Assembly (NCBI GenBank): GCA_031291475.1
Contig: JARLIY010000046.1
Location: forward strand, 62,001-126,000
Source of the DNA: Xanthobacteraceae bacterium
Lineage (GTDB): Bacteria; Pseudomonadota; Alphaproteobacteria; Rhizobiales; Xanthobacteraceae
Length of the DNA: 64,000 bases
Reading direction: 5' to 3'
Made by a program: the position numbers and the translations under genes. Within the stretch, counting starts at the first letter, position 1, and every line of letters starts with the position of its first letter. The notes below the pieces were generated by a model. It had not been told where the DNA came from. It was given only the letters and a program-made list of their open reading frames with translations, and did no database searches. Below, piece after piece: positions 1-64,000 of this stretch.

Positions 1-36
1 GAAAACCGGTTCCCACTTTTCCGGATCATGTGCTAG
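1..36. repeat. Partial copy of a palindromic intergenic repeat
   Basis: This stretch matches one half of the roughly 104-bp repeat found more completely at 2354-2456 and 25652-25756; it shares the ACTTTTCCGGATCATG core and a CTAG end with two or three mismatches. It ends just before the stop codon of the gene at 37-531 and is cut by the window edge. Confidence 0.7.
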
Positions 37-531
37 CTACCATAAAATCTCAACCAGAAGGACCCAGGCGTTCCAGACCGTAGCAGCGAGCGTCGCCATG
101 ACGCCGGTCGCGACCCAGTAGATCCCGCCGGTTGCGCCCGCGACCAGCAAGCAACCGCCGACTAAGACCGGCACCCCGGCGCAAAGCACGATGAGATGGC
201 GCCAGAGCCACCAGCTCAAAGGCTGGGTCTTCATGATCGGAATCTGCCGCGCCTGAATGACAATCGGCCCACCGTCATCAATAACCCCGCGCCGAGGATT
301 TCGCCGCCAAAGACTTTCAGCGGCTAACCGGGGCACCAGCGCGAAGCTGCATGCCAGTAGCGCGCCGACCAGCAAGATCAGCATCTCCGCGGCGCGGCCC
401 GGCAATTGCGGAAAAGAGAGAATGCGCTGCAGGTTGATCGAAATCGCGACGATGACCAGCCCGCTGAGCGCCGCCGCGGCGCCGACTTCGGCGATGAAAA
501 AGTTCGCCCATGCACCCGCGACTTCGTCCAT
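37..531 (-). CDS. Small integral membrane protein of unknown function
   Basis: A 164-residue protein with about four hydrophobic segments (roughly residues 13-33, 45-68, 110-132 and 136-160). The loop between the second and third pair is polar and carries several Arg/Pro residues. No enzymatic motif is visible, so I assign no function. It lies 27 bp downstream of rppH on the same strand and may be co-transcribed with it. Its stop codon directly follows a partial palindromic repeat. The ATG start is the only good one, and the hydrophobic pattern over the whole length supports a real gene rather than a shadow frame. Confidence 0.65.
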   Translation of the reverse strand: MDEVAGAWANFFIAEVGAAAALSGLVIVAISINLQRILSFPQLPGRAAEMLILLVGALLACSFALVPRLAAESLWRRNPRRGVIDDGGPIVIQARQIPIMKTQPLSWWLWRHLIVLCAGVPVLVGGCLLVAGATGGIYWVATGVMATLAATVWNAWVLLVEILW

Positions 532-558
532 CGACGCCGCCTTGCCGCCTGCAAAAGT

Positions 559-1059
559 TCAGGCGTATTTCGAAAATTCCGCGACCACCCGCTCGTAGAT
601 CTTGCGCTTGAATGGCACGACCAGATCGGGGAGGTTTTGCAGCTTCTCCCAGCGCCACTCCACAAATTCGGGCGCGTGTGCGCCGCCCGCGGGATACACG
701 ATGTCTATCTCGCGCTCGTCGCCGGTAAAGCGCAGCGCGAACCACTTCTGCGTCTGCCCGCGGTATTTGCCGTTCCACGCCTGGCCGACGATGTCGCGCG
801 GAATATCGTAAGTCAGCCACTCGGCGATTTCGCCGAGACGTTCGACCGAACGGATGTTGGTCTCCTCGTAGAGTTCGCGCAAACCCGCCGGCCACGGGTC
901 TTCTCCCGCATCGATGCCGCCCTGCGGCATCTGCCAAACATGCGTGTTGTCCACATGCTCGGGGCCGTCAACGCGGCGGCCGACGAAAGCAAGGCCCCGG
1001 CGATTGAGCACCGTCAGGCCGGCGCAGGGGCGGTATGGGAGATTTTCGAAGGATGCCAT
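559..1059 (-). CDS. rppH: RNA pyrophosphohydrolase (Nudix hydrolase)
   Basis: A Nudix-family protein of 166 residues, the usual RppH length. The Nudix box spans residues 47-69: Gly47, Glu53, then REL at 61-63 and Glu65-Glu66, the metal-binding core; the usual Gly near the end of the box is Asn68. The family removes pyrophosphate from 5'-triphosphorylated RNA, which starts RNase E-dependent decay in the cytoplasm. The C-terminal part with FVEWRWEKL is typical of RppH. It follows the divergent-deacetylase gene at 1116-2339 in the same orientation, an order commonly seen in Bradyrhizobium relatives. Confidence 0.92.
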
Positions 1060-1100
1060 CGGCGGGTAGCGAACAGTGAGTAGCGGATAGGAGAGGTAAT

Positions 1101-1140
1101 CTATTCGCTATTTCGCTATTCGCCACTCGCTATTCGCTTC
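1101..1140. repeat. Short degenerate CGCTATT(T)CGC tandem repeat
   Basis: About four imperfect copies of an octamer-like unit (CTATTCGC) lie between rppH and the deacetylase-like gene. The array runs into the 3' end of the latter, supplying its last codons (IASGE) and its TAG stop at 1116-1118. It may be a spreading simple repeat that changed the C-terminus. Confidence 0.6.
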
Positions 1141-2339
1141 ACCGCCACGGCGGTGATCGGAACCAGGAGAAGGCCGTGGCTCTCCGCCGCCTTTGCCCAT
1201 TTGGCGATATGCTCGATCGTCACCGGCAGCCCCCCGGAAATGCCGACGGCAACGCCGTGCTCGCGCGCCGCCGTTTCCAGCCGGCCGAGCGCGCGGTCGA
1301 TCTCGGCCGGTGTGGGAACGGCATCGAGCATCACATCGGCCTTGGCGAATTGCAGATTATTGGCGCCGGCGATGCGGCCGGCGAGGCTGCGCGGATTGGA
1401 GCCGTCGTCGACAAAGATCAACCCGCGCTTAGCGGTCTCACGCAGGATCGGAGCGAGGGACTGCTCAGAGGCGGTGAAGCGCGCGCCCATGGCGCCGGCG
1501 ATGCCGACATAGCCCTGGACGCGGCTCATCACAAAGTGCAATCGATCGAGGTTCTGCTCCGGCATCAGCGAAGTCATCAGCGTTTGCGAACCGGAGCCGC
1601 TGTCCGGATAGCCAAACGGCTCCATCGGCACTTGCAGCAGGATCTCGTGCCCTTCGCCCCGCGCACGTGCGGCAAAGCGCTCGATATCGGCGCCATAGGG
1701 CAAGAAAGCGAGCGTCACCGCGCCCGGCAGCCTGGTGATGGCTTCGGCCGTTGCGCTGGCGCTGACGCCTAGGCCGCCGATGATCAGCGCGATGCGCGGC
1801 GCGTCGGGCTTGCCGGGAAGCGGCTGCACCGGCCGGGCAAATGCTTCCGCCGGGCGAATGCCGTCGCTGGCGATTTTCGGAATGGCGCCGTGCGCCGTCA
1901 GCTCGACGAATTTCTGATCGAGCGGCGGGCTATCGGCCATGCCGGCGGTATTGTCTGCGGCCGGGATCACCACTTCCTGGCGGGCACCGGTTTTGCCGTC
2001 GATGATGGTGACGGTCTTGGTGTTGCCGGCCGGCGGCCTCTCCGGCGCGGACGTCGCCACCGAATCGTCGCGGCGGACCGGGTCGCGCACGGCAGCGGTC
2101 GTTTCCGGCGCGTCTGCCACGTCCGGCTTCTTCGCCGCCGTCGCGGCGTGCAGATTGATCGGCACGGCGACCATCGGCTCGCCGCCGAACGGATCGTCGC
2201 CGACCAGCGCCCACAGCACGAACACGCCAAGGAAGATCGCCAGCGCCGTGGCGATGACGTGGGGCATCTTCACGGGCAATTGACGCGGGCGTTTGGGCGG
2301 TTCCTGGCCCAACGGCGCGCTCAGGTCATCGGCCATCAT
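1116..2339 (-). CDS. Divergent polysaccharide deacetylase family protein (YibQ-like), probably non-catalytic
   Basis: A 407-residue protein. A short basic N-terminus precedes one transmembrane helix (about residues 28-46), then a Pro/Ala-rich linker to about residue 165, then the divergent polysaccharide deacetylase (YibQ) domain to the end. That points to a periplasmic domain anchored in the inner membrane. Several positions that hold metal ligands in the family are changed: the usual Asp-Asp after the first strand reads Gly-Gly (LIIGGLG), the His before LPM is Gln (LLQVPMEP), and the NNH of GVNNHMG reads AGA (GIAGAMG). It therefore looks catalytically inactive. It lies between ctpA and rppH, in what is probably a lineage-conserved order. 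Confidence 0.85.
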   Translation of the reverse strand: MMADDLSAPLGQEPPKRPRQLPVKMPHVIATALAIFLGVFVLWALVGDDPFGGEPMVAVPINLHAATAAKKPDVADAPETTAAVRDPVRRDDSVATSAPERPPAGNTKTVTIIDGKTGARQEVVIPAADNTAGMADSPPLDQKFVELTAHGAIPKIASDGIRPAEAFARPVQPLPGKPDAPRIALIIGGLGVSASATAEAITRLPGAVTLAFLPYGADIERFAARARGEGHEILLQVPMEPFGYPDSGSGSQTLMTSLMPEQNLDRLHFVMSRVQGYVGIAGAMGARFTASEQSLAPILRETAKRGLIFVDDGSNPRSLAGRIAGANNLQFAKADVMLDAVPTPAEIDRALGRLETAAREHGVAVGISGGLPVTIEHIAKWAKAAESHGLLLVPITAVAVKRIASGE

Positions 2340-2353
2340 GCGGCAGATTCCCT

Positions 2354-2456
2354 AAACCATAATCCGATCAAGTTGAATCGGATCAAGGTCTAGATTCTTC
2401 GTTGGAGCATGATCTTTTCGGAAAATCGGTATCCACTTTTCCGGATCATGCTCTAG
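2354..2456. repeat. About 104-bp double-palindrome intergenic repeat, copy 2
   Basis: This is nearly identical, as reverse complement, to 25652-25756. It consists of two imperfect palindromes: one around AATCCGATCAAGTTGAATCGGAT and one formed by GAGCATGATCTTTTC and its partner ending in GATCATGCTC. They are joined by a spacer with TCTAGATTCTTCGTTGG. The element sits between ctpA and the deacetylase-like gene, both on the minus strand, and could fold into tandem hairpins in the transcript. Confidence 0.85.
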
Positions 2457-2532
2457 GCAAATCCCGGCAAATCATACCCTGGCGAATCATGGGCGGACTC
2501 TATCACGGCAGGCTCGGCGCCGGCCCGGGCGT

Positions 2533-2560
2533 AAAAACGGGGCGGCTCGAAGCCGCCCCG
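2533..2560 (-). terminator. Rho-independent terminator of ctpA
   Basis: Read on the minus strand, a perfect 10-bp GC stem (CGGGGCGGCT with its complement, 3-nt loop) is followed by a run of five T, 24 bp after the ctpA stop codon. It fits an intrinsic terminator for the ctpA/envC transcript. Confidence 0.85.
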
Positions 2561-2583
2561 CTTTCACATCGAGAAAACGCCGC

Positions 2584-3918
2584 TTAATTGGGAACCGCGG
2601 CCTTGGGATTAGGCGGGAACGCCGCATCGGTCGTGGCACCGCGCAGGAGATCGAGCGCTTCCTTGAGCGCGCGGTCGTCCTTCTCATCCGGCGGCACGTA
2701 GGACTGCGAGCCCGACTCTTCGGTGCCTTCCGCCTTGAGATGGCCGCGCAGCGACGCCTCGCCTTTGGTGTCGGTCCGCGCCTTCAAATCCTCCGGCACG
2801 TCCTGGAGTACCTCGATGTCGGGCGTGATGCCCTTGGCCTGGATCGAGCGGCCCGACGGCGTGAAGTAGCGCGCCGTGGTCAGCCGCAGCGCGCCATTGC
2901 CGGCGCCGAGCGGGATGATGGTCTGCACCGAGCCTTTGCCGAACGAGCGCGTGCCGACCAAAGTCGCGCGCTTGTGGTCTTGCAGCGCGCCGGCGACGAT
3001 TTCCGACGCCGAGGCCGAGCCGCCGTTGATCAACACGATGACCGGCTTGCCTTTGGTCAGGTCGCCGGGACGCGCGTTGAAGCGTTGCGTCTCCTCGGGG
3101 TTGCGACCGCGGGTGGAGACGATCTCGCCCTTCTCCAGGAACGCATCCGACACCGAGATCGCCTGATCGAGCAGACCGCCCGGATTGTTGCGCAGGTCGA
3201 TCACGAAACCCTTGAGCTTTTCCGCCCCGAGCTGGTTGGTGATGTCGCTGATCGCCTTTTTTAGACCGTCCGTGGTCTGCTCGTTGAACTGCGTGACGCG
3301 GATATAGCCGACGTCATCGCCTTCGCTGTGCGAACGCACCGACTTCACGCGGATCACGTCGCGCACGATGGTCACGTCGATCGGCTTGTCCTGACCCTTG
3401 CGCATGATGGTGAGCTTGATCTTAGTGTTCACCGGGCCGCGCATCTTCTCCACCGCCTGGTTGAGCGTCAGGCCCTGCACCTGCTCGTCGTCGAGCTTGG
3501 TGATGATGTCGTTGGCCATGACGCCCGCCTTGGCGGCCGGCGTTTCGTCGATCGGCGCCACCACCTTCACCAGGCCGTCTTCCATCGTGACTTCGATGCC
3601 AAGCCCGCCGAATTCGCCGCGCGTCTGCACTTGCATGTCGCGGAAGCTCTTCGGGTCCATGTAGCTAGAATGCGGATCGAGCCCGGCGAGCATGCCGTTG
3701 ATCGCCGATTCGACGAGTTTCGAATCGTCGGGTTTCTCGACGTAATCGGCGCGCACGCGCTCGAACACGTCACCGAACAGATTGAGCTGCCGGTAGGTGT
3801 CCGAGGAGGCCGCTTTGGCGCTCGATCCGACGAATACGGAGTGTGGCTGGGTCGCGAGCAGCGCGAGCCCCGCGCCGGCGACCGCGCCGAGGAAAATGAG
3901 GGAAGTTTTGCGCATCAT
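2584..3918 (-). CDS. ctpA: Carboxy-terminal processing protease, S41 family
   Basis: A 444-residue protein with an N-terminal signal sequence (about residues 1-24), a PDZ domain (about 95-170, with GGLGIEV) and an S41 protease core. The catalytic Ser303 in SASASEI, Asp314 and Lys328 in FGKGS have the 11- and 25-residue spacing seen in Tsp/Prc. Such periplasmic proteases trim or degrade proteins from the C-terminus and in alphaproteobacteria affect envelope integrity. The start overlaps the end of the upstream envC-like gene by 4 bp (ATGA), indicating translational coupling. A strong terminator follows. Confidence 0.95.
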   Translation of the reverse strand: MMRKTSLIFLGAVAGAGLALLATQPHSVFVGSSAKAASSDTYRQLNLFGDVFERVRADYVEKPDDSKLVESAINGMLAGLDPHSSYMDPKSFRDMQVQTRGEFGGLGIEVTMEDGLVKVVAPIDETPAAKAGVMANDIITKLDDEQVQGLTLNQAVEKMRGPVNTKIKLTIMRKGQDKPIDVTIVRDVIRVKSVRSHSEGDDVGYIRVTQFNEQTTDGLKKAISDITNQLGAEKLKGFVIDLRNNPGGLLDQAISVSDAFLEKGEIVSTRGRNPEETQRFNARPGDLTKGKPVIVLINGGSASASEIVAGALQDHKRATLVGTRSFGKGSVQTIIPLGAGNGALRLTTARYFTPSGRSIQAKGITPDIEVLQDVPEDLKARTDTKGEASLRGHLKAEGTEESGSQSYVPPDEKDDRALKEALDLLRGATTDAAFPPNPKAAVPN

Positions 3919-5354
3919 CCGCGAACCTTTTCACCTTCGTTTGTTGCCCACCACGGGCCGGGATCGATGGGAGCACCGTCTTTGCGGAACTCCACATAGA
4001 GTACAGGTTGCTTGGCCTTGGCCGCCGCGGCAACGGATACCTGCGATCCGCTCCCCATCACCGCTACGGGTTCACCGGTGAGCACAAACTGGCCGAGATC
4101 GACGGATGTTCGCTCCATCCCCGCTAGCAGGACATGATACCCGCCGCCGGCATTCAGGATCAAGACTTGCCCATAGCTGCGAAATGCGCCGGCGTAAACA
4201 ACCCAACCGTCACATGGGGAGGTAACCTGCGCGCCGGGCTGCGTGGCGATCGATTGCCCCTTTTGGGTTCCGCCGGCCCCATCGGAACCGCCGAATTCGC
4301 GGATTTTCACGCCATTCACCGGTTGCCGCAGGTGCCCGCGTGTGGCCGCAAAGGTGACCGCGGGGGTCAGCCGGCCGGGATCCTTGAGCGCGGCAAGATC
4401 GGGCCGGGTGGCGTCTTCCTCGATGGAACGCGTCTCGGCGCGCGCCGCGCGGGTGGCGGGATCGAGGCCTGATTCGAGCTTGGCGATGAGTTCCTTGAGA
4501 CTGTCGACCTGACGGGCCAAGTCGGCGGCGCGCGCGCGTTCGGCCTCGAGCGCCTCCTCGGTGAGGGTTTGCTTCTTCTGCCGCTCGTCGATCAGGACGG
4601 TCAGGCGCAATTGCTCGCGGCCCAGCAGATCGAGATCGCGCGCCAGGCGCTCGTGCTCGCCGTCGATGTCCTTGCGCACATGGACGAGATCGGCGAGGTC
4701 GCCGGCCAGCGCGTCGGCCTGCACGCGCATTTCCGGAAGCACGGCGCCGAGCGTGATCGCAGTGCGCACCGCCGCCAGCGCGTCTTCCGGCTGGACGACC
4801 AGCGCCGGCGGCGGCTGATGGCCGACCCGCTGCAACGCCGCCAGGATTTCGACGATGGCGGTGCGGCGCTCGTCCAGCGATTTGCGGATCGAGCTTTGCC
4901 GATCGTCGAGCGGCTTCAGGCGGGCTTGCGTCGCCGCGACGCTCGACTCGACCTCGCGCACATGTGCGGCGGTTTCGATGAGCTGCTGGTTGAGCGCACG
5001 GTGGTCGTCACCGAGCGCGTCGATCTCGCGCCGGAGCTTGGCCTGGCTTTCCGCCGAGGCGCGTTCCTTGGCCCGCGCCGCATCGAGCTCCTGGTCATGC
5101 TGTTTGAGTGCGTCCGCCTCCGGCGCCGGTGCGGCGGGCAACGGAACCTGCGCCTGCGGCGCCTGCACCGCGCCCGAGGAAGGCACGCCGGGCGGCGACT
5201 GCGCGAAAGCCGAAAGATCGGCGCCCAAGGGCAGCGCAAAAGCCAGTGCCGATCCGAGCACAAGGCGCGGATCAAGGCGGCTCGACCGGCGGAGAATCAT
5301 CTTTTCCAAGGGTAGACGCCAGGTTCGGGAACGCAAGACAAAGAGAGCCACCAT
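3915..5354 (-). CDS. Murein hydrolase activator EnvC-like protein (degenerate LytM/M23 domain)
   Basis: A 479-residue protein with an N-terminal signal sequence, a long coiled coil (about residues 75-255, rich in Ala, Glu, Arg and Leu) and a C-terminal LytM/M23 domain (about 350-470). The zinc ligands of active M23 peptidases are missing: the second HxH-type motif reads GYHVLLAG. This is the EnvC pattern of an amidase activator rather than a hydrolase. It likely acts in the periplasm in septal peptidoglycan splitting. The gene overlaps ctpA by 4 bp. Met19 (5300) is an alternative start that places the signal peptide closer to the N-terminus and is perhaps more likely. Confidence 0.9.
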   Translation of the reverse strand: MVALFVLRSRTWRLPLEKMILRRSSRLDPRLVLGSALAFALPLGADLSAFAQSPPGVPSSGAVQAPQAQVPLPAAPAPEADALKQHDQELDAARAKERASAESQAKLRREIDALGDDHRALNQQLIETAAHVREVESSVAATQARLKPLDDRQSSIRKSLDERRTAIVEILAALQRVGHQPPPALVVQPEDALAAVRTAITLGAVLPEMRVQADALAGDLADLVHVRKDIDGEHERLARDLDLLGREQLRLTVLIDERQKKQTLTEEALEAERARAADLARQVDSLKELIAKLESGLDPATRAARAETRSIEEDATRPDLAALKDPGRLTPAVTFAATRGHLRQPVNGVKIREFGGSDGAGGTQKGQSIATQPGAQVTSPCDGWVVYAGAFRSYGQVLILNAGGGYHVLLAGMERTSVDLGQFVLTGEPVAVMGSGSQVSVAAAAKAKQPVLYVEFRKDGAPIDPGPWWATNEGEKVRG

Positions 5355-5443
5355 GCGACCGGATTAAGACGGCAACCGGCCGCATTCGTCACATATCGGT
5401 GAGGCGAGATTAAGAAGCCGTAAGGTCGGCGGGCGGGGCAGCC

Positions 5444-5926
5444 TCAGGCGCGGTGATAGGGGTGGCCGGCAAGAATGGTGCCGGCGCGATAAAGCTGTTC
5501 GAGCAGCATGATACGCACGAGTTGATGCGGCCAGGTCGCGGCCCCGAAAGCGAGTCGCAGCCTGGCGCGTTCGAGGAGGCTTGGCGCCAGGCCATCGGGG
5601 CCGCCGATGATGAAGCACACCGCGGAACGGTCTTGCTCGCGCCATTGCCGCAGCAGCGCCGCCAGCGCCGGGCTATCGAGACCTTCGCCGCGTTGATCGA
5701 GAACGACGACGATTGCGCCGTCGGGAATGATGTTGGCGAGCGCGATCGATTCCTCGACCCGCCGCCGCTCGGCGTCGTGCGCGCGGCTTTCGCGAATTTC
5801 GATGACTTCGACGCTACGCAGGCCAAGCGGGCGTCCGGCCGTTTCCGCGCGTTTGCGATACCAGTCGGCGAGCTCGCGCTCGGGTCCCTGTTTCAGGCGG
5901 CCGATGGCGGCGACGATGACACGCAT
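5444..5926 (-). CDS. rlmH: 23S rRNA (pseudouridine1915-N3)-methyltransferase
   Basis: A SPOUT-family methyltransferase of 160 residues, the normal RlmH length. The SAM-binding knot is seen in FIIGGPDGL (about residues 105-113) and in the C-terminal motif ending AGHPYHRA. It methylates pseudouridine 1915 in helix 69 of 23S rRNA on assembled 70S ribosomes. It is preceded by rsfS on the same strand, the usual rsfS-rlmH pairing, although a roughly 200-bp repeat-rich spacer separates the two here. Confidence 0.96.
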   Translation of the reverse strand: MRVIVAAIGRLKQGPERELADWYRKRAETAGRPLGLRSVEVIEIRESRAHDAERRRVEESIALANIIPDGAIVVVLDQRGEGLDSPALAALLRQWREQDRSAVCFIIGGPDGLAPSLLERARLRLAFGAATWPHQLVRIMLLEQLYRAGTILAGHPYHRA

Positions 5927-5935
5927 GGCGTAATT

Positions 5936-6136
5936 CCTGGATGCGGGCGAAGCCCGCAGGCCCGGAATCCATAATCACGATCGACAAGGTTTGTGAATGC
6001 CGCGCCGTTACCAGCGCGACGGTGGCTATGAATTCCGGGCTCCCCACTTCCGCCTTCGCGCTCCGCGCTTCGGCGGACTCATACCCGCCGAAGCTCGCCC
6101 AGCGAGCGAAGGCGGGTCGCGAGGCCCCGGAATGAC
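5936..6136. repeat. REP-like repeat-rich spacer between rsfS and rlmH
   Basis: The spacer contains repeated, partly inverted copies of CCGGAATcc/ATTCCGGG flanking GC-rich hairpins (for example GCGGGCGAAGCCCGC at 5943-5957 and CGCCTTCGC-type arms near 6050-6115). The pattern resembles extragenic palindromic elements common in Bradyrhizobium-like genomes. I see no gene in it. Confidence 0.6.
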
Positions 6137-6138
6137 AA

Positions 6139-6507
6139 TCAGCTTGCGCGCCGCGCCGGACGGCTGGCCGACCACATCTTCTCCAGATTGTAGAAGGTCC
6201 GGACTTCGGGGCGAAAGACGTGAACGATCACATCGATCGCGTCGATCAGTACCCAGTCGCAATGCGGAACGCCTTCGACATGCGCGGCAATGCCTGCTTT
6301 GTGCAGGTCTTCGACAACCCGGTCGGCAACCGAGCCGACATGGCGCTGCGACCGGCCGGAAGAAATGACCATGTAGTCGCCGATCGAAGATTTGTCTCGC
6401 AGGTCGATGGTGAGGGTGTCCTCCGCCTTCATATCGTCGAGGCGATTGAGGACCAAACGAAGGATCTCCTCGGCGTCAGGACGCATTCTGGAGACCGATT
6501 CGGGCAC
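6139..6507 (-). CDS. rsfS: Ribosome silencing factor RsfS
   Basis: A 122-residue protein of the Iojap/RsfS family, recognised by the D(I)xDxVVHVF-type segment (about residues 88-97) and SSIGDYMVISSGRSQRHV (about 41-58). The family binds ribosomal protein L14 (uL14) and blocks subunit joining when nutrients are low. It lies in the conserved proA-nadD-rsfS-rlmH order. The C-terminus (ARPARRAS) is basic. Confidence 0.95.
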   Translation of the reverse strand: MPESVSRMRPDAEEILRLVLNRLDDMKAEDTLTIDLRDKSSIGDYMVISSGRSQRHVGSVADRVVEDLHKAGIAAHVEGVPHCDWVLIDAIDVIVHVFRPEVRTFYNLEKMWSASRPARRAS

Positions 6508-6696
6508 GCGACGTTCGGCCCGAAGAGTTACAGGTGTGGACAGGGGTCCTTATCCTTTCGCTCCATTTTTGGCCCCGGCCATCGAATCCGGGGCGCTCAC
6601 TAAGATAGGCACGCAGTCTTAACAGTTTCAACCGTCTCGCGGTCACAGAGTTGCAACAAACGCGCACGCCAAGGCCTTTCATTGAGGGTCTTGCGC

Positions 6697-7374
6697 TCAT
6701 TTGCCCTGCAAGGCTCGTGCCGCCCGTAGTGCCGTGGACGACAAAGGCGACTTCAGGCCATGCAGATAAATCCACGCCGGCGGCCTTCGTTCCGGCAGCG
6801 TCCTTGCCGCCCATTCGGGAATGCGCGCACCGGCGAGCGCGTGACCGGCGACGCTGGCGGGAGCGTAAAGGCTCGGTCCGAGCCGGTCGACGACGGCGAT
6901 CGGCACCAGTTGCGCGATGCCGCGCCAGCGCTGCCAGCGATGGAAGCTGCGCAGGTTGTCGGCGCCCATGATCCAGACAAAGTGCACCTGCGGGCAACGC
7001 CGGACCAGATAGTTGACGGTTTCATAGGTGTAACTCGTGCCCAACTGGGCCTCGAGATCGGTGACGTCGATGCGCGGATGGTGCGCGAGCGACTTGGCGG
7101 CGACGACGCGCGCGGCGAGCGGCGCCAGGCCGTGCGTGTCCTTGAGCGGGTTGCCCGGCGTGACCAGCCACCACACGCGATCGAGTCCCAGCCGCTTCAT
7201 GGCCAGGAGGCACGCGCCGCGATGCGCGGCATGCGGCGGATCGAAGGTGCCGCCGAACAAGCCGATACGCATGCCGGGCGCGTTCGGCGGCAGGACCAGT
7301 CGGGGTTTGGCGATAGCCTGTGCGTCAGCCGCACGCGGAGGCGGGTACTCACGGTTCATGGCGGTCAGCAACAA
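6697..7374 (-). CDS. nadD: Nicotinate-nucleotide adenylyltransferase
   Basis: A 225-residue protein with the nucleotidyltransferase motif GGTFDPPHAAH (about residues 40-50, HxxH) and the C-terminal SSTALR motif (about 212-217) that closes the ATP site. It converts nicotinate mononucleotide to deamido-NAD in NAD synthesis. A roughly 35-residue N-terminal extension precedes the fold. Met35 is an alternative start, but extended N-termini are usual in related Hyphomicrobiales. It is downstream of proA on the same strand. Confidence 0.94.
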   Translation of the reverse strand: MLLTAMNREYPPPRAADAQAIAKPRLVLPPNAPGMRIGLFGGTFDPPHAAHRGACLLAMKRLGLDRVWWLVTPGNPLKDTHGLAPLAARVVAAKSLAHHPRIDVTDLEAQLGTSYTYETVNYLVRRCPQVHFVWIMGADNLRSFHRWQRWRGIAQLVPIAVVDRLGPSLYAPASVAGHALAGARIPEWAARTLPERRPPAWIYLHGLKSPLSSTALRAARALQGK

Positions 7375-7432
7375 CCCCCTCCCCCTCGCCTCGACCGCCG
7401 ATCACATGCCGTCGCGGCGAGAAGACGAAACA

Positions 7433-8725
7433 CTATGGCCGCGTCTGTCCGTTGCCCCGGATGCGGTACTTGAAACTGGTGAGCTGCTCGACGCCGACCG
7501 GACCGCGCGCATGCAGCCTGCCGGTGGCAATCCCGATCTCGCCGCCGAAGCCGAACTCGCCGCCATCGGCGAATTGCGTCGAAGCGTTATGCAGCACGAT
7601 CGCCGAATCCACTTCGCGCAGGAATTTCTCCGCCGCCGCGCGGTTCTCGGTGATGATGGCATCGGTGTGATGCGAGCCGTAGCGCTCGATATGGGCAATC
7701 GCCGCGTCGACCCCGTCGACCACGCCGGCGGTCAAGATGGCGTCGAGATATTCGGTGCTCCAGTCGGCTTCGCTCGCCGGCTTGACGCGGCTATCGACCG
7801 CCTGCACCGCCGCGTCGCCGCGGATTTCGCAGCCAGCGTCGATCAGCATGGCGACCAGCGGCTTGAGCAGCTTGCCCGCTCCGGCGCGATCGACCAGCAG
7901 GGTCTCGGCCGCGCCGCACACACCGGTGCGCCGCATCTTGGCATTGAGCACGATCGCTTTCGCCATTGCGAGCTTCGCCGCTTTATCGACATAAACGTGA
8001 CAGACGCCTTCGAGATGGGCGAAAACCGGCACGCGGGCCTCCGCCTGCACGCGTTCGACCAAATCCTTGCCGCCGCGCGGCACGATCACGTCGATCGCGC
8101 CGTCGAGGCCGGCGAGCATCATGCCCACGGCGGCACGCTCGCGCGTCGGCACCAGCGTGATCGCGGCGGTCGGCAAGTCCGCCGCGGCAAGGCCTTCGAC
8201 CAGCGCCGCATGGATGGCGCGCGTTGAGCGGAAACTTTCCGAACCGCCGCGCAGGATCACGGCGTTGCCGGCCTTCAGGCATAATGCGCCGGCATCGGCG
8301 GTGACATTGGGCCGGCTTTCATAAATGACGCCGATGACGCCGAGCGGCACCCGCACCCGCTCGATGCGCATGCCGTTCGGACGCCGCCACGACGCCATGA
8401 TGGCGCCGACCGGGTCCTTGAGTTTGCGAACCGCATCGAGCCCGGCCGCCATGGCCTCGATCCGTGCGGCGTCGAGCGCCAATCGGTCGAGGAAGGCAGG
8501 CGTCGCGCCGGAAGCCTTCGCCTCGGCCACATCCTCGGCATTGGCGGCAAGGATCGGCCTGTGCGAGCGGCGGAGCGCCTTGGCCATGGCGGCAAGGGCG
8601 CGGTTCTTGCGCGACGCTGGCGCAAGCGCGAGCGCACGCGCGGCCGCGCGCGCCTCGCGACCGATGTTGCGCATCGCCGCTTCGAGCTTCTCCGGGGTCC
8701 CCACCGCCTTCAGGGGAGCGTTCAT
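7433..8725 (-). CDS. proA: Glutamate-5-semialdehyde dehydrogenase (gamma-glutamyl phosphate reductase)
   Basis: An aldehyde-dehydrogenase-fold enzyme of 430 residues that reduces gamma-glutamyl phosphate with NADPH in proline synthesis. The catalytic cysteine lies in [11 protein letters not shown] and the family motif [10 protein letters not shown] is present. I chose the ATG at 8725 (MNAPLKAVG) rather than the longer open frame to 8824, because family similarity begins there. It is separated from proB by a small plus-strand gene at 8907-9176, so proB and proA are not a tight operon here. Confidence 0.95.
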
Positions 8726-8906
8726 GGCCTTGATCCGTCTTGCGTTCAGGGGGGTTCCTACCATGTTCGGCGGGGCCCGGCGAGGCGGCTTGCCGGCGGC
8801 GTTGTCCACAGCGTTCCACAGCAATTCGTGGGGCGGTCATAGAATTCGCGGAACATGCCCAACGCCGACAGCGTTCCGGTTACGGATCGCACGAAAGGAG
8901 AGGGTC

Positions 8907-9176
8907 ATGGGTCTGCCGTTCGGTCGTCTGCCGCGCCGGTTCCCAGTCGGCGCCACATACGTGGTCGAGGGGTATGGCGGCGATGAGGGCGATTTGCGCG
9001 TCATCGCCCGCTACGTCGTTCTGCCCGGCGGGCGGCGCATCAATGTTCCGGCCGATTTTTCGCTGCCGGTTCCGCGGGCGCTGGCTTTCCGGCGCGCGTC
9101 CAACGCCAAGCCATCGCCGGCCAAAGACCGCTCTACCAGCGGAAAAAAATTCGCCCGCCGACGGGGAACCGCCTGA
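8907..9176 (+). CDS. Small hypothetical protein inserted between proB and proA
   Basis: An 89-residue basic protein with a good Shine-Dalgarno (AAGGAGAGGG) 7 bp before the ATG. The N-terminal half contains a compact beta-rich segment (YVVEGYGG, VIARYVVLPGG, IN VPADF); the C-terminus is Lys/Arg/Ser-rich and probably disordered. There are no transmembrane segments and no recognisable domain. It lies on the opposite strand to both proA and proB. The strong ribosome binding site and the beta-strand periodicity favour a real gene. Confidence 0.6.
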   Translation: MGLPFGRLPRRFPVGATYVVEGYGGDEGDLRVIARYVVLPGGRRINVPADFSLPVPRALAFRRASNAKPSPAKDRSTSGKKFARRRGTA

Positions 9177-9322
9177 CCGGGCCGACGTTGATACAACGGC
9201 GCCGGGCGAAGCCCCCCAGCCCCTCACCCTCAATCACCCGGCGTTAAGCCCCGTCCGCGAAAGCGGCCGGGGCTCCCTCTTTCGAGGGAGGCGTTGTCGT
9301 CCGGGCCAGCGACGGGGGCCGC

Positions 9323-10480
9323 TTATTCCGGCCCGACCATGAGATCGTCTCGATGCACCATTTCGGCGCGGCCGCGAAAGCCGAGAATCGACGCGATATC
9401 CGCCGACGATCGGCCGCGGATTTTCTGCGCGTCCTCGGCATCGTAGGCGCATAGCCCGCGGCCGATTTCGGCGCCGTTCGGCCCGCGGATAATCACCGCG
9501 TCGCCGCGGGCAAAGGCGCCTTCGACACCGACAACGCCTGCAGGCAAAAGGCTCTTGCCGCGGCGGAGCGCCGCCACCGCGCCAGCATCGATCGTCAGCG
9601 TTCCTTTCGGTTCGAGCGCGCCCGCGATCCATTTCTTGCGCGCCGTGACCGGATTCGCCGGCGTCAGGAACCAGGTGCAGCGCGCGCCCTCGGCGATGGC
9701 GCGAAGCGGATGATCGCGGCGGCCGGAAGCGATGATCATGTGCGTGCCGCCGCTAGTGGCAATGCGCGCCGCTTCGATCTTGGTCTGCATGCCGCCACGC
9801 GAGAGTTCGGACGGGGCGGCGCCGGCCATCGCCTCGATCTCGGGCGTGATACGCTCGACGCGGGCGACGTGCCGCGCCGCTTGATCGGTCTCGGGCGGCT
9901 TGTCGTAGAGTCCGTCGACATCCGACAACAGCACCAGGAGGTCCGCGCTCACCATCGTGGCGACACGCGCCGCCAGCCGGTCATTATCACCGTAACGGAT
10001 TTCGCTGGTCGCGACGGTGTCGTTTTCGTTGATCACCGGGAGCGCGCGCCATTGCAGCAGCGTGTCGATGGTCGAGCGCGCGTTGAGGTAGCGGCGCCGC
10101 TCCTCGGTGTCGCCGAGCGTCACCAGCACCTGACCGGCGATGATCCCGTGACGCGATAGCGCCTCGGTCCAGGTGCGCGCCAGGGCGATCTGGCCCACCG
10201 CGGCAGCGGCCTGGCTGTCCTCGAGCTTGAGCGGGCCGCCGGCGAGCTTGAGCACCGCGCGGCCAAGCGCGATGGCGCCGGATGAAACGACCAAAAGGTC
10301 GCGCTTGTCGCGATGCAATTCGGCGAGATCAGCCGCCAGCGAAGCAAGCCAGGATTCCTTGAGCCGGCCGGCCTGCGCATCGACCAACAGCGAGGAGCCG
10401 ACTTTCACGACGACGCGACGGAAGTCGGCAAGCGCGGGGGTTTTCATGGCGGGACGTGTCGAAGCCAGAGATGTCGTCAC
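9323..10480 (-). CDS. proB: Glutamate 5-kinase with C-terminal PUA domain
   Basis: A 385-residue protein with an amino-acid kinase domain (about residues 20-275; [20 protein letters not shown] and NENDTV motifs) and a C-terminal PUA domain (about 290-375). It phosphorylates glutamate, the first and feedback-controlled step of proline synthesis. Met12 (10447) is an alternative start. Its 5' end overlaps the end of the Crp/Fnr gene by 4 bp. In many related genomes obgE precedes proB; here a regulator does instead. Confidence 0.95.
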
Positions 10481-11160
10481 AGCTGCGCTTCATGTTCCAG
10501 TTGCGCCTTGTTCTCAAGGCAATAATAACCGGACAACCGGCTGACCAGCTTGCGCCGCTTCCAATCGTTGAGGATGCGGCTGACATTTTCGCGGGCGATG
10601 CCGGCCATGGCGGCGATATCGCTCTGCCCGATCTTCTCGCGGATCACGATCCGGCCGGCGCCGACATCCTGGCCAAAATTTTCCGCCAGTTCGAGCAAGG
10701 TCGAGGCGACGCGGCCCTTGAGCGGCAGGAAACTCCCGGCCGCGACCACCGTGTCGGTCTCGCGCAGCCGCGCCGCGAGCAGCGAGACCAGGGATTTGTA
10801 GACCTCGGGATGTTTTTTTGCGAAGGCTTCGAACGCGGCGCGGCTGAGAAAGCTCAATGCGGCATCGCGCACCGCCACGACCGAGGCCGAACGCGGCAGA
10901 CCGTCGATCATCGAAAGCTCGCCGACAAAGCCGCCCGGACCGAAGAAGGCGAGGATGCGCTCGCTGCCGGCGCTCGAAACCATCGTCACCTTGAGCAAGC
11001 CTTCCTCGACGCGATAGCAGCCGTCGCCCGGATCGTCGGAGAGAAATAGGACCTCGTCGGCGCGCAGCCGCACCGGCTTGGCATCCGCAAACAAGTCGGT
11101 TGCAAGACGTCCGGGCAAACCTGACAGCAGGCTCGCCCCCGGACGGGTAGTTATCGCCAT
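10477..11160 (-). CDS. Crp/Fnr-family transcriptional regulator
   Basis: From the chosen ATG at 11160 the protein has 227 residues: a cyclic-nucleotide-binding-type beta barrel (about residues 20-135) and a winged HTH (about 150-220). The recognition helix reads RENVSRIL, which includes the E-x-x-S-R pattern that FNR and FixK use to contact TTGA half-sites. There is no N-terminal cysteine cluster, so it cannot sense oxygen as FNR does. The window has TTGA-N6-TCAA boxes before several operons, but nothing shows that this protein binds them. Translational coupling to proB (4-bp overlap) is unusual. Confidence 0.88.
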
Positions 11161-11218
11161 GGAGCCCTCGTCCCCGCGGCTCGGCCGCGGTGGCAAGCAT
11201 GCGGCAGAATAAGGCGCA

Positions 11219-11252
11219 ATAAAAGCCCGCCCGGACACGGGGTCCGGGCGGG
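11219..11252 (-). terminator. Rho-independent terminator downstream of the seven-gene operon
   Basis: On the minus strand an 11-bp perfect stem (CCCGCCCGGAC and complement, 5-nt loop) is followed by CTTTTATT. It lies about 205 bp past the stop of the gene at 11458-12363 and before the Crp/Fnr gene, so it would end the operon transcript and insulate the regulator. Confidence 0.75.
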
Positions 11253-11457
11253 ATGCAGTCGACCCCGATGAGGGGTCACGGGGTGTATGGGGGACCGAGA
11301 TTTCACCCCTTGGCGGTTGCCGCCGACCGTCAGGGGTCGGGGGATGCCGGGACAGCGGCGAACCAAGCCATTTGCTTGATGCGACCCTAGGGGGCCCGCG
11401 GGATCGCCGAAGTGACCGCCATCACAGAAAGTACGGTTCGGCTAATCTCTTGATCTA

Positions 11458-12363
11458 TCAACGTTTTGGTTGCGTGTCCGGCGCGCGCACCTTGATACCG
11501 GCGCGGTTCTCGATCGGCTGGATGACGGCGCTGACATCGGCATCCGGCCCGAGTTCGTCGCACGTGAGCTTGAGCGCGTTCGCCACGGTCGCGATCACGT
11601 CGGTGGGCACGCCGAGTGCTTCGCGCTCGACGAGAAAGAGGTTGACGTCCTTCAGCAGCAGCCCGGCTGTGAAACCAAGATTGAACGTGCCGGGCAGGAT
11701 GGCTTTGGCGATTTTGTCCTCGGTCATTGTGTTGCGGCCAGTGCCGGCGTTGATGACGTCGAGCATGAGGCGCGGATCGAGGCCGGCCTTCATCCCCGTC
11801 ACCATCGCTTCCGAAGACGCCACCATCGCCGTCGCCGACAACACGTTGTTGACGAGCTTCATGGTCTGGCCCGCGCCGGAACGCTCGCTGATGAAAAAGA
11901 CCTTGCCAATCACTCTAAGCGCAGGCTCGACCGCTTCCACGTCGGCGCGCGGTCCGGACGCCATCACTGCAAGCGTCCCTTTCTCGGCGCCGCTCACGCC
12001 GCCGCTGACCGGCGCGTCGATCTGCACGATGTCGCGCGCGGCGAGAAGCTTGAAGACGCGCTGCGCCATGACCGCGCCGGTGGTCGAGATGTCGACGAAA
12101 CGGCGTACGCGCCTGCCCTCGATGACGCCGCCCGGGCCGCTGGCGACTTTAAGCACGATGTCGGGCGTCGGCAGGCTCGCCATGACCGTTTCGGCAGCGT
12201 CGGCGACTTCCGCCGGCGAACACGCCGCGATCGCACCGAGCGCCGCCAGATTGCCGATCGCTTCCTGGCGGGTGTCGTAGACGATGACGCGGTGCCCGGC
12301 CTCGAGAAGCCGGCGCGCCATGTGCGAACCCATGTTGCCGAGACCGATGAAGCCGATATCCAT
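11458..12363 (-). CDS. NAD(P)-dependent beta-hydroxyacid dehydrogenase (3-hydroxyisobutyrate dehydrogenase family)
   Basis: A 301-residue protein. The N-terminal Rossmann fold carries GFIGLGNMG (residues 4-12), the substrate-binding segment DAPVSGGVSGAEKG is present, and the catalytic-lysine region is KLVNNVLSA. The family oxidises beta-hydroxyacids such as 3-hydroxyisobutyrate, tartronate semialdehyde or 2-(hydroxymethyl)glutarate. I start it at the ATG at 12363, where the Rossmann motif begins. It is the last gene of the seven-gene operon and lies 11 bp after the acyl-CoA dehydrogenase gene, suggesting it oxidises the released hydroxyacid. The exact substrate is unknown. Confidence 0.88.
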   Translation of the reverse strand: MDIGFIGLGNMGSHMARRLLEAGHRVIVYDTRQEAIGNLAALGAIAACSPAEVADAAETVMASLPTPDIVLKVASGPGGVIEGRRVRRFVDISTTGAVMAQRVFKLLAARDIVQIDAPVSGGVSGAEKGTLAVMASGPRADVEAVEPALRVIGKVFFISERSGAGQTMKLVNNVLSATAMVASSEAMVTGMKAGLDPRLMLDVINAGTGRNTMTEDKIAKAILPGTFNLGFTAGLLLKDVNLFLVEREALGVPTDVIATVANALKLTCDELGPDADVSAVIQPIENRAGIKVRAPDTQPKR

Positions 12364-12374
12364 CGCGCACTCTC

Positions 12375-13532
12375 CTAATAAGACCGTGGCAGGCCGAGCA
12401 CGTGCTCGGCGATGTGAGACAGAATGAGATTGGTGGAAATCGGCGCCACGGTGTAAAGCCTGGTCTCGCGGAACTTGCGCTCGATGTCGAACTCCTCGGC
12501 GAAACCGAAGCCGCCGTGCGTCTGCACGCACATGTCCGCCGCCGCCCAGGAGGCTTCAGCCGCGAGATGCTTGGCCATGTTGGCTTCGGCGCCGCATTCC
12601 TTGTCCGCTTCATAGAGTGCGGCCGCCTCGCGCACCATCAGTTCGGCCGCGCGCATGCCGACATAGGCGCGCGCGATGGGAAATTGGACACCCTGGTTCT
12701 GCCCGATCGGCCGGCCGAACACCACGCGCTCGCGCGCGTATGCGGTGGCCTCGTCGATGAACCACTTGGCGTCGCCGATGCATTCGGCGGCGATGAGAAT
12801 GCGCTCGGCGTTCATGCCGGAAAGGATGTAGCGAAATCCTTCGCCCTCCGCGCCGACGAGGGAGTCTGCCGGCACCCGCATATTCTCAAAAAAAACCTCG
12901 GTGGTGGCGTGATTCATCATGGTGCGGATGGGGCGGATAGTCAGTCCCTTGCCGGCCACTTCGCGCATATCGACGAGGAACACGGAGAGGCCGGCGGTGC
13001 GCGATTTCGCCTGTTCGCGCGGCGTGGTGCGCGCGAGCAGCAGCATGAGATCGGAATGTTCGGCGCGTGACGTCCAGATCTTCTGACCGTCGATCACGTA
13101 AGCATCGCCGGATCGCACCGCCGTGGTGCGCAGGCTGAGCGTATCGGTGCCCGAGGTCGGCTCGGTCACGCCGAAGGCTTGCAGCCGCAATTCGCCCCGC
13201 GCGATCGCCGGTAAATAACGTTTCTTCTGCGCGATGCTGCCGTGCCGGAGCAGCGTCCCCATCGTGTACATTTGCGCATGACAGGCCGCGCCGTTGCAGC
13301 CCGAGGCCTGGATTTCCTCCATGATGGCGGCGGCGGCATGGATGGAAAGGCCGCTGCCGCCGTATTCTTCGGGGATGAGCGCGGCGAGAAAGCCGGCCTT
13401 GGTCAAGGCGGCGACAAATTCCTCCGGATAGGCGCGCTCGCGGTCGAGCCGCCGCCAATACTCACCCGGGAAATTCGCACACAAAGCGCGGACCGAAGCG
13501 CGTATGGGAGCAAGGTCCGCGCTTTCCGTCAC
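12375..13532 (-). CDS. Acyl-CoA dehydrogenase family protein
   Basis: A 385-residue flavoprotein with the full acyl-CoA dehydrogenase fold: an N-terminal helical domain, a middle beta domain with FGVTEPTSGTDT (FAD and substrate contacts), and a C-terminal helical bundle with QTHGGFGFAEEFDIER. It would oxidise an acyl-CoA to the enoyl-CoA and pass electrons to ETF. The ATG overlaps the stop of the MaoC gene by 4 bp. The neighbouring MaoC hydratase and SDR provide the next two beta-oxidation steps, so one short pathway seems to be encoded. The substrate cannot be read from the sequence. Confidence 0.93.
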   Translation of the reverse strand: MTESADLAPIRASVRALCANFPGEYWRRLDRERAYPEEFVAALTKAGFLAALIPEEYGGSGLSIHAAAAIMEEIQASGCNGAACHAQMYTMGTLLRHGSIAQKKRYLPAIARGELRLQAFGVTEPTSGTDTLSLRTTAVRSGDAYVIDGQKIWTSRAEHSDLMLLLARTTPREQAKSRTAGLSVFLVDMREVAGKGLTIRPIRTMMNHATTEVFFENMRVPADSLVGAEGEGFRYILSGMNAERILIAAECIGDAKWFIDEATAYARERVVFGRPIGQNQGVQFPIARAYVGMRAAELMVREAAALYEADKECGAEANMAKHLAAEASWAAADMCVQTHGGFGFAEEFDIERKFRETRLYTVAPISTNLILSHIAEHVLGLPRSY

Positions 13533-14389
13533 GGTCTCACCTCGGCGCGGCCGTGATTGATGGCGATCACGTCGCGCTCAACCACACGGGCGCGAAAGCT
13601 GATCACCTCGCCATCGCGCCACATCTCGGTGCGGATGGTCTCGCCGGGAAAGACCGGAGCGGAAAAGCGGCCGGAGAACGACATGAGCCGCGCCGGATCG
13701 TAACCGCAGACGGTTTTGAGCATCGCGTGGCCGGAAACGCCGAACGTGCCCAACCCATGCAGAATTGGCCGATCGAAGCCCGCCGCCTTGGCCACGGCAG
13801 GTTCGGCGTGCAGCGGATTATAGTCGCCACTCAGGCGGTAGATCAGCGCCATTTCGGGCCGCGTGGGAAGATCGCAGACGGCGTCTGGCGCGCGCGCGGG
13901 TAGCGGATGTGGCGCGGGCGTCTGCCGCGGCGGTCCGCCGAAGCCGCCGTCGCCGCGGCAGAAAATTGTCTGCGTCACCGTCGCGATCAATTCTCCGGTC
14001 ATCCGGTCGGTGATCTTGCGCTCGGTAAGGAGGAGCGCGCCCTTGCCGGCGCCCTTGTCGATGACCTCGACGATCCGGGTGCGTCCGGTTACCGCATCTT
14101 GGCCGCGAAGCGGCCGGTGCAGCGTGAATCCCTGTTCGCCGTTGACCACCATGATCCAGTTGATGCCGGTATGCGGATTCTGCACCAGCGAGCCGGTATG
14201 GCCGAGCACGGTCGCCATGGTCGGGAGCACTTTCAGATTCTTTTCGTAGACGAAGGCCAGCTCGTCCTCGTTCATCGGATCGTGGCCAAGCCCGACGCCG
14301 AGCGCGTAAAGGATGCAATCTTTCGCTTCGTAGGCCTGCTCGGCCGGCGGAATCTCGATCGCCATCAGCTTGTCGTAGACGATGGCCAT
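13529..14389 (-). CDS. MaoC-type double hot-dog enoyl-CoA hydratase
   Basis: From the ATG at 14389 the protein has 286 residues with two hot-dog folds, as in (R)-specific hydratase 2. The C-terminal half holds the hydratase motif around YRLSGDYNPLHAEPAVAKAAGF and ILHGLGTFG (catalytic Asp and His). This family hydrates trans-2-enoyl-CoA to (3R)-hydroxyacyl-CoA. It starts 2 bp from the SDR stop and overlaps the acyl-CoA dehydrogenase gene. With the SDR it makes a bacterial counterpart of the MFE-2 pair. Confidence 0.93.
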   Translation of the reverse strand: MAIVYDKLMAIEIPPAEQAYEAKDCILYALGVGLGHDPMNEDELAFVYEKNLKVLPTMATVLGHTGSLVQNPHTGINWIMVVNGEQGFTLHRPLRGQDAVTGRTRIVEVIDKGAGKGALLLTERKITDRMTGELIATVTQTIFCRGDGGFGGPPRQTPAPHPLPARAPDAVCDLPTRPEMALIYRLSGDYNPLHAEPAVAKAAGFDRPILHGLGTFGVSGHAMLKTVCGYDPARLMSFSGRFSAPVFPGETIRTEMWRDGEVISFRARVVERDVIAINHGRAEVRP

Positions 14390-14390
14390 C

Positions 14391-15305
14391 TCACACCGGG
14401 TCCCAGGAGAACACATCGCCCGAACGCTCGAGCGGCGTGAACGAGGTGGCGAAGGCGGGCTTAAGCTGTTCGGCGAGCTTTTCCGGGGTCCAGCCGTCGG
14501 AGCGCTGCAGCGTGCGGATCGGCCGATTCTGATTGAACAGATAAATCTCGTTATTGCGCGCGCCGAGGATTTGGCCGGTGATGCCGGAAGCGGCCTCGGA
14601 GGCGAGATAGACGACGAGCGGCGCGACCTTTTCCGGCGTCACCTGGCTGGCGCGGGCGATGCGCGCCTTCTCCTCCTCGGTCTCGGAGGGGATCGACTGC
14701 ACCATGCGGGTCCAGGCGAACGGGGCCACGCAGTTCGACCGGACGTTGAAGCGCGCCATATCGAGCGCGATACCGCGCGACAGGCCGACGATCCCCATCT
14801 TCGCCGCCGAGTAATTGGCCTGGCCGAAATTTCCGACCAATCCGGAGGTCGACGTCATATGCACGTAGCTGCCGGAATTCTGCTCGCGGAAGTGCGTCGC
14901 GCAGGCGCGGCTCATGGCAAAACTGCCGTGCAGATGCACGGTGATCACATCCGACCAGTCGGACCAGCTCATGCGATGGAAAATGCGGTCGCGCAGGATG
15001 CCGGCATTGTTGACCAGGATGTCGACGCGGCCGAAGGCATCCAGCGCCGATTTCACGATCCGCTCGGCGTTGGCCGGCTCGCTGATCGACAGCGTCGAGG
15101 ATATCGCATCGCCGCCCGCTTTTTTGATCTCGTCCACGACCGCGTGCGCCGGGGTCGAATCGGCGCCTTCGCCTTCGAGGCTGGCGCCGATGTCGCAGAC
15201 GACGACGCGGGCGCCCTCCTTTGCCATCAGCAGCGCGACACCCCGGCCGATGCCGCGTCCCGCGCCGGTCACGATGGCGACTTTGCCGTCAACGATGCCT
15301 GGCAT
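14391..15305 (-). CDS. Short-chain dehydrogenase/reductase ((3R)-hydroxyacyl-CoA dehydrogenase-like)
   Basis: A 304-residue classical SDR with the cofactor motif TGAGRGIG (near residue 14), NNAG, a catalytic Ser in TSTSG and YSAAK (Tyr and Lys). Its length, and the C-terminal segment after the SDR core, match the dehydrogenase part of MFE-2-type (3R)-hydroxyacyl-CoA enzymes. I take the ATG at 15305; the frame is open from a TTG two codons earlier. It lies between the third MetE-like gene (12 bp gap) and the MaoC gene. It probably oxidises the product of the MaoC hydratase. Confidence 0.92.
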   Translation of the reverse strand: MPGIVDGKVAIVTGAGRGIGRGVALLMAKEGARVVVCDIGASLEGEGADSTPAHAVVDEIKKAGGDAISSTLSISEPANAERIVKSALDAFGRVDILVNNAGILRDRIFHRMSWSDWSDVITVHLHGSFAMSRACATHFREQNSGSYVHMTSTSGLVGNFGQANYSAAKMGIVGLSRGIALDMARFNVRSNCVAPFAWTRMVQSIPSETEEEKARIARASQVTPEKVAPLVVYLASEAASGITGQILGARNNEIYLFNQNRPIRTLQRSDGWTPEKLAEQLKPAFATSFTPLERSGDVFSWDPV

Positions 15306-15317
15306 GTCCAACCCCCG

Positions 15318-16424
15318 CTAGCCCCAGACCTCGCGGGCGATCTCGACGATTGTTCGCAGCTTGGCCCATTGCTCCTCCTCGGCGAGGATATTGCCTTCTT
15401 CGGTGGAGGCGAAGCCGCATTGCGGCGACAGGCAAAGCTGATCCAGCGCCACATATTTCGCCGCCTGCTCGATGCGGCGCTTGATCGTGTCCTTGCTTTC
15501 CAGCGCGCCGCTCTTCGACGTCACCAGCCCGAGCACCGCGATGCGGCCCTTGGGCAGATACTTGAGCGGCTCGAAGCCGCCGGCGCGCGCGGTATCGTAT
15601 TCCATGAAATAGCCGTGCACCTTGATCCGGTCGAACAGGACTTCCTGCATCGCCTCGTAGCTGCTCGTGCCCGAGCCCATGTAGGTGGATTTGTAATTGC
15701 CGCGGCATAGATGCATCGTCACCGTCATATCCGGCGGAATATCGGACATCGCGGTGTTGATGAGATCGCCGTAAAGCTCGCCGAGACGACCCGGGTCGTC
15801 GCCGCGGTCCTTCATGCGCGCCCGGTAGCCCTGATCGCACAGCATGGCGATGAACACTTCGTCGAGTTGCAAGTAGCGGCAGCCGGCGTCGGCGAAGGCG
15901 CGCACCGCCTTTTTGTAGGCCTGGCCGAGATCGTCGAAGAATCGGTCGAGCTGCGGATAGACCGTCTTGTCGATCGGCGTCGGCACCGGGCGGCCATAGA
16001 GCGCCGACGGCGCCGGAATGGTCATTTTCGGTGTCCGCCGCGTGTGCGCCTTGAGGAACTTGAAATGCTCGAGCATCGGATGGCCGGAAAAGCCGATCTT
16101 GCCGGACACCCGCACGCCTTCATTGCGGGTGGTGACGGCGGCAAAGGCGATGCCGGTGTCCATGAAGTGGCGCTCGATGCCGTCGAGACCCCATAGAAAA
16201 TCCAGATGCCACCACGAGCGCCGGAACTCGCCCTCGGTAATCGATTGCAGGCCGACCGCTTCCTGCCTGCCGATGATGTTTTCGATTTCGCGGTCCTCGA
16301 CAGCCGCGAGCGCGGCCGCGGTGATCTCGCCCTTGGCGCGGCGTTCGCGCGCCGCCTTCAGCGCGGCGGGCCGCAACAGGCTGCCGACGTGATCGGCGCG
16401 GAACGGAGGCTTGGTTCGCTGCAT
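15318..16424 (-). CDS. MetE-like zinc methyltransferase, tandem copy 3
   Basis: A 368-residue protein of the cobalamin-independent methionine synthase C-terminal family (Meth_synt_2). The N-terminus DHVGSLLRP is the family opening motif. The zinc ligands appear intact: H-x-C in MHLCRGN (about residue 240), Glu in FMEYD and Cys in SPQCGF. The N-terminal half of full MetE is absent, so the methyl donor is not expected to be methyltetrahydropteroyl-triglutamate bound as in MetE. The family also includes core-MetE methionine synthases and epoxyalkane:coenzyme M transferase. It is 2 bp from copy 2 and shares a 74-bp identical block with it. Substrate unknown. Confidence 0.88.
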   Translation of the reverse strand: MQRTKPPFRADHVGSLLRPAALKAARERRAKGEITAAALAAVEDREIENIIGRQEAVGLQSITEGEFRRSWWHLDFLWGLDGIERHFMDTGIAFAAVTTRNEGVRVSGKIGFSGHPMLEHFKFLKAHTRRTPKMTIPAPSALYGRPVPTPIDKTVYPQLDRFFDDLGQAYKKAVRAFADAGCRYLQLDEVFIAMLCDQGYRARMKDRGDDPGRLGELYGDLINTAMSDIPPDMTVTMHLCRGNYKSTYMGSGTSSYEAMQEVLFDRIKVHGYFMEYDTARAGGFEPLKYLPKGRIAVLGLVTSKSGALESKDTIKRRIEQAAKYVALDQLCLSPQCGFASTEEGNILAEEEQWAKLRTIVEIAREVWG

Positions 16425-16426
16425 GA

Positions 16427-17536
16427 TTATCCCCACACGTCCGCGGCAATCTCGACGATCATGCGAAGCTTCGCCCATTGCTCGTCGGCGGACAGCGCGT
16501 TGCCTTCTTCGGTCGAAGCAAAGCCGCATTGCGGCGACAGGCAAAGCTGATCCAGCGCCACATATTTCGCCGCCTGCTCGATGCGGCGCTTGATCTCGTC
16601 GCGGCTTTCCAGCTTGCCGGTCTTGCTGGTGACCAACCCGAGCACCACCGTCTTGCCTTTCGGCACGAAACGCAACGGCTCGAAACCACCGGCGCGATCG
16701 CTGTCGTATTCCATGAAGTAGCCGTGCACGTTGATGCTGTTGAACAGAACTTCGGCCACCGGCTCGTATCCGCCGGAGGCGACGAAGCTCGAGCGGAAAT
16801 TGCCGCGGCACAGATGCATGGTGATGGTCATGTCGGGCGGAATGTCGGAGATCGCTGCATTGATCAAGCCGGCATAGACCGACGGCAAAGTCGCCGGATC
16901 CTCGCCACGCGCGACGATGTGCTCGCGCAGCGACGGATCGCACAGATAAGCGAGGTTAACCTCGTCGAGTTGCAGATAGCGGCACCCGGCGTCGGCGAAA
17001 GCGCCCACCGCCTTGCGGTACGATTGGCCGAGATCGCGGTAAAATTCTTCCATCGTCGGGTAGATCGATTCCGGCACCGCGCTGCGGCCGTAGCGAAAGT
17101 GCAGCGAAGTCGGTGACGGAATCGTCATCTTCGGCATCGCCTTTGCATGCGCGCGCAAGAACTTGAAATGCTCTACCATCAGATGCGGCGTGTAGCAGCC
17201 GAGCCTGCCCACGACACGCAACAACATCGGCCGCGGCTGCGGGCCCTGCGCGTTAAATTTGATCTTGCGCTCGCCGATATAGGACTCGACGCCTTGCAGC
17301 TGCTCGAAGAAGTCGTGGCTCCATGAGGTGCGCCGGTACTCGCCGTCGGTCACGGCCTTGAGCCCGATGGCTTCCTGCTTGCGGATTAAACCTTCGATTT
17401 CGCGATCCTCGACCGCCTTGAGCGCGTCGGCGGCGATCTCACCGCGCGCGCGTTTCTCCCGCGCCTCGTTCAGTGCCGCCGTCCGCAACAGGCTGCCAAC
17501 GTGGTCGGCGCGAAAAGGTGGCTTCGTTCGCTGCAT
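16427..17536 (-). CDS. MetE-like zinc methyltransferase, tandem copy 2
   Basis: A 369-residue paralogue of copies 1 and 3. It has the same N-terminus (MQRTKPPFRADHVGSLL) and intact zinc-site residues (MHLCRGN, FMEYDSD, SPQCGF). The middle region (about residues 75-130) differs strongly from both neighbours, so substrate specificity has probably diverged. It is 3 bp from copy 1 and 2 bp from copy 3, so all three are translated from one message. A C-terminal block (16521-16594) is identical at the DNA level to copy 3, which suggests gene conversion or recent duplication. Confidence 0.88.
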   Translation of the reverse strand: MQRTKPPFRADHVGSLLRTAALNEAREKRARGEIAADALKAVEDREIEGLIRKQEAIGLKAVTDGEYRRTSWSHDFFEQLQGVESYIGERKIKFNAQGPQPRPMLLRVVGRLGCYTPHLMVEHFKFLRAHAKAMPKMTIPSPTSLHFRYGRSAVPESIYPTMEEFYRDLGQSYRKAVGAFADAGCRYLQLDEVNLAYLCDPSLREHIVARGEDPATLPSVYAGLINAAISDIPPDMTITMHLCRGNFRSSFVASGGYEPVAEVLFNSINVHGYFMEYDSDRAGGFEPLRFVPKGKTVVLGLVTSKTGKLESRDEIKRRIEQAAKYVALDQLCLSPQCGFASTEEGNALSADEQWAKLRMIVEIAADVWG

Positions 17537-17539
17537 CGC

Positions 17540-18643
17540 TTAGCTCCACACTTCGCCAGCGATCTCGACGACCAAAGCGAGCTTCGCCCATTGCTCGTCT
17601 TCGGACAGCACGTTGCCCTCCTCGGTCGACGCAAAACCACATTGCGGCGACAGGCAAAGCTGGTCGAGCGCCACGTATTTGGTCGCCTCATCGATGCGGC
17701 GTTTGATGTCGTCCTTCTTTTCCAGCTTGCCGGACTTCGAGGTGAGCAGCCCGAGCACGAGCTGTTTCTTGCCCTTGGGGAAAAACCGCAGCGGCTCGAA
17801 GCCGCCGGCGCGGTCGCTGTCGTATTCGAGAAAGTAGCCGTCGAGGGCGATTTCATTGAACAGCCGCTCGGCCAGCGGTTCGTAGCCGCCCGAGGCGATG
17901 AAGGTGGAGCGGAAATTGCCGCGGCATGAATGCATAGTGACCGTCAGGTCGGCGGGCTTGCCTTCGAGCGCACGATTGATCATCCGCGCGTAAATGGCGG
18001 GAAGTTTCTCCGGCTCGTCGCCGCGCTCGCGTGAATGCGCAAGCTCGCGCTCGTCGCACATCATCGCCCAGGTCGTGTCGTCGAATTGGAGGTAGCGGCA
18101 GCCGGCGTCGTAAAAAGCGCGCAAAGCTTTGCGCGAGGCATTGGCCACGTCCTCGAAAAAGGACTCCAGATCGGGATAGGCCTGTTTGCTGATCGAGCGC
18201 CGGCCGGGGCGGAAATGCAGCATATTGGGGGCCGGGATCGTCATTTTCGGCATGACGTGCGTGTGCGCTTTGGTAAAGCGAAAATCCTCGACGTGCGGAT
18301 GCGTCGAAAAGCCGACGCGGCCGACGGTGCGCACGCTTTCGGCCTTGGTTTTCACGCCGTGAAACTCGATGCCTTCGGCGACCTGATAAAGTTCGACGCC
18401 ATCGAGGCCTTTGAGAAAGTCGAATTGATACCAGGAGCGGCGAAACTCGCCGTCAGTGGCGAGCTTGAGCCCGATCTCCTCCTGCTTCCTGATTGCCCTT
18501 TCGATCTCGCGGTCCTCGACCGCGCGCAACGCCCCGGCCGTGATCTCGCCGCGCTCCCGCTTGGCTCGCGCCTCCTTGAGCGCCGGCGGCCGCAACAGGC
18601 TGCCAACATGGTCGGCGCGAAAGGGCGGCGTGGTTCGTTGCAT
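17540..18643 (-). CDS. MetE-like zinc methyltransferase, tandem copy 1 (operon start)
   Basis: A 367-residue protein beginning at the ATG at 18643, where similarity to its two tandem paralogues begins; the open frame continues upstream but the extension has no counterpart in them. Predicted zinc ligands are His238, Cys240, Glu273 and Cys335. It is the first gene of the seven-gene operon. No SAM or cobalamin riboswitch is visible in the 240 bp upstream, which argues against a plain methionine-biosynthesis role. Together with the downstream acyl-CoA enzymes it suggests methyl or alkyl transfer in catabolism (inference). Confidence 0.88.
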   Translation of the reverse strand: MQRTTPPFRADHVGSLLRPPALKEARAKRERGEITAGALRAVEDREIERAIRKQEEIGLKLATDGEFRRSWYQFDFLKGLDGVELYQVAEGIEFHGVKTKAESVRTVGRVGFSTHPHVEDFRFTKAHTHVMPKMTIPAPNMLHFRPGRRSISKQAYPDLESFFEDVANASRKALRAFYDAGCRYLQFDDTTWAMMCDERELAHSRERGDEPEKLPAIYARMINRALEGKPADLTVTMHSCRGNFRSTFIASGGYEPLAERLFNEIALDGYFLEYDSDRAGGFEPLRFFPKGKKQLVLGLLTSKSGKLEKKDDIKRRIDEATKYVALDQLCLSPQCGFASTEEGNVLSEDEQWAKLALVVEIAGEVWS

Positions 18644-18887
18644 CGTTTCCTCCGGTGCGCTCTTGTTCTCGAGCTTGGCGCGATTTAGCAAGCTGCGCGA
18701 GCGCATGTAAATGCCGTTGCGCCCGCGCCGATCCGCATGACACGCATGCGCGAAAGACCCCGACGATGCCCATTGGGAGGAGGCCCATGTCTGCGCAAAG
18801 AAGCCAAGGCGACGCCGAAAACGCAGACCTACAAAATCCACGCCGATCGGCCGATCGCGTTCGTGGCCGCTTCTGAGTGATGGAAAG

Positions 18888-18963
18888 TGGTGCCGCGGAA
18901 GGGATTCGAACCCCTGACCCCCGCATTACGAATGCGGTGCTCTACCAGCTGAGCTACCGCGGC
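18888..18963 (-). tRNA. tRNA-Thr (CGT)
   Basis: A full cloverleaf reads on the minus strand: acceptor GCCGCGG pairs with CCGCGGC, the D arm is GCTC...GAGC, the anticodon stem CCGCA/TGCGG holds the loop TTCGTAA (anticodon CGT, threonine ACG), and the T arm contains GGTTCGAAT. The 3' CCA is encoded. It lies between the MetE-like operon and a CoA ligase gene. Confidence 0.97.
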
Positions 18964-19016
18964 AAGCCAACGGGCAGCGTAGTAATACCCGTGCCGTATT
19001 AAGGCAAGCAACTGTC

Positions 19017-19115
19017 CCGTCATCCTGAGGTGGCCGCGAAGCGGCCCTCGAAGGATGAACGGTCATCGGGCCGTCGCCCTTCGAGGCTCGCTGCGCTCGC
19101 ACCTCAGGGTGACGG
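19017..19115. repeat. REP-like inverted repeat between tRNA-Thr and the CoA ligase
   Basis: The element begins with CCGTCATCCTGAGGTG and ends with its near complement CACCTCAGGGTGACGG. Inside are GCCGCGAAGCGGC and GAGGCTCGCTGCGCTCG hairpins around CTTCGAGG/CCTTCGAAGG-type segments. This family of extragenic palindromes is frequent in Bradyrhizobium and Rhodopseudomonas genomes. It sits just past the ligase stop codon and may act as a transcript-end structure. Confidence 0.75.
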
Positions 19116-19123
19116 AATACAAG

Positions 19124-20731
19124 TTAGCGATGATCGGCCGCCGTTTGCGCCTCCGCCCGCAGCTTGAAGCGCTGGATTTTGCCGGTCGCGGTTTTTGGCA
19201 GCTCCGGCCGGAATTCGAGCCAGCGCGGATATTTGAAGGGCGCGAGCTTCGCCCGGCAATAATCCTGGAGCATGCGTGCCAGATCGTCACCGGCCTTCTC
19301 CGGCGCTTTGAGCACGACAAAGGCCTTCGGTTTGATCAGCGCGTCGATGTCCGGCCAGCCGACGACGGCAGCTTCGAGCACATCGGGATGGCTTTGCAGC
19401 ACGCCCTCGACCTCGAAGGGTGAGACATACATGCCCGAGACCTTGAGCATGTCGTCGCGGCGCCCGCAATAAACGAAGTAGCCGTCCTCGTCCTCGACAT
19501 ATTTGTCGCCCGAGCGCGTCCACTCGCCGAGGAAAGTCGCCCGCGACTGTTCGCGATTGTTCCAATACATGACCGCGCTGGTCGGCCCGCGCACCTGCAA
19601 CTCGCCCATCTCGCCGCGGGTGTTGACGATCGCGCCGTCGTCATCGACCAGGCGCACGTCGTAGCCGGGCACCGGCTTGCCGGTGGTGCCGTATTTCACC
19701 TCGCCGGCTCGGTTACTGAGGAAGATGTGCAGCATCTCCGTTGAGCCAAGACCGTCGAGAATGTCGATGCCGTAGCGCTCGCTCCAGCGGCGGCCGACAT
19801 CGGACGGTAGCGCCTCACCGGCCGACACGCAGCGGCGGATGCTCAGCTCCGAACGCTGCGGCGCCGCCGCGCTGGCGAGGCAGGCGGCGTAAAAAGTAGG
19901 CACCGCGTAGAACACGGTGACGCGGTGCTTCTTGAGAATGTCCGCCACCAGCTCCGGCGTCGGCCGCTGCGGCGACAGCACGGTCGTCGCCCCGGCCGAC
20001 ATCGGAAAGGTGAGCGCGTTGCCGAGCCCGTAGGCGAAGAACAGCTTGGCCACGGAATAGCACACGTCGTTCTCGCCAATGCCGAGAAAGGGCTTGCCGT
20101 AAAGCTCGTCGGTGAATTTGAGGTCGGCGTGGGTGTGTACCGCGGCTTTGGGCTTGCCGGTCGAGCCCGACGTGTAGAGCCAGAAGCACATGTCGTCGCA
20201 GACGGTCGGCGCGGTGATGGGCTCCGAATACGCGCCGGCAAGCAATTCCTCGAAGCGCGGGTGACCGCGGCCGTTCTCTCCCGAGACGACGACATGCTCA
20301 AGCGACTCGCAGGCGCCGATCGATTTGGCGAATTTCGGGAAAAGCTCATCGGAAACGACCAGGAGCCGCGCGCGCGAGTCCTCGAGCATGAAGCGGTAAT
20401 CGTCCTCGGTCAGCAGCGTATTCACCGGCACCGGAACGATTCCTGCCTTGATCGCGCCGAGGAACGCGGTCGGCCAGTCGACGCTGTCGAGCAGGCAGAT
20501 GAGAATGCGCTCCTCGCGGCGGATGCCGAGCGAGTGCAGGGCGTGACCGAAGCTGTCGACGCGTGTCGCCAGATCGCCGTAGGTCCAGCCCTGGCGCTGG
20601 TCGATAAAAGCGAGCTTGCCGGCGCGGCCAGCGTCGAGGTTGCGGTTGAGGATGTCGGCGGCGAAATTATAGTCGCGCGGGATCGCGTCGGCTAAGCCGC
20701 GCGACATCGGACTCGGCTGAGCGATATTCAT
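19124..20731 (-). CDS. Benzoate-CoA ligase family protein
   Basis: A 535-residue AMP-dependent acyl-CoA synthetase from the ATG at 20731 (MNIAQPSPMSRGL). The ATP-binding motif YTSGSTGKPKAAVHTH, the GLGSTEMLHIFLSN motif typical of benzoate-CoA ligases, the YVEDEDGYFVYCGRRDDMLKVSGM hinge region and the C-terminal catalytic Lys in TATGKIQRFKL are all present. It would activate an aromatic or related carboxylate. It is divergently transcribed from the fourth MetE-like gene, 180 bp away. Its substrate may feed the nearby catabolic operons, but I cannot name it. Confidence 0.88.
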   Translation of the reverse strand: MNIAQPSPMSRGLADAIPRDYNFAADILNRNLDAGRAGKLAFIDQRQGWTYGDLATRVDSFGHALHSLGIRREERILICLLDSVDWPTAFLGAIKAGIVPVPVNTLLTEDDYRFMLEDSRARLLVVSDELFPKFAKSIGACESLEHVVVSGENGRGHPRFEELLAGAYSEPITAPTVCDDMCFWLYTSGSTGKPKAAVHTHADLKFTDELYGKPFLGIGENDVCYSVAKLFFAYGLGNALTFPMSAGATTVLSPQRPTPELVADILKKHRVTVFYAVPTFYAACLASAAAPQRSELSIRRCVSAGEALPSDVGRRWSERYGIDILDGLGSTEMLHIFLSNRAGEVKYGTTGKPVPGYDVRLVDDDGAIVNTRGEMGELQVRGPTSAVMYWNNREQSRATFLGEWTRSGDKYVEDEDGYFVYCGRRDDMLKVSGMYVSPFEVEGVLQSHPDVLEAAVVGWPDIDALIKPKAFVVLKAPEKAGDDLARMLQDYCRAKLAPFKYPRWLEFRPELPKTATGKIQRFKLRAEAQTAADHR

Positions 20732-20910
20732 CCCGGTGTTTCCTAAAAGGGCCGCGCCGTTGTTGCCCACGGCTTGCCCCAACTCGAAGCATTATGCCGA
20801 CGCAAAGATTTGACGGCAATGGCGCCCGCGAAGCGGGCCCGTGGCATGCCGGCGGAATTGCGCTATGACAGCGCTCGCTTAAGGACAAACCGCCGCCGGG
20901 AGCCCGTTCC

Positions 20911-22086
20911 ATGATTTTGAGCCGCGATCGCATCCTCACCACCCACGTCGGCAGCCTACCGCGCAACGAAGCGCTGAGCGAGCTCTTGATCGCGCAGGAA
21001 GAGGGCAGGACATACGACGCCAAGGTGCTGGCGGATGAAATGGACAGGGCGGTCCGGCACGTCGTGAGAAAACAGCTGGATGCCGGCATCGACGTCGGCA
21101 ATGACGGCGAGCAGCGGCGCATCGGCTTCCAGACCTATGTGCCGCAGCGCATGTCGGGCTTTGCCGGCGTGTCGAAGCGGCGCCGCGGCCGCGAATTCGA
21201 GGAGTTTCCCGAGCTGCTGAGCTACCTGATGCGGCGGTTTCCAAATCCGCCGAAGAGCCAGCAAGGCGCTCCCGAAGCGCAGGCCGACATCAAATACCGC
21301 GATATTGGGCCGATCACCGAGGAAATCGCGAGCTTCAAGCAGATCGCCGACGAGCTGCACGCTTTCTCCGAGCGTTTCATGACCGCGCCGTCGCCGGGCA
21401 TCATCTCGACCACGATGCTCAACGCCTATTACCCGTCGCACGACGCCTATCTCGACGCCATCGCGCGCGAGATGAGCAATGAGTACCAGGCGATCCACAA
21501 ATCCGGCCTCATTCTTCAGATCGACGCGCCCGACCTCGCCATGGATCGCACCATGATATACCGCGACCTGACGGACGCCGATTTCGTCAAACGCTGCGAA
21601 CGGCATGTCGACGCGATCAACAAGGGTATCGCCGGCATTCCCCGCGAACGGGTGCGGCTGCATGTTTGTTATGGAAATTGGGAAGGCCCGCACATCCACG
21701 ACATCGCGCTGGAAAAGATCCTGCCGGCGCTCTACCAGGCCAACGTCGGGGCGCTGTCGATCGAATTTTCCAACCCGCGCCATGCGCACGAATATGCCGC
21801 ACTCAAGCGCGTGCCGTTCCCCAAGGACATGATCCTCATTCCAGGCGTGATCGAAAGCACCTCCAATTTCGTCGAGCATCCGGAGGTGGTGGCGCGGCGG
21901 ATCGAAGAGGCGGTGGCGGCGATCGGCGACCGCGAACGCGTGATCGCCTCGACCGATTGCGGCTTCGGCACCTTCACCCGGCGCGAATGGGTCATCGAGC
22001 CGGCGGTGTGGCTCAAGCTCAAGGCGCTCCGCGACGGCGCCGACATCGCCTCGGCGCGGCTGTGGGGGCGCAAATCCGCGGCGTGA
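20911..22086 (+). CDS. MetE-like zinc methyltransferase (fourth paralogue)
   Basis: A 391-residue member of the cobalamin-independent methionine synthase C-terminal family. It has the N-terminal THVGSLPRN motif and zinc residues in LHVCYGN (H-x-C), IEFSNPRH (Glu) and STDCGF (Cys). It is clearly more distant from the three tandem copies than they are from each other, with an inserted region near residues 85-135. The gene stands alone on the plus strand, divergent from the CoA ligase and followed 160 bp later by an M24-family gene. The methyl donor and acceptor are unknown. Confidence 0.88.
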   Translation: MILSRDRILTTHVGSLPRNEALSELLIAQEEGRTYDAKVLADEMDRAVRHVVRKQLDAGIDVGNDGEQRRIGFQTYVPQRMSGFAGVSKRRRGREFEEFPELLSYLMRRFPNPPKSQQGAPEAQADIKYRDIGPITEEIASFKQIADELHAFSERFMTAPSPGIISTTMLNAYYPSHDAYLDAIAREMSNEYQAIHKSGLILQIDAPDLAMDRTMIYRDLTDADFVKRCERHVDAINKGIAGIPRERVRLHVCYGNWEGPHIHDIALEKILPALYQANVGALSIEFSNPRHAHEYAALKRVPFPKDMILIPGVIESTSNFVEHPEVVARRIEEAVAAIGDRERVIASTDCGFGTFTRREWVIEPAVWLKLKALRDGADIASARLWGRKSAA

Positions 22087-22247
22087 CGACCGCCGCCACA
22101 TTGCGGCACGACCTTGCCCACGAACAAATTGTGTCGTGAATCATCTTGCCCGGATGCGGTGCTGCGCTACGCCCGGGAAAAGTCTATAATCCACAACGAT
22201 CTAAAATCCACGAAGTCCAATATCGACTACGCATGAGGGAGTACGCC

Positions 22248-23549
22248 ATGGACGACATTACCCGCGAGCCGACCGCGATCCGCGCCGAGGATATCAACCC
22301 GCGCTACAATTGGGGCCGCCATCTGCCGGTGCTAGGCACCATGGGCGTCGATTTCGAGGAGCGCGTGGACTATCGCCGCATGCACCGCTATCGGCTCGGG
22401 CGCGCGCAGGCCGCGCTCGAGGCCTCTGAACTCGGCGCGCTCATCCTGTTCGACGACAACAACATCCGCTACGTCACCTCGACCAAAATCGGCGAGTGGG
22501 CGCGCGACAAGCTTTCGCGCTGGGTGCTGCTGGTTCGCGGCAAGGACCCGATCCTGTGGGATTTCGGTTCGGCCGCCGTGCATCACCGGCTCTATTCGCC
22601 GTGGCTGAAGCCGGAGAACTGCAAAGCCGGCCTGGTCGGCTTGCGCGGTACCGTCGATCCAGCTTTCGGCTTGATGAAGCATCACGCCGAGGAAATGGCC
22701 TCGATCGTCAAGTCGGCCGGCGTCGCCAAGATGCGGGTCGGCGTCGACATCATCGAGCCGCCGATGATGTTCGAACTGCAAAAGGCCGGATTGAAGATCG
22801 CCGACGGCCAGCAGGTGATGCTGGAGGCGCGTGAAGTGAAATCGGCCGACGAAATCGCACTGTTGAACCGCGCCGCGGCGATGGTCGATGGTGCCTATCA
22901 GCTGATCGACGAGAAGCTCAAACCCGGCGTGCGCGAGAACGACATCGTCGGCCTGGTCAACGAGTTCCTCTATCGCCACGGCTCCGACGACGTGGAGGCG
23001 ATCAACGCCATCTCCGGCGAGCGCTGCAATCCGCATCCGCACAATTTCACCGACCGCATGGTGCGCCCCGGCGACCAGGTCTTTTTCGACATCCTGCAAA
23101 GCTTCATGGGCTACCGCACCTGCTATTACCGCACCTTTAATGTCGGACGCGCCACGCCCTCGCAGCACGACGCCTACAAAAAGTGCCGCGAATGGCTCGA
23201 TTTGGCGATTGACCTGATCAAGCCGGGCGTGACCACCGATGAGGTGTGCAGCGTGTGGCCGAAGGCGCAGGAGTTCGGCTTCCCCGACGAGCTGTCGGCC
23301 TTCGGGCTGCAATTCGGCCACGGCCTGGGCCTGAACCTGCACGAGCGGCCGATCATCAGTCGCGTGGTCTCGCTCGACCACCCGACCGTGATCAAGGAGG
23401 GCATGGTGTTCGCGCTCGAGACCTATTGTCCGGCGACCGACGGCTATTCCGCCGCCCGCATCGAGGAAGAAGTCGTGGTTACCGACAAGGGCCACACCGT
23501 CATCTCGCTGTTCCCCGCGGAGGAGCTGCCGATCGCCGCCCGGTATTGA
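22248..23549 (+). CDS. M24 peptidase-fold protein (Xaa-Pro peptidase/creatinase-like) with altered metal site
   Basis: A 433-residue protein with a creatinase-type N-terminal domain (about residues 35-190) and a pita-bread M24 domain (about 195-425). I start at the ATG at 22248, preceded by GAGGGAG. In the catalytic domain the first metal Asp (FFDI) and His (QFGHGLG) are present, as are Glu in ALETY and Glu in RIEEEV. The second metal Asp position, before YRTF, appears as Cys (RTCYYRTF). Metal binding may thus be altered, as in creatinase-like or lyase members of the fold. It could be a C-N or C-S cleaving hydrolase rather than a peptidase. Confidence 0.82.
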   Translation: MDDITREPTAIRAEDINPRYNWGRHLPVLGTMGVDFEERVDYRRMHRYRLGRAQAALEASELGALILFDDNNIRYVTSTKIGEWARDKLSRWVLLVRGKDPILWDFGSAAVHHRLYSPWLKPENCKAGLVGLRGTVDPAFGLMKHHAEEMASIVKSAGVAKMRVGVDIIEPPMMFELQKAGLKIADGQQVMLEAREVKSADEIALLNRAAAMVDGAYQLIDEKLKPGVRENDIVGLVNEFLYRHGSDDVEAINAISGERCNPHPHNFTDRMVRPGDQVFFDILQSFMGYRTCYYRTFNVGRATPSQHDAYKKCREWLDLAIDLIKPGVTTDEVCSVWPKAQEFGFPDELSAFGLQFGHGLGLNLHERPIISRVVSLDHPTVIKEGMVFALETYCPATDGYSAARIEEEVVVTDKGHTVISLFPAEELPIAARY

Positions 23550-23809
23550 GGCCGAGGATCGTCGTCGCGTGCGCCCGCAATCCGGGGTGGCCGCACGATT
23601 CGGGGCGGAGAAATCCGCTCATAGCTGCCATGCAGGCGGCCGCGCGAGCCCCCTCGCGACGTGCCGATTGTGACGATTTTTCAAAGCCTTGCGCAATGGC
23701 GTTATTTGCCCGATTGCGGCAATTGTGCGGCGCACAAATGTACTGGATTTTTCGCCAGACCCCCATTACGTAAGCCGCCTCAAGCCAAAACGAGGGGACC
23801 GATTCAGCC

Positions 23810-24040
23810 ATGAAAATGATGGTAGCCGTAAGCTTGCTTCTCGGTGTTTGGACCACGAGCGCGAGGGCAGTCGATCTCGCCGAACTCGCACCATGCAAAC
23901 CGGCCGCGGCGCGCCTTTGCGACCACACCGGCGGCATGACCTGGAGCAATCTGCTTCGCTGCGGCGCGACGCTCGCGGCGCACAGCTGGCACGTCGGCAG
24001 TTCATGCCGCGAAGTGCTCAGGAAATACGGGCAACTGTAA
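23810..24040 (+). CDS. Small secreted cysteine-rich protein
   Basis: A 76-residue protein with a clear signal peptide (cleavage after ARA, about residue 20). The mature part has four cysteines arranged as C-x7-C-x13-C-x14-C (PCKPAAARLC ... LLRC ... SSCREVL). This resembles a single Cys-rich FGFR/GLG1-type repeat found in short periplasmic proteins of Bradyrhizobium relatives. Two disulfides are likely in the periplasm. It stands alone, with its own intrinsic terminator 30 bp downstream. Function unknown. Confidence 0.75.
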   Translation: MKMMVAVSLLLGVWTTSARAVDLAELAPCKPAAARLCDHTGGMTWSNLLRCGATLAAHSWHVGSSCREVLRKYGQL

Positions 24041-24069
24041 ACGACATACGCGTCAAGTCCCGCATCCTC

Positions 24070-24096
24070 GCCCCGGCCTCGCGCCGGGGCTTTTTA
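24070..24096 (+). terminator. Rho-independent terminator
   Basis: A perfect 8-bp stem (GCCCCGGC and complement with a 5-nt loop) is followed by TTTTTATTTT, 29 bp after the stop of the small Cys-rich protein gene. Confidence 0.9.
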
Positions 24097-24215
24097 TTTT
24101 GGGCGCGCGCCGGGCGCGGGAGGGGTGAATGCGGTGCTGAAACCTGCTACTTCCTTCATCGGCGATTATCGCGCTGCCCAAGAACTCAGTATCCGAGAAC
24201 GCCGAAGAGGATCCC

Positions 24216-25640
24216 ATGTACGCCAATCTCGCACTCTTTATCGACGGTCAGTGGCTCAACGGCGACGGTCGCGCCGGCGAGGACGTGATCAATCCGGCGA
24301 CGGAAAAACCGCTTGGCCGCCTCCCCCACGCCAGCACGGCCGATCTCGACCGCGCGCTCGAAGCCGCCAAGAAGGGTTTTGCGGTCTGGCGCGCGACCTC
24401 GGCTTACGACCGCGCCAAGATCATGCGCAAGGCCGCCGATCTGATGCGCGAGCGCTACGACGCGATCAGCAAGATACTGGTGCAGGAGGAAGGCAAGGCC
24501 TACCCCGAAGCGCGCGCCGAGGTGATGACCTCGGCTGACATCAGCGAGTGGTATGCCGAAGAGGGCCGCCGCGCCTACGGCCGCATCGTACCCGGACGCG
24601 GCAAAATTCGGCAGATCGTGGTGCAGGAGCCGGTCGGAATCGTCGCGGCATTCACGCCGTGGAACTTTCCCGCGCTGACGCCGGCGCGCAAGATCGGCGG
24701 TGCGCTCGCCGCCGGCTGTTCGCTCATCCTCAAGGCTTCCGAGGAGACGCCGGGCACCTGCATCGAAATGGTGCGCTGCTTCGCCGATGCCGGCCTGCCG
24801 GCCGGCGTGCTCAATCTCGTCTTCGGCGTCCCGGCGGCGATTTCCGAGCACCTGATCGCCAAGGATGACGTGCGCAAAATCTCGTTCACCGGCTCGATTC
24901 CGGTCGGCAAGCATTTGGCCGCGCTCGCCGCCAAGACCATGAAGCGCGCCACCATGGAGCTCGGCGGCCACTCGCCCGTCGTGGTCTTCGCCGACGCCGA
25001 CCCGGAGAAATCCGCCGATACCATCGCCGCGTTCAAATACCGCAATGCCGGTCAGGTGTGCATCTCGCCGACACGCTTCTACGTGCAGGAGCCGGTATAC
25101 GCGCGTTTCCTCGCGCGCTTCACCGAATACGCCAAGTCGCTCAAGGTGGGCGACGGGCTGCAAAAGGGCGTGGCCATGGGGCCGCTGGCGAATGCACGGC
25201 GCATCGATGCCATGGATTCCTTCGTCAACGACGCCAAGGATCGCGGCGGCAAGGTCGTGACCGGCGGCAGCCGCCGCGGCAATCAGGGCTATTTTTACGA
25301 ACCGACCGTCATCACCGACCTTCCCGACGACTGCAAGCTGATGACGCAGGAGCCGTTCGGGCCGCTCGCCCCCGTGGTCACCTTCAAGACCCTGGACGAG
25401 GTCGTCCAACGCGCCAACTCGCTACCTTATGGGCTCGCCGCCTACGCCTTCACCGGTTCGGCGCAAACCGCCAACCTGATCGGTGACGCCATGCAGTCCG
25501 GTATGGTCGGCGTTAACTCGATCGCCGTCTCAACGCCGGAGACGCCATTCGGCGGCGTCAAGGAATCCGGTTACGGCAGCGAAGGCGGCCTGGAGGGCCT
25601 GCAGGCCTATCTGAATACGAAGTTCATCTCGCAGGGCTGA
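24216..25640 (+). CDS. NAD(P)-dependent aldehyde dehydrogenase (succinate-semialdehyde dehydrogenase-like)
   Basis: A 474-residue aldehyde dehydrogenase with PWNFPALTPARK (cofactor site), MELGGHSP (general-base Glu) and AGQVCISPTR (catalytic Cys). It is closest to the succinate-semialdehyde dehydrogenase group by the ITGGxxxG-like and ETPFGGVKESGYGSEGG motifs. It would oxidise an aldehyde to the acid with NAD or NADP. The ATG at 24216 follows AGAGGATCCC. No operon partner is apparent; the hopanoid genes downstream converge on it. The exact aldehyde is not certain. Confidence 0.9.
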   Translation: MYANLALFIDGQWLNGDGRAGEDVINPATEKPLGRLPHASTADLDRALEAAKKGFAVWRATSAYDRAKIMRKAADLMRERYDAISKILVQEEGKAYPEARAEVMTSADISEWYAEEGRRAYGRIVPGRGKIRQIVVQEPVGIVAAFTPWNFPALTPARKIGGALAAGCSLILKASEETPGTCIEMVRCFADAGLPAGVLNLVFGVPAAISEHLIAKDDVRKISFTGSIPVGKHLAALAAKTMKRATMELGGHSPVVVFADADPEKSADTIAAFKYRNAGQVCISPTRFYVQEPVYARFLARFTEYAKSLKVGDGLQKGVAMGPLANARRIDAMDSFVNDAKDRGGKVVTGGSRRGNQGYFYEPTVITDLPDDCKLMTQEPFGPLAPVVTFKTLDEVVQRANSLPYGLAAYAFTGSAQTANLIGDAMQSGMVGVNSIAVSTPETPFGGVKESGYGSEGGLEGLQAYLNTKFISQG

Positions 25641-25651
25641 GTTTCGCCGCT

Positions 25652-25756
25652 TAGAGCATGATCCGGAAAAGTGGATACCGATTTTCCGAAAAGATCATGC
25701 TCCAACGAAGAATCTAGACCATGATCCGATTCAACTTGATCGGATCATGGTCTAGG
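25652..25756. repeat. About 104-bp double-palindrome intergenic repeat, copy 3
   Basis: This is nearly identical to the reverse complement of copy 2 (2354-2456). It contains a long palindrome whose arms are CTAGACCATGATCCGA and its exact complement, plus a second hairpin starting GAGCATGATCCGGAAAAG. It lies between two convergent genes and could terminate both. Its last CTAG provides the TAG stop codon of hpnG. Confidence 0.88.
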
Positions 25757-26522
25757 CGTGATCCACGAGCCCGAAATGGGGGCCGAGCAGGCGCCGCACG
25801 CGCACCATCGCCGCGCGGGCCGCGAGCGCATCCATGGCGATGCGCGCGAGCGGGGAGATTTGCGAGGGGCGCGTCACGAGATCGCGCAAGACGGCGCCGA
25901 CATTGGCCCGTCCGTCCGGACGCATACCGATCAGCGCCGCCGGCGGCACCACCCGGTGGGCCGGATCGACCACGACGCGCACCGCGGCAACGGCGAGCTT
26001 GTGCTCGGCGGCAACGCGCGCCACCACATGCGATTCCATATCGACCACGGCGGCGCCGGTGGTTCTATGCAGCTCGCGCTTTTTTGCCGGCTCGGCGACC
26101 GGCTCGTCGACGCCGACGATCGGGGCGTGGATGGCGCCCGAGATCAGGCCGAGCAGCTTGCGCGACCACACCGCATCCGTGGCGCGAACAGTCTGCGATT
26201 CGCGGATGGCGGAAGCAACCACCCAATCTCCGGCGCGCAAATTGGAGGCGAGGCCGCCGGCGACGCCAAAGCTGATCATGCCGCGATAGCCCTGCCGGAC
26301 GGCGCTGTCGGCGACCGTTTCCAGCTCGCTTCCGGCCGTACGGCATACGACCAGCACGCCGCGCGCGGCGGCGATCCGCGCCTCGAAGGCCAGGCCGACG
26401 AATGCGATGACGAGTCGGCGAGGAGATTCGACGGCAACATCGGCGACACGAAGGGTGTCGTCAGCGCCAGTCACCAATCCATCTACGAAAGTCCCGCCGG
26501 CGAAATCCAGTTGGGATGCCAT
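25752..26522 (-). CDS. hpnG: Hopanoid-associated phosphorylase HpnG
   Basis: A 256-residue nucleoside-phosphorylase-fold protein (FGVAGGLASNLRAGDWVVAS and VDMESHVVARVA motifs). HpnG of Methylobacterium releases adenine from adenosylhopane to give (phospho)ribosylhopane in bacteriohopanepolyol side-chain formation. It is divergent from hpnA, 236 bp away, and five more hpn genes lie within 8 kb. The stop codon comes from the adjoining palindromic repeat, so the original C-terminus may have been trimmed or replaced. The cyclase and hpnH are not in the window. Confidence 0.93.
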   Translation of the reverse strand: MASQLDFAGGTFVDGLVTGADDTLRVADVAVESPRRLVIAFVGLAFEARIAAARGVLVVCRTAGSELETVADSAVRQGYRGMISFGVAGGLASNLRAGDWVVASAIRESQTVRATDAVWSRKLLGLISGAIHAPIVGVDEPVAEPAKKRELHRTTGAAVVDMESHVVARVAAEHKLAVAAVRVVVDPAHRVVPPAALIGMRPDGRANVGAVLRDLVTRPSQISPLARIAMDALAARAAMVRVRRLLGPHFGLVDHA

Positions 26523-26758
26523 AAGAAGCTTGCCCTTGCGTCTGTTGCTCGATCTCGATCACGCCCCCAATAGCGCGTCCTCGCAGACGTTCTCGGCTTC
26601 GTTCCGGCAGATCACCGAGTTCCCAACATAAGTCTATCACAATCCATCGCCAACGCTATTGCTAATATGAATTGGGCCAATTTAATCCAATTGAATCAGG
26701 ACCGCCGCAGGCATGGCATTTTCGCCGTGAAAATGCTTGGTTCTGCCGGCGCGGACGG

Positions 26759-27781
26759 ATGGGCATGGCCAGATCGGAACCAACGCTAGTCACCGGGGCC
26801 AGCGGACTCGTCGGCTCCGCTGTGGCGAGAAAGCTCCTGGCCGAAGGATTCGCGGTGCGGGCGCTGGTCCGGCCCGGCAGTCCGCGGTTTCATCTTGACG
26901 GGCTCGGCCTGGAGTTCGTTACCGGCGACATTCGCGACGTCACGTCCGTGCGCCGAGCCATGCAAGGGGTCCGCTACGTCTTTCATGTGGCGGCCGACTA
27001 CCGGTTGTGGGCGCGCGATCCGAACGAGATTTTTGCCGCCAATGTGGAGGGTACGCGCGTCGTGATGCAGGAGGCGCGAAGCGCCGGCGTCGAGCGCGTG
27101 GTTTATACCAGCAGCGTCGCCACGCTCGCCTTGCGCGACGACGGCAGCCCGGCCGACGAGAGCGTTCCGCTCGCCGCAGAGCAGGGAATCGGGGCCTATA
27201 AGCGCAGCAAGATCGCCGCCGAACGGCTGGTCGAAGCGATGGTTGCAGATGAGTCGCTTCCCGCGGTCATCGTCAACCCGTCGACGCCGATCGGACCCCG
27301 CGACGTCAAGCCGACGCCGACCGGGCGGATCATCGTCGAGGCGGCGCGCGGGCGCGTGCCCGGATTCCTCGATACCGGTCTCAATCTCGTCCACGTCGAC
27401 GACGTCGCCGAAGGACATCTCGCCGCGCTCAAACGCGGCGCGATCGGCGAGCGCTACATCCTCGGCGGCGAAAACGTGCTGCTGGCCGACATGCTCGCCG
27501 AGATCGCGCGAATGGTGGGCCGCGCTCCGCCCCGATGGCGGATACCGCGCGCGGTGGTCATTCCGGTTGCCTATGCCGCGGAGGCGACGGCCCGGCTTAC
27601 CGGACGTGCGCCATTCACCACGCTGAACGGCATCCGCATGGCCGAACACCGCATGTTCTTCACCGCGGCCAAGGCCGAACGCGACCTCGGCTTTCGCCCG
27701 CGGCCTTACCGCGAGGCGCTCGCCGACGCGATCCGCTGGTTCCGCGACGCCGGATATCTCGGCGGCAAGCGCAAGCAATAG
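26759..27781 (+). CDS. hpnA: Hopanoid-associated sugar epimerase HpnA
   Basis: A 340-residue extended short-chain dehydrogenase. The NAD-binding motif TGASGLVGSAVA is near the N-terminus, and the catalytic triad includes Ser in YTSSVA and a Tyr-Lys pair in YKRSK (AYKRSKIAAE). The family is consistently linked to hopanoid clusters, but its reaction is not settled. The start is taken at the ATG at 26759 (MGMARSEP); the frame opens earlier at 26672 without similarity. It converges on hpnK with only 4 bp between stop codons. Confidence 0.92.
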   Translation: MGMARSEPTLVTGASGLVGSAVARKLLAEGFAVRALVRPGSPRFHLDGLGLEFVTGDIRDVTSVRRAMQGVRYVFHVAADYRLWARDPNEIFAANVEGTRVVMQEARSAGVERVVYTSSVATLALRDDGSPADESVPLAAEQGIGAYKRSKIAAERLVEAMVADESLPAVIVNPSTPIGPRDVKPTPTGRIIVEAARGRVPGFLDTGLNLVHVDDVAEGHLAALKRGAIGERYILGGENVLLADMLAEIARMVGRAPPRWRIPRAVVIPVAYAAEATARLTGRAPFTTLNGIRMAEHRMFFTAAKAERDLGFRPRPYREALADAIRWFRDAGYLGGKRKQ

Positions 27782-27785
27782 ATCT

Positions 27786-28637
27786 TCATTGTGCAGAGGA
27801 CAGCGCGTCGGCGTAACCGCCGAGCGCATAGCCCGATCGCCGCGCCGCGGCGATGCAATCGAAATCGCACAGCGCGGCGAATTCATCGGCGTAACGATAG
27901 CCCGGCGCCGCGCCGGCGAAGGTGTCGGTCACCGCCGGGTGCAAGTAGATTTCGACGAGACCGGCGGGCAGCCTTTCGAGCAGCGCCGCAACGCGGGCTT
28001 TGGTCATCGCCCCCGACCATGCCAACCCGAAGACCGCGTCGGCGGTAGTCAGCCCGGCGCCGGCAACGCGCCGGCGCAGCCAGGCGGCGAACGGCGCCGC
28101 GAACCTGCCGGCCTGGCGCTGCGTCTTCGGATCGATGGCGGCGACAATGGGCCAGGGTTCGACCGGAATGCGCAGCGCCCGCATGTCGAAGCGCCGCCCC
28201 ACGCGCATGATCGCGACGGCGACGGCCGGATGCAGCTGGAAATGCCGGTGCCCGTCGACATGGTCGAGCGGCAATCCGGTCGCCCGAAAGGCCTCGAACT
28301 GGGCGGTGATTTCCGTTTCGATTTGCCGTCGCAGCGCGGCCCTGAGCGCAATCTCTGCGCCGTAACGGGCAAGGTCGTTGCGCAGACGCCCGTTGCCGTC
28401 GAGCAATCCGGGAATCTGCGCGCGCTCCGCGACCGGATCGCCATCGACGAGGACGATGTGCAGACCGACGCGGAGCGTCGGCAGCCCCCGCGCGCGCGCC
28501 ACCGCATCGGCCGCCGCCGGAGCGCCGACCATAAGGCTCGCGGCGCTCAGTATGCCGCGCCGGTGCGCCGCCTCGACGGCGGCGTTGACCGCTTCGTTGA
28601 GCCCGAAATCGTCCGCTGTGATGATCAGCCGGTTCAG
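27786..28637 (-). CDS. hpnK: Hopanoid biosynthesis deacetylase HpnK (YdjC family), CTG start
   Basis: A 283-residue YdjC-type deacetylase. The N-terminal metal motif TADDFGLNE and the central VDGHRHFQLHP (His-x-His) are present. In Burkholderia HpnK removes the acetyl group from BHT-N-acetylglucosamine. The first ATG lies at 28532, inside the fold and after the essential TADDFG motif, so translation must begin upstream. The only plausible site is a CTG at 28637-28635, overlapping the hpnJ TGA as CTGA, in the same way that hpnJ overlaps hpnI as ATGA. Confidence 0.87.
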   Translation of the reverse strand: MNRLIITADDFGLNEAVNAAVEAAHRRGILSAASLMVGAPAAADAVARARGLPTLRVGLHIVLVDGDPVAERAQIPGLLDGNGRLRNDLARYGAEIALRAALRRQIETEITAQFEAFRATGLPLDHVDGHRHFQLHPAVAVAIMRVGRRFDMRALRIPVEPWPIVAAIDPKTQRQAGRFAAPFAAWLRRRVAGAGLTTADAVFGLAWSGAMTKARVAALLERLPAGLVEIYLHPAVTDTFAGAAPGYRYADEFAALCDFDCIAAARRSGYALGGYADALSSAQ

Positions 28638-30063
28638 TGCGCGAGCTCCCGGCGTTCGCGCAGGAAGGAGAAGAATTCGACGCCTTCGCGCAATCGCCGC
28701 ACCATTATTTGCGGACTGCGTACCATCTCCGAGGTGATCGACGCAATCTTTGGAGCGCGGAAGTAGAATCGCCGGTAGAATTCCTCGACCGACTGGAAAA
28801 TCTCGGTGTGGCTCAGATGCGGATAATGCAGCGGCGCGACCTGCACGCCGCTGGCGTCGATCAACTCGGCGTGCTCTTCATCGAGCCATCCGCGCTCGAG
28901 CGTGTGACGATAAAGCTCGGTGCCCGGGTAAGGCGCCGCCAGCGACACCTGAATGGTGTGCGGATTGATCTCGTTGGCAAAACGAATGGTCTCCTCGATG
29001 GTCTCCCGGCTCTCGCCGGGCAGTCCGAGAATAAAGGTGCCGTGGATAGTGATGCCGAGATCGTGGCAGTCCCTGGTGAAGCGCCGCGCCACGTCGACGC
29101 GCATGCCCTTCCTGATGTTGTGCAGAATCTGCTGATTGCCGCTTTCATAACCGACCAGCAGGAGCCGCAAGCCGTTGTCGCGCATCACCTTCAGCGTCGT
29201 GCGCGGCACGTTGGCCTTGGCGTTGCACGACCAGGTGACGCCGAGCCGGCCGAGCTCGCGCGCGATCGCTTCGGTGCGTGGCCGGTCGTCGGTGAAAGTA
29301 TCGTCGTCGAAGAAAAACTCCTGCACCTGCGGGAAGGCGGCCCGGGCCCAGCGGATTTCGTCGATGACGTTGCCGACGCTGCGCGTGCGATAGCGATGGC
29401 CGCCGACCGTTTGCGGCCACAAGCAGAAGGTGCAGTGCGATTTGCATCCGCGCCCGGTGTAGAGCGAGATGTAGGGGTGCTTGAGATAGCCGATGAAATA
29501 ATTCTCGGTCTTGAGGTCGCGTTTGTAGACCGGCGTGACGAACGGCAGTTCGTCCATGTTCTCGAGGGTGGCGCGCGGCGGGTTGTGCCTGATGACGCCG
29601 GCAGCGTCGCGATAGGACAGTCCGGCGATGCCGCTCCAATCGCGCCCTTCCGCAATCCCTTGACGGTGAAATCGAATTCGTTGCCGGCCACGAAATCGAT
29701 CGCGTCCGAGCTTTCAAGGCTTGCCTGCCGCTCGACCGCCACCTTGGCGCCGACGAAGCCGGTTGTGATGGCCGGATTCGCCGCTTTCAGCGCTTCGACG
29801 ACGCGGACATCGGAGACGAAGGATGGCGTGGAGGTATGCAGCACCGCTAAATCGTAATGGGACGCCTCGCGCAACACATCGGGGAGCCCGAGCCGATGCG
29901 GCACGGCATCGATGAGCTTGCTGTCGGGGATGAGGGCGGCGACCTGGGCGAGCCAGATTGGATACCAAAAGGAGCGGATTTCGCGCCGCGCCTGATAGCG
30001 CGAGCCGGCGCCGCCGTCGAATCCATCGAACGACGGCGCCTGCAAAAGCAAGGTGCGCGTCAT
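28634..30063 (-). pseudogene. hpnJ: hpnJ, hopanoid radical SAM protein, split by a frameshift
   Basis: The gene should give about 476 residues. The first 138 codons from 30063 (MTRTLLLQAPSF...) encode the B12-binding-like N-terminal domain. After codon about 138 (near 29640-29655) the frame must shift by one base to continue as DWSGIAGLSYRD and then the radical SAM domain with GRGCKSHCTFCLW (C-x3-C-x2-C cluster). HpnJ is needed for the cyclitol ether of bacteriohopanetetrol. Either the strain has lost this step, or a base is missing in the sequence. It overlaps hpnI (ATGA) and hpnK (CTGA), so the operon layout is otherwise intact. Confidence 0.85.
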
Positions 30064-31241
30064 GAACCTCTCAGGTCCTGTCCCTCGAGCAGGGTGCCGT
30101 CTGCCATCACGCGGTAGTCGGCGCCCCGCCAGTGTACTGTCGCCCCGAAGAAGCTCGTCACGTAGACGCCGAAGGCTACGACGTCTTGCAGCGGAATCAG
30201 CCAGTAATTTTGTCGCGGCAAATCGAACCGCCATTCGACGCAGCGGCACAAGGTGATGCGCGAGAGCAGCACGATAGCAGCGACCAGGGCCGCGGCCGGG
30301 CTGCCCGAAAGCAGCGCGACAAGCGCAAGCGGCCAGGGGTGGGTGACGATGGTGCCGGCATAGGCGATGGGATCGATGCTCTTGATGGTGCGGGCGACCC
30401 GGATCTGTTGCCGGAAGAGCTCCCGCAGGCTTCCCTCGAAGCAACGGTGACCGACCAGGAACGGCGCCGTGACCACGTCGTTGCCGGCCGCGCGCACCCC
30501 GACGCCGATCGCATGGTCGTCGGCGAGTACATCGGCAAGCGCGCCGAAGCCGCCGATCCGATCGAGCGTGGATCGCCGCATGGCGATCGTGGCGCCGCAA
30601 CACGGCTTCGCCAGTCCCAGGCTCACTGCGGTTATCGCATGCGGCAGGAATTGCGAATTGATGGCGAGCGCGGAGAGCCGCGTCCACAGCCCGGCGCCGC
30701 CGATGCCGTGATAAAGGCAGGTCACGGCGCCGATGTCCGGTTTGGCTAGCAGCGCGGTCAAGGCGCGCAGGTAACCAGGGCCGACGACGATGTCGCTGTC
30801 GGACAGCACCAAAGTATCGTAACGCGCGCGCGGCATCATATTGACCAGGTTCGACACCTTGCGGTTGACACCTTGGCAGCGCGACCCCACGACCAGCTCG
30901 ATCCCGCGGTCCGCAAAATCGGCCTCCATCGCCCGTACCATGGCGGCGGCGGGAGAGGCCTGATCCTGCGTGCCGCATAGAACCTGAATGGGAGCGTCGT
31001 AATCCTGCCGGCAGAACGCGGCGAGGCGCGCCGGAAGGCCGGGCTCTTCGTCATGCAACGGCTTGAGCACCGTGATCGGCGGCGTTGCAGCGGGCTCCTG
31101 AGCGTATTCGACGGGGAAGCTCAACACGCAGGCGCACGCCACCAGCGTGAACGCGCATCCGATGATCGCACCGAGCAGACAGATATCGCCCAGCGAATAC
31201 GCGAATGAAATCACGTCGGAAATATTTTCGGCAATAGTCAT
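30060..31241 (-). CDS. hpnI: Hopanoid biosynthesis glycosyltransferase HpnI
   Basis: A 393-residue family-2 (ceramide glucosyltransferase-like) glycosyltransferase with an N-terminal membrane helix (about residues 18-42), the GT-A core with LSDSDIVVGPGYL (DxD-type), and C-terminal membrane segments (about 285-350). In Burkholderia HpnI transfers N-acetylglucosamine to bacteriohopanetetrol before HpnK deacetylation. It is coupled to hpnJ by an ATGA overlap and follows an unknown gene at 31277-31948. Confidence 0.93.
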   Translation of the reverse strand: MTIAENISDVISFAYSLGDICLLGAIIGCAFTLVACACVLSFPVEYAQEPAATPPITVLKPLHDEEPGLPARLAAFCRQDYDAPIQVLCGTQDQASPAAAMVRAMEADFADRGIELVVGSRCQGVNRKVSNLVNMMPRARYDTLVLSDSDIVVGPGYLRALTALLAKPDIGAVTCLYHGIGGAGLWTRLSALAINSQFLPHAITAVSLGLAKPCCGATIAMRRSTLDRIGGFGALADVLADDHAIGVGVRAAGNDVVTAPFLVGHRCFEGSLRELFRQQIRVARTIKSIDPIAYAGTIVTHPWPLALVALLSGSPAAALVAAIVLLSRITLCRCVEWRFDLPRQNYWLIPLQDVVAFGVYVTSFFGATVHWRGADYRVMADGTLLEGQDLRGS

Positions 31242-31276
31242 GGCAAATTACGCTGTCTAAACGCCGACTCCTCCAA

Positions 31277-31948
31277 TCAACCAAATTCTCTTTCCAGCTC
31301 CCGGCGCGACAGATAGAGCGGCAGCCGCACCCGCCAGAGCGTGTCGGAGCGCAGCGCGCTGGGGTTGTTCGCAAAAACGAGCAGCGAAATGAAAATATTC
31401 TCGCCGAAGCGGTGCAGCTGCCGGCCGATCGGCAAATGCGCCGGCTCGGCGAACGCCTCGAATCCATAGCGCGCCATGATGCGTCCGAGCTGCTCGCTCT
31501 GGGCGCGGGTGCCGGAGGGAGCTTCGCCGCAGATCGCCGCGAGATCGGCAAGCTCCGGCCGCGAAGCCAGATAACGCGCAAGTTCACGCAAGGAGATGTC
31601 GATAGCGCGCTGCATTTGGCGCGCCCAGCCGATGGTGGCGCCGTTGATCGGCATCGGCGGTATCTGTTCGTTCCAGAAATGCAGCCGGCCGATCCGCTGA
31701 CCGGCGTTTACCCGCGTTCCATCGCGCAGCGCCAGCGATCGGGACGAGCTGGCGATATCGAGGCGAAAGACGCAGGCCGAGTTGCGGGTATATTCGAAAA
31801 CTGCCTGACGGCGGCGCAGCCGGACATCAAGCGCGGAAAGGACCTCAGCCAGCCAGGGGCGGCTGTACGGCGATCGTCCCCTTTGTTCGGCGGAATCCCA
31901 GACCGCCATGTCGCGGGCCTCCGCGTTTCTTCGACCCCACAAAAACAC
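31277..31948 (-). CDS. Conserved hypothetical protein in the hopanoid cluster (YkoP-like?)
   Basis: A 223-residue soluble protein rich in Arg. Segment RDGTRVNAGQRIGRLHFWNEQIPPMP (about residues 75-100) recalls the YkoP-like domain sometimes found beside lipid or polysaccharide enzymes, but I cannot confirm this. No signal peptide or membrane span is seen. It lies 35 bp upstream of hpnI, suggesting co-transcription and a link to hopanoid or envelope lipid metabolism (inference). Met14 (31909) is an alternative start. Confidence 0.6.
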   Translation of the reverse strand: MFLWGRRNAEARDMAVWDSAEQRGRSPYSRPWLAEVLSALDVRLRRRQAVFEYTRNSACVFRLDIASSSRSLALRDGTRVNAGQRIGRLHFWNEQIPPMPINGATIGWARQMQRAIDISLRELARYLASRPELADLAAICGEAPSGTRAQSEQLGRIMARYGFEAFAEPAHLPIGRQLHRFGENIFISLLVFANNPSALRSDTLWRVRLPLYLSRRELEREFG

Positions 31949-32046
31949 GCTGCGCCGGAAAAAGTTGCGGACGCGACCAGCAATATAGCCGATTTCTGGG
32001 GTTTTGTGCGAGAGCCGAAAAATGCCCGCCGATCAAGGCCGTCCGC

Positions 32047-33129
32047 CTATTCGTCGCCGTAGAGCGTCGCCAGCGTGCTCTGAACCACCAGCGCAACCGG
32101 GACGGCGAGGATCACACCGGGAATGCCGAGCACGACACCGCCGGCCAGGAAGCAAAAGATAATCAGCACCGGATGCACATGCGCCGCGCGGCCGAGCACC
32201 ACCGGGCCGACGAGCTGATCGATCGAAAGCCGCAGCAACGTCGCATAGAGCGCATATTCGGCGATGTTGACGATGCCGGTCGCGGTCCGCAACGAGACCA
32301 GGCCGGCGATGATCGCCACCGCCGTCGGACCGATCACCGGCACGATCTCGAGGATTCCGGTCAAGAGCGCCAAAAACACCGCATGCTTGATGCCGAGAAT
32401 GACGCCAAGACCGACATAGGCGATCACCGCCGCGTAGCCCACGATGACAAGGACGCCGATGAAATAGCGCATCAGCACCGGATCGAGCCGGTGCCAGATG
32501 CGCGCCACCAGCGGCCGCCGATGCGGCGGCACGACCCAGAAGACGCCCCGCGCCACGTGTTCTCCGCTCACCAAAAAATAAAACAGCAGGACCATCGTCA
32601 GAAACGCGCCCATCATGGCCGCAACGCTATAGCCCGCCAGCATTGCGAGCTGATCCGATTGCGCGAACCAGTCGCGCATCCGCTCAATCGCCGACTGGGC
32701 GATGTCGTGAGCATTCACCGTGGCGCCGAAGACGTGGATCGGCCGATCGCCGAGCGCCTGCTGCGTGACATTCTCCAGCGTCGTCTGCAAATCCGCTGCG
32801 GTGGCGCGCACCTCGGTGGCGAGCCGTTCGCCGGAAAGGCCGAGCACTACCGTCGTGATGCCGGCGAGAACGACAAACAAGGCGACGGCGAACAACAAGC
32901 GCGGCCAGCGCGTACGCCTGGCCGCCCAATCCAGCACCGGCGTGCAGATATAGGCGACGATCGCCGCCAGAACGAACGGCAGCAAAATCAGCCTGATGAA
33001 ATAGAGGAAGATCACGAGGACGACGGCGCCGATCATGATGGCGCGCGTTTCGCCCGAATCGAGTGGCCCCGAGGTGCTGGCCCGCTCGGCGGGACTCAAA
33101 TCCCCGTTTTTCTTCTTCAAGGCTTTCAT
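32047..33129 (-). CDS. AI-2E family (PerM-like) membrane permease
   Basis: A 360-residue protein with about eight membrane segments, two near the N-terminus (residues 32-80), one at 85-105 and a cluster at 145-350. A conserved PerM/AI-2E-type motif FCFLAGGVVLGIPGVILAVP lies near the end. Family members export small molecules or ions, and some work as Na+/H+ antiporters. It is coupled to hpnB by a 4-bp overlap, so it may move a hopanoid-related or envelope component, though it may simply share the promoter. Confidence 0.85.
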   Translation of the reverse strand: MKALKKKNGDLSPAERASTSGPLDSGETRAIMIGAVVLVIFLYFIRLILLPFVLAAIVAYICTPVLDWAARRTRWPRLLFAVALFVVLAGITTVVLGLSGERLATEVRATAADLQTTLENVTQQALGDRPIHVFGATVNAHDIAQSAIERMRDWFAQSDQLAMLAGYSVAAMMGAFLTMVLLFYFLVSGEHVARGVFWVVPPHRRPLVARIWHRLDPVLMRYFIGVLVIVGYAAVIAYVGLGVILGIKHAVFLALLTGILEIVPVIGPTAVAIIAGLVSLRTATGIVNIAEYALYATLLRLSIDQLVGPVVLGRAAHVHPVLIIFCFLAGGVVLGIPGVILAVPVALVVQSTLATLYGDE

Positions 33130-34310
33130 GAATAAATCCGGCCTTTCCAGCTTACCCGTCCACGCAGCCGACGGCGAACGCTATCGAACGCCAGCAGCGC
33201 GCCCGCCGAATAACCGAGCGGGAAAATAAGACCGTACCAGAATGGAGTGTGGAAATAGAACGTCGCCGCCACATGCAAGCCGACGGCGGCGCCCGAGGCG
33301 GCGAGCGCCAACAGCAACGCGGCTAAGGCGCCGCCGACGCCACGCGACCAGGCGGCGAGGTCAAGAAGCGGGATCGCAAACGCCGCCCATGCCAGGATCA
33401 CGCCGGCCAGCGCCACCGACAACGTCGCGGCCGGACCGCCAAGCGTGTCGACAAGATTTTTGGCAAGCCCGGGCCAGAGCGTGCGCCACCCGGTATACAT
33501 GCGGGTCGAAAGCAGCTCTTCGCCGCCCATCAGCAGCACCGACCGTCCGGATTGCTTCAACCGCCGGGCGAATTCCAGGTCCTCGCAGATCGCGGTGCAC
33601 ACCGCCGCGTGTCCGCCCACGGCCTCGTAGGCATCGTGCCGCACCAGCATGAATTGTCCGGTCGCGGTGACGTCCGGGCCGGAGCGCGCCTGCACCCGGC
33701 GCAAATCCTGGAGGAACGACAAAATTATGAGGCCGCAGGGAAGGATGAGACGCTCCGCGAAGCTTTGCAGCTCCTGCCGCGGCGCCAGCGACAACAGATC
33801 GAGCCGCTGCTGCTGCGCCGCATGCATGGCGCTCGACAGCGCAGCGGGCGCGACTTTCACATCGGCATCGATGAAACACAGCCACTCGATTTCGGGCGCC
33901 ACGGTCCGCGCGCCGATCCAACATGCGTGCGATTTGCCGACCCAGCGCGGCGGCAGCGGCGGGCTCTCGATGAGCGCGATCTGCGGATGGCGCGCCGCAA
34001 GCTCGGCCACGATTGCCGCCGTCGCGTCGGCTGAATGATCGTCGACCACCAGCACGTGGAGACGGCCGGGCGGATAATCCTGCACTGCCAGCGATTGCAG
34101 GCAGGGGCCAATATTGGCCTCTTCGTCGCGCGCCGGAACGATCACGGTGATGCGCGGCGCTTCCCCGGGGGGCGGCGGCGATGATCGAACCAGGCGTGGC
34201 AAAAACCCGCGCTGCCTGACTGCGCGCAGGATCAGCCACGCCATGATCGCGAGCCACAAGGAGGAAAAAAAAAGCTCCACGGCCTTACCGATACCGCGCA
34301 GCCCCCACAA
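33126..34310 (-). CDS. hpnB: Hopanoid-associated glycosyltransferase HpnB
   Basis: A 394-residue family-2 glycosyltransferase. An N-terminal membrane helix (about residues 10-30) precedes the GT-A domain with ITVIVPARDEEANIG, VVDDHSADAT and CFIDADVKV (DxD-like). The C-terminal third holds four membrane segments (about 290-380). HpnB genes lie in hopanoid clusters, but the acceptor is not proven. It is the first gene of the hpnB-permease-unknown-hpnI-hpnJ-hpnK minus-strand unit. Confidence 0.9.
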   Translation of the reverse strand: MWGLRGIGKAVELFFSSLWLAIMAWLILRAVRQRGFLPRLVRSSPPPPGEAPRITVIVPARDEEANIGPCLQSLAVQDYPPGRLHVLVVDDHSADATAAIVAELAARHPQIALIESPPLPPRWVGKSHACWIGARTVAPEIEWLCFIDADVKVAPAALSSAMHAAQQQRLDLLSLAPRQELQSFAERLILPCGLIILSFLQDLRRVQARSGPDVTATGQFMLVRHDAYEAVGGHAAVCTAICEDLEFARRLKQSGRSVLLMGGEELLSTRMYTGWRTLWPGLAKNLVDTLGGPAATLSVALAGVILAWAAFAIPLLDLAAWSRGVGGALAALLLALAASGAAVGLHVAATFYFHTPFWYGLIFPLGYSAGALLAFDSVRRRLRGRVSWKGRIYS

Positions 34311-34406
34311 TAAGACGGCGCTTGAACAGAATAAACCCCCGGCGAGCGTGCCAGGTTCTCCCCGCCTCCTCCTGCGACATTAGTCCGAACGACGTGTGTT
34401 GGCGGG

Positions 34407-35591
34407 CTATTTCGCCGGCACCACCAGCGAAAAGCGTTCGTCCGCAGCCAGACACACGGCTTCCGGAATGCCGAGCTCTTTGCGCACCATGTTGGTGCCG
34501 AGCACCAGCGAGACCATCTTGTAGTAAGCGTGGCGGCGGCTCATGCCCTCGCGCCCCATGCCGCAATCGGACGAGATCACCAGCCGCTCGGGCGGGATGT
34601 ATTTGAGCGCGGCGCGGATTTGCGCGGCCACCTCGTCCGGGGTCTCTACCTGCAAGGTGTGATGGTCGATGACGCCGATGGCGATCTTCTTGCCGGTGAT
34701 GGTCTTGCCGATGGCCTCGAGGTCGATGCCGCCCGAGCTTGAGGACTCAAACGTGATCACGTCAGCGTCGACCTTGTTGTAGGTCTCCAGCGACGGCTTA
34801 TAGCTCTGCACCTTGGCGAACATGCGCTGCTGGGAAGGGTTGCCCCAGCAGGAATGCGCCCAAACCTCGGTCTTGGCGCGGAGCCCTTTCACCGTGCGAT
34901 TGAACACCTCGACCATCAATTCCGGGGTGATCACCTTGTCCTGGATGCCGCGCGCGGCGGCCAAATGGATCTGCGGCTCCTCGATCTGGATCACCGGGCA
35001 GCCGGCGTCGGCGAGCTCGTTATATTCCTGGTTGAAGGCGTCGGCGATGGCGAGCATGCGCTCGGGTAGACTCTTGTAGTGCCTGTCCTGCGAGGCGAAC
35101 GCCACGATCTCCGCCGACACCGCGCCGAATTTGACCGGCCGCGTGGTCAGCCGTTGCGCGGTTTTCCATAACGCGGTGTATTGCAGATCGCCGCGCCCGA
35201 CCGGGCCGATGATGACGGGCATGACGCGCGATTCCAGATAATCGTGCAGGATGTGACCACGTGGAAACCACAAGCCACCGCGCCCAGCCGGCGTCGGCCG
35301 CGGATCGCCGCGCTCGTAGCCGGTCATGTGGTGCGGCGGATAGCTGGTCCAGCTCTGCCCGCCGACGTCGTCGTCGAAGCGGCAATCGCCGTCGGTGCAG
35401 ATATCGAGACCGGCAAGCTCCTGTTCGCGCAGATAGCAAGACAGCGTGTCGACATATTGCTCGCGGTAACGCCGGCTGACCATCGCGTCGAGGAACATGC
35501 GGGTGCCGAGATTTTCCGTGTACCAGCTCGGTCGCGGCAGCGAACCGGTGATCGTCGTCGGCAACATAATGTCTTTGGTACCGCGATACAT
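34407..35591 (-). CDS. MetE-like zinc methyltransferase (fifth paralogue)
   Basis: A 394-residue protein of the methionine synthase C-terminal family, opening with TTITGSLPRPSWY. The zinc residues are present: His and Cys in WAHSCWGN, Glu in ITFESS and Cys in SSDCGMG. It differs from the tandem copies in the loop near residues 80-115 (SYPPHHMTGY). It ends the Liv/amidohydrolase minus-strand cluster, 170 bp after the dihydropyrimidinase-like gene. Met9 (35567) is an alternative start. This suggests that the substrate imported there carries a transferable methyl or alkyl group (inference). Confidence 0.87.
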   Translation of the reverse strand: MYRGTKDIMLPTTITGSLPRPSWYTENLGTRMFLDAMVSRRYREQYVDTLSCYLREQELAGLDICTDGDCRFDDDVGGQSWTSYPPHHMTGYERGDPRPTPAGRGGLWFPRGHILHDYLESRVMPVIIGPVGRGDLQYTALWKTAQRLTTRPVKFGAVSAEIVAFASQDRHYKSLPERMLAIADAFNQEYNELADAGCPVIQIEEPQIHLAAARGIQDKVITPELMVEVFNRTVKGLRAKTEVWAHSCWGNPSQQRMFAKVQSYKPSLETYNKVDADVITFESSSSGGIDLEAIGKTITGKKIAIGVIDHHTLQVETPDEVAAQIRAALKYIPPERLVISSDCGMGREGMSRRHAYYKMVSLVLGTNMVRKELGIPEAVCLAADERFSLVVPAK

Positions 35592-35762
35592 TTCAGCGTC
35601 CTCCCAGGATTTGTCGTAAAAGCCGCGCCGGCTCGTGCAGCGAGCTTACCATCGGCGATTTTCGAGCGGCAAAAAATCACGCCGGCAGTGCGCTGCCAAG
35701 TCCGTTTCGAGAAATTTGCAATCGCGTTGGGCGCTCGCCCCGGAGTGGGCGCGCGCCGCCTG

Positions 35763-37229
35763 TCATCGGACCGGCCGGTGTAGGTAGCGGCCGCGCGCCG
35801 AGCCGACGATGTTGCCGCTGTGGTAGACAAGCGCGCCGCGCAGGAACGTGCTCTTCACGCGGCCGGTCAGCTCCTGGCCCTCGAAGGGCGAATATCCCTG
35901 TTCGGACTCCGAATCTACCGAGCGCACGGTAAAGGTCTCGTGCGGATCGGCGAGCACGATGTCGGCGTCGAAGCCGGGGGCGATGTCGCCCTTGTTGAGC
36001 AGGCCGAACCGCTGCGCCGGATTGAAGCTCAGCATTTCAGCCATGCGGTTGTATGACAGGCCGCGTTTACCGCCTTCGCTCAGCACGCCCGAGAGAAGAT
36101 ATTCGGTGCCGCCGAAACCGGACTTGGCGAGCCAGATGTTGTCCGGCTGGTCTTTCGCCCATTTTTGCTCAGCCGAGCAGCAGGCGTGATCGCTGACGAT
36201 CCAGTCGATCTTGCGGTCGAGCACCGCCTGCCACAAGGCCTCCACGTCCTCGCGCGGGCGGATGGGCGGGTTGACCTTGGCGTGCACCGCGCATTCGCAG
36301 TCGGTATCGAGCAGGAGATGCCCGACGGTCACTTCGCGACGGAAGCGGATATGGGGAAAGACCTGCTGCATGGTCCAGGCCGCGTCCACCGCCTTGCGCG
36401 AACTCAAGTGCAGGAGGTTGATGTTCATGCAGTCGGTTTCGTTGGCGAGATAGGAGGCGATCCACACCGCCAGCCCTTCGGAATGTGGCGGCCGCGCCGC
36501 GCTATAGGCCTTGAGCCCGGTCAGCTTGCCCTCGCGCTCGACCAGCGTGGTGTAGGCATTGAGGATGTCGGCCAGCTCGCAATGCAGGCTGACGCTGATG
36601 TGGTCGGCCAGTTCCGGTCGGCGGTACATGACCGACCGCGCGGCACGCATGACGAACTCGAAATGGGCAATATCGTAACGGTCCTCCGGAGGAAGCATCA
36701 GGAACTGGTTCTGAGAGTCGGATTTGCCGTGGAGCCCGTAGCCGCCGTAAAACATAAAAATCTTGAACGACGTCACCCCGTGTTCGAGCGCGAGATACTC
36801 CAACTCGTCGAGGTGCCGGCTTTCGATCGGCGCCACGTGATAGCCGTAGTCCACCCAGAAACGCCCGTCCGACAGCTTGCGCACTTCGGGCATGACTTCG
36901 CGATAAGGACCGCCGCGGTTGAGATAATACGCCCCGGTGCGGATGTAATTGAGGCTCGAAGTCACGCCGCCCATCGCGGCGGCCTTGCTTTCGCTCACTG
37001 CATCCTCGGCGAGCGGGCGGTAGATGCCGACATGCATATGCGCATCGACGCAACCGGGAAACGCCAACAGCCCTTTGGCGTCGAACACCTCGCCGGCATC
37101 GTCAGCGCGGATTTCCGGCGCGAGGCGTGTCACCTTGCCGTCCTTAATGCCGATATCGAGGCCGTCGATCCCGGTCTTGTTCGGCCGCACCACGCGCGCA
37201 TTCTTGATGACGAGATCGAAACTCTTCAT
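35763..37229 (-). CDS. Dihydropyrimidinase/hydantoinase-like cyclic amidohydrolase
   Basis: A 488-residue amidohydrolase with a binuclear metal site: HMH in DAHMHVG (about residues 63-65), the probably carboxylated Lys in TSFKIFMFYGG, His residues in SLHCE and LLHLSS, and Asp in VSDHAC. Members open cyclic ureides or amides such as dihydropyrimidines, hydantoins or allantoin. It lies between an isocitrate-lyase-fold gene and a MetE-like gene in one orientation with a Liv-type importer, so the cluster probably degrades an imported nitrogen-containing compound. The particular ring is not known. Confidence 0.87.
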   Translation of the reverse strand: MKSFDLVIKNARVVRPNKTGIDGLDIGIKDGKVTRLAPEIRADDAGEVFDAKGLLAFPGCVDAHMHVGIYRPLAEDAVSESKAAAMGGVTSSLNYIRTGAYYLNRGGPYREVMPEVRKLSDGRFWVDYGYHVAPIESRHLDELEYLALEHGVTSFKIFMFYGGYGLHGKSDSQNQFLMLPPEDRYDIAHFEFVMRAARSVMYRRPELADHISVSLHCELADILNAYTTLVEREGKLTGLKAYSAARPPHSEGLAVWIASYLANETDCMNINLLHLSSRKAVDAAWTMQQVFPHIRFRREVTVGHLLLDTDCECAVHAKVNPPIRPREDVEALWQAVLDRKIDWIVSDHACCSAEQKWAKDQPDNIWLAKSGFGGTEYLLSGVLSEGGKRGLSYNRMAEMLSFNPAQRFGLLNKGDIAPGFDADIVLADPHETFTVRSVDSESEQGYSPFEGQELTGRVKSTFLRGALVYHSGNIVGSARGRYLHRPVR

Positions 37230-37246
37230 TGCCGCTTTCTCGCTAT

Positions 37247-38146
37247 TTACCGTTTCGGGGATTCTTCGCCCGCATAGCGGGCGCCGCGCTCGAGCATCTC
37301 CGGCGTGCCGACGAGGCGGTTAATCGCCTCGAAGTCGAACATGCGCGCGCGAAACGGCTCGGTGGAGCCATGCGCCTTGAGCGAAGCGTAAAACTCCTCG
37401 GCCGTCTTGGCGAGAGCGCGCGCGATGCCGCCCGGGAAAATCACCAGCGCAAAACCGAGCGCCTGGAGTTCGCCGGCCTGCAGCATCGGCGTCTTGCCGC
37501 CCTCGACCATGTTGGCCATCAGCGGCGCCGTTTGGCCCAATTTCGCGCCGATGCGGGCGAGCTCCTCGCGTTGCCGCGGCGCCTCGACGAACAGCATGTC
37601 GGCGCCGGCGTCACGGTACAGCGCGGCACGGGTCGTGGCACCGTCGAAGCCCTCCACGGCGACGGCGTCGGTGCGGGCGATGATCAGTGTATCGCGCGAG
37701 GTTCGCGCATCGACCGCCGCCTTGACCTTGCCGGCCATTTCCTGCGCCGGGATCAGCGCCTTGTCGTCGAGATGACCGCAGCGCTTGGGAAAGTCCTGAT
37801 CCTCGATCTGGATGGCGTTGGCGCCGGCGCGCTCCAGGAGGCGCACAGTGCGCTGCACGTTGAGCGCATTGCCGAAGCCAGTGTCGGCGTCAACGATGAG
37901 ATGCGTGCCGACGCGGTCGCGGATCAGCGCCACCGTCTGCTCGACTTCACTCAGGCTGACGAGGCCGATATCGGGCCGGCCGAGCCGCGAATAGGCGATT
38001 GCGGCGCCGGAAACGTACAGCGCCTCGAAGCCCGCGCGTTCCGCGATGAGCGCGGTGAGCGCGTCGTAGACGCCGGGCGCGATCAGGATCGGCGGACGGT
38101 GGAGGCGGACCGACAAGGTGTTCTCGGACATGGCATTCTCAGGCAT
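37247..38146 (-). CDS. Isocitrate lyase/PEP mutase superfamily enzyme
   Basis: A 299-residue TIM-barrel protein. Motif DADTGFGN (Mg-binding Asp) and EDQDFPKRCGHLDD are seen; the KRCGH segment holds the catalytic Cys of lyases such as 2-methylisocitrate or dimethylmalate lyase, unlike phosphonate mutases. It would cleave a C-C bond in a substituted malate/citrate or decarboxylate an oxaloacetate analogue. It is 17 bp upstream of the amidohydrolase gene and 5 bp downstream of livF, so it belongs to the same transcription unit. Confidence 0.88.
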   Translation of the reverse strand: MPENAMSENTLSVRLHRPPILIAPGVYDALTALIAERAGFEALYVSGAAIAYSRLGRPDIGLVSLSEVEQTVALIRDRVGTHLIVDADTGFGNALNVQRTVRLLERAGANAIQIEDQDFPKRCGHLDDKALIPAQEMAGKVKAAVDARTSRDTLIIARTDAVAVEGFDGATTRAALYRDAGADMLFVEAPRQREELARIGAKLGQTAPLMANMVEGGKTPMLQAGELQALGFALVIFPGGIARALAKTAEEFYASLKAHGSTEPFRARMFDFEAINRLVGTPEMLERGARYAGEESPKR

Positions 38147-38151
38147 ATGGG

Positions 38152-38868
38152 TCAGAGTCCCAGATAAGCGCGTTTGAGCTGCGGATCAGTGCCGATGTCC
38201 GCGGCCGCACCCGACATGACGCATTGGCCCTCGGCGAGGATATACGCCCGGCGCGCGATTTCGAGGCTTTGCACCACATTCTGCTCGACCAGGAGAACCG
38301 CGACGCCTTCGGCGTGAATGCGGGCGATCAGCGCGAACAATTCCTCGACCAAAATCGGGGAAAGTCCGAGAGAAGGCTCGTCGAGGATGAGCAAGCGCGG
38401 TTCGGCCATTAGCCCGCGGCCGATGGCGAGCATCTGCTGCTCGCCGCCCGACAAAGTGCCGGCGCGCTGCCCGCGTCGCGCTTGCAGGCGCGGAAAGATC
38501 GCGAACACCCGCTCGCGGTTGGCGGCGCGCCGCGCGGCGGCGCGGCGATAGCTGCCGAGGTCAAGATTTTCGCCGACCGAAAGGTTGGGGAAAATCCGCC
38601 GGCCCTCGGGCACATGGATGAGCCCCCGGGCGACGATCGCCGCCGGCTTCTCGCGCTCGATGGCGGCGCCGTCGAAACGGATCGTGCCCGCGCGGGCGCG
38701 CACGACGCCGGAGATGGTGCAATTGAGCGTCGACTTGCCGACGCCGTTGGAGCCGAGCACGGCAACGATCTCGCCGGTTTCGACCTTAAGGTCGATGCCG
38801 CGCAGCACGTCGCTGTCACCGTAACCGGACTTGAGATCGCTGACGTCAAGGAGCGGCTCAGTGACCAT
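38152..38868 (-). CDS. livF: Branched-chain amino acid-type ABC transporter ATP-binding protein LivF
   Basis: A 238-residue ATPase with Walker A GSNGVGKST, Q-loop region, signature LSGGEQQMLAIGR and Walker B LLILDEPSLGL. It is the LivF type by length and by the C-terminal ADIGTDPQLKRAYLG segment. It overlaps livG by 11 bp. It powers import of an amino acid, amide or aromatic acid through LivH/LivM. Confidence 0.93.
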   Translation of the reverse strand: MVTEPLLDVSDLKSGYGDSDVLRGIDLKVETGEIVAVLGSNGVGKSTLNCTISGVVRARAGTIRFDGAAIEREKPAAIVARGLIHVPEGRRIFPNLSVGENLDLGSYRRAAARRAANRERVFAIFPRLQARRGQRAGTLSGGEQQMLAIGRGLMAEPRLLILDEPSLGLSPILVEELFALIARIHAEGVAVLLVEQNVVQSLEIARRAYILAEGQCVMSGAAADIGTDPQLKRAYLGL

Positions 38869-39610
38869 GGGCGCTCCTCAATTGCGCGGCCGCGCCGCGG
38901 CCGAGATAGGCTTCGACGACGGCGGGATCGGCTGCGACCTGCCCCGGAGTGCCTTCGGCAATGACGCGGCCTTCCGCCAGCACATAGACGTGCGCGGCGA
39001 GACTCATCACCGCCTGCATCACGTGCTCGATCATGACGATGGCGATGCCGCGCGCGCAGAACGCGCGGATGACCGGCACGAAGTCGCGGATTTCAGAAGG
39101 ATTTAGTCCCGCTAGGACTTCGTCGAGCAGAAGAAGCTTTGGCGCGGTCGCCAGCACCCGCGCCAATTCCAGGCGTTTCCTCCCGGCGACGGTGAGGGTG
39201 TGGGCCGGCCGGTCCAGCACGTCGCCGAGGCCGACTTCGCGACCGATGCCTTCGGCGACGGCGAGCGCCGCCGGGCGCGCGCGGTGCCGCAAATGCGCGC
39301 CGACCAGAATATTGTCGCGCACGGTGAGCCCGGCGAAAGGCTGTACGATCTGGAAGGTGCGCGCGATCCCGCGCCGCGCCAGAAGATGCGGCGGCTCGCC
39401 GGTGACGTCCTCGCCGGCGTAGCGCACGCGGCCGGCGCTCGGCTTGAGGAAGCCGGAAATCACGGCAAAGAGCGTGGTTTTGCCGGCGCCGTTGGGACCG
39501 ATCAAAGCGGTGATCCGCGCCGCCGGCGCGGTCAGCGAGGCGGCGTTGACCGCCAGCAAGCCGCCGAAGCGGCGGGATACATTTTCAACCACGAGCAGCG
39601 GCTCAGCCAT
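38858..39610 (-). CDS. livG: Branched-chain amino acid-type ABC transporter ATP-binding protein LivG
   Basis: From the ATG at 39610 the protein has 250 residues: Walker A GPNGAGKTT, Walker B LLLLDEVLAGLNP and the LivG-specific C-terminal region (IAEGTPGQVAADPAVVEAYLG). The signature motif is weakly conserved (LTVAGRKRLELARVL instead of LSGG), a common variation in LivG proteins. The start overlaps the livM end by 8 bp and the stop overlaps livF by 11 bp, so all subunits are translationally coupled. Confidence 0.93.
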   Translation of the reverse strand: MAEPLLVVENVSRRFGGLLAVNAASLTAPAARITALIGPNGAGKTTLFAVISGFLKPSAGRVRYAGEDVTGEPPHLLARRGIARTFQIVQPFAGLTVRDNILVGAHLRHRARPAALAVAEGIGREVGLGDVLDRPAHTLTVAGRKRLELARVLATAPKLLLLDEVLAGLNPSEIRDFVPVIRAFCARGIAIVMIEHVMQAVMSLAAHVYVLAEGRVIAEGTPGQVAADPAVVEAYLGRGAAAQLRSAHGH

Positions 39611-40598
39611 GTGCCGCCTCCGCCGCCGGCTTGCGCGGCGCGGCGAACCGGCGCGTGACGTGCGCGTAGATGTCGGCCAGCGCGCCGACGATGCCGCGCG
39701 GCGCATAACGGATGACGAGCACCAGCACGGCGCCATAGATCATCAGGTCGAGGCCGGGAGCATCGCCGGCAATGAGCTTGGCGCCTTCGCCCAGCGATTT
39801 CACCATCAGCGCGCCGACCAGTGCGCCGAACACGGTGCCGACCCCGCCAATGATCGGCGTCAGCAGCGCCTCGATCGAAATCCAGGTGCCGTAGCCGAGG
39901 CCGGCGTCGATGAAGAGAAAATACTGCATGTAGAAGCAGCCGGCGGCAGCGGTGATGGCGGCGGAAACGATCATTGCGCCGAGCTTGATCGCGGTCGCGT
40001 TGACGCCGAGCGCCATGGCGGCATCCTCGTTCTCGCGCACCGCGATCAGCCAGACGCCGAAGCGCGAGCGCTCGAGGAGCTGCGTGATGATGAGCGCGAC
40101 CGCGACCAAAGCGAGGATGACGAGGTAGAAAATCGCCCGGCTCTGGAACTGGAACGCTTGGGCGCGCAGATCGAGCTTGATCAAAATGCCGACGCCGGCG
40201 CCGGTGATCGGCGCGACGCTCGCCAGGATGCGCAACACTTCGGCAAAAGCGAGCGTCACCAGCGCGAAATAGGAACTGCGCAGCCCGGCACGGAAGGCAA
40301 GCCCGCCGATGATCGCGCCGACCGCCGCGCCGGCGGCGATTCCGGCGGCAAATCCGAGCCACCCATTGACCCCGTAATCGGCCTGCAAAATGGCCGTCGT
40401 ATAAGCGCCGGTGCCGAAGAACGCCGCGTGCCCGAACGAGTATTGCCCGCCATAGCCGCCGAGAATGTTCCAGCCCTGCCCGGCAAGCGCGATCATCAGG
40501 GTCACGACGAGGAAATTAAGAACGACGTTCGAGTGCACGAACACCGGCACGCAGGCGAGCGCAGCGACCACGATCGCGATGGCGACAAAGGCCTTCAT
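39603..40598 (-). CDS. livM: Branched-chain amino acid-type ABC permease LivM
   Basis: A 331-residue integral membrane protein starting at the ATG at 40598, with about nine hydrophobic segments. The motif GGYGGQYSFGHAAFFGTGAYT (about residues 48-68) and the EAA-like loop VRENEDAAMALGVNATAIKL are typical of LivM. It forms the translocation pore with LivH. Its start overlaps the livH stop by 4 bp (ATGA). Confidence 0.93.
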   Translation of the reverse strand: MKAFVAIAIVVAALACVPVFVHSNVVLNFLVVTLMIALAGQGWNILGGYGGQYSFGHAAFFGTGAYTTAILQADYGVNGWLGFAAGIAAGAAVGAIIGGLAFRAGLRSSYFALVTLAFAEVLRILASVAPITGAGVGILIKLDLRAQAFQFQSRAIFYLVILALVAVALIITQLLERSRFGVWLIAVRENEDAAMALGVNATAIKLGAMIVSAAITAAAGCFYMQYFLFIDAGLGYGTWISIEALLTPIIGGVGTVFGALVGALMVKSLGEGAKLIAGDAPGLDLMIYGAVLVLVIRYAPRGIVGALADIYAHVTRRFAAPRKPAAEAAHG

Positions 40599-41467
40599 GC
40601 GCTCGCCCCGAACAAGCCGCGCGGACGCAGCAGCAACACCGCGATGAAGATCAGGAAAATGCCCACCTGCCCGAGCGACTCGCCGAAGAAGAAGCCGCTT
40701 AGGCTTTCGACCACCCCGATAACGAAGCCGCCGATCAGCGCGCCGGGCACCGAGCCCATGCCGCCAAGGACGACGATGGTGAAGGCGATGAGCACAAACG
40801 CGTTCCCGGCGCTCGGATTGACGTAATAGCTTGGGATGAGCAGGCAGGCAGCGATGGCGACGCAAGCGGTGCCAAGACCGAAAGTCAAGGCGTAGATATG
40901 CGCAACGTCGATGCCGGCGAGCTCCGCTCCGAGCTTCTCCTTGGCGACGGCGCGGATCGCCTTGCCGGTATCGGTGAACCTCATGATCAGCCAAAGCGCT
41001 AACGCCACCGCGAAAACGGCGACGAACGAGATCAGGCGCGGCATGGACAGAAAAGTGAAGCCGAGATCGATGCTCTTGAAGCCGTAAGCAAGATCGAGAG
41101 TGCGCGTGTCGGCGCGAAACGCATAAAGGAGCGCATTCTCGATGAGGACGGCAAGACCGAGCGTCACCAGCAGCATATTGCGGTCGTCGCCGTGCGAGGC
41201 CGGGCTGATGACAAAACGCTGCAGCGCATAGCCAAGCGCGAAGAAAGCGGGCGCCAAGAGAAACACGGCCAGATAGGGATCGAGGCCGAGTTTTTGGAAG
41301 GCGAAGAACGCCGCAAATAGCGCCGCGCTCAGCAGCGCGCCGTGGGCGAAATTGATGATGTGCAGCACGCCGTAGATCAGCGTCAGGCCCAGCGCGACCA
41401 GCGCATAGACCGCGCCGATCAGGAGTCCGTTGAGGACCGCGGAGGTCAGGATCAGGGGCGAGAGCAT
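40595..41467 (-). CDS. livH: Branched-chain amino acid-type ABC permease LivH
   Basis: A roughly 290-residue integral membrane protein (ATG at about 41467; the frame opens six codons earlier at a TTG). The GLTLIYGVLHIINFAHGALL motif near residue 30 and the loop VAKEKLGAELAGIDV are typical of LivH. It has about eight membrane segments. It lies 90 bp downstream of the substrate-binding protein gene and is coupled to livM. Confidence 0.92.
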   Translation of the reverse strand: MLSPLILTSAVLNGLLIGAVYALVALGLTLIYGVLHIINFAHGALLSAALFAAFFAFQKLGLDPYLAVFLLAPAFFALGYALQRFVISPASHGDDRNMLLVTLGLAVLIENALLYAFRADTRTLDLAYGFKSIDLGFTFLSMPRLISFVAVFAVALALWLIMRFTDTGKAIRAVAKEKLGAELAGIDVAHIYALTFGLGTACVAIAACLLIPSYYVNPSAGNAFVLIAFTIVVLGGMGSVPGALIGGFVIGVVESLSGFFFGESLGQVGIFLIFIAVLLLRPRGLFGASA

Positions 41468-41556
41468 GGCGTCATTGCGAGCCAACGGGCCCGGCCCGAA
41501 GTGGCCGGCCCGATGACAAGCTCCACGCCACGGCCGCGACGCCCGGCGCCATTCTC

Positions 41557-42792
41557 CTAGGCGGGAATGGGAAAGACCGCCTTCGCGTTGGCGAATTCGG
41601 GCGGCAGAATGACTTTGATGTCGTTGTCGAGCACCTGCGTGTTGGCCGGCGCCGCGCCCTCGTTCTGGCCGTTGACGAACTTGGTCGGGCCGTAAGGCAT
41701 GATCGGGCTGGCGAAGGTCGAGGCGGCGAGCGCCGCAGTGAGCTTGGCGCGGTCGGCGGAGCCCGCACGTTCGAGCGCGTCGGCGACGAGATGGACGGCG
41801 TTGTAGTTCATGTACAGTTCGTAGGTGAAGAACTGGCCTTTGTCCTCGACCTTCTTCTTCAGCTCTTGCGCCTTGTCGCTCTTCGGGTTGAACCAGTGAT
41901 TGCAGTCCATGATGTATTTGGCGGCGTCGGGGAACTCCTTGACGAATTTGTAGGAGGACGCGGCGCCGCCGAGAACCGAATAGATGCCTTTCGGCCGCAC
42001 GTGCTGCTCCAGCATGGTGCGGGCGAGCAGCACGTATTCATTATAGTAATTGGCGGGAATGACGAGATCCGGATTCTGCGCCTTGATCTTGAGCACGACG
42101 GTGTTGAAGTCGCGCGTCGGGGTCGGATGCGGGATCGTTTCCAGAATCTCGAAGCCCTTGGCCGGGAGCTGGGCGTTGAGGAGCTTAGCGAGGCCGGAGC
42201 CGAACAGCGAATCCTCGTGCACGATGATCACGGTCTTGGCCGGCTTGCCGGCCTGATCGTTAATCGTCGCCAGATTATCGAGCGCGGTCTTGGCGATGAT
42301 GCCGAAGCCAGGACCGAAGCGGAAGGTGTTCTTCAGGCCCCGCGTGACGATCGAGTCGGCGACGCCGACGTCGACCGTGTAAGGCAGGTCATAGCGCGCG
42401 GCGGCCTGGCTGACGGCAAGACAAATCGAGGAAGCGTAACCGCCGACGATGCAGGACACTTCCGCGGCGTTCATCTTCTCCACTTCCGCGGTGCCGCCGT
42501 CGGGCGTCGATTGCGCATCGCCCAGCATCGGATCGATCTTGGCGCCGTTGAGCGCCTTGATGCCGCCCGCGGCATTGATCTCCTCGACCGCCATGGTGGC
42601 GCCAATGCGGCCTTGCTGGCCGGAATAGGACAGCGCGCCGGTGACCGGATGCAGGAGCCCGACTTTCACCCTGGGCGCTTGCGCGCGCAGAATTGACGGC
42701 ATGGCGAGAGTGCCGGAGGCGGCAGCCGCCGCCCCGAGGGCCGTGGTGGCGAGAAATCGGCGGCGGCTCAGGGGCTTTTTTTGCTCCGACAT
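41557..42792 (-). CDS. Tat-exported ABC transporter substrate-binding protein (Liv/amide type)
   Basis: From the ATG at 42792 (MSEQKKPLSRRRFL) the protein has 411 residues. The SRRRFLATT twin-arginine signal and the following Ala-rich segment indicate Tat export and a periplasmic location. The rest is a type-I periplasmic binding fold beginning VKVGLLHPVTGALSYSGQQG. It is the first gene of the minus-strand Liv cluster and is divergent from leuC. Its ligand should be the compound degraded by the amidohydrolase, lyase and MetE-like enzymes downstream; amides, ureides or branched acids are possible. Confidence 0.9.
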   Translation of the reverse strand: MSEQKKPLSRRRFLATTALGAAAAASGTLAMPSILRAQAPRVKVGLLHPVTGALSYSGQQGRIGATMAVEEINAAGGIKALNGAKIDPMLGDAQSTPDGGTAEVEKMNAAEVSCIVGGYASSICLAVSQAAARYDLPYTVDVGVADSIVTRGLKNTFRFGPGFGIIAKTALDNLATINDQAGKPAKTVIIVHEDSLFGSGLAKLLNAQLPAKGFEILETIPHPTPTRDFNTVVLKIKAQNPDLVIPANYYNEYVLLARTMLEQHVRPKGIYSVLGGAASSYKFVKEFPDAAKYIMDCNHWFNPKSDKAQELKKKVEDKGQFFTYELYMNYNAVHLVADALERAGSADRAKLTAALAASTFASPIMPYGPTKFVNGQNEGAAPANTQVLDNDIKVILPPEFANAKAVFPIPA

Positions 42793-42936
42793 GTCTGCAT
42801 CCTCCGGTTTGGCGTGGTGTGGCCGGCTTGCGGGCTTTCTGTGGGTGCTCAACGGATCTGCGTGGGAATGGTATTTTCAGCATACAAGATCGGGCACCCT
42901 CGACAAGCCCACCGGCGCTGAGGCAGATCGACGAAG

Positions 42937-44349
42937 ATGAGCGAGCCGCAAACCCTATTCGACAGGCTCTGGTCGGCGCACGAGATCACCCGGCGCGAGG
43001 ACGGCGGCGCGCTCGTTTGGGTCGACCGCCATTACGTGCACGAGGGTTCGTTTCACGCATTCATGCAGATGCGCGAACGCGGCGGCGCGCTCGCCGAGCC
43101 GGGGCTCACCTTCGGCATCGCCGATCATTACGTGCCGACGCGCGGCCGCGACCGCGCTATCGCCGATCCCGAGATCGCGGCGATGGTGCGCACGCTGGAG
43201 ACCAATGCCGCCGCGCACCGCATCAGACTTTTCGGGCTCGGCGATCCGGGCCAGGGCATCGTGCATGTGGTCGGCCCGGAACAGGGCTTGACGCTGCCGG
43301 GTTTGTCGATCGTCTGCGGCGACAGCCACACCTCGACCCACGGCGCGTTCGGCGCCTACGCGTTCGGCATCGGCGCCTCGGAAGTGGCGCACGTGCTGAT
43401 GACGCAGACGCTGTGGCAGAAAAAACCGAAGCTCATGCGCGTGACCGTCGACGGCAAGGCGGGCGCCGGAATCGGCGCCAAGGACATTGCGCTCGCCATC
43501 ATCGCCCGCATCGGCGCCGACGGCGCCCAGGGCCATGCGGTCGAGTTCGCCGGCGGCGCCACCGCCGCGCTGTCGATGGAAGGGCGCATGACATTATGCA
43601 ACATGACGATCGAGGCCGGCGGGCGCTGCGGCATGGTCGCGCCCGACGCGACCACATTCGCCTATCTCAAGGGCCGGCCTTACGCGCCCGCGGGCGCGGC
43701 GTTCGAGGCCGCAATCGAGGCCTGGTCGGCGCTCCCCTCCGATAGCGGCGCGCGCTTCGATCGCGAGGTCGCACTCGATGCCGGCACCATCGCGCCGATC
43801 GTCACTTGGGGCACGACGCCGGATGACGCGCTGCCGATCGACGGCAGCGTGCCCGACCCGGCGCGCGAGGGCGATCCGGTGCGCGCCAAATATCTGCGCG
43901 ATGCGCTCGATTACATGGGGATCGCGCCCGGCAAGAAGCTGACCGAGATCGCGGTCGACCGCGTTTTCATCGGCTCCTGCACCAACGCCCGCATCGAGGA
44001 CTTGCGCGCCGCCGCGGCGGTTCTTGCCGGCCGCGTCAGCAAGGTGCCCGGCCTCGTTTCGCCCGGCTCGACGATGGTGAAGCGGCAGGCGGAAGAGGAA
44101 GGCCTCGACCGCATCTTCCGCGACGCGGGACTGGAATGGGCGGAAGCCGGCTGCTCCATGTGCCTCGGGCTCAACGGCGACCTCGTGCCCGCCGGCGAAC
44201 GTTGTGCCTCGACCACCAACCGTAATTTCCGCGGCCGGCAAGGACCCGGCGCGCGCACCCATCTGATGTCGCCGGCGATGGTCGCCGCCGCGGCGGTCAC
44301 CGGGCATCTCGCCGATGTGCGGCCGCTGCTTGCGGACCGGAAGGTTTAG
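42937..44349 (+). CDS. leuC: 3-isopropylmalate dehydratase large subunit
   Basis: A 470-residue aconitase-family protein. The [4Fe-4S] cysteines occur in IGSCTNARIEDL and in AGCSMCLG (C-x2-C), and the substrate motif GDSHTSTHGAFGAYAFGIGASE is present. With LeuD it isomerises 2- to 3-isopropylmalate in leucine synthesis. It is 10 bp upstream of leuD and divergent from the Liv-type binding-protein gene (144 bp between starts). A role in a related 2-alkylmalate pathway for the neighbouring catabolic genes is possible, but leucine synthesis is the simple reading. Confidence 0.93.
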   Translation: MSEPQTLFDRLWSAHEITRREDGGALVWVDRHYVHEGSFHAFMQMRERGGALAEPGLTFGIADHYVPTRGRDRAIADPEIAAMVRTLETNAAAHRIRLFGLGDPGQGIVHVVGPEQGLTLPGLSIVCGDSHTSTHGAFGAYAFGIGASEVAHVLMTQTLWQKKPKLMRVTVDGKAGAGIGAKDIALAIIARIGADGAQGHAVEFAGGATAALSMEGRMTLCNMTIEAGGRCGMVAPDATTFAYLKGRPYAPAGAAFEAAIEAWSALPSDSGARFDREVALDAGTIAPIVTWGTTPDDALPIDGSVPDPAREGDPVRAKYLRDALDYMGIAPGKKLTEIAVDRVFIGSCTNARIEDLRAAAAVLAGRVSKVPGLVSPGSTMVKRQAEEEGLDRIFRDAGLEWAEAGCSMCLGLNGDLVPAGERCASTTNRNFRGRQGPGARTHLMSPAMVAAAAVTGHLADVRPLLADRKV

Positions 44350-44359
44350 AGAGCAACCG

Positions 44360-44977
44360 ATGCAAAAGTTCGTTCGCCTCACCGCCAAGGCTTGTCCGCT
44401 CGCTTTGCCCAACGTCAACACCGATCAGATCTTGCCCGGGCGTTACCTGCGGCTGCCGCGCTCGCCGGAGCTCGGGCGCGTGCTGTTCCAGGACTTGCGG
44501 CGCGACGCCGCCGGTAATTTGCGGCCCGACTTTCCGCTCAACGCGCCGGCGTGGCGCGACGCCGGGATTTTGCTGGCGGGCCGCAATTTCGGCGGCGGTT
44601 CCTCGCGCGAGGCGGCGGTCTATGCGCTCTACGAGGCCGGCATCCGTTGCGTGATCGCGCCCTCCTTCGGTGACATTTTCGCGCAAAATGCGGTGAAAAA
44701 CGGGCTCCTAGCCGCGGTACTTCCCGAAGCCGAAATGCTCGAGCTTGCCGCCGCCATCGCCGCCGATCCGGACATGCCCGTCACCGTCGACCTCGAGCAG
44801 CAAACCATCGCGCGCGGCAACCGCAGCTTCGCCTTCACCATCGATCCGACGAGCCGCAACCAATTGCTCAACGGCTGGGACGATATCGACCTGACCGAAA
44901 ACCGCCGGGACCGGATCGAAGCCTTCAAGGCCGCGGACCGGGAGCGCCGGCCCTGGGCGCGGCCGGCGCAGCCATAG
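44360..44977 (+). CDS. leuD: 3-isopropylmalate dehydratase small subunit
   Basis: A 205-residue swivelling-domain protein of the aconitase family (NVNTDQILPGRYL near the N-terminus, GRNFGGGSSREAAVYAL loop). It forms the heterodimer with LeuC. The ATG at 44360 lies 10 bp after leuC. The C-terminus (ERRPWARPAQP) is rich in Arg and Pro. Confidence 0.93.
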   Translation: MQKFVRLTAKACPLALPNVNTDQILPGRYLRLPRSPELGRVLFQDLRRDAAGNLRPDFPLNAPAWRDAGILLAGRNFGGGSSREAAVYALYEAGIRCVIAPSFGDIFAQNAVKNGLLAAVLPEAEMLELAAAIAADPDMPVTVDLEQQTIARGNRSFAFTIDPTSRNQLLNGWDDIDLTENRRDRIEAFKAADRERRPWARPAQP

Positions 44978-44986
44978 AGCTTAGCG

Positions 44987-45175
44987 CTATTTCCGTTCGC
45001 TCTCGAATTGTTCCAGCGCGGCGACGCCGAGGGTTTCCATCACTTCCGCATGCGTAGCACCCGCGGTGAGCGAGTCATGCACGTGGTAGGAGGTTGGCGG
45101 TCCGGGCAACTCGCGTCCCAGCCGCATCATCTGGCCCTGCAGCTCATTGCGGCGCGCCGGGAAATTCGTGGTCAT
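44987..45175 (-). pseudogene. Short carboxymuconolactone-decarboxylase-like fragment
   Basis: A 62-residue frame whose segment YHVHDSLTAGATHAEVMETLGVA resembles the final helices of AhpD/carboxymuconolactone decarboxylase proteins. The middle part with the C-x2-C motif of that family is missing, as if internally deleted. It ends 10 bp from leuD and follows the E2-like gene (12 bp). It may be a remnant, or a small protein in its own right. Confidence 0.4.
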
Positions 45176-45187
45176 CGTTTCCGTCTC

Positions 45188-45853
45188 CTAAGCCAGCAGT
45201 TTGCCGGGTTCTTCAAGCTGTTGCCGCAGCGTCTCGAGAAAGCGCGCGGCGTCGGCGCCGAACACCACACGATGATCGCAGGCGAGCGTGAAAAAGGCGC
45301 CCCGCGGCCGCGAGGCCGCGACCGAGAGGATCGCCGACGCGCCGATGGGAACGATCGAGTCGAAAGCCTCGACCACGAAAAATACGCCGAGGTCGCTCAG
45401 ATAAAACGTCGCGCCGCTATACTCGGCCGGCGCCAACCGCCGGCTTTTGACCTTCTCGCGCAATCCGCTCCAGTCCTTCGCCAGTTCGGCCAGGGACCGG
45501 CCCGTCGCATCGCGCAAAACCGGCGTGATCAGCCCATCGCCGTTGTCGACGGCAATGCCGATGTCGACGCGCTCGCGGCGCGCCAGCCCGTCCGGCGTAT
45601 AAGCCGCGTTGAACAAGGGATGCGCGACGATGGTAAGCGCGCAGGCCCGCGCCAGGAGCAGCGTCAGCGATTGCTGCCGCTCCCGTGCCGCTCTCACCAA
45701 AGATTCCAGCGGCAATTGCGCGGTGACCCGGAACGTCGGAGCTGCCGCACTCGCGATCATGTTGCGGGCGACGGCCTCACGCAAGCTGGAGGCGCGCTCA
45801 ATTCGATCGGGCAGCCCCGCCGCGAGCGCTTTCAACGCCGGACTTGCGACCAT
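45188..45853 (-). CDS. 2-oxoacid dehydrogenase E2-like catalytic domain, lacking the active-site Asp
   Basis: A 221-residue protein equal to the acyltransferase core of dihydrolipoamide acyltransferases, from LREAVARNMIASAAAPTF to the end. No lipoyl or subunit-binding domain is attached. The catalytic H-x3-D-G motif reads DHRVVFGAD, with Phe in place of Asp, so acyl transfer is probably impaired. The frame is open to 46039 but that region overlaps the ybaK-like gene; I use the ATG at 45853 (45952 is possible). An intact E2 of the same family lies at 55918-57117. It is probably a decaying paralogue or a repurposed scaffold. Confidence 0.7.
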   Translation of the reverse strand: MVASPALKALAAGLPDRIERASSLREAVARNMIASAAAPTFRVTAQLPLESLVRAARERQQSLTLLLARACALTIVAHPLFNAAYTPDGLARRERVDIGIAVDNGDGLITPVLRDATGRSLAELAKDWSGLREKVKSRRLAPAEYSGATFYLSDLGVFFVVEAFDSIVPIGASAILSVAASRPRGAFFTLACDHRVVFGADAARFLETLRQQLEEPGKLLA

Positions 45854-46022
45854 CTCATCCGTCACCAGTGGATCATGCCCGCTGTATCCTCCGCTCTGGC
45901 CGCGAGGTGTAAGTTGCAAATATTTTATGTTATCATTTTTTCCTTTGCCCATCCCAGCGGCCGCGTTCGCAAATGGGATGCGACAGCAAGGAAAACATTT
46001 GAGGCCAGGCAGGAGGCAGGCT

Positions 46023-46493
46023 ATGGGTATTGCAACCACTCTCGCGCAGTATCTTGTCGATCGCGACGTTGCATATAAGCTAGTGCCGCATCCTCACACA
46101 GAGACCGCATCGGCAAGCGCTGCAGCTAGCAAGGTGCCGGCTGACAGCGCTGTTAAGGCGGTCGTCCTCAAAGGAGGAGACGGGTTCATTCTCGCGCTGC
46201 TTCCAGCGACGCGCCACATCCAGTTTGACGAGCTCCGGCGAATGCTTGGCGCTGACGTGGACATCGCCAATGAGGAGCAGGTTGAGACGCTCTTTCTTGA
46301 TTAAGAGCCCGGTTCAGTGCCCGCGCTTGGCGCCGCGTACGGGCTTAATGTGGTGGTAGACGACAGCTTGGCCCAGCAGCCTGATATCTACTTCGAGAGC
46401 GGTGACCACACCAATCTAGTTCATATCAGCGGGACAAGTTTCCGGAAGCTGATGACGGATGCCCTACATGGGCGCTTTACCGGACGCGCTTGA
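46023..46493 (+). pseudogene. YbaK/aminoacyl-tRNA deacylase-like gene with in-frame stop
   Basis: A strong ribosome binding site (AGGAGG) precedes the ATG at 46023. The first 93 codons encode a YbaK/prolyl-tRNA deacylase-like domain (VLKGGDGFILALLPATRHI). A TAA at 46302-46304 stops translation after LFLD. The same frame then continues for 62 codons as a good match to the rest of the domain (EPGSVPALGAAYGL, VVVDDSLA, YFESGDHTNLVHISG) and ends at 46493. It is therefore a nonsense-mutated gene, or needs read-through. The family hydrolyses mischarged tRNA in trans. Confidence 0.8.
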
Positions 46494-46557
46494 AGCCCGA
46501 TCGGAGTATCGCAATCATCTGGCAGAGAGCGCGAGTTGCGGCGAGTTCATTTTGGCT

Positions 46558-46571
46558 TTGACGCAAATCAA
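46558..46571. promoter_or_regulatory. FNR/FixK-type box upstream of cstA
   Basis: TTGACGCAAATCAA matches the symmetric TTGA-N6-TCAA consensus bound by FNR/FixK proteins. It is 187 bp before the first ATG of the duplicated cstA start region, in the roughly 300-bp gap after the broken ybaK gene. AT-rich sequence follows (46572-46620), where a promoter could lie. Confidence 0.65.
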
Positions 46572-46732
46572 TACAAACCTTTTTCGAAGCCGATAATATG
46601 TTTTTCTGTGAAAAATTAAGGGTCAAGGCCTGCCAAAGCATGTGCCATCCGGGGTTTTGAGAAGCGCATGCGCAAGGTTTTCGCTATCGGGAAAATCGGG
46701 TTCGTGCTCCTGTTGCCTGCATGCACCCCGGT

Positions 46733-46814
46733 CGTTCGATTGAGGGAGGTGCGGAGTCATGAACAGCTTTTGGCGTTCGATTGAGGGAGGTGCGGAGTCA
46801 TGAACAGCTTTTGG
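46733..46814. repeat. 41-bp tandem duplication covering the cstA ribosome binding site and start codon
   Basis: Two perfect adjacent copies (46733-46773 and 46774-46814) each contain GAGGGAGGTGCGGAGTC, ATG and AACAGCTTTTGG. Since 41 is not a multiple of three, the first ATG is out of frame with cstA. Confidence 0.95.
46759..46803 (+). CDS. Possible 14-residue leader peptide created by the duplication
   Basis: The first copy of the duplicated start region opens a short frame, MNSFWRSIEGGAES, which ends in a TGA overlapping the real cstA ATG (ATGA). It has the same ribosome binding site as cstA. It would be translationally coupled to cstA if used. No regulatory codon run is present, so its effect is probably on initiation only. 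Confidence 0.45.
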   Translation: MNSFWRSIEGGAES

Positions 46815-48716
46815 ATCGTTATCCTCAGCGTGTTGACCGTTTATTTGGCCTACACCCTGTACGCCAAACGCATCGACCGGAACGTCATCCAGCCTGACGC
46901 CAAACGGGCGACGCCGGCGCGCATGTACATGGACGGTGTCGACTTCATGCCGACCAGCCGGAACGTCCTCTTCGGCTATCATTTCAAGGCGATCGCGGCC
47001 GCAGGGCCCATCGTGGGACCGATCACCGCTGCAAATCTTTGGGGGTGGTTCCCTTCGTTGGCTTGGCTGATCCTGGGCGTCAGCTTCATCGGCTGGGCGA
47101 GCGACTACTCCGCCATCATGGTCGCGGTGCGCAACGACGGCAACAGCCTGTCGGCGATCGCGCACCGGCTGATCGCTCCCCGCACGCGCACGATCCTGTT
47201 CATATTCATCTTCTTCTACCTGATGCTGCTGGCCGGCGCGTTCATCGGAATCCTGGCGGCCATCCTGTCGGCGCGTCCGGACGTGCCCTTCGGCATTGTC
47301 ATGCTCGGCCTGATGGGGCTTCTCGCCGGCCAGATGATGTACCGCTGGAAGATGGGCATTACCGCCGTCACGTTCCTCGTCGTCGCCATTACGCTTGGCG
47401 CCATGGCGCTCGGACCCTGGGGGCAGCATTCGGGCGCGGGCGGCGCGCTGGTGCAAGGTCCGGTGGCGTCCGCCGTGGCATGGGTGAACGACAAGGTCGA
47501 CAGCATTAGTGGCCGCACGGCCCTCATTGCAGTCCAGGATCCGACCATGGCTGATCCGAGGATTCCGGCGCCGCGCGCGGACGGCACGCGTCCGACCACC
47601 CCCGCGTATGACGCGGTCACCGGTCAGCTCAAGACGCTGCCTAATTACCTCTTCTGGATGGTGTTCCTGTTTGCCTTTAGCTACCTCGGGGCGAATCTAC
47701 CGATCTGGCGCTACGCGCAGCCCGTGGCCTATATCGGCTTCTGGATCATGCTGATCACGATTGTCCTCAGCGCGGTGGGAATGGTGGCCGCGCCGCTCCT
47801 CGGAACCAAGGATGCGGCGGGCAATCTTATCGGCGCGTTCGCGCTGCCCGCCGTCAAGGACCTCGGCTTCGGGATCGTCGCGGGCCAGGCATGGCAGCCG
47901 CTGTGGCCGATGCTGTTCGTGACTATCGCGTGCGGCGCCATCTCGGGCTGGCACTCGCTCGTCGGTTCGATAGGGACCGCGCGGCAGCTCGAATACGAGA
48001 CGGACTGCCTGCCCGTTGGCGCAGGCGCGATGTTCGGAGAGAACACGCTGGCGCTGCTGTCGCTCACCGCCGTCTCCATCGCCGGGGCCGGCGGCGGCGG
48101 CGGCCGGTTCGCGGTGGGCGTCGGCAAGCTGGTGTACGCTGGTACCTTCGGGCTCATCCCAGAGATCTACGGCACCGCGCTCGGGTTCGGTACGTTCGTG
48201 ATAATCGTGTTGACGGTAACCGTACTGGTGTTCCGTGTGATGCGCGTGACGCTCACGGAGTGGATCGGCGACGCCATTCCGGTCGTGCGCAACATGCACG
48301 TGTCGAGCATGATCGCGATGGTGCTCACGGCCGCGCTCGTGCTCACCGGCACATGGGTTTACCTCTGGCAGATGTTTGGCGCTTCCAACCAGCTGATGGC
48401 GGCCCTGAGCCTGCTCGTGGTGGTGGTGTGGCTCAAATCGGAGAAGCGCAACCCGACCTACGCCCTGCTGCCGATGATCTTCATGTACGTAACCACGCTG
48501 GCGGCCACTGCCGTCACCGCGCGGAACCTCTACGTGACGATCGCAGCGAACCCGAAGATGACGGGGCTGCCGGTGGCGGGCGCGTGGGCTATGATCGCGG
48601 TCTCCGTGCTCTTGTTCGTGGCGGCCGTCCTTATCGGGTGGGATGGGTACAAAGCCTACCGCCGTTATCACGCGACTCCCGGGCCGGGGGTCCCGCGTTC
48701 GGTGCTTGCGGAATAG
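46800..48716 (+). CDS. cstA: CstA-family carbon starvation/pyruvate transporter
   Basis: A 638-residue membrane protein with about 16 hydrophobic segments. CstA motifs NVLFGYHFKAIAAAGPIVGPITAA (residues 55-78) and ISGWHSLVGSIGTARQLEYE are present. CstA and BtsT of E. coli import pyruvate and peptides under starvation. No small YbdD partner is adjacent. An FNR/FixK-like box and a tandem-duplicated start region precede it. Its company of ArsA-like ATPases and, further on, a pyruvate-dehydrogenase-type operon points to a pyruvate-related module (inference). Confidence 0.92.
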   Translation: MNSFWIVILSVLTVYLAYTLYAKRIDRNVIQPDAKRATPARMYMDGVDFMPTSRNVLFGYHFKAIAAAGPIVGPITAANLWGWFPSLAWLILGVSFIGWASDYSAIMVAVRNDGNSLSAIAHRLIAPRTRTILFIFIFFYLMLLAGAFIGILAAILSARPDVPFGIVMLGLMGLLAGQMMYRWKMGITAVTFLVVAITLGAMALGPWGQHSGAGGALVQGPVASAVAWVNDKVDSISGRTALIAVQDPTMADPRIPAPRADGTRPTTPAYDAVTGQLKTLPNYLFWMVFLFAFSYLGANLPIWRYAQPVAYIGFWIMLITIVLSAVGMVAAPLLGTKDAAGNLIGAFALPAVKDLGFGIVAGQAWQPLWPMLFVTIACGAISGWHSLVGSIGTARQLEYETDCLPVGAGAMFGENTLALLSLTAVSIAGAGGGGGRFAVGVGKLVYAGTFGLIPEIYGTALGFGTFVIIVLTVTVLVFRVMRVTLTEWIGDAIPVVRNMHVSSMIAMVLTAALVLTGTWVYLWQMFGASNQLMAALSLLVVVVWLKSEKRNPTYALLPMIFMYVTTLAATAVTARNLYVTIAANPKMTGLPVAGAWAMIAVSVLLFVAAVLIGWDGYKAYRRYHATPGPGVPRSVLAE

Positions 48717-48731
48717 GCGGGCCAGATGGTT

Positions 48732-49364
48732 TCAGTCCAGCGCGCACTCGGCGAGCGCATGCACGGCTTCGAAGAAATCGCGCGCGGTCTGCCGCTGATT
48801 GGGGAGGGAGACATGAATCTGGAAGTGGGGCTCGGTGCGGCGCACCGACAAACGCTTGACCGCCACTCCGGCGCGCCGGACGAGTTCCAAGAGCACGTCG
48901 GCATGTGCGAGCGCCTCGATGCTCGCGTGATGCACGACCAAGCTACCGGGAGCCGCGGCTTGGCGCACCAGCCACTCTGGCGGCACGCGCCGAAGCGCGT
49001 CGCCAGCGGACCAGGTCACGGGATCGAGTGCTTCGAACTCGACTTGCGGGGCCCCGCGCAGCACGCCGCGGACGATGAGCGTGTCGCGGCGGCCGCGGAT
49101 GCGGCCGAGCGCCCACATCCAGGGCGCATCGCGCGCCTCGAGGAAGATAACGAGCGTAACGCTGGCGAATGGGACCTTGGCGTCGCGGATCACCATCTCA
49201 ACCGCGGTCGAGCCCAGCCAGCGCACGGTGGTGCGCCCGCCGAGCACCGGCAGGCCGCCCTGCATCCAGTGCATAAGCAGGCGGCCCCTACGGACATTCC
49301 AGATCGTGCCGGCGGCAAACCAGGCAACGAGCGCAACCGCGGCAACAGCGATGACTTCCGTCAT
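48732..49364 (-). CDS. Unknown membrane-anchored protein
   Basis: A 210-residue protein with one N-terminal membrane helix (about residues 3-22), then a soluble domain of mixed alpha/beta character (VEMVIRDAKVPFASVTLVIFLEARD; final HFQIHVSLPNQ). I recognise no family. It is the only minus-strand gene in an otherwise plus-strand stretch. It is convergent with cstA (15 bp apart) and divergent from the small protein gene at 49410. Its N-terminal anchor would place the domain in the cytoplasm or periplasm; the sequence does not decide. Confidence 0.65.
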   Translation of the reverse strand: MTEVIAVAAVALVAWFAAGTIWNVRRGRLLMHWMQGGLPVLGGRTTVRWLGSTAVEMVIRDAKVPFASVTLVIFLEARDAPWMWALGRIRGRRDTLIVRGVLRGAPQVEFEALDPVTWSAGDALRRVPPEWLVRQAAAPGSLVVHHASIEALAHADVLLELVRRAGVAVKRLSVRRTEPHFQIHVSLPNQRQTARDFFEAVHALAECALD

Positions 49365-49409
49365 GGCGGACCGGACGATAGCACACCCGGTGCCGGTCGG
49401 TGGACGCGG

Positions 49410-49661
49410 GTGCTGCGCGAGTTCATTTACGGCATGACCAGCTATGAGTTCGTGCAGCAGGCGCTGGAAATGCGCGCCTCAATGGATAGGCTGTTCATGG
49501 TCGGCGTGTTCGGCGACATGCTCGGCGTGCCGATCCTGCCATCGTACTACGGGCTGCGCCTGCTGCCTTGGGTCGTGCCGGAGATCGAGGCGTGGAAGCG
49601 CGAAGTTCTCCGCGAGCGCGAGTTTGGCAGCAGCCACGAGCATCACCTGCACGGATTGTGA
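49410..49661 (+). CDS. Small conserved protein, paralogue 1 of the ArsA-pair cluster
   Basis: An approximately 83-residue protein, counting from the GTG at 49410 (ATG 49434 would lose the conserved REFIYG segment). It aligns with the next gene from WTRVLREFIYGM on; I count about 42 identities in 74 positions. The shared core is RASM-x2-LF, GD-x-LGVPILP-x-YY-x-LRLLP-x-VVP. This is a hydrophobic hairpin-like stretch, possibly membrane-inserting or a client helix. The start is uncertain since no good ribosome binding site is near. It belongs to the cstA-ArsA group. Confidence 0.65.
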   Translation: MLREFIYGMTSYEFVQQALEMRASMDRLFMVGVFGDMLGVPILPSYYGLRLLPWVVPEIEAWKREVLREREFGSSHEHHLHGL

Positions 49662-49666
49662 GGGAA

Positions 49667-49951
49667 ATGGCTATGACCGAAGAAATAAAAGCAGAAGCGA
49701 AGAAGAGTTGGTTAGACGTTGTCCGAGAAACTATTTACGGCATGGCCGCGCACGACATGAGCCGCGCCGCGCTGCGCACGCGTGCGTCGATGGAGCACCT
49801 CTTCATCCTGATCACGATGGGCGACCTCTTGGGCGTCCCCATCCTGCCGCCGTACTACAGCTTGCGCCTGCTGCCCTACGTCGTGCCGCAGATTGCGACG
49901 TGGAAGCGCCGCATGTTGCGCGAGAAAGACGTCGCGGACACGATGTTCTAG
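49667..49951 (+). CDS. Small conserved protein, paralogue 2 of the ArsA-pair cluster
   Basis: A 94-residue protein (ATG 49667, or 49673 with better spacing to GAGGG). The N-terminus is charged, followed by WLDVVRETIYGM and the hydrophobic GDLLGVPILPPYYSLRLLPYVVPQI core, then a basic tail (WKRRMLREKD). It is a clear tandem paralogue of the preceding gene, 5 bp apart, and lies 9 bp before the first ArsA-like ATPase gene. A hydrophobic peptide next to GET3-like ATPases suggests a membrane-protein client or an anchor for them (inference). No known family was recognised. Confidence 0.75.
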   Translation: MAMTEEIKAEAKKSWLDVVRETIYGMAAHDMSRAALRTRASMEHLFILITMGDLLGVPILPPYYSLRLLPYVVPQIATWKRRMLREKDVADTMF

Positions 49952-49960
49952 GGGGCGGCG

Positions 49961-50932
49961 ATGCGGCTCAAGGACGTGCTGCTGCAGCATCCTGAGCGCC
50001 GGTACATCATGTTCGGCGGCGGGGGCGGCGTTGGCAAGACCACTTTCTCCGCAGCAACCGCCTACTGGCTCGCGAGCCAGGGCAAGAAGGTGCTCGTGTT
50101 CTCGGTGGACCCCCAGGCGTCGCTCACCGACATCTTCAAGCGCGACATTTTCGGCAAGGGGCCGGTGGAAATCATGAAAAACCTCTGGGCCCAGGAGGTC
50201 GACGCGGACAGTCACATCCGGGAATATCAGCAGGAGGTCCGCCAGAAGATCCTCGACATGTACGGGTTGCCTGCCGTACCCGAGGAGATCGAGAACTACA
50301 TCCAGGCAGCGAGCGCCGAGCCGGCGATGGAGGAAAGCGCAATTTTCGACGCCGTGGTCGACGTGGTGATGCAGGGCGATTACGACTACTACATCTACGA
50401 TCTCGTCCCCCTCGGTCACGCGCTCTATTACCTGTCGATGGCCAAGGTCTACGACGAGTGGATCAACAAGATCACTAAGCTGCGCGAGGAAATGCGCGAG
50501 TACGAGGAGATGGTGAGCCGGCTCCGGCACGAGAAGGAGTCCGAGCAGGACCAGATCCTCCAGGAGCTGCTCTACATCAAGAACCGCATCAACACCTCGG
50601 CCGGCATCCTCACGGACAAGACGAAGACCGGCTTCTTCTTCGTGGTGATCCCGGAAGCCATGGTCATCAATGACACGCAGAAGGCGGCGAAATTGTTTGC
50701 GCAGTTCGACGTGCCGGTCGCCGGCTACGTGGTTAACCGGGTCATCCCGCACGAGCTGCTGGACCAGAACATCCCGGAATACCTGCGCCGCCGCATCGCC
50801 ATGCAGGACCAGCACATGCGCGACTTGCAGACGGCGTTCGGCGACCAGGTTTTAGCCTCAGTGCCCGAGATGGAGCACGATGTCACGGGGCTGCCGATGA
50901 TCGAGAAGCTGGCCGCAATCATGTTCGCTTGA
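49961..50932 (+). CDS. ArsA/GET3-family ATPase A, lacking the signature lysine
   Basis: A 323-residue P-loop ATPase of the ArsA/Get3 group. The deviant Walker A reads FGGGGGVGKT (residues 18-27), so the intersubunit signature Lys is Gly21, while the P-loop Lys26 is kept. The switch-I Asp is present (Asp50 in SVDPQAS). Switch II reads YDLVPLGHALYYL in place of DTAPTGHTLRLL. A charged helical segment (about 168-210) replaces the TRC40 insert or client groove. It is followed 13 bp later by a paralogue with the complementary defect, so a heterodimer is likely. Confidence 0.88.
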   Translation: MRLKDVLLQHPERRYIMFGGGGGVGKTTFSAATAYWLASQGKKVLVFSVDPQASLTDIFKRDIFGKGPVEIMKNLWAQEVDADSHIREYQQEVRQKILDMYGLPAVPEEIENYIQAASAEPAMEESAIFDAVVDVVMQGDYDYYIYDLVPLGHALYYLSMAKVYDEWINKITKLREEMREYEEMVSRLRHEKESEQDQILQELLYIKNRINTSAGILTDKTKTGFFFVVIPEAMVINDTQKAAKLFAQFDVPVAGYVVNRVIPHELLDQNIPEYLRRRIAMQDQHMRDLQTAFGDQVLASVPEMEHDVTGLPMIEKLAAIMFA

Positions 50933-50945
50933 ACGGGGAAACGCC

Positions 50946-51992
50946 GTGCCAGAGATCACAATGCCGATGGGTCGCTATCTGCGCGAGCACCCTACGTTGA
51001 AGTACTTCTTCTTCGGCGGCAAGGGCGGCGTGGGCAAGACCGTCTTCGCCGGCGCCGCCGCCATCGGACTCGCCCGGCAGGGACGCCGGACGCTGCTCGT
51101 ATCAACCAATCCCGTGCACAGCCTGACGGGTTTGTTCGGCTACGACATGCTCGGCAAGCACGTCCCCGTCGAGGGCGTGCCCAACCTCTGGGCCTTTGAG
51201 ATCGACACCCGGGAGAGCATCGAGCGCAGCAAGGTGGAGATCCGGGAGAAGATTCGCTGGTTTCTCAAGTTCGCCGATATCACCACCAAGGCCGACGACT
51301 TCGTGGAGTCGGCGACGATGAACCCGGCGTTCGAAGAATCGGCCATGTTCGAGAACATGATCGATCTCATGTTCAAGAATGAATACGACGTCTACGTCTT
51401 CGACACGGCGCCCACCGCCAATGCGCGGCGCCTGCTCGGCATGTCGTCGGTCTACTCGCTTTGGGTCAACAAGATGCTCAAGAGCCGCGAGGAGGCGCGC
51501 ACGCTGCGGGAGATGCTCTCCTTCACGAAGAAAAAGGAGACAGACCCGCTGATGGAGTACCTCGTCTCCTTCCGCGACCGGATGGAGCACGCGCGCAAGC
51601 TTCTCACCGACCCCACACTCACGTCATTCTTCTTCGTGACGCTGCCGGAGGCGCTGCCGATCGCGGTAGTTACGCGCTTCATCCAGTGGTTCAAGGACTT
51701 CGGGATTCCCGTTGGCGGCGTTCTGGTCAACATGGTCATCGACTCCGCATCGCTCGGTCCGAACGCCGCCGTGTTCGTCAAGAACCGCGTGGCCATGCAG
51801 CAGGAGCACATGCAAACGATCTGGCGGGAGTTCGACGACAGCGTGCGCGCCATCGTGCCGCTGTTCGATGCCGAGGTCCGCGGCGTGCCGATGCTCCAGC
51901 GTCTGTGCGACGCGATCTTCGCGGCCGACGGTGCAAAGCCTGCGCAGAGTGCCGGCGTCGGCACACCGCACGAAGTCGCGGCGCGAACGTGA
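50946..51992 (+). CDS. ArsA/GET3-family ATPase B, signature lysine present but switch-I Asp replaced by Asn
   Basis: A 348-residue paralogue of ATPase A, starting at GTG (50946; ATG 50961 possible). The deviant Walker A GGKGGVGKT contains the signature Lys26 and P-loop Lys31. Switch I reads STNPVHS, so the catalytic Asp (Asp57 of yeast Get3) is Asn55. Switch II DTAPTANARRLL is canonical. A helical insert (about residues 155-215) is rich in Lys, Arg and Glu. The C-terminal tail (last 20 residues) looks disordered. It ends the cstA/ArsA plus-strand group; the next operon begins after an FNR/FixK-like box. Confidence 0.88.
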   Translation: MPEITMPMGRYLREHPTLKYFFFGGKGGVGKTVFAGAAAIGLARQGRRTLLVSTNPVHSLTGLFGYDMLGKHVPVEGVPNLWAFEIDTRESIERSKVEIREKIRWFLKFADITTKADDFVESATMNPAFEESAMFENMIDLMFKNEYDVYVFDTAPTANARRLLGMSSVYSLWVNKMLKSREEARTLREMLSFTKKKETDPLMEYLVSFRDRMEHARKLLTDPTLTSFFFVTLPEALPIAVVTRFIQWFKDFGIPVGGVLVNMVIDSASLGPNAAVFVKNRVAMQQEHMQTIWREFDDSVRAIVPLFDAEVRGVPMLQRLCDAIFAADGAKPAQSAGVGTPHEVAART

Positions 51993-52065
51993 TCACTACG
52001 AAGGTGGCGGCAAGCCCGCGCCGCGGTGCCTACGCTTGACGCTGGCTGGCCGTTTCCTTACGGAA

Positions 52066-52079
52066 TTGACCCACGTCAA
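52066..52079. promoter_or_regulatory. FNR/FixK-type box upstream of the acs-pdhABC-acp operon
   Basis: TTGACCCACGTCAA is a symmetric TTGA-N6-TCAA site centred about 63 bp before the ATG at 52136. This fits a class II position (-41.5) if transcription starts near 52114. Confidence 0.72.
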
Positions 52080-52135
52080 AGCCGGCTCGATATGGGTCAT
52101 GCATCTTGCCGGCTTAAATCAATCGAAGGCCGGCC

Positions 52136-53889
<1,754 letters not shown>

Positions 53890-53893
<4 letters not shown>

Positions 53894-54894
53894 CCGCACC
53901 AGCCGACAAGCCGCGCCTGTCGCGCGAGCACATGTTGGATCTCTTGAAGCAGATGATCCGGATCCGCCGCTTCGAGGACAAGTGCGCCGAACTCTACACG
54001 CAGGAAAAAATCCGCGGTTTCCTGCACCTTTACAACGGCGAGGAAGCGATCGCGGTCGGCGTCATCCCGGTGCTGGAAAAGCGTGACCGAATTGTCGCGA
54101 CCTATCGCGAGCACGGACATGCGTTGGTCCGTGGCATACCAATGACGACGGTATTGGCCGAGATGTACGGGAAGCAGGAAGGTTGCAGCCGCGGACGTGG
54201 TGGCTCGATGCATTTGTTCGACCGTGCCACCAATTTCCACGGCGGTAACGCCATCGTCGGCGGTGGTTTGCCGCTCTCGATCGGGCTGGGGCTGGCCGAG
54301 CACATGCGGGGGAGCGACGTCGTCACGGCTTGCTTCTTCGGCGACGGTGCAGTGGCTGAGGGAGAATTTCACGAAAGCATGAATCTGGCTGCGCTCTGGG
54401 AACTGCCGGTGCTGTTCGTGTGCGAAAACAATCTGTATGCCATGGGAACGGCATTGGCTCTTTCGGAATCGGAAACCGACATTCAGCGCAAGGCGTCGTG
54501 CTACCGGATAGCATCCGAGGGCGTCGACGGCATGGACGTGGTTGCCGTCGAGGCCGCCGCCCGCCGGGCGGTCCACGCGGTGAGGGAGAGCCGCAAGCCC
54601 TATTTTCTGGAATGCCGGACCTACCGGTTGCGCGCCCATTCGATGTACGACGCACAGCTTTATCGCGACAGGGCTGAGGTCGACGCTTGGCGCCATAAGG
54701 AGCCGATCGTGCGCTTCCAGGGATGGCTCGAGGCCAATCACATGCTTCATCCGGATGATGTGCCCCGCATGGAAGCGGACATCGATGCCGAGATCGCCGA
54801 GGCGGTCGCCTTCGCCGAAGCAGGGACCTGGGAGCCGGTGGAGCAACTCACGCGCTTCACTTATGCGGAAAGCGCCGTCCAGGCCGATCGGTGA
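53890..54894 (+). CDS. 2-oxoacid (pyruvate/acetoin) dehydrogenase E1 alpha subunit
   Basis: A 334-residue thiamine-diphosphate enzyme subunit with the [20 protein letters not shown] ... ENN motif (about residues 153-185) that binds Mg-TPP, and the RYLR-like phosphorylation loop region [11 protein letters not shown]. It decarboxylates pyruvate or a related 2-oxoacid with E1 beta and acylates the lipoyl arm of E2. It overlaps both neighbours by 4 bp. Pyruvate or acetoin specificity cannot be told from sequence by eye. Confidence 0.92.
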
Positions 54895-55907
54895 GAGCCA
54901 TGCAGCAAGAGACGGTCCGGGCCGAAGCGATTGAGCTCACCTACCGCGATGCGGTGCGCGAGGCCATTCGCGAGGCGATCAAGCGTGACGACCGCGTTTT
55001 TCTGGTGGGCGAGGATATCGGCCGCTACGGGGGTTCCTATGCCGTGACGAAGGGGTTGCTCGCCGAACTCGGCCCCGAGCGGATTCGCGATGCGCCTCTC
55101 TCCGAGTCGGGATTTACCGGTGCCGGCATCGGCGCGGCGATGGCTGGCATGCGCCCGATCGTTGAATTGATGACGGTGAATTTCAGCCTGCTCGCGCTCG
55201 ATCAGATTCTCAACACCGCGGCGACAGTGCGTCACATGTCGGGAAACCAGTTCGGCGTGCCGCTGGTCATCCGCATGGCGACCGGCGCCGGCCGCCAGGT
55301 TGCCGCTCAGCATTCGCACAGTCTTGAAGGTTGGTATGCACATATTCCCGGAATCAAGGTAGTGGCGCCGGCGACGATCGAGGATGCGCGTGGCATGCTT
55401 TGGACCGCTTTGCAGGACCCCGATCCAGTGCTGATTTTCGAAAACGTCATGCTCTACAACATGACCGGCAAGCTCGCCGCCAACGCCGGGCCGGTCGATA
55501 TCGACCGAGCGGCTGTCCGCCGCCCCGGCCGCGACGTTTCGCTCATCACCTATGGCGGCTCGCTATGGAAGACCATCGAGGCAGCAACGGCGCTTGCCGC
55601 CGAGAGCATCGAGGCGGAGGTGATCGACCTGCGCAGCTTGCGGCCGCTTGATGACGCGACCATCATGACATCAGTCGCCAAAACCCGGCGGGCGGTCATT
55701 GTTGATGAAGGCTGGCGTAGCGGCAGCCTGGCGGCGGAGGTCGGCATGCGCATCGTCGAGCAGGCGTTCTGGGCCCTCGACGCGCCGATCGGTCGCGTCT
55801 GCAGCGAAGAGGTGCCGATTCCCTATCCCAGTCATCTGGAAAAAGCCGCGATCCCGCAAGCGCCCAAGATCGTCGCGGCGGCAAAGGCCGCGCTGGGACG
55901 ATCATAA
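54891..55907 (+). CDS. 2-oxoacid dehydrogenase E1 beta subunit
   Basis: A 338-residue subunit (GTG at 54891 overlapping the E1 alpha stop, or ATG at 54900). It has the transketolase pyrimidine-binding region ([40 protein letters not shown]) and the C-terminal transketolase domain ([17 protein letters not shown]). It completes the heterotetrameric E1. It lies 10 bp before the E2 gene. Confidence 0.92.
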
Positions 55908-55917
55908 GGGGACGGAC

Positions 55918-57117
55918 GTGGTCGACTTCCGCATGCCCTCCCTTGGCGCCGATATGGAGGCCGGCACGCTGGTGGAATGGCTGGTCAAGCCCGGCGATTG
56001 GGTTAAGCACGGCGATATTGTCGCGGTGGTCGAGACGCAAAAGGGCGCAATCGAGATTGAAACATATCAATCTGGCCAGATCGAAAAGATCCTGGTAGAT
56101 CTCCACAGCAAGGTCCCGGTCGGCACCCCGCTGGCGCAGATTCGAACCGAAGACGAAGCCAAGCCTACCGCGGCGGCGGCCGCTCCGCCGCCGGCAGCGC
56201 CGGCTGTCCCGCTCGCAGCCCCGCCCGTTGTGCGGGCGCCCATTGCGCCGCCATCGCCACCGCCCGTGGTGCCCCGCGCCGCGGCGCGTGCGCCGGTGTC
56301 ACCGGCCGCTCGGCGGCTCGCCGAACAACGCGGCATCAATCTTTCAACGGTAACGGGTAGCGGTCCCGCTGGAGCGATCACCTATGCTGACGTCGAGCGC
56401 CGTCTCGACGAGGCCGTCGCCCCCCCTGAAAAAAAGCGCGCGCTGTGGCTTGATATCGAGGCGATGCGAACGGCCATCGCCGCCGCGATGACGCGATCGA
56501 AACGAGAGATCCCCCATTACTATCTGGAGCATCAGGTCGATGTGACGGCGTGCGAGCAATGGCTGACGCAGAAGAATACAACTCTGCCGCCAGAAAACCG
56601 CCTGTTATTCGGGGTGCTCCCAGTCAAGGCGGCCGCCTTGGCGGCGCGCCGCTTTCCAGCCTTCAATGGGTTCTATCGCGACAACAAATTCGAGCCGGCG
56701 CAGGCGGTGCATGTCGGCGTGGCGATTGCCATTCGCGGCGGCGGCCTGGCGGCGCCGGCGCTGCACGATAGCGATCAGCTACCGCTCGACGAACTGATGA
56801 GCCGTATGCGCGACCTAGTGCAACGCACACGCTCCGGACGCATCCGCAGTTCGGAAATATCCGATCCGACCATCACTGTTTCGAGCCTTGGGGAGCGCGG
56901 TGTCGAAGCGTTGTATGGCATCATTTATCCGCCGCAAGTGGCGATCATCGGCTTCGGCAAGGTAGTGGAACGGCCATGGGTCGTCGACGGCGCCATCGGA
57001 CCGCGGCCGGTCATTACCATCACCCTCTCCGGCGACCATCGGGTCAGCGATGGACATGCCGGCGCGTTATTCTTGGCCGAAATCGGCAAGCTCTTGCAGG
57101 AGCCAAACAAGCTATGA
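55918..57117 (+). CDS. 2-oxoacid dehydrogenase E2 (dihydrolipoamide acyltransferase)
   Basis: A 399-residue E2 starting at GTG (55918) after AAGGGGACGG. Domain order: lipoyl domain (residues 1-75, lipoylated Lys in ETQKGAIE), an Ala/Pro linker, the subunit-binding domain (about 125-165, [15 protein letters not shown]) and the acyltransferase core (about 180-399) with the intact catalytic motif DHRVSDG. There is no E3 gene in the operon, so a dihydrolipoamide dehydrogenase encoded elsewhere is needed. The ACP gene is coupled to it by an ATGA overlap. Confidence 0.92.
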
Positions 57118-57371
57118 ACGAAATCGACATTCGCAAAGTGTTGCAGGAAGAACTCAATAACATCGCGCCAGAAATCGATATGGCGAGTCTCGATCCGGCC
57201 TCCGATCTGCGCGAGGCTCTCGACATCGATTCCATGGACTTCCTGAACTTCGTCACCGCCGTCCATCATCGCCTCAGTCTCGATATCCCCGAGGTCGACT
57301 ATCCGAAACTCGTCACGCTCGACGGGGCAGTCGCCTACATCGAGGCAAAACTCAGAACGAGAAAGACATGA
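57114..57371 (+). CDS. Acyl carrier protein-like protein at the end of the pdh operon
   Basis: An 85-residue acidic four-helix carrier protein. The phosphopantetheine site is Ser in DIDSMDFLNF (residues 38-47). It is translated with E2 through an ATGA overlap, which is unusual, because carrier proteins are not part of known pyruvate dehydrogenase complexes. It may accept the acyl group from the E2 or from the ligase (inference). Nothing suggests a fatty-acid synthase nearby. Confidence 0.88.
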   Translation: MNEIDIRKVLQEELNNIAPEIDMASLDPASDLREALDIDSMDFLNFVTAVHHRLSLDIPEVDYPKLVTLDGAVAYIEAKLRTRKT

Positions 57372-57514
57372 GGTAATCCTGCACAGACATGAGAAGCTCC
57401 CTTCGATAGGCATGAATTCCACGTTGAAACTTAAGGACGACCAGCCGTGTCTTTTTAAGAAGGTTTCTTTTTTAACAAGACTTAACAAGACTAAGGATCT
57501 GCTCGACGTCCGCT

Positions 57515-57528
57515 TTGATCTAAATCAG
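57515..57528. promoter_or_regulatory. FNR/FixK-like half-conserved box upstream of VIT1 gene
   Basis: TTGATCTAAATCAG matches the TTGAT-N4-ATCAA consensus except for the last base. It is 46 bp upstream of a second, perfect box. Both lie in the 328-bp gap 57372-57699, which also holds two tandem TTAACAAGAC units (57472-57491) but no gene. Confidence 0.5.
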
Positions 57529-57560
57529 TTGCCAGTATCGAAAGTTTTCGTGGCGCCGCT

Positions 57561-57574
57561 TTGACAAAGATCAA
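57561..57574. promoter_or_regulatory. FNR/FixK-type box upstream of VIT1 gene
   Basis: TTGACAAAGATCAA is a perfect TTGA-N6-TCAA site, extended into a 10-bp inverted repeat (GCCGCTTTGA and complement, 57555-57580). No T-run follows the hairpin, so an operator fits better than a terminator. It is 126 bp before the VIT1-family start. Confidence 0.68.
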
Positions 57575-57699
57575 AGCGGCTTGGCTCCATGCTCATCCAC
57601 TCTCCAAAAAAGCTATTTGCGCACTGCACAAACCGTCGTGAGAATTAGACACTTTTGTGAAACGCCTCGTACGCGCCAGCAAAGCATCAGAGACAGCGA

Positions 57700-58425
57700 A
57701 TGCAATACGCGCTGGAGCACAGTCACACGCGACAAGCGATCAGAGCGCGCTTGGCGCGCGGACCGCATAGCAATTACCTCCGCGACTGGATTTACGGCGG
57801 AATCGACGGCGCGGTGACGACCTTCGCGATCGTCGCAGGAGTCGCCGGCGCTGACTTGGCGGCGACGGTGGTGCTGGTTCTCGGATTCGCCAATCTCCTC
57901 GCCGACGGCTTTGCCATGGCGGCGTCGAACTACAGCGGCACCAAGGCCGAGCACGACGATTACCAGCGCATTCTCGGCATCGAGCAAAAACACATCGCGC
58001 TGGTGCCGGACGGCGAACGCGAAGAAATCCGGCAGATATTTGCCGCCAAGGGTTTTTCCGGCAACGACCTCGAGCGGATCGTCACCGTGATCACCTCCGA
58101 TCAAGCCCTCTGGGCAAAGACGATGGCCGTCGAGGAATATGGTCTTTCACCAACTCCGCGATCGCCGACCCTGGCCGCGCTCAGCACTTTTACCGCCTTC
58201 ATCATGTGCGGCCTCGTGCCGCTCGTGGTCTATCTTTCGGCGGGCGGGCTTGTTTCGTGCATTGTCGCGGCCGGCGCGACCTTCTTCGGCGTCGGCGCCA
58301 TCAAAAGCCGATGGTCGCCGATGACCTGGTGGAGGTCCGGCCTGGAGACCTTGCTCATCGGCATGAGCGCGGCTGCCGTCGCCTTCGCCGTCGGCTTCGG
58401 CCTCAAGGCCCTGATCTCGGCTTGA
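57700..58425 (+). CDS. VIT1/CCC1-family metal (Fe/Mn) transporter
   Basis: A 241-residue membrane protein with the family motif YGGIDGAVTTFAIVAGVAGA (residues 32-51), a cytoplasmic helical segment (about 80-145) and three C-terminal membrane spans. Eukaryotic members move Fe2+ or Mn2+ into vacuoles; bacterial ones are probably metal exporters. Its stop codon overlaps an FNR/FixK-like box that precedes the nitroreductase gene, while two more boxes precede it. Control by low oxygen would fit iron handling. Confidence 0.9.
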   Translation: MQYALEHSHTRQAIRARLARGPHSNYLRDWIYGGIDGAVTTFAIVAGVAGADLAATVVLVLGFANLLADGFAMAASNYSGTKAEHDDYQRILGIEQKHIALVPDGEREEIRQIFAAKGFSGNDLERIVTVITSDQALWAKTMAVEEYGLSPTPRSPTLAALSTFTAFIMCGLVPLVVYLSAGGLVSCIVAAGATFFGVGAIKSRWSPMTWWRSGLETLLIGMSAAAVAFAVGFGLKALISA

Positions 58426-58435
58426 CCTGGATCAA
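58422..58435. promoter_or_regulatory. FNR/FixK-type box overlapping the VIT1 gene stop, upstream of the nitroreductase gene
   Basis: TTGACCTGGATCAA is a symmetric TTGA-N6-TCAA site whose TGA is also the stop codon of the VIT1-family gene. It is about 93 bp (centre) before the nitroreductase ATG at 58522. Confidence 0.65.
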
Positions 58436-58521
58436 ACCGGTCGCGGCAAGGATGGGCTTCATTCTTGCACGCCGGCAGCCGGCGTTCGCGGCGCGCGAGC
58501 GCGGCCGACGGAGGACACAAC

Positions 58522-59085
58522 ATGGACCTCAAGGAAGCGATCCACTCGCGCCGCTCGGTACGCGCATACACCACCGAGCCGGTCAGCGAAAACGTCATTC
58601 GCGAACTCATCGATGCGGCGGTTCAGGCGCCGAGCGCGGTCAACGCGCAGCCCTGCACGTTTTGCGTCGTCCGCGACAAAGGCGTGCTCGCGAAAATATC
58701 GCGGGAAGCAAAGGCGCATATGGTGAGAACGACGCCGGTCGGGCTTATGTCGCATCATTTCAGCGAGGTATTGAACGATCGAAATTTCGATATTTTCTAT
58801 CACGCACCGGTGCTCGTTCTGATTTCCGCGATAGCGGAGATTCCATGGGCCGTGGAAGACTGCGCGCTTGCCGCGGAAAATCTGATGCTGGCGGCGCGCG
58901 GCGCCGGGCTGGGAACCTGCTGGATCGGATTTTCCCAAGGCTGGCTGGGGACGCCCGAAGGCAAAGCGCTGCTGAAATTGCCGGCGGCGTACAAGCCGGT
59001 TGCCCCGATCATCGTCGGGCATCCGAAATCGTCGCCGGCGCCGGTGCCGAGAAAAGATCCGGAAATCCGCTGGATCAATCCATGA
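58522..59085 (+). CDS. Nitroreductase family FMN oxidoreductase
   Basis: A 187-residue protein of the nitroreductase fold. The FMN-binding segments IHSRRSVRAYTTEPV (residues 6-20), APSAVNAQP and the C-terminal GLGTCWIGF are present. It would reduce nitro groups, quinones or other acceptors with NAD(P)H. I use the ATG at 58522 after GGAGG; the frame opens earlier at 58465. It lies between the VIT1 and flavin reductase genes and probably shares low-oxygen control. Confidence 0.9.
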   Translation: MDLKEAIHSRRSVRAYTTEPVSENVIRELIDAAVQAPSAVNAQPCTFCVVRDKGVLAKISREAKAHMVRTTPVGLMSHHFSEVLNDRNFDIFYHAPVLVLISAIAEIPWAVEDCALAAENLMLAARGAGLGTCWIGFSQGWLGTPEGKALLKLPAAYKPVAPIIVGHPKSSPAPVPRKDPEIRWINP

Positions 59086-59137
59086 GCCTGTGCGTCGGAG
59101 ATAGCAGCCGACGCGGAGCCGGGTCACAGGACGGTCC

Positions 59138-59668
59138 ATGAAAAACCTGCCCCTATTGAAGGTCTACCAATTCCTTGAGCCGGGGCCGGTGGTGCTACTG
59201 ACGACCGCCCGCAAAGGGCGCGCCAATGTCATGGCCATGTCGTGGCACATGATGATCGAATTCGAGCCGCCACAGGTGGCCTGCGTTGTCAGCAATGCGA
59301 ATTACAGCTTCAACGCGCTCCGCGCCACCGGTGAGTGCGTCATCGCCATTCCGGCGCGGAAGCTGGCGGCAAAGGTGGTAAAGATCGGCGAGTCATCGGG
59401 TCGCGACATCGACAAATTCGCCGCCTTCGGCCTGACCGCGACACCAGCCGCGCGGATCGCCCCGCCGCTCGTGGCCGATTGCTTTGCCAATCTGGAATGC
59501 AAGGTCACCGACACGCGCTTCGTCAACAAATACAATCTTTTCATTCTCCAGGTACTCAAGGCCTGGGTCCATCCGGCGCAGAGACTTCCGCAGACCATTC
59601 ACCACCGCGGATATGGAACATTCGTCGTCGACGGCGCGACGATCAAACTGAAATCGCGAATTCACTGA
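59138..59668 (+). CDS. Flavin reductase family protein
   Basis: A 176-residue protein of the flavin reductase-like split-barrel fold, with VVLLTTARKGRANVMAMSWH near the N-terminus and ECVIAIPARKLAAKV in the middle. Members reduce or bind FMN for partner oxygenases or act as flavoredoxins. It lies 52 bp after the nitroreductase gene on the same strand and converges with the ABC permease gene (9 bp between stop codons). Confidence 0.88.
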   Translation: MKNLPLLKVYQFLEPGPVVLLTTARKGRANVMAMSWHMMIEFEPPQVACVVSNANYSFNALRATGECVIAIPARKLAAKVVKIGESSGRDIDKFAAFGLTATPAARIAPPLVADCFANLECKVTDTRFVNKYNLFILQVLKAWVHPAQRLPQTIHHRGYGTFVVDGATIKLKSRIH

Positions 59669-59677
59669 TCCGCGCGC

Positions 59678-60805
59678 CTACAGCGCTTGCGTGGCAGTCG
59701 TAGACCGGAAGCGCAGGATGGCCGCCAGGAAGAACAAGCCGCCGACCCCGCCGACGATGAGGAATTGCGGCCAGACTACGTCGAAGCCGGCGCCGCGATA
59801 AAGGATCGACTGCGCGAAAGCCACGAAATGCGTGGACGGCGAAGCTTCCATCGCGGTCGCTAGCCAAGGCGGCATGCTTTCCAGCGGTGTATTGCTACCG
59901 GAGAGCATGTTCATCGGCATGTAGATCAATAAATATAGCAGGCCGAGTTGCGGCATCGAGCGGGCGACAGTGCCGATGAAGAGTCCGATACCGCAGGCGA
60001 AGAACAGATAAATAACGACGCCAAGCATGAACAAGGGGATCGAGCCGGCTATCGGCACGCCAAGCAAGGTGCGAACGACGAAATAGAGCGACAAAACTAC
60101 CGCGATAGTGATCACCAATCCGTTCGCCCACACCTTGGACATTGCAATCTCAAAGGGCGTGAGCGGCATCACCAGCAGATGATCCATGGTGCCGTGTTCG
60201 CGCTCGCGCACAATCGCTGCGCCGGCAAGAATGATGGCCAGCATGCTGACGCTGTTGATAATGCCCATAACGCCGGTGAACCAGGCGGTCGTGAGATTCG
60301 GATTGTAAAGGATGCGAACGTCAAGATTGACGGGAGACAAAGGCGCGCCCTCGGCACGCGAGACGAAGTCGTGTATTTCCGTCGAGATGATTTGTTGCGC
60401 ATAGTCCGCGCCGAGTCCTCCCTGCACCATCATGGTGGCATCGACATTGAGCTGAATGGCGGGATCTCGCCCGCCCAGAACGTCCCGTTCGAAGTTCGGC
60501 GGAATGTCGATCACGAAGGTGTATTTGCCCAAATTCATCAGCGGCACGATGTCGCGCTCGGCGACCGGCCGCGGCACATGGAAATATGGCGGCAAAAACG
60601 CGCTCGTAATCCGCCGCGATAATTCCGAGTGGTCCTCGTCGACCACGCCGATCGAGGCATTGTGCACCTCCTGCGAATAGCTGCGCGCCTGCGCCATGAT
60701 TTGCAGCGAGAATGCATAGACGACGAACGCCAGCAGCACGTAATCGCGAAAGAAACTGCGCAGCTCCTTGGTCCCCAGCCAGAAGATATTTTGGATCGTA
60801 TGCAT
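59678..60805 (-). CDS. ABC-2 type transporter permease (YhhJ-like)
   Basis: A 375-residue ABC-2 permease: one N-terminal membrane helix (about residues 20-40), a large extracytoplasmic domain (about 45-170) and five or six C-terminal membrane spans with the family motif REREHGTMDHLLVMPLTPFEI. It matches YhhJ, the partner of the RbbA-type fusion. It is 10 bp downstream of that gene and forms the exporter with it. Confidence 0.9.
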   Translation of the reverse strand: MHTIQNIFWLGTKELRSFFRDYVLLAFVVYAFSLQIMAQARSYSQEVHNASIGVVDEDHSELSRRITSAFLPPYFHVPRPVAERDIVPLMNLGKYTFVIDIPPNFERDVLGGRDPAIQLNVDATMMVQGGLGADYAQQIISTEIHDFVSRAEGAPLSPVNLDVRILYNPNLTTAWFTGVMGIINSVSMLAIILAGAAIVREREHGTMDHLLVMPLTPFEIAMSKVWANGLVITIAVVLSLYFVVRTLLGVPIAGSIPLFMLGVVIYLFFACGIGLFIGTVARSMPQLGLLYLLIYMPMNMLSGSNTPLESMPPWLATAMEASPSTHFVAFAQSILYRGAGFDVVWPQFLIVGGVGGLFFLAAILRFRSTTATQAL

Positions 60806-60815
60806 CGGCCGCCTG

Positions 60816-63539
60816 CTAGCGTTCCTGCTTGCGCAACAGCAAAAGGCTGATCAGCGTCAGCGCGGGAATGAAGAGGGCGAGTTCGGCAATTCGCCCGGCG
60901 AGGTCGGCAAAGTCGAGGCCTTTGGTGAAAGTACCGGTGCTGATCGGAATGAAATAAGTCATCGGGAAGGCCCGTCCCATGACTTGCGCTACTCCCGACA
61001 GCGAAGAGACCGGAACCATCATGCCGGAAAATTGTGAAGCGGGCAGGAACGTCAAGATCGCCGTGCCGAACAGCGCCGCAATCTGCGTGCTGGCGAATGA
61101 CGAGATCACCATCCCGTATGCGGTCGTCGTCGTGACATAGATGAGCACACCGACGAGTAGCGCCAGAAAACTTCCCTTCAACGGCACCTGAAAAACAAAA
61201 ATCGCCATGAGAAACATCAGCGAAAAATTCGCCATGGCGACGCCGATATAGGGAAGCTGCTTGCCGAGCAGGAATTCGAGCCTGGTCACCGGCGTGACGT
61301 AAAGGTTGATGATCGAGCCGAGCTCCTTTTCGCGCACGACGGCAAGCGCCATAAGGATCGCCGGAAACAGTGCAAGCAGCATCGAGAGGCTCGTCGGCAC
61401 CATCGCATAGACGCTCTCGAAATCCTGGTTGTATTTGAAACGCAGCTCGATCCTGGCCGTCGGCCGCGGCTGTGGCAGTGTGGTTTTCACCGCCGGATCC
61501 GCCAGATAGAGCTGATGCATGGCCTGCAGATAGCCGCGAATCGTGTCGCCGCGGAACGGCATGGCCCCGTCGACCCAGGCGCCGACCCAGGCCGGCCGGC
61601 CACGCTCGAGATCGCGGCCGAACCCGGGCGGAATCTCGATTGCGGCCCTGATCGCACCGCTTTGCATGCGCTTCTGCAGATCGGCGTAGTCGGCAAGCGG
61701 CGGCTGCTCAATGAAATAGGTCGAACCGCGCAACTCCTCGAGATAGGCGCGGCTCTCATGGCTGTGATCGTGATCGAGCACAGCGAAGGTCAAATTGTTG
61801 ACGTCCGTCGAAATTCCGAAGCCGAAGACCAGCATCAGGAAGACCGTACCGAACATGGCGAATGCCAGACGGATGGGATCGCGCAGAAGCTCGATGACCT
61901 CGCGGATGGTGTAGGCGAGGAGACGTTGCGGGCTGAACAGCGGCTGCGGCCTTTGCGGCCGCGCCGGCGATTGATCGCTGATGGGTTCGGCGCCGGTCGC
62001 GGACGTCGATGCCGGCGCTCCCGTCGCCTCTTCGAGATAACTGATAAAGGCATCCTCCAGCGTTGAAGCTCCTCGAGCCTTGGTGAGATTTGCCGGCGTA
62101 TCGGTCGCCAGCACGCGCCCGGAATCCATGAGCGATATGCGGTCGCAGCGCTCGGCCTCGTTCATGAAGTGGGTGGAGACGAAAATGGTCACGCCCTTGT
62201 TGCGGGAAAGATAGATCAACAGTTCCCAGAACCGGTCGCGCGCCAGTGGATCGACGCCGGAGGTCGGTTCGTCGAGGATGAGCATCTCCGGCTCGTGCAC
62301 GATGGCGACGGCGAGCGACAGCCGCTGACGAATGCCCAACGGCAAATCCGCAGCGCGTTGATCGAAATAGTCGGCAAGGCCGCACTGCTCTTTGAGTTGA
62401 TCAAGACGGACCCGCGCCTTGGCCGCAGGCAAATGAAAAAGCCGGGCGTACAGCTCGAGATTCTGGCGGACCGTTAGCTCGGTATAGAGCGAGAACGACT
62501 GCGACATATATCCGACGCGCCGGCGCGAATTCATGTCGCCGGCCTCGACGGGTTTGCCGAACAGCAGTGCCTCGCCTTCGCTCGGTGCCAGCAGGCCGGT
62601 CAGCATTTTCATCGTCGTGGTCTTGCCGCAGCCGTTCGAGCCGACGAAGCCGAAGATTTCGCCGCGCTCGATAGTGAAACTCACCCGATCGACCGCGGTG
62701 AAATCGCCGAACCGGCAGGTCAGATCGCGGGCCGTGATCACCGGCTCGGCGTCCAGGATACGGTGCGGCGGTACTTCGAGCCGTTTGTGTCCGGCGCGGA
62801 TTTCTTCCGGCAGGAGCGCGATGAACGCATCCTCGACGGTCTTCGCGCCGGTCTGCGCCTTGAGTTCCACCGGCGAGCCCGCGGCTAGAATTTTTCCGTC
62901 GTTCATGGCGATCAGCAAGTCAAACCGCTCGGCTTCTTCCATATAGGCGGTGGCGACGACCACGCTCATGCCGGAGCGGCGCGAACGCATGCGGTCGATC
63001 AATTCCCAGAATTGACGGCGGGAGAGCGGATCGACGCCGGTCGTGGGCTCGTCGAGAATCAGCAGATCGGGATCGTGGATGAGCGAGCAGCAAAGCCCGA
63101 GTTTTTGCCGCATGCCACCCGAGAGCTTCTTCGCCGGTCGGTCGGCGAACGGCGCCAGCCCGGTGCTATCCAGGAGTTCCGCTATCCGCCATTTCCGCTC
63201 AGCCCGTGACTGCCCGAACACACGGCCGAAAAATTCGATGTTCTCGCGGATGCTAAGGTCCGGATAGAGATTCTTTCCCAGCCCCTGCGGCATATAAGCG
63301 ATGCGCGGGCAAACGGCGGCGCGGTGCGCGGCTTCGGCCATGTCGCCGCCGAGGACGAACACATCGCCGGATTGAACCTGCCGGGCCCCTGCGATGATGC
63401 TCAAGAGCGACGATTTGCCGACACCGTCCGGACCGATCAGCCCGACCATCAGGCCGGCCGGCAAGGCAATGCTAACGTCGTCGAGCGCAGTGACACGGCC
63501 GTAACGCTGAATGATGTTTTCGAGGCGAGCGACGGGCAT
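60816..63539 (-). CDS. RbbA-type ABC transporter: two ATPase domains fused to a permease
   Basis: A 907-residue fusion. ATPase domain 1 (about residues 5-235) has Walker [10 protein letters not shown] and signature [10 protein letters not shown]. ATPase domain 2 (about 268-500) has Walker [10 protein letters not shown] and signature [10 protein letters not shown], a form usual for this family. An ABC-2 permease domain follows (about 540-907). It matches RbbA/YhiH, once called a ribosome-associated ATPase but more likely part of a drug or lipid exporter. It lies between the HlyD-like adaptor gene (12 bp) and the YhhJ-like permease gene. Confidence 0.92.
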
Positions 63540-63551
63540 GAACCGCCCCGC

Positions 63552-64000
63552 TCATTGTGCGGCGGCAGCGGCTTGCAGCCAGTCCGGCCACTTCGCGGCA
63601 GCATCGGCCAAGATGTAAGAAACGCCCGGCAGCCCGCTGCTGACGGCATCTACGCGCCCGCGCAGCCAATCGGGATCGATCCGCACGCGAACGCGAAACA
63701 TCAGCTTGTCGCGCTCGGTTTGGGTCTCGACCGTCTTCGGCGTGAACTGGGCCTGCGTGGCGATGAACATCACTTTGGCCGGGATCGCCACTTTCGGATA
63801 GGCGTCGACTACGATGCGGGCGTCGGCGCCATATCGCACCTTTCCCGCCTGCTCGGTCGGCAAATAGAGGTCCATGTAGACATAAGAGGTATTGAGCATC
63901 GCGAAGACATGGCCGCCCGCGGGCAGCACTTCGCCGACATTGGCAATCCGATACTGGATGCGGCCGTCGACCGGCGCGACCAAGGTGTCGTCGTTGATCT
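63552..64000 (-). CDS. HlyD-family membrane fusion protein (YhiI-like), partial
   Basis: The C-terminal 148 or so residues of an adaptor protein. The frame stays open to the window end, so the N-terminal anchor and coiled coil are outside. The segment VAPVDGRIQYRIANVGEVL and the following beta-barrel region are typical of HlyD/EmrA-type proteins. It is the first gene (in the window) of the minus-strand exporter operon HlyD - RbbA - YhhJ. Confidence 0.88.
   Translation of the reverse strand, partial: INDDTLVAPVDGRIQYRIANVGEVLPAGGHVFAMLNTSYVYMDLYLPTEQAGKVRYGADARIVVDAYPKVAIPAKVMFIATQAQFTPKTVETQTERDKLMFRVRVRIDPDWLRGRVDAVSSGLPGVSYILADAAAKWPDWLQAAAAAQ

Follow-up and report, generated by a model that had tools for sequence, protein, structure and literature searches.

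A tandem pair of ArsA/Get3-like ATPases encoded in the 64,000-nucleotide stretch of Xanthobacteraceae DNA analyzed here (hereafter, the window) belongs to the known CstA–CstX–ArsA operon type, and its two members differ in their catalytic residues in a way that is real and well conserved. The upstream protein (ATPase A) retains the switch-I Asp and the downstream protein (ATPase B) retains the intradimeric signature Lys, and no exception to this combination occurs among 68 distinct A's and 78 distinct B's. Judging from these sequences, the Asn that takes the place of the switch-I Asp in B is ancient and fixed, and the Gly that takes the place of the signature Lys in the A of the window is recent.

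ATPase A (positions 49961..50932, forward strand, 323 residues) and ATPase B (50946..51992, forward strand, 348 residues) share 38% identity in a protein comparison, and both exceed the curated cut-off of PF02374 (241 and 222.8 bits, respectively; cut-off 24.3) and that of TIGR00345, GET3_arsA_TRC40 (225.8 and 218.5 bits; cut-off 135). In A, the deviant Walker A motif reads FGGGGGVGKT, with Gly21 (GGG, 50021..50023) at the position of the signature Lys, and switch I (SVDPQAS) keeps Asp50 (GAC, 50108..50110). B harbors GGKGGVGKT with signature Lys26 (AAG, 51021..51023) and a switch I (STNPVHS) in which Asn55 (AAT, 51108..51110) occupies the position of the Asp. The consensus GKGGhGK[ST] with its signature Lys is found in B and is broken in the window's A at Gly21, although 65 of the 68 distinct A's conform to it. 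Both ORFs lie where the preliminary description of this DNA places them, and a script that re-read the four positions, all on the forward strand, bore out the residues named there.

A and B close a longer cassette, which that description had left out, in the order cstA, a gene for a 210-residue protein on the opposite strand, S1, S2, A and B. The transporter gene (46800..48716, forward strand) encodes a member of the CstA carbon-starvation family (PF02554, E 4.1e-96). The 210-residue protein (48732..49364, reverse strand, from an ORF reading) has an N-terminal hydrophobic stretch and is CstY-like by size and place. S1 (49410..49661, forward strand; 83 residues from a probable GTG start) is a paralogue of S2, and S2 (49667..49951, forward strand; ≈94 residues from an ATG at 49667 or 49673) is CstX-like. 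By size and place, we infer that S1 and S2 correspond to the CstX, and the 210-residue protein to the CstY, of Castillo & Saier. Downstream lie genes for an acyl-CoA synthetase and for E1 alpha, E1 beta and E2 of a 2-oxoacid dehydrogenase (52136..57117, forward strand), relatives of which also flank the cassette in loci L050 and L103. None of the 11 neighboring ORFs scanned was assigned to an ars family.

Searches with S2 used positions 49670–49948. Its 36.2 bits against NF041419, the cory-CC-star family (cut-off 80), make it a distant relative, and all 52 aligned S1/S2 relatives match the same model at E ≤ 0.01 (best 2.4e-11); a sequence search with S2 gave no match. The best 19-residue Kyte–Doolittle means (1.59 in S1 and 1.47 in S2) are borderline for a single membrane helix of the CstX type. 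An S2 homologue precedes A wherever the contig reaches that far. Where ≥4.5 kb of sequence precedes A (31 cassettes), cstA lies within 12 kb in 23 and a homologue of the 210-residue protein is near 17; in L054 and L087, cstA is found downstream. The eight cassettes with no cstA within 12 kb (L058, L064, L065, L067, L073, L079, L080 and L081) are counted against a coupling of the ATPases to CstA. NF041419 is also found in 12 of 119 Actinomycetota genomes, and in ten of these twelve loci the cory-CC-star gene adjoins one ATPase (GKGGVGKT and STDPAHS in 10/10), with cstA in nine of the ten; in the tenth, the sequence upstream of the gene is 540 bases long. The other two loci harbor cstA–S1–S2–A, one with B and one cut by the contig end.

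To place the window's residues in the context of the family, we scanned 111 loci by motif, using patterns that fixed the residues flanking the Lys and Asp test positions and left the test positions themselves free. A was readable in 87 loci and B in 96, and merging identical sequences reduced these to 68 distinct A's and 78 distinct B's. Loci that gave no reading were mostly contig ends; two of the ATPases, those of L100 and L101, have no partner and carry both Lys and Asp. The A's of L182–L185 and the B of L170 were missed by the patterns and were read by eye and separately, respectively; the B of L061 comes without its N terminus. Lys with Asn was found in 78/78 distinct B's, and the distinct A's comprise 65 with Lys and Asp and three with Gly and Asp. 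All three Gly-bearing A's are from Pseudomonadota (the window, L042, and L122/L186), and each has GGG at the Lys position, which in the other 65 is encoded by AAG or AAA. Because the identical GGG codon occurs in two betaproteobacterial genomes (those of L042 and G444), a sequencing slip at Gly21 is unlikely.

At the level of pairs, 67 distinct combinations were readable within one locus, 65 of them Lys/Asp in A with Lys/Asn in B and two Gly/Asp with Lys/Asn; the third Gly case is G444, in which A (L122/L186, one contig) and B (L090/L106) lie on separate contigs. When the first 64 loci were instead read from an alignment in which the window served as the reference, the result was 45 pairs of the former kind, two of the latter (the window and L042), two unpaired ATPases with Lys and Asp, and 16 partial readings. 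Four deeper Chloroflexota pairs (A 43–45% identical), which also lie beside cstA and a small protein, again harbor Lys/Asp with Lys/Asn, and A and B are side by side in every locus whose contig continues. The asymmetry proposed in the preliminary description is upheld by these data. Its picture of complementary losses fits the window and two relatives and fails for the family, in which A keeps both residues in 65/68 distinct sequences and in the four deeper pairs. The Lys-to-Gly and Asp-to-Asn changes do not co-occur across homologous pairs, so that the refuting condition set in that description partly applies. An ancient reciprocal loss of Lys and Asp was likewise rejected on the retention of Lys in A.

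In the trees, monophyly is supported for A, for B and for A+B (100/99 in all three cases), which indicates that one duplication made the pair and that A and B are sister paralogues. With Asn fixed in B and Gly confined to three A's, Asp was lost early in B and Lys late in A. The three Gly-bearing sequences fall inside a Pseudomonadota clade (100/100, or 95/93 when the N-terminal part of G444's A is included), the other member of which, L050, has Lys (AAG) in A. Trees of A grouped the window with L042 (100/90 and 98/87) before masking of the P-loop; once two variable P-loop columns were masked, these two no longer stood apart from the Lys-bearing L050 (76/74 for the full length and 75/72 for the N-terminal part), and in the tree of B the window joins L050 (100/95 and 99/95). 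A single Lys-to-Gly event, once considered, was withdrawn, since neither the masked A trees nor the B tree set the Gly sequences apart. On this phylogeny, Gly would have arisen either once, followed by reversal or recombination, or twice, within a Pseudomonadota clade that is firm as a whole. Rows for the trees were picked by motif (DPQASL for A, NPVHSL for B, Lys for BagA-like proteins and single ATPases, and Ser/Thr for BagB-like proteins), so residue counts of the tree groups hold by construction and were left unused; the Bag residue counts were taken from printed ORFs, and the Lys of the single ATPases from a separate reading of their loci. The tree with the cory-CC-star single ATPases, which omits six rows and some of the A/B rows, gives no support to an origin of A+B from the single ATPase of Actinomycetota, as the two are not sisters on a weak backbone (88/75).

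A contig scan with the A+B alignment returned 64 loci, most from Chloroflexota, followed by Acidobacteriota, a few Pseudomonadota and one from Bathyarchaeota; L097–L099 and L102–L105 correspond to part of B alone, and L100 and L101 are the unpaired ATPases described above. At E ≤ 1e-80, A is found in 35 of 301 Chloroflexota genomes (31 at ≥68% identity and four at 44–45%) and in 8 of 247 Acidobacteriota genomes; at E ≤ 1e-60, the order to which L042 belongs has it in 2 of 300 genomes, namely those of L042 and L050. Across the phylum (398 genomes, counting that of the window), only six other ATPases were detected at E ≤ 1e-20 (27–32% identity), and no second A-like pair was found among 40 other relatives (E ≤ 1e-3), which gave only short or fused-ArsA matches. 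The cassette looks foreign in its Xanthobacteraceae host. Contamination of the bin is judged less likely, given that long DNA matches (72–82%) to the leuCD region of this contig (42937–44971) are present in 6 of 19 congeners, with the match split in two in one of the six; weaker matches in the remaining congeners may be paralogues. Viral scans revealed no relative, a plasmid search with A gave four ArsA-type matches at 28–29% identity, and one with S2 gave no match; a viral or plasmid origin was rejected on these searches.

This distribution bears on what the loss of Lys means. The cassette may be a copy gained by horizontal transfer in which this change drifted neutrally, with nothing to tell about mechanism, a possibility that we take seriously but do not favor. 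It is consistent with a change limited to three genomes, to one or two events and to one Pseudomonadota clade, and with the rarity of the cassette in the host family, in which B is present in 2 of 248 genomes, a count that includes the genome of the window. The Gly is nevertheless common to the window and two betaproteobacterial genomes, in A sequences that are 90–91% identical and open within their contigs, which argues against drift.

Switch II of the two proteins, which the preliminary description had not considered in either, adds a complication. The motif DTAPTGHT is found in 10/10 of the single ATPases of the same gene neighborhood type. A instead has DLVPLGHA (50399..50422, forward strand), and in 66/68 distinct A's four of the eight switch-II residues differ from those of DTAPTGHT, the remaining two A's being one other variant and one unreadable sequence; in the deeper A's the motif reads DMPPFGHG. 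B has DTAPTANA (51402..51425, forward strand). With switch II of A degenerate wherever it was read, its ATP site may be weak, slow or dead, and the earlier proposal of one composite ATP site, made with this feature overlooked, is not supported as it stood. It is conceivable, if doubtful, that neither site hydrolyzes usefully and that A/B, rather than being a motor, serves as a scaffold or sensor whose binding of ATP or ADP gates CstA. The two altered switch II motifs would be expected of such a protein, as would the absence of one catalytic residue from each subunit in the window; an inactive pair, however, would need neither the Asp of A nor the Lys of B, and both are invariant.

Going beyond the gene content, residues and phylogeny observed here, we lean toward the inference that A/B is the ATPase of a CstA–CstX–ArsA module, most likely a heterodimer in which hydrolysis takes place on A alone and drives or gates CstA. 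In such an A:B heterodimer, the nucleotide bound to A would be hydrolyzed with the help of A's own Asp in cis and of the signature Lys of B in trans. This use of the residues follows a mechanistic account in which the signature (second) Lys of one subunit extends over the interface into the other and the water is positioned or aligned by the switch-I Asp (PMC10248533, in the passages on these residues); the preliminary description's assumption that this Lys contacts the nucleotide of the other subunit agrees with that account. B would hold ATP without hydrolyzing it, like the trapped D57N form of Get3, and so keep the pair together. An ATP-bound Get3(D57N) structure exists, by its entry title (9ns5), and the corresponding D74N variant of TRC40 is called presumably ATPase-deficient, with a like mutant of Get3 reported to bind tail-anchored proteins constitutively (PMC6633398, as stated in an excerpt). 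The ATPase cycle would then energize or gate uptake by CstA through the CstX-like S1 and S2, so that S1, S2 and CstA are candidate partners of A/B. The CstA substrate is probably pyruvate or a related nutrient; in E. coli, constitutive pyruvate uptake requires both CstA and the small protein YbdD, according to the text sampled from PMC5847655.

The evolutionary side of the heterodimer proposal is as follows. After one duplication had given rise to the pair, the Asp of B would have disappeared ahead of the divergence of the known lineages, and A would later have lost, once or twice and in a lineage whose members known to date are all Pseudomonadota, the Lys that served the silent site of B. Retention of this Lys in most A's, despite a site in B that looks silent, implies that it still does something there, probably stabilizing ATP at that site in most lineages. 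The loss of Lys in the A of the window may be tolerated decay or a further step; as only one or two events are involved, it may be by chance that the loss struck the subunit that fits the scheme.

A Get3-like targeting role, in which A/B would bring the single-helix S1/S2 or CstA to the membrane, is unlikely. The predicted fold of A (pLDDT 81.5) has its best match in archaeal Get3 (3ug7 and 3zq6), and S1 and S2 are small, have a moderately hydrophobic stretch and are encoded directly upstream, as clients of such a factor might be. The CXXC zinc clasp of Get3 is absent, however, since A has no Cys and B a single one; moreover, the borderline stretch of S2 ends ≈31 residues before the end of the protein, which weakens the case for a tail anchor, and the predicted model of S2, of middling confidence (pLDDT 75, pTM 0.38), gave no convincing fold match in the PDB. 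Finally, it is improbable that in most lineages A is a catalytic homodimer, crippled in the window by the loss of Lys, and B a separate nonhydrolyzing regulator: both catalytic residues are indeed kept in nearly all distinct A's, but A and B adjoin in Chloroflexota, Acidobacteriota, Pseudomonadota, Bathyarchaeota and Actinomycetota loci wherever the contig continues, and the 90–91% identity of A within the Gly lineage is not decay-like.

Among known systems, the closest in gene content are the CstA–CstX(–CstY)–ArsA operons of Castillo & Saier (2010), who proposed that ArsA energizes CstA, with CstX as a linker (PMC2963123, here and below on the basis of extracts from that paper). These operons combine a single-domain ArsA of ≈330 residues with CstA, a CstX of ≈90 residues and, at times, a CstY of ≈210 residues; A and B, at 323 and 348 residues and with no ars family among the 11 neighboring ORFs scanned, are single-domain ArsA proteins of this kind. 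Adjacent ArsA pairs are given for Pyrobaculum arsenaticum and Symbiobacterium thermophilum (PMC2963123), as are two CstX paralogues in “Par,” which we take to be P. arsenaticum, and single-domain ArsA proteins are suggested to be possible homodimers. For the Asp of the SXD motif, a motif equated here with switch I, the same extracts admit Asn as the sole replacement; a catalytic split, or an Asn tied to one member of a pair, is not drawn in them. The open-access literature yielded no experiments on the 2010 proposal that ArsA drives CstA.

The ten Actinomycetota loci share the trio of cstA, small protein and ATPase with the A/B cassette, but their one ATPase is canonical (Lys, Asp and DTAPTGHT), their one small protein ends in CC, and the ATPase is not a sister of A+B on the weak backbone noted above. 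Two ArsA domains thought to drive a carrier are also found in the pseudo-dimer of ArsA, which, unlike A/B, belongs to an arsenic system, as do the two single-domain ArsA proteins that Alkaliphilus metalliredigens encodes with Acr3 (as cited in PMC2963123). In fused ArsA proteins of the host genome and of two others of the same order, both halves read GKGGVGKT and DPA. A and B score 100.5 and 115.9 bits against the ArsA pump model TIGR04291, below its cut-off of 650, and have too few Cys for the three that are essential in ArsA (PMC2963123, in the section available).

A second precedent is BagAB, of which Rv3679 (BagA) and Rv3680 (BagB) are co-crystallized in each of 6bs3, 6bs4 and 6bs5. In printed alignments, BagA keeps the Lys (GKGGTGKS) and has Glu at the switch-I Asp position, and BagB has Ala for Lys (GAGGVGKT) and keeps the Asp. 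These complementary losses resemble those of the window's A/B, L042 and G444, with the difference that the A:B dimer is predicted. Together with the adjacent ArsA pairs in cstA operons published in 2010 (PMC2963123, in the extracts), BagAB (6bs3) overturns the earlier statement that no two-gene system of this kind had been described. Co-crystallized BagAB follows the same split-site logic and is counted for the heterodimer proposal.

For comparison at the family level, we used a Bag-like set consisting of the best 12 of 63 matches listed (39/60 genomes), from one actinobacterial class and none above the NCBIfam BagA cut-off; the tandem pairs are called Bag-like because the L135 pair finds 6bs3_A and 6bs3_B first, and on the basis of the trees. 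The BagA-like proteins (12 loci) have Lys in 12/12, with Asp in six and Glu in six at switch I, and in the BagB-like proteins (11, the twelfth being cut off) Lys gives way to Ser in ten and to Thr in one, with Asp kept in 11/11. In Bag-like pairs, then, loss of Lys is general and loss of Asp partial; in the CstA-linked pair the reverse is true. A and B score far below the NCBIfam BagA and BagB cut-offs of 400 and 521 (48.8 and 44.6 bits for A; 51.9 and 40.4 bits for B), and the Bag-like proteins form a clade separate from A+B (100/93 in one tree and 98/98 in another). Because the 100/93 tree drew a tool warning of long branches meeting, a separate origin of the two families is to be regarded as likely rather than proven, and on these trees the crystallized precedent for a design with one working site seems to have evolved separately.

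One might tentatively suppose that heterodimers of the ArsA/Get3 type arrived more than once, and by opposite orders of loss, at one composite ATP site, a possibility that in the present case would have made CstA an ATP-driven or ATP-gated nutrient importer with a lopsided motor. In both the CstA-linked pair and BagAB, the catalytic Asp would come from one partner and the Lys that reaches across from the other; of the residues of the second site, Asp would have gone first in the CstA-linked pair and Lys first in BagAB. If so, these pairs are natural separation-of-function variants of the Get3/ArsA mechanism, in which the assignment of residues to sites and the long retention of a silent ATP site become askable, and they bear on whether an ArsA-type motor drives a nonarsenic carrier, as proposed in 2010. 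The parallel is incomplete, as the switch-II changes are crossed, with GH replaced by RN on the subunit without Lys in BagAB-like pairs and by AN on the subunit without Asp (B) in the A/B pair. Within the open-access literature, what is seemingly new is the fixation of Asn in one member of a CstA-linked pair with a late Lys-to-Gly change in the other, and the mirror-image likeness of this pair to BagAB.

In the window, the paired-ATPase cassette is followed by genes encoding an acyl-CoA synthetase, the 2-oxoacid dehydrogenase components E1 alpha, E1 beta, and E2, and a small acyl-carrier-like ORF (52136–57371). In a related locus from another genome (L050), the cassette is preceded by relatives of the synthetase and E1 genes, and an E2-like match is found directly 3′ of ATPase B in a second (L103); this setting is consistent with a pyruvate theme. 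An ORF on the minus strand (45188–46039) encodes an E2-type acyltransferase catalytic domain, for which no lipoyl or E3-binding domain is reported, and its DNA has matches of 73 to 75% in three congeners. Downstream of the dehydrogenase genes is a VIT1-family membrane protein (57700–58425; PF01988).

A contig labeled Candidatus Bathyarchaeota archaeon (L087) also carries the cassette; its A and B have the same residues, and cstA is located downstream on the opposite strand. Chloroflexota-type loci L052 (12032–12289), L059 (11958–12242), and L062 (6649–6918) encode a third small CstX-like paralogue 3′ of B.

In several paired systems, S1 proteins terminate in an acidic His-rich tail, e.g., DHEYHLHGL. 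The small cory-CC-star proteins found beside a single canonical ATPase in Actinomycetota end in Cys-Cys-stop in all 10 loci (L204–L213), and these two C termini may play related roles.
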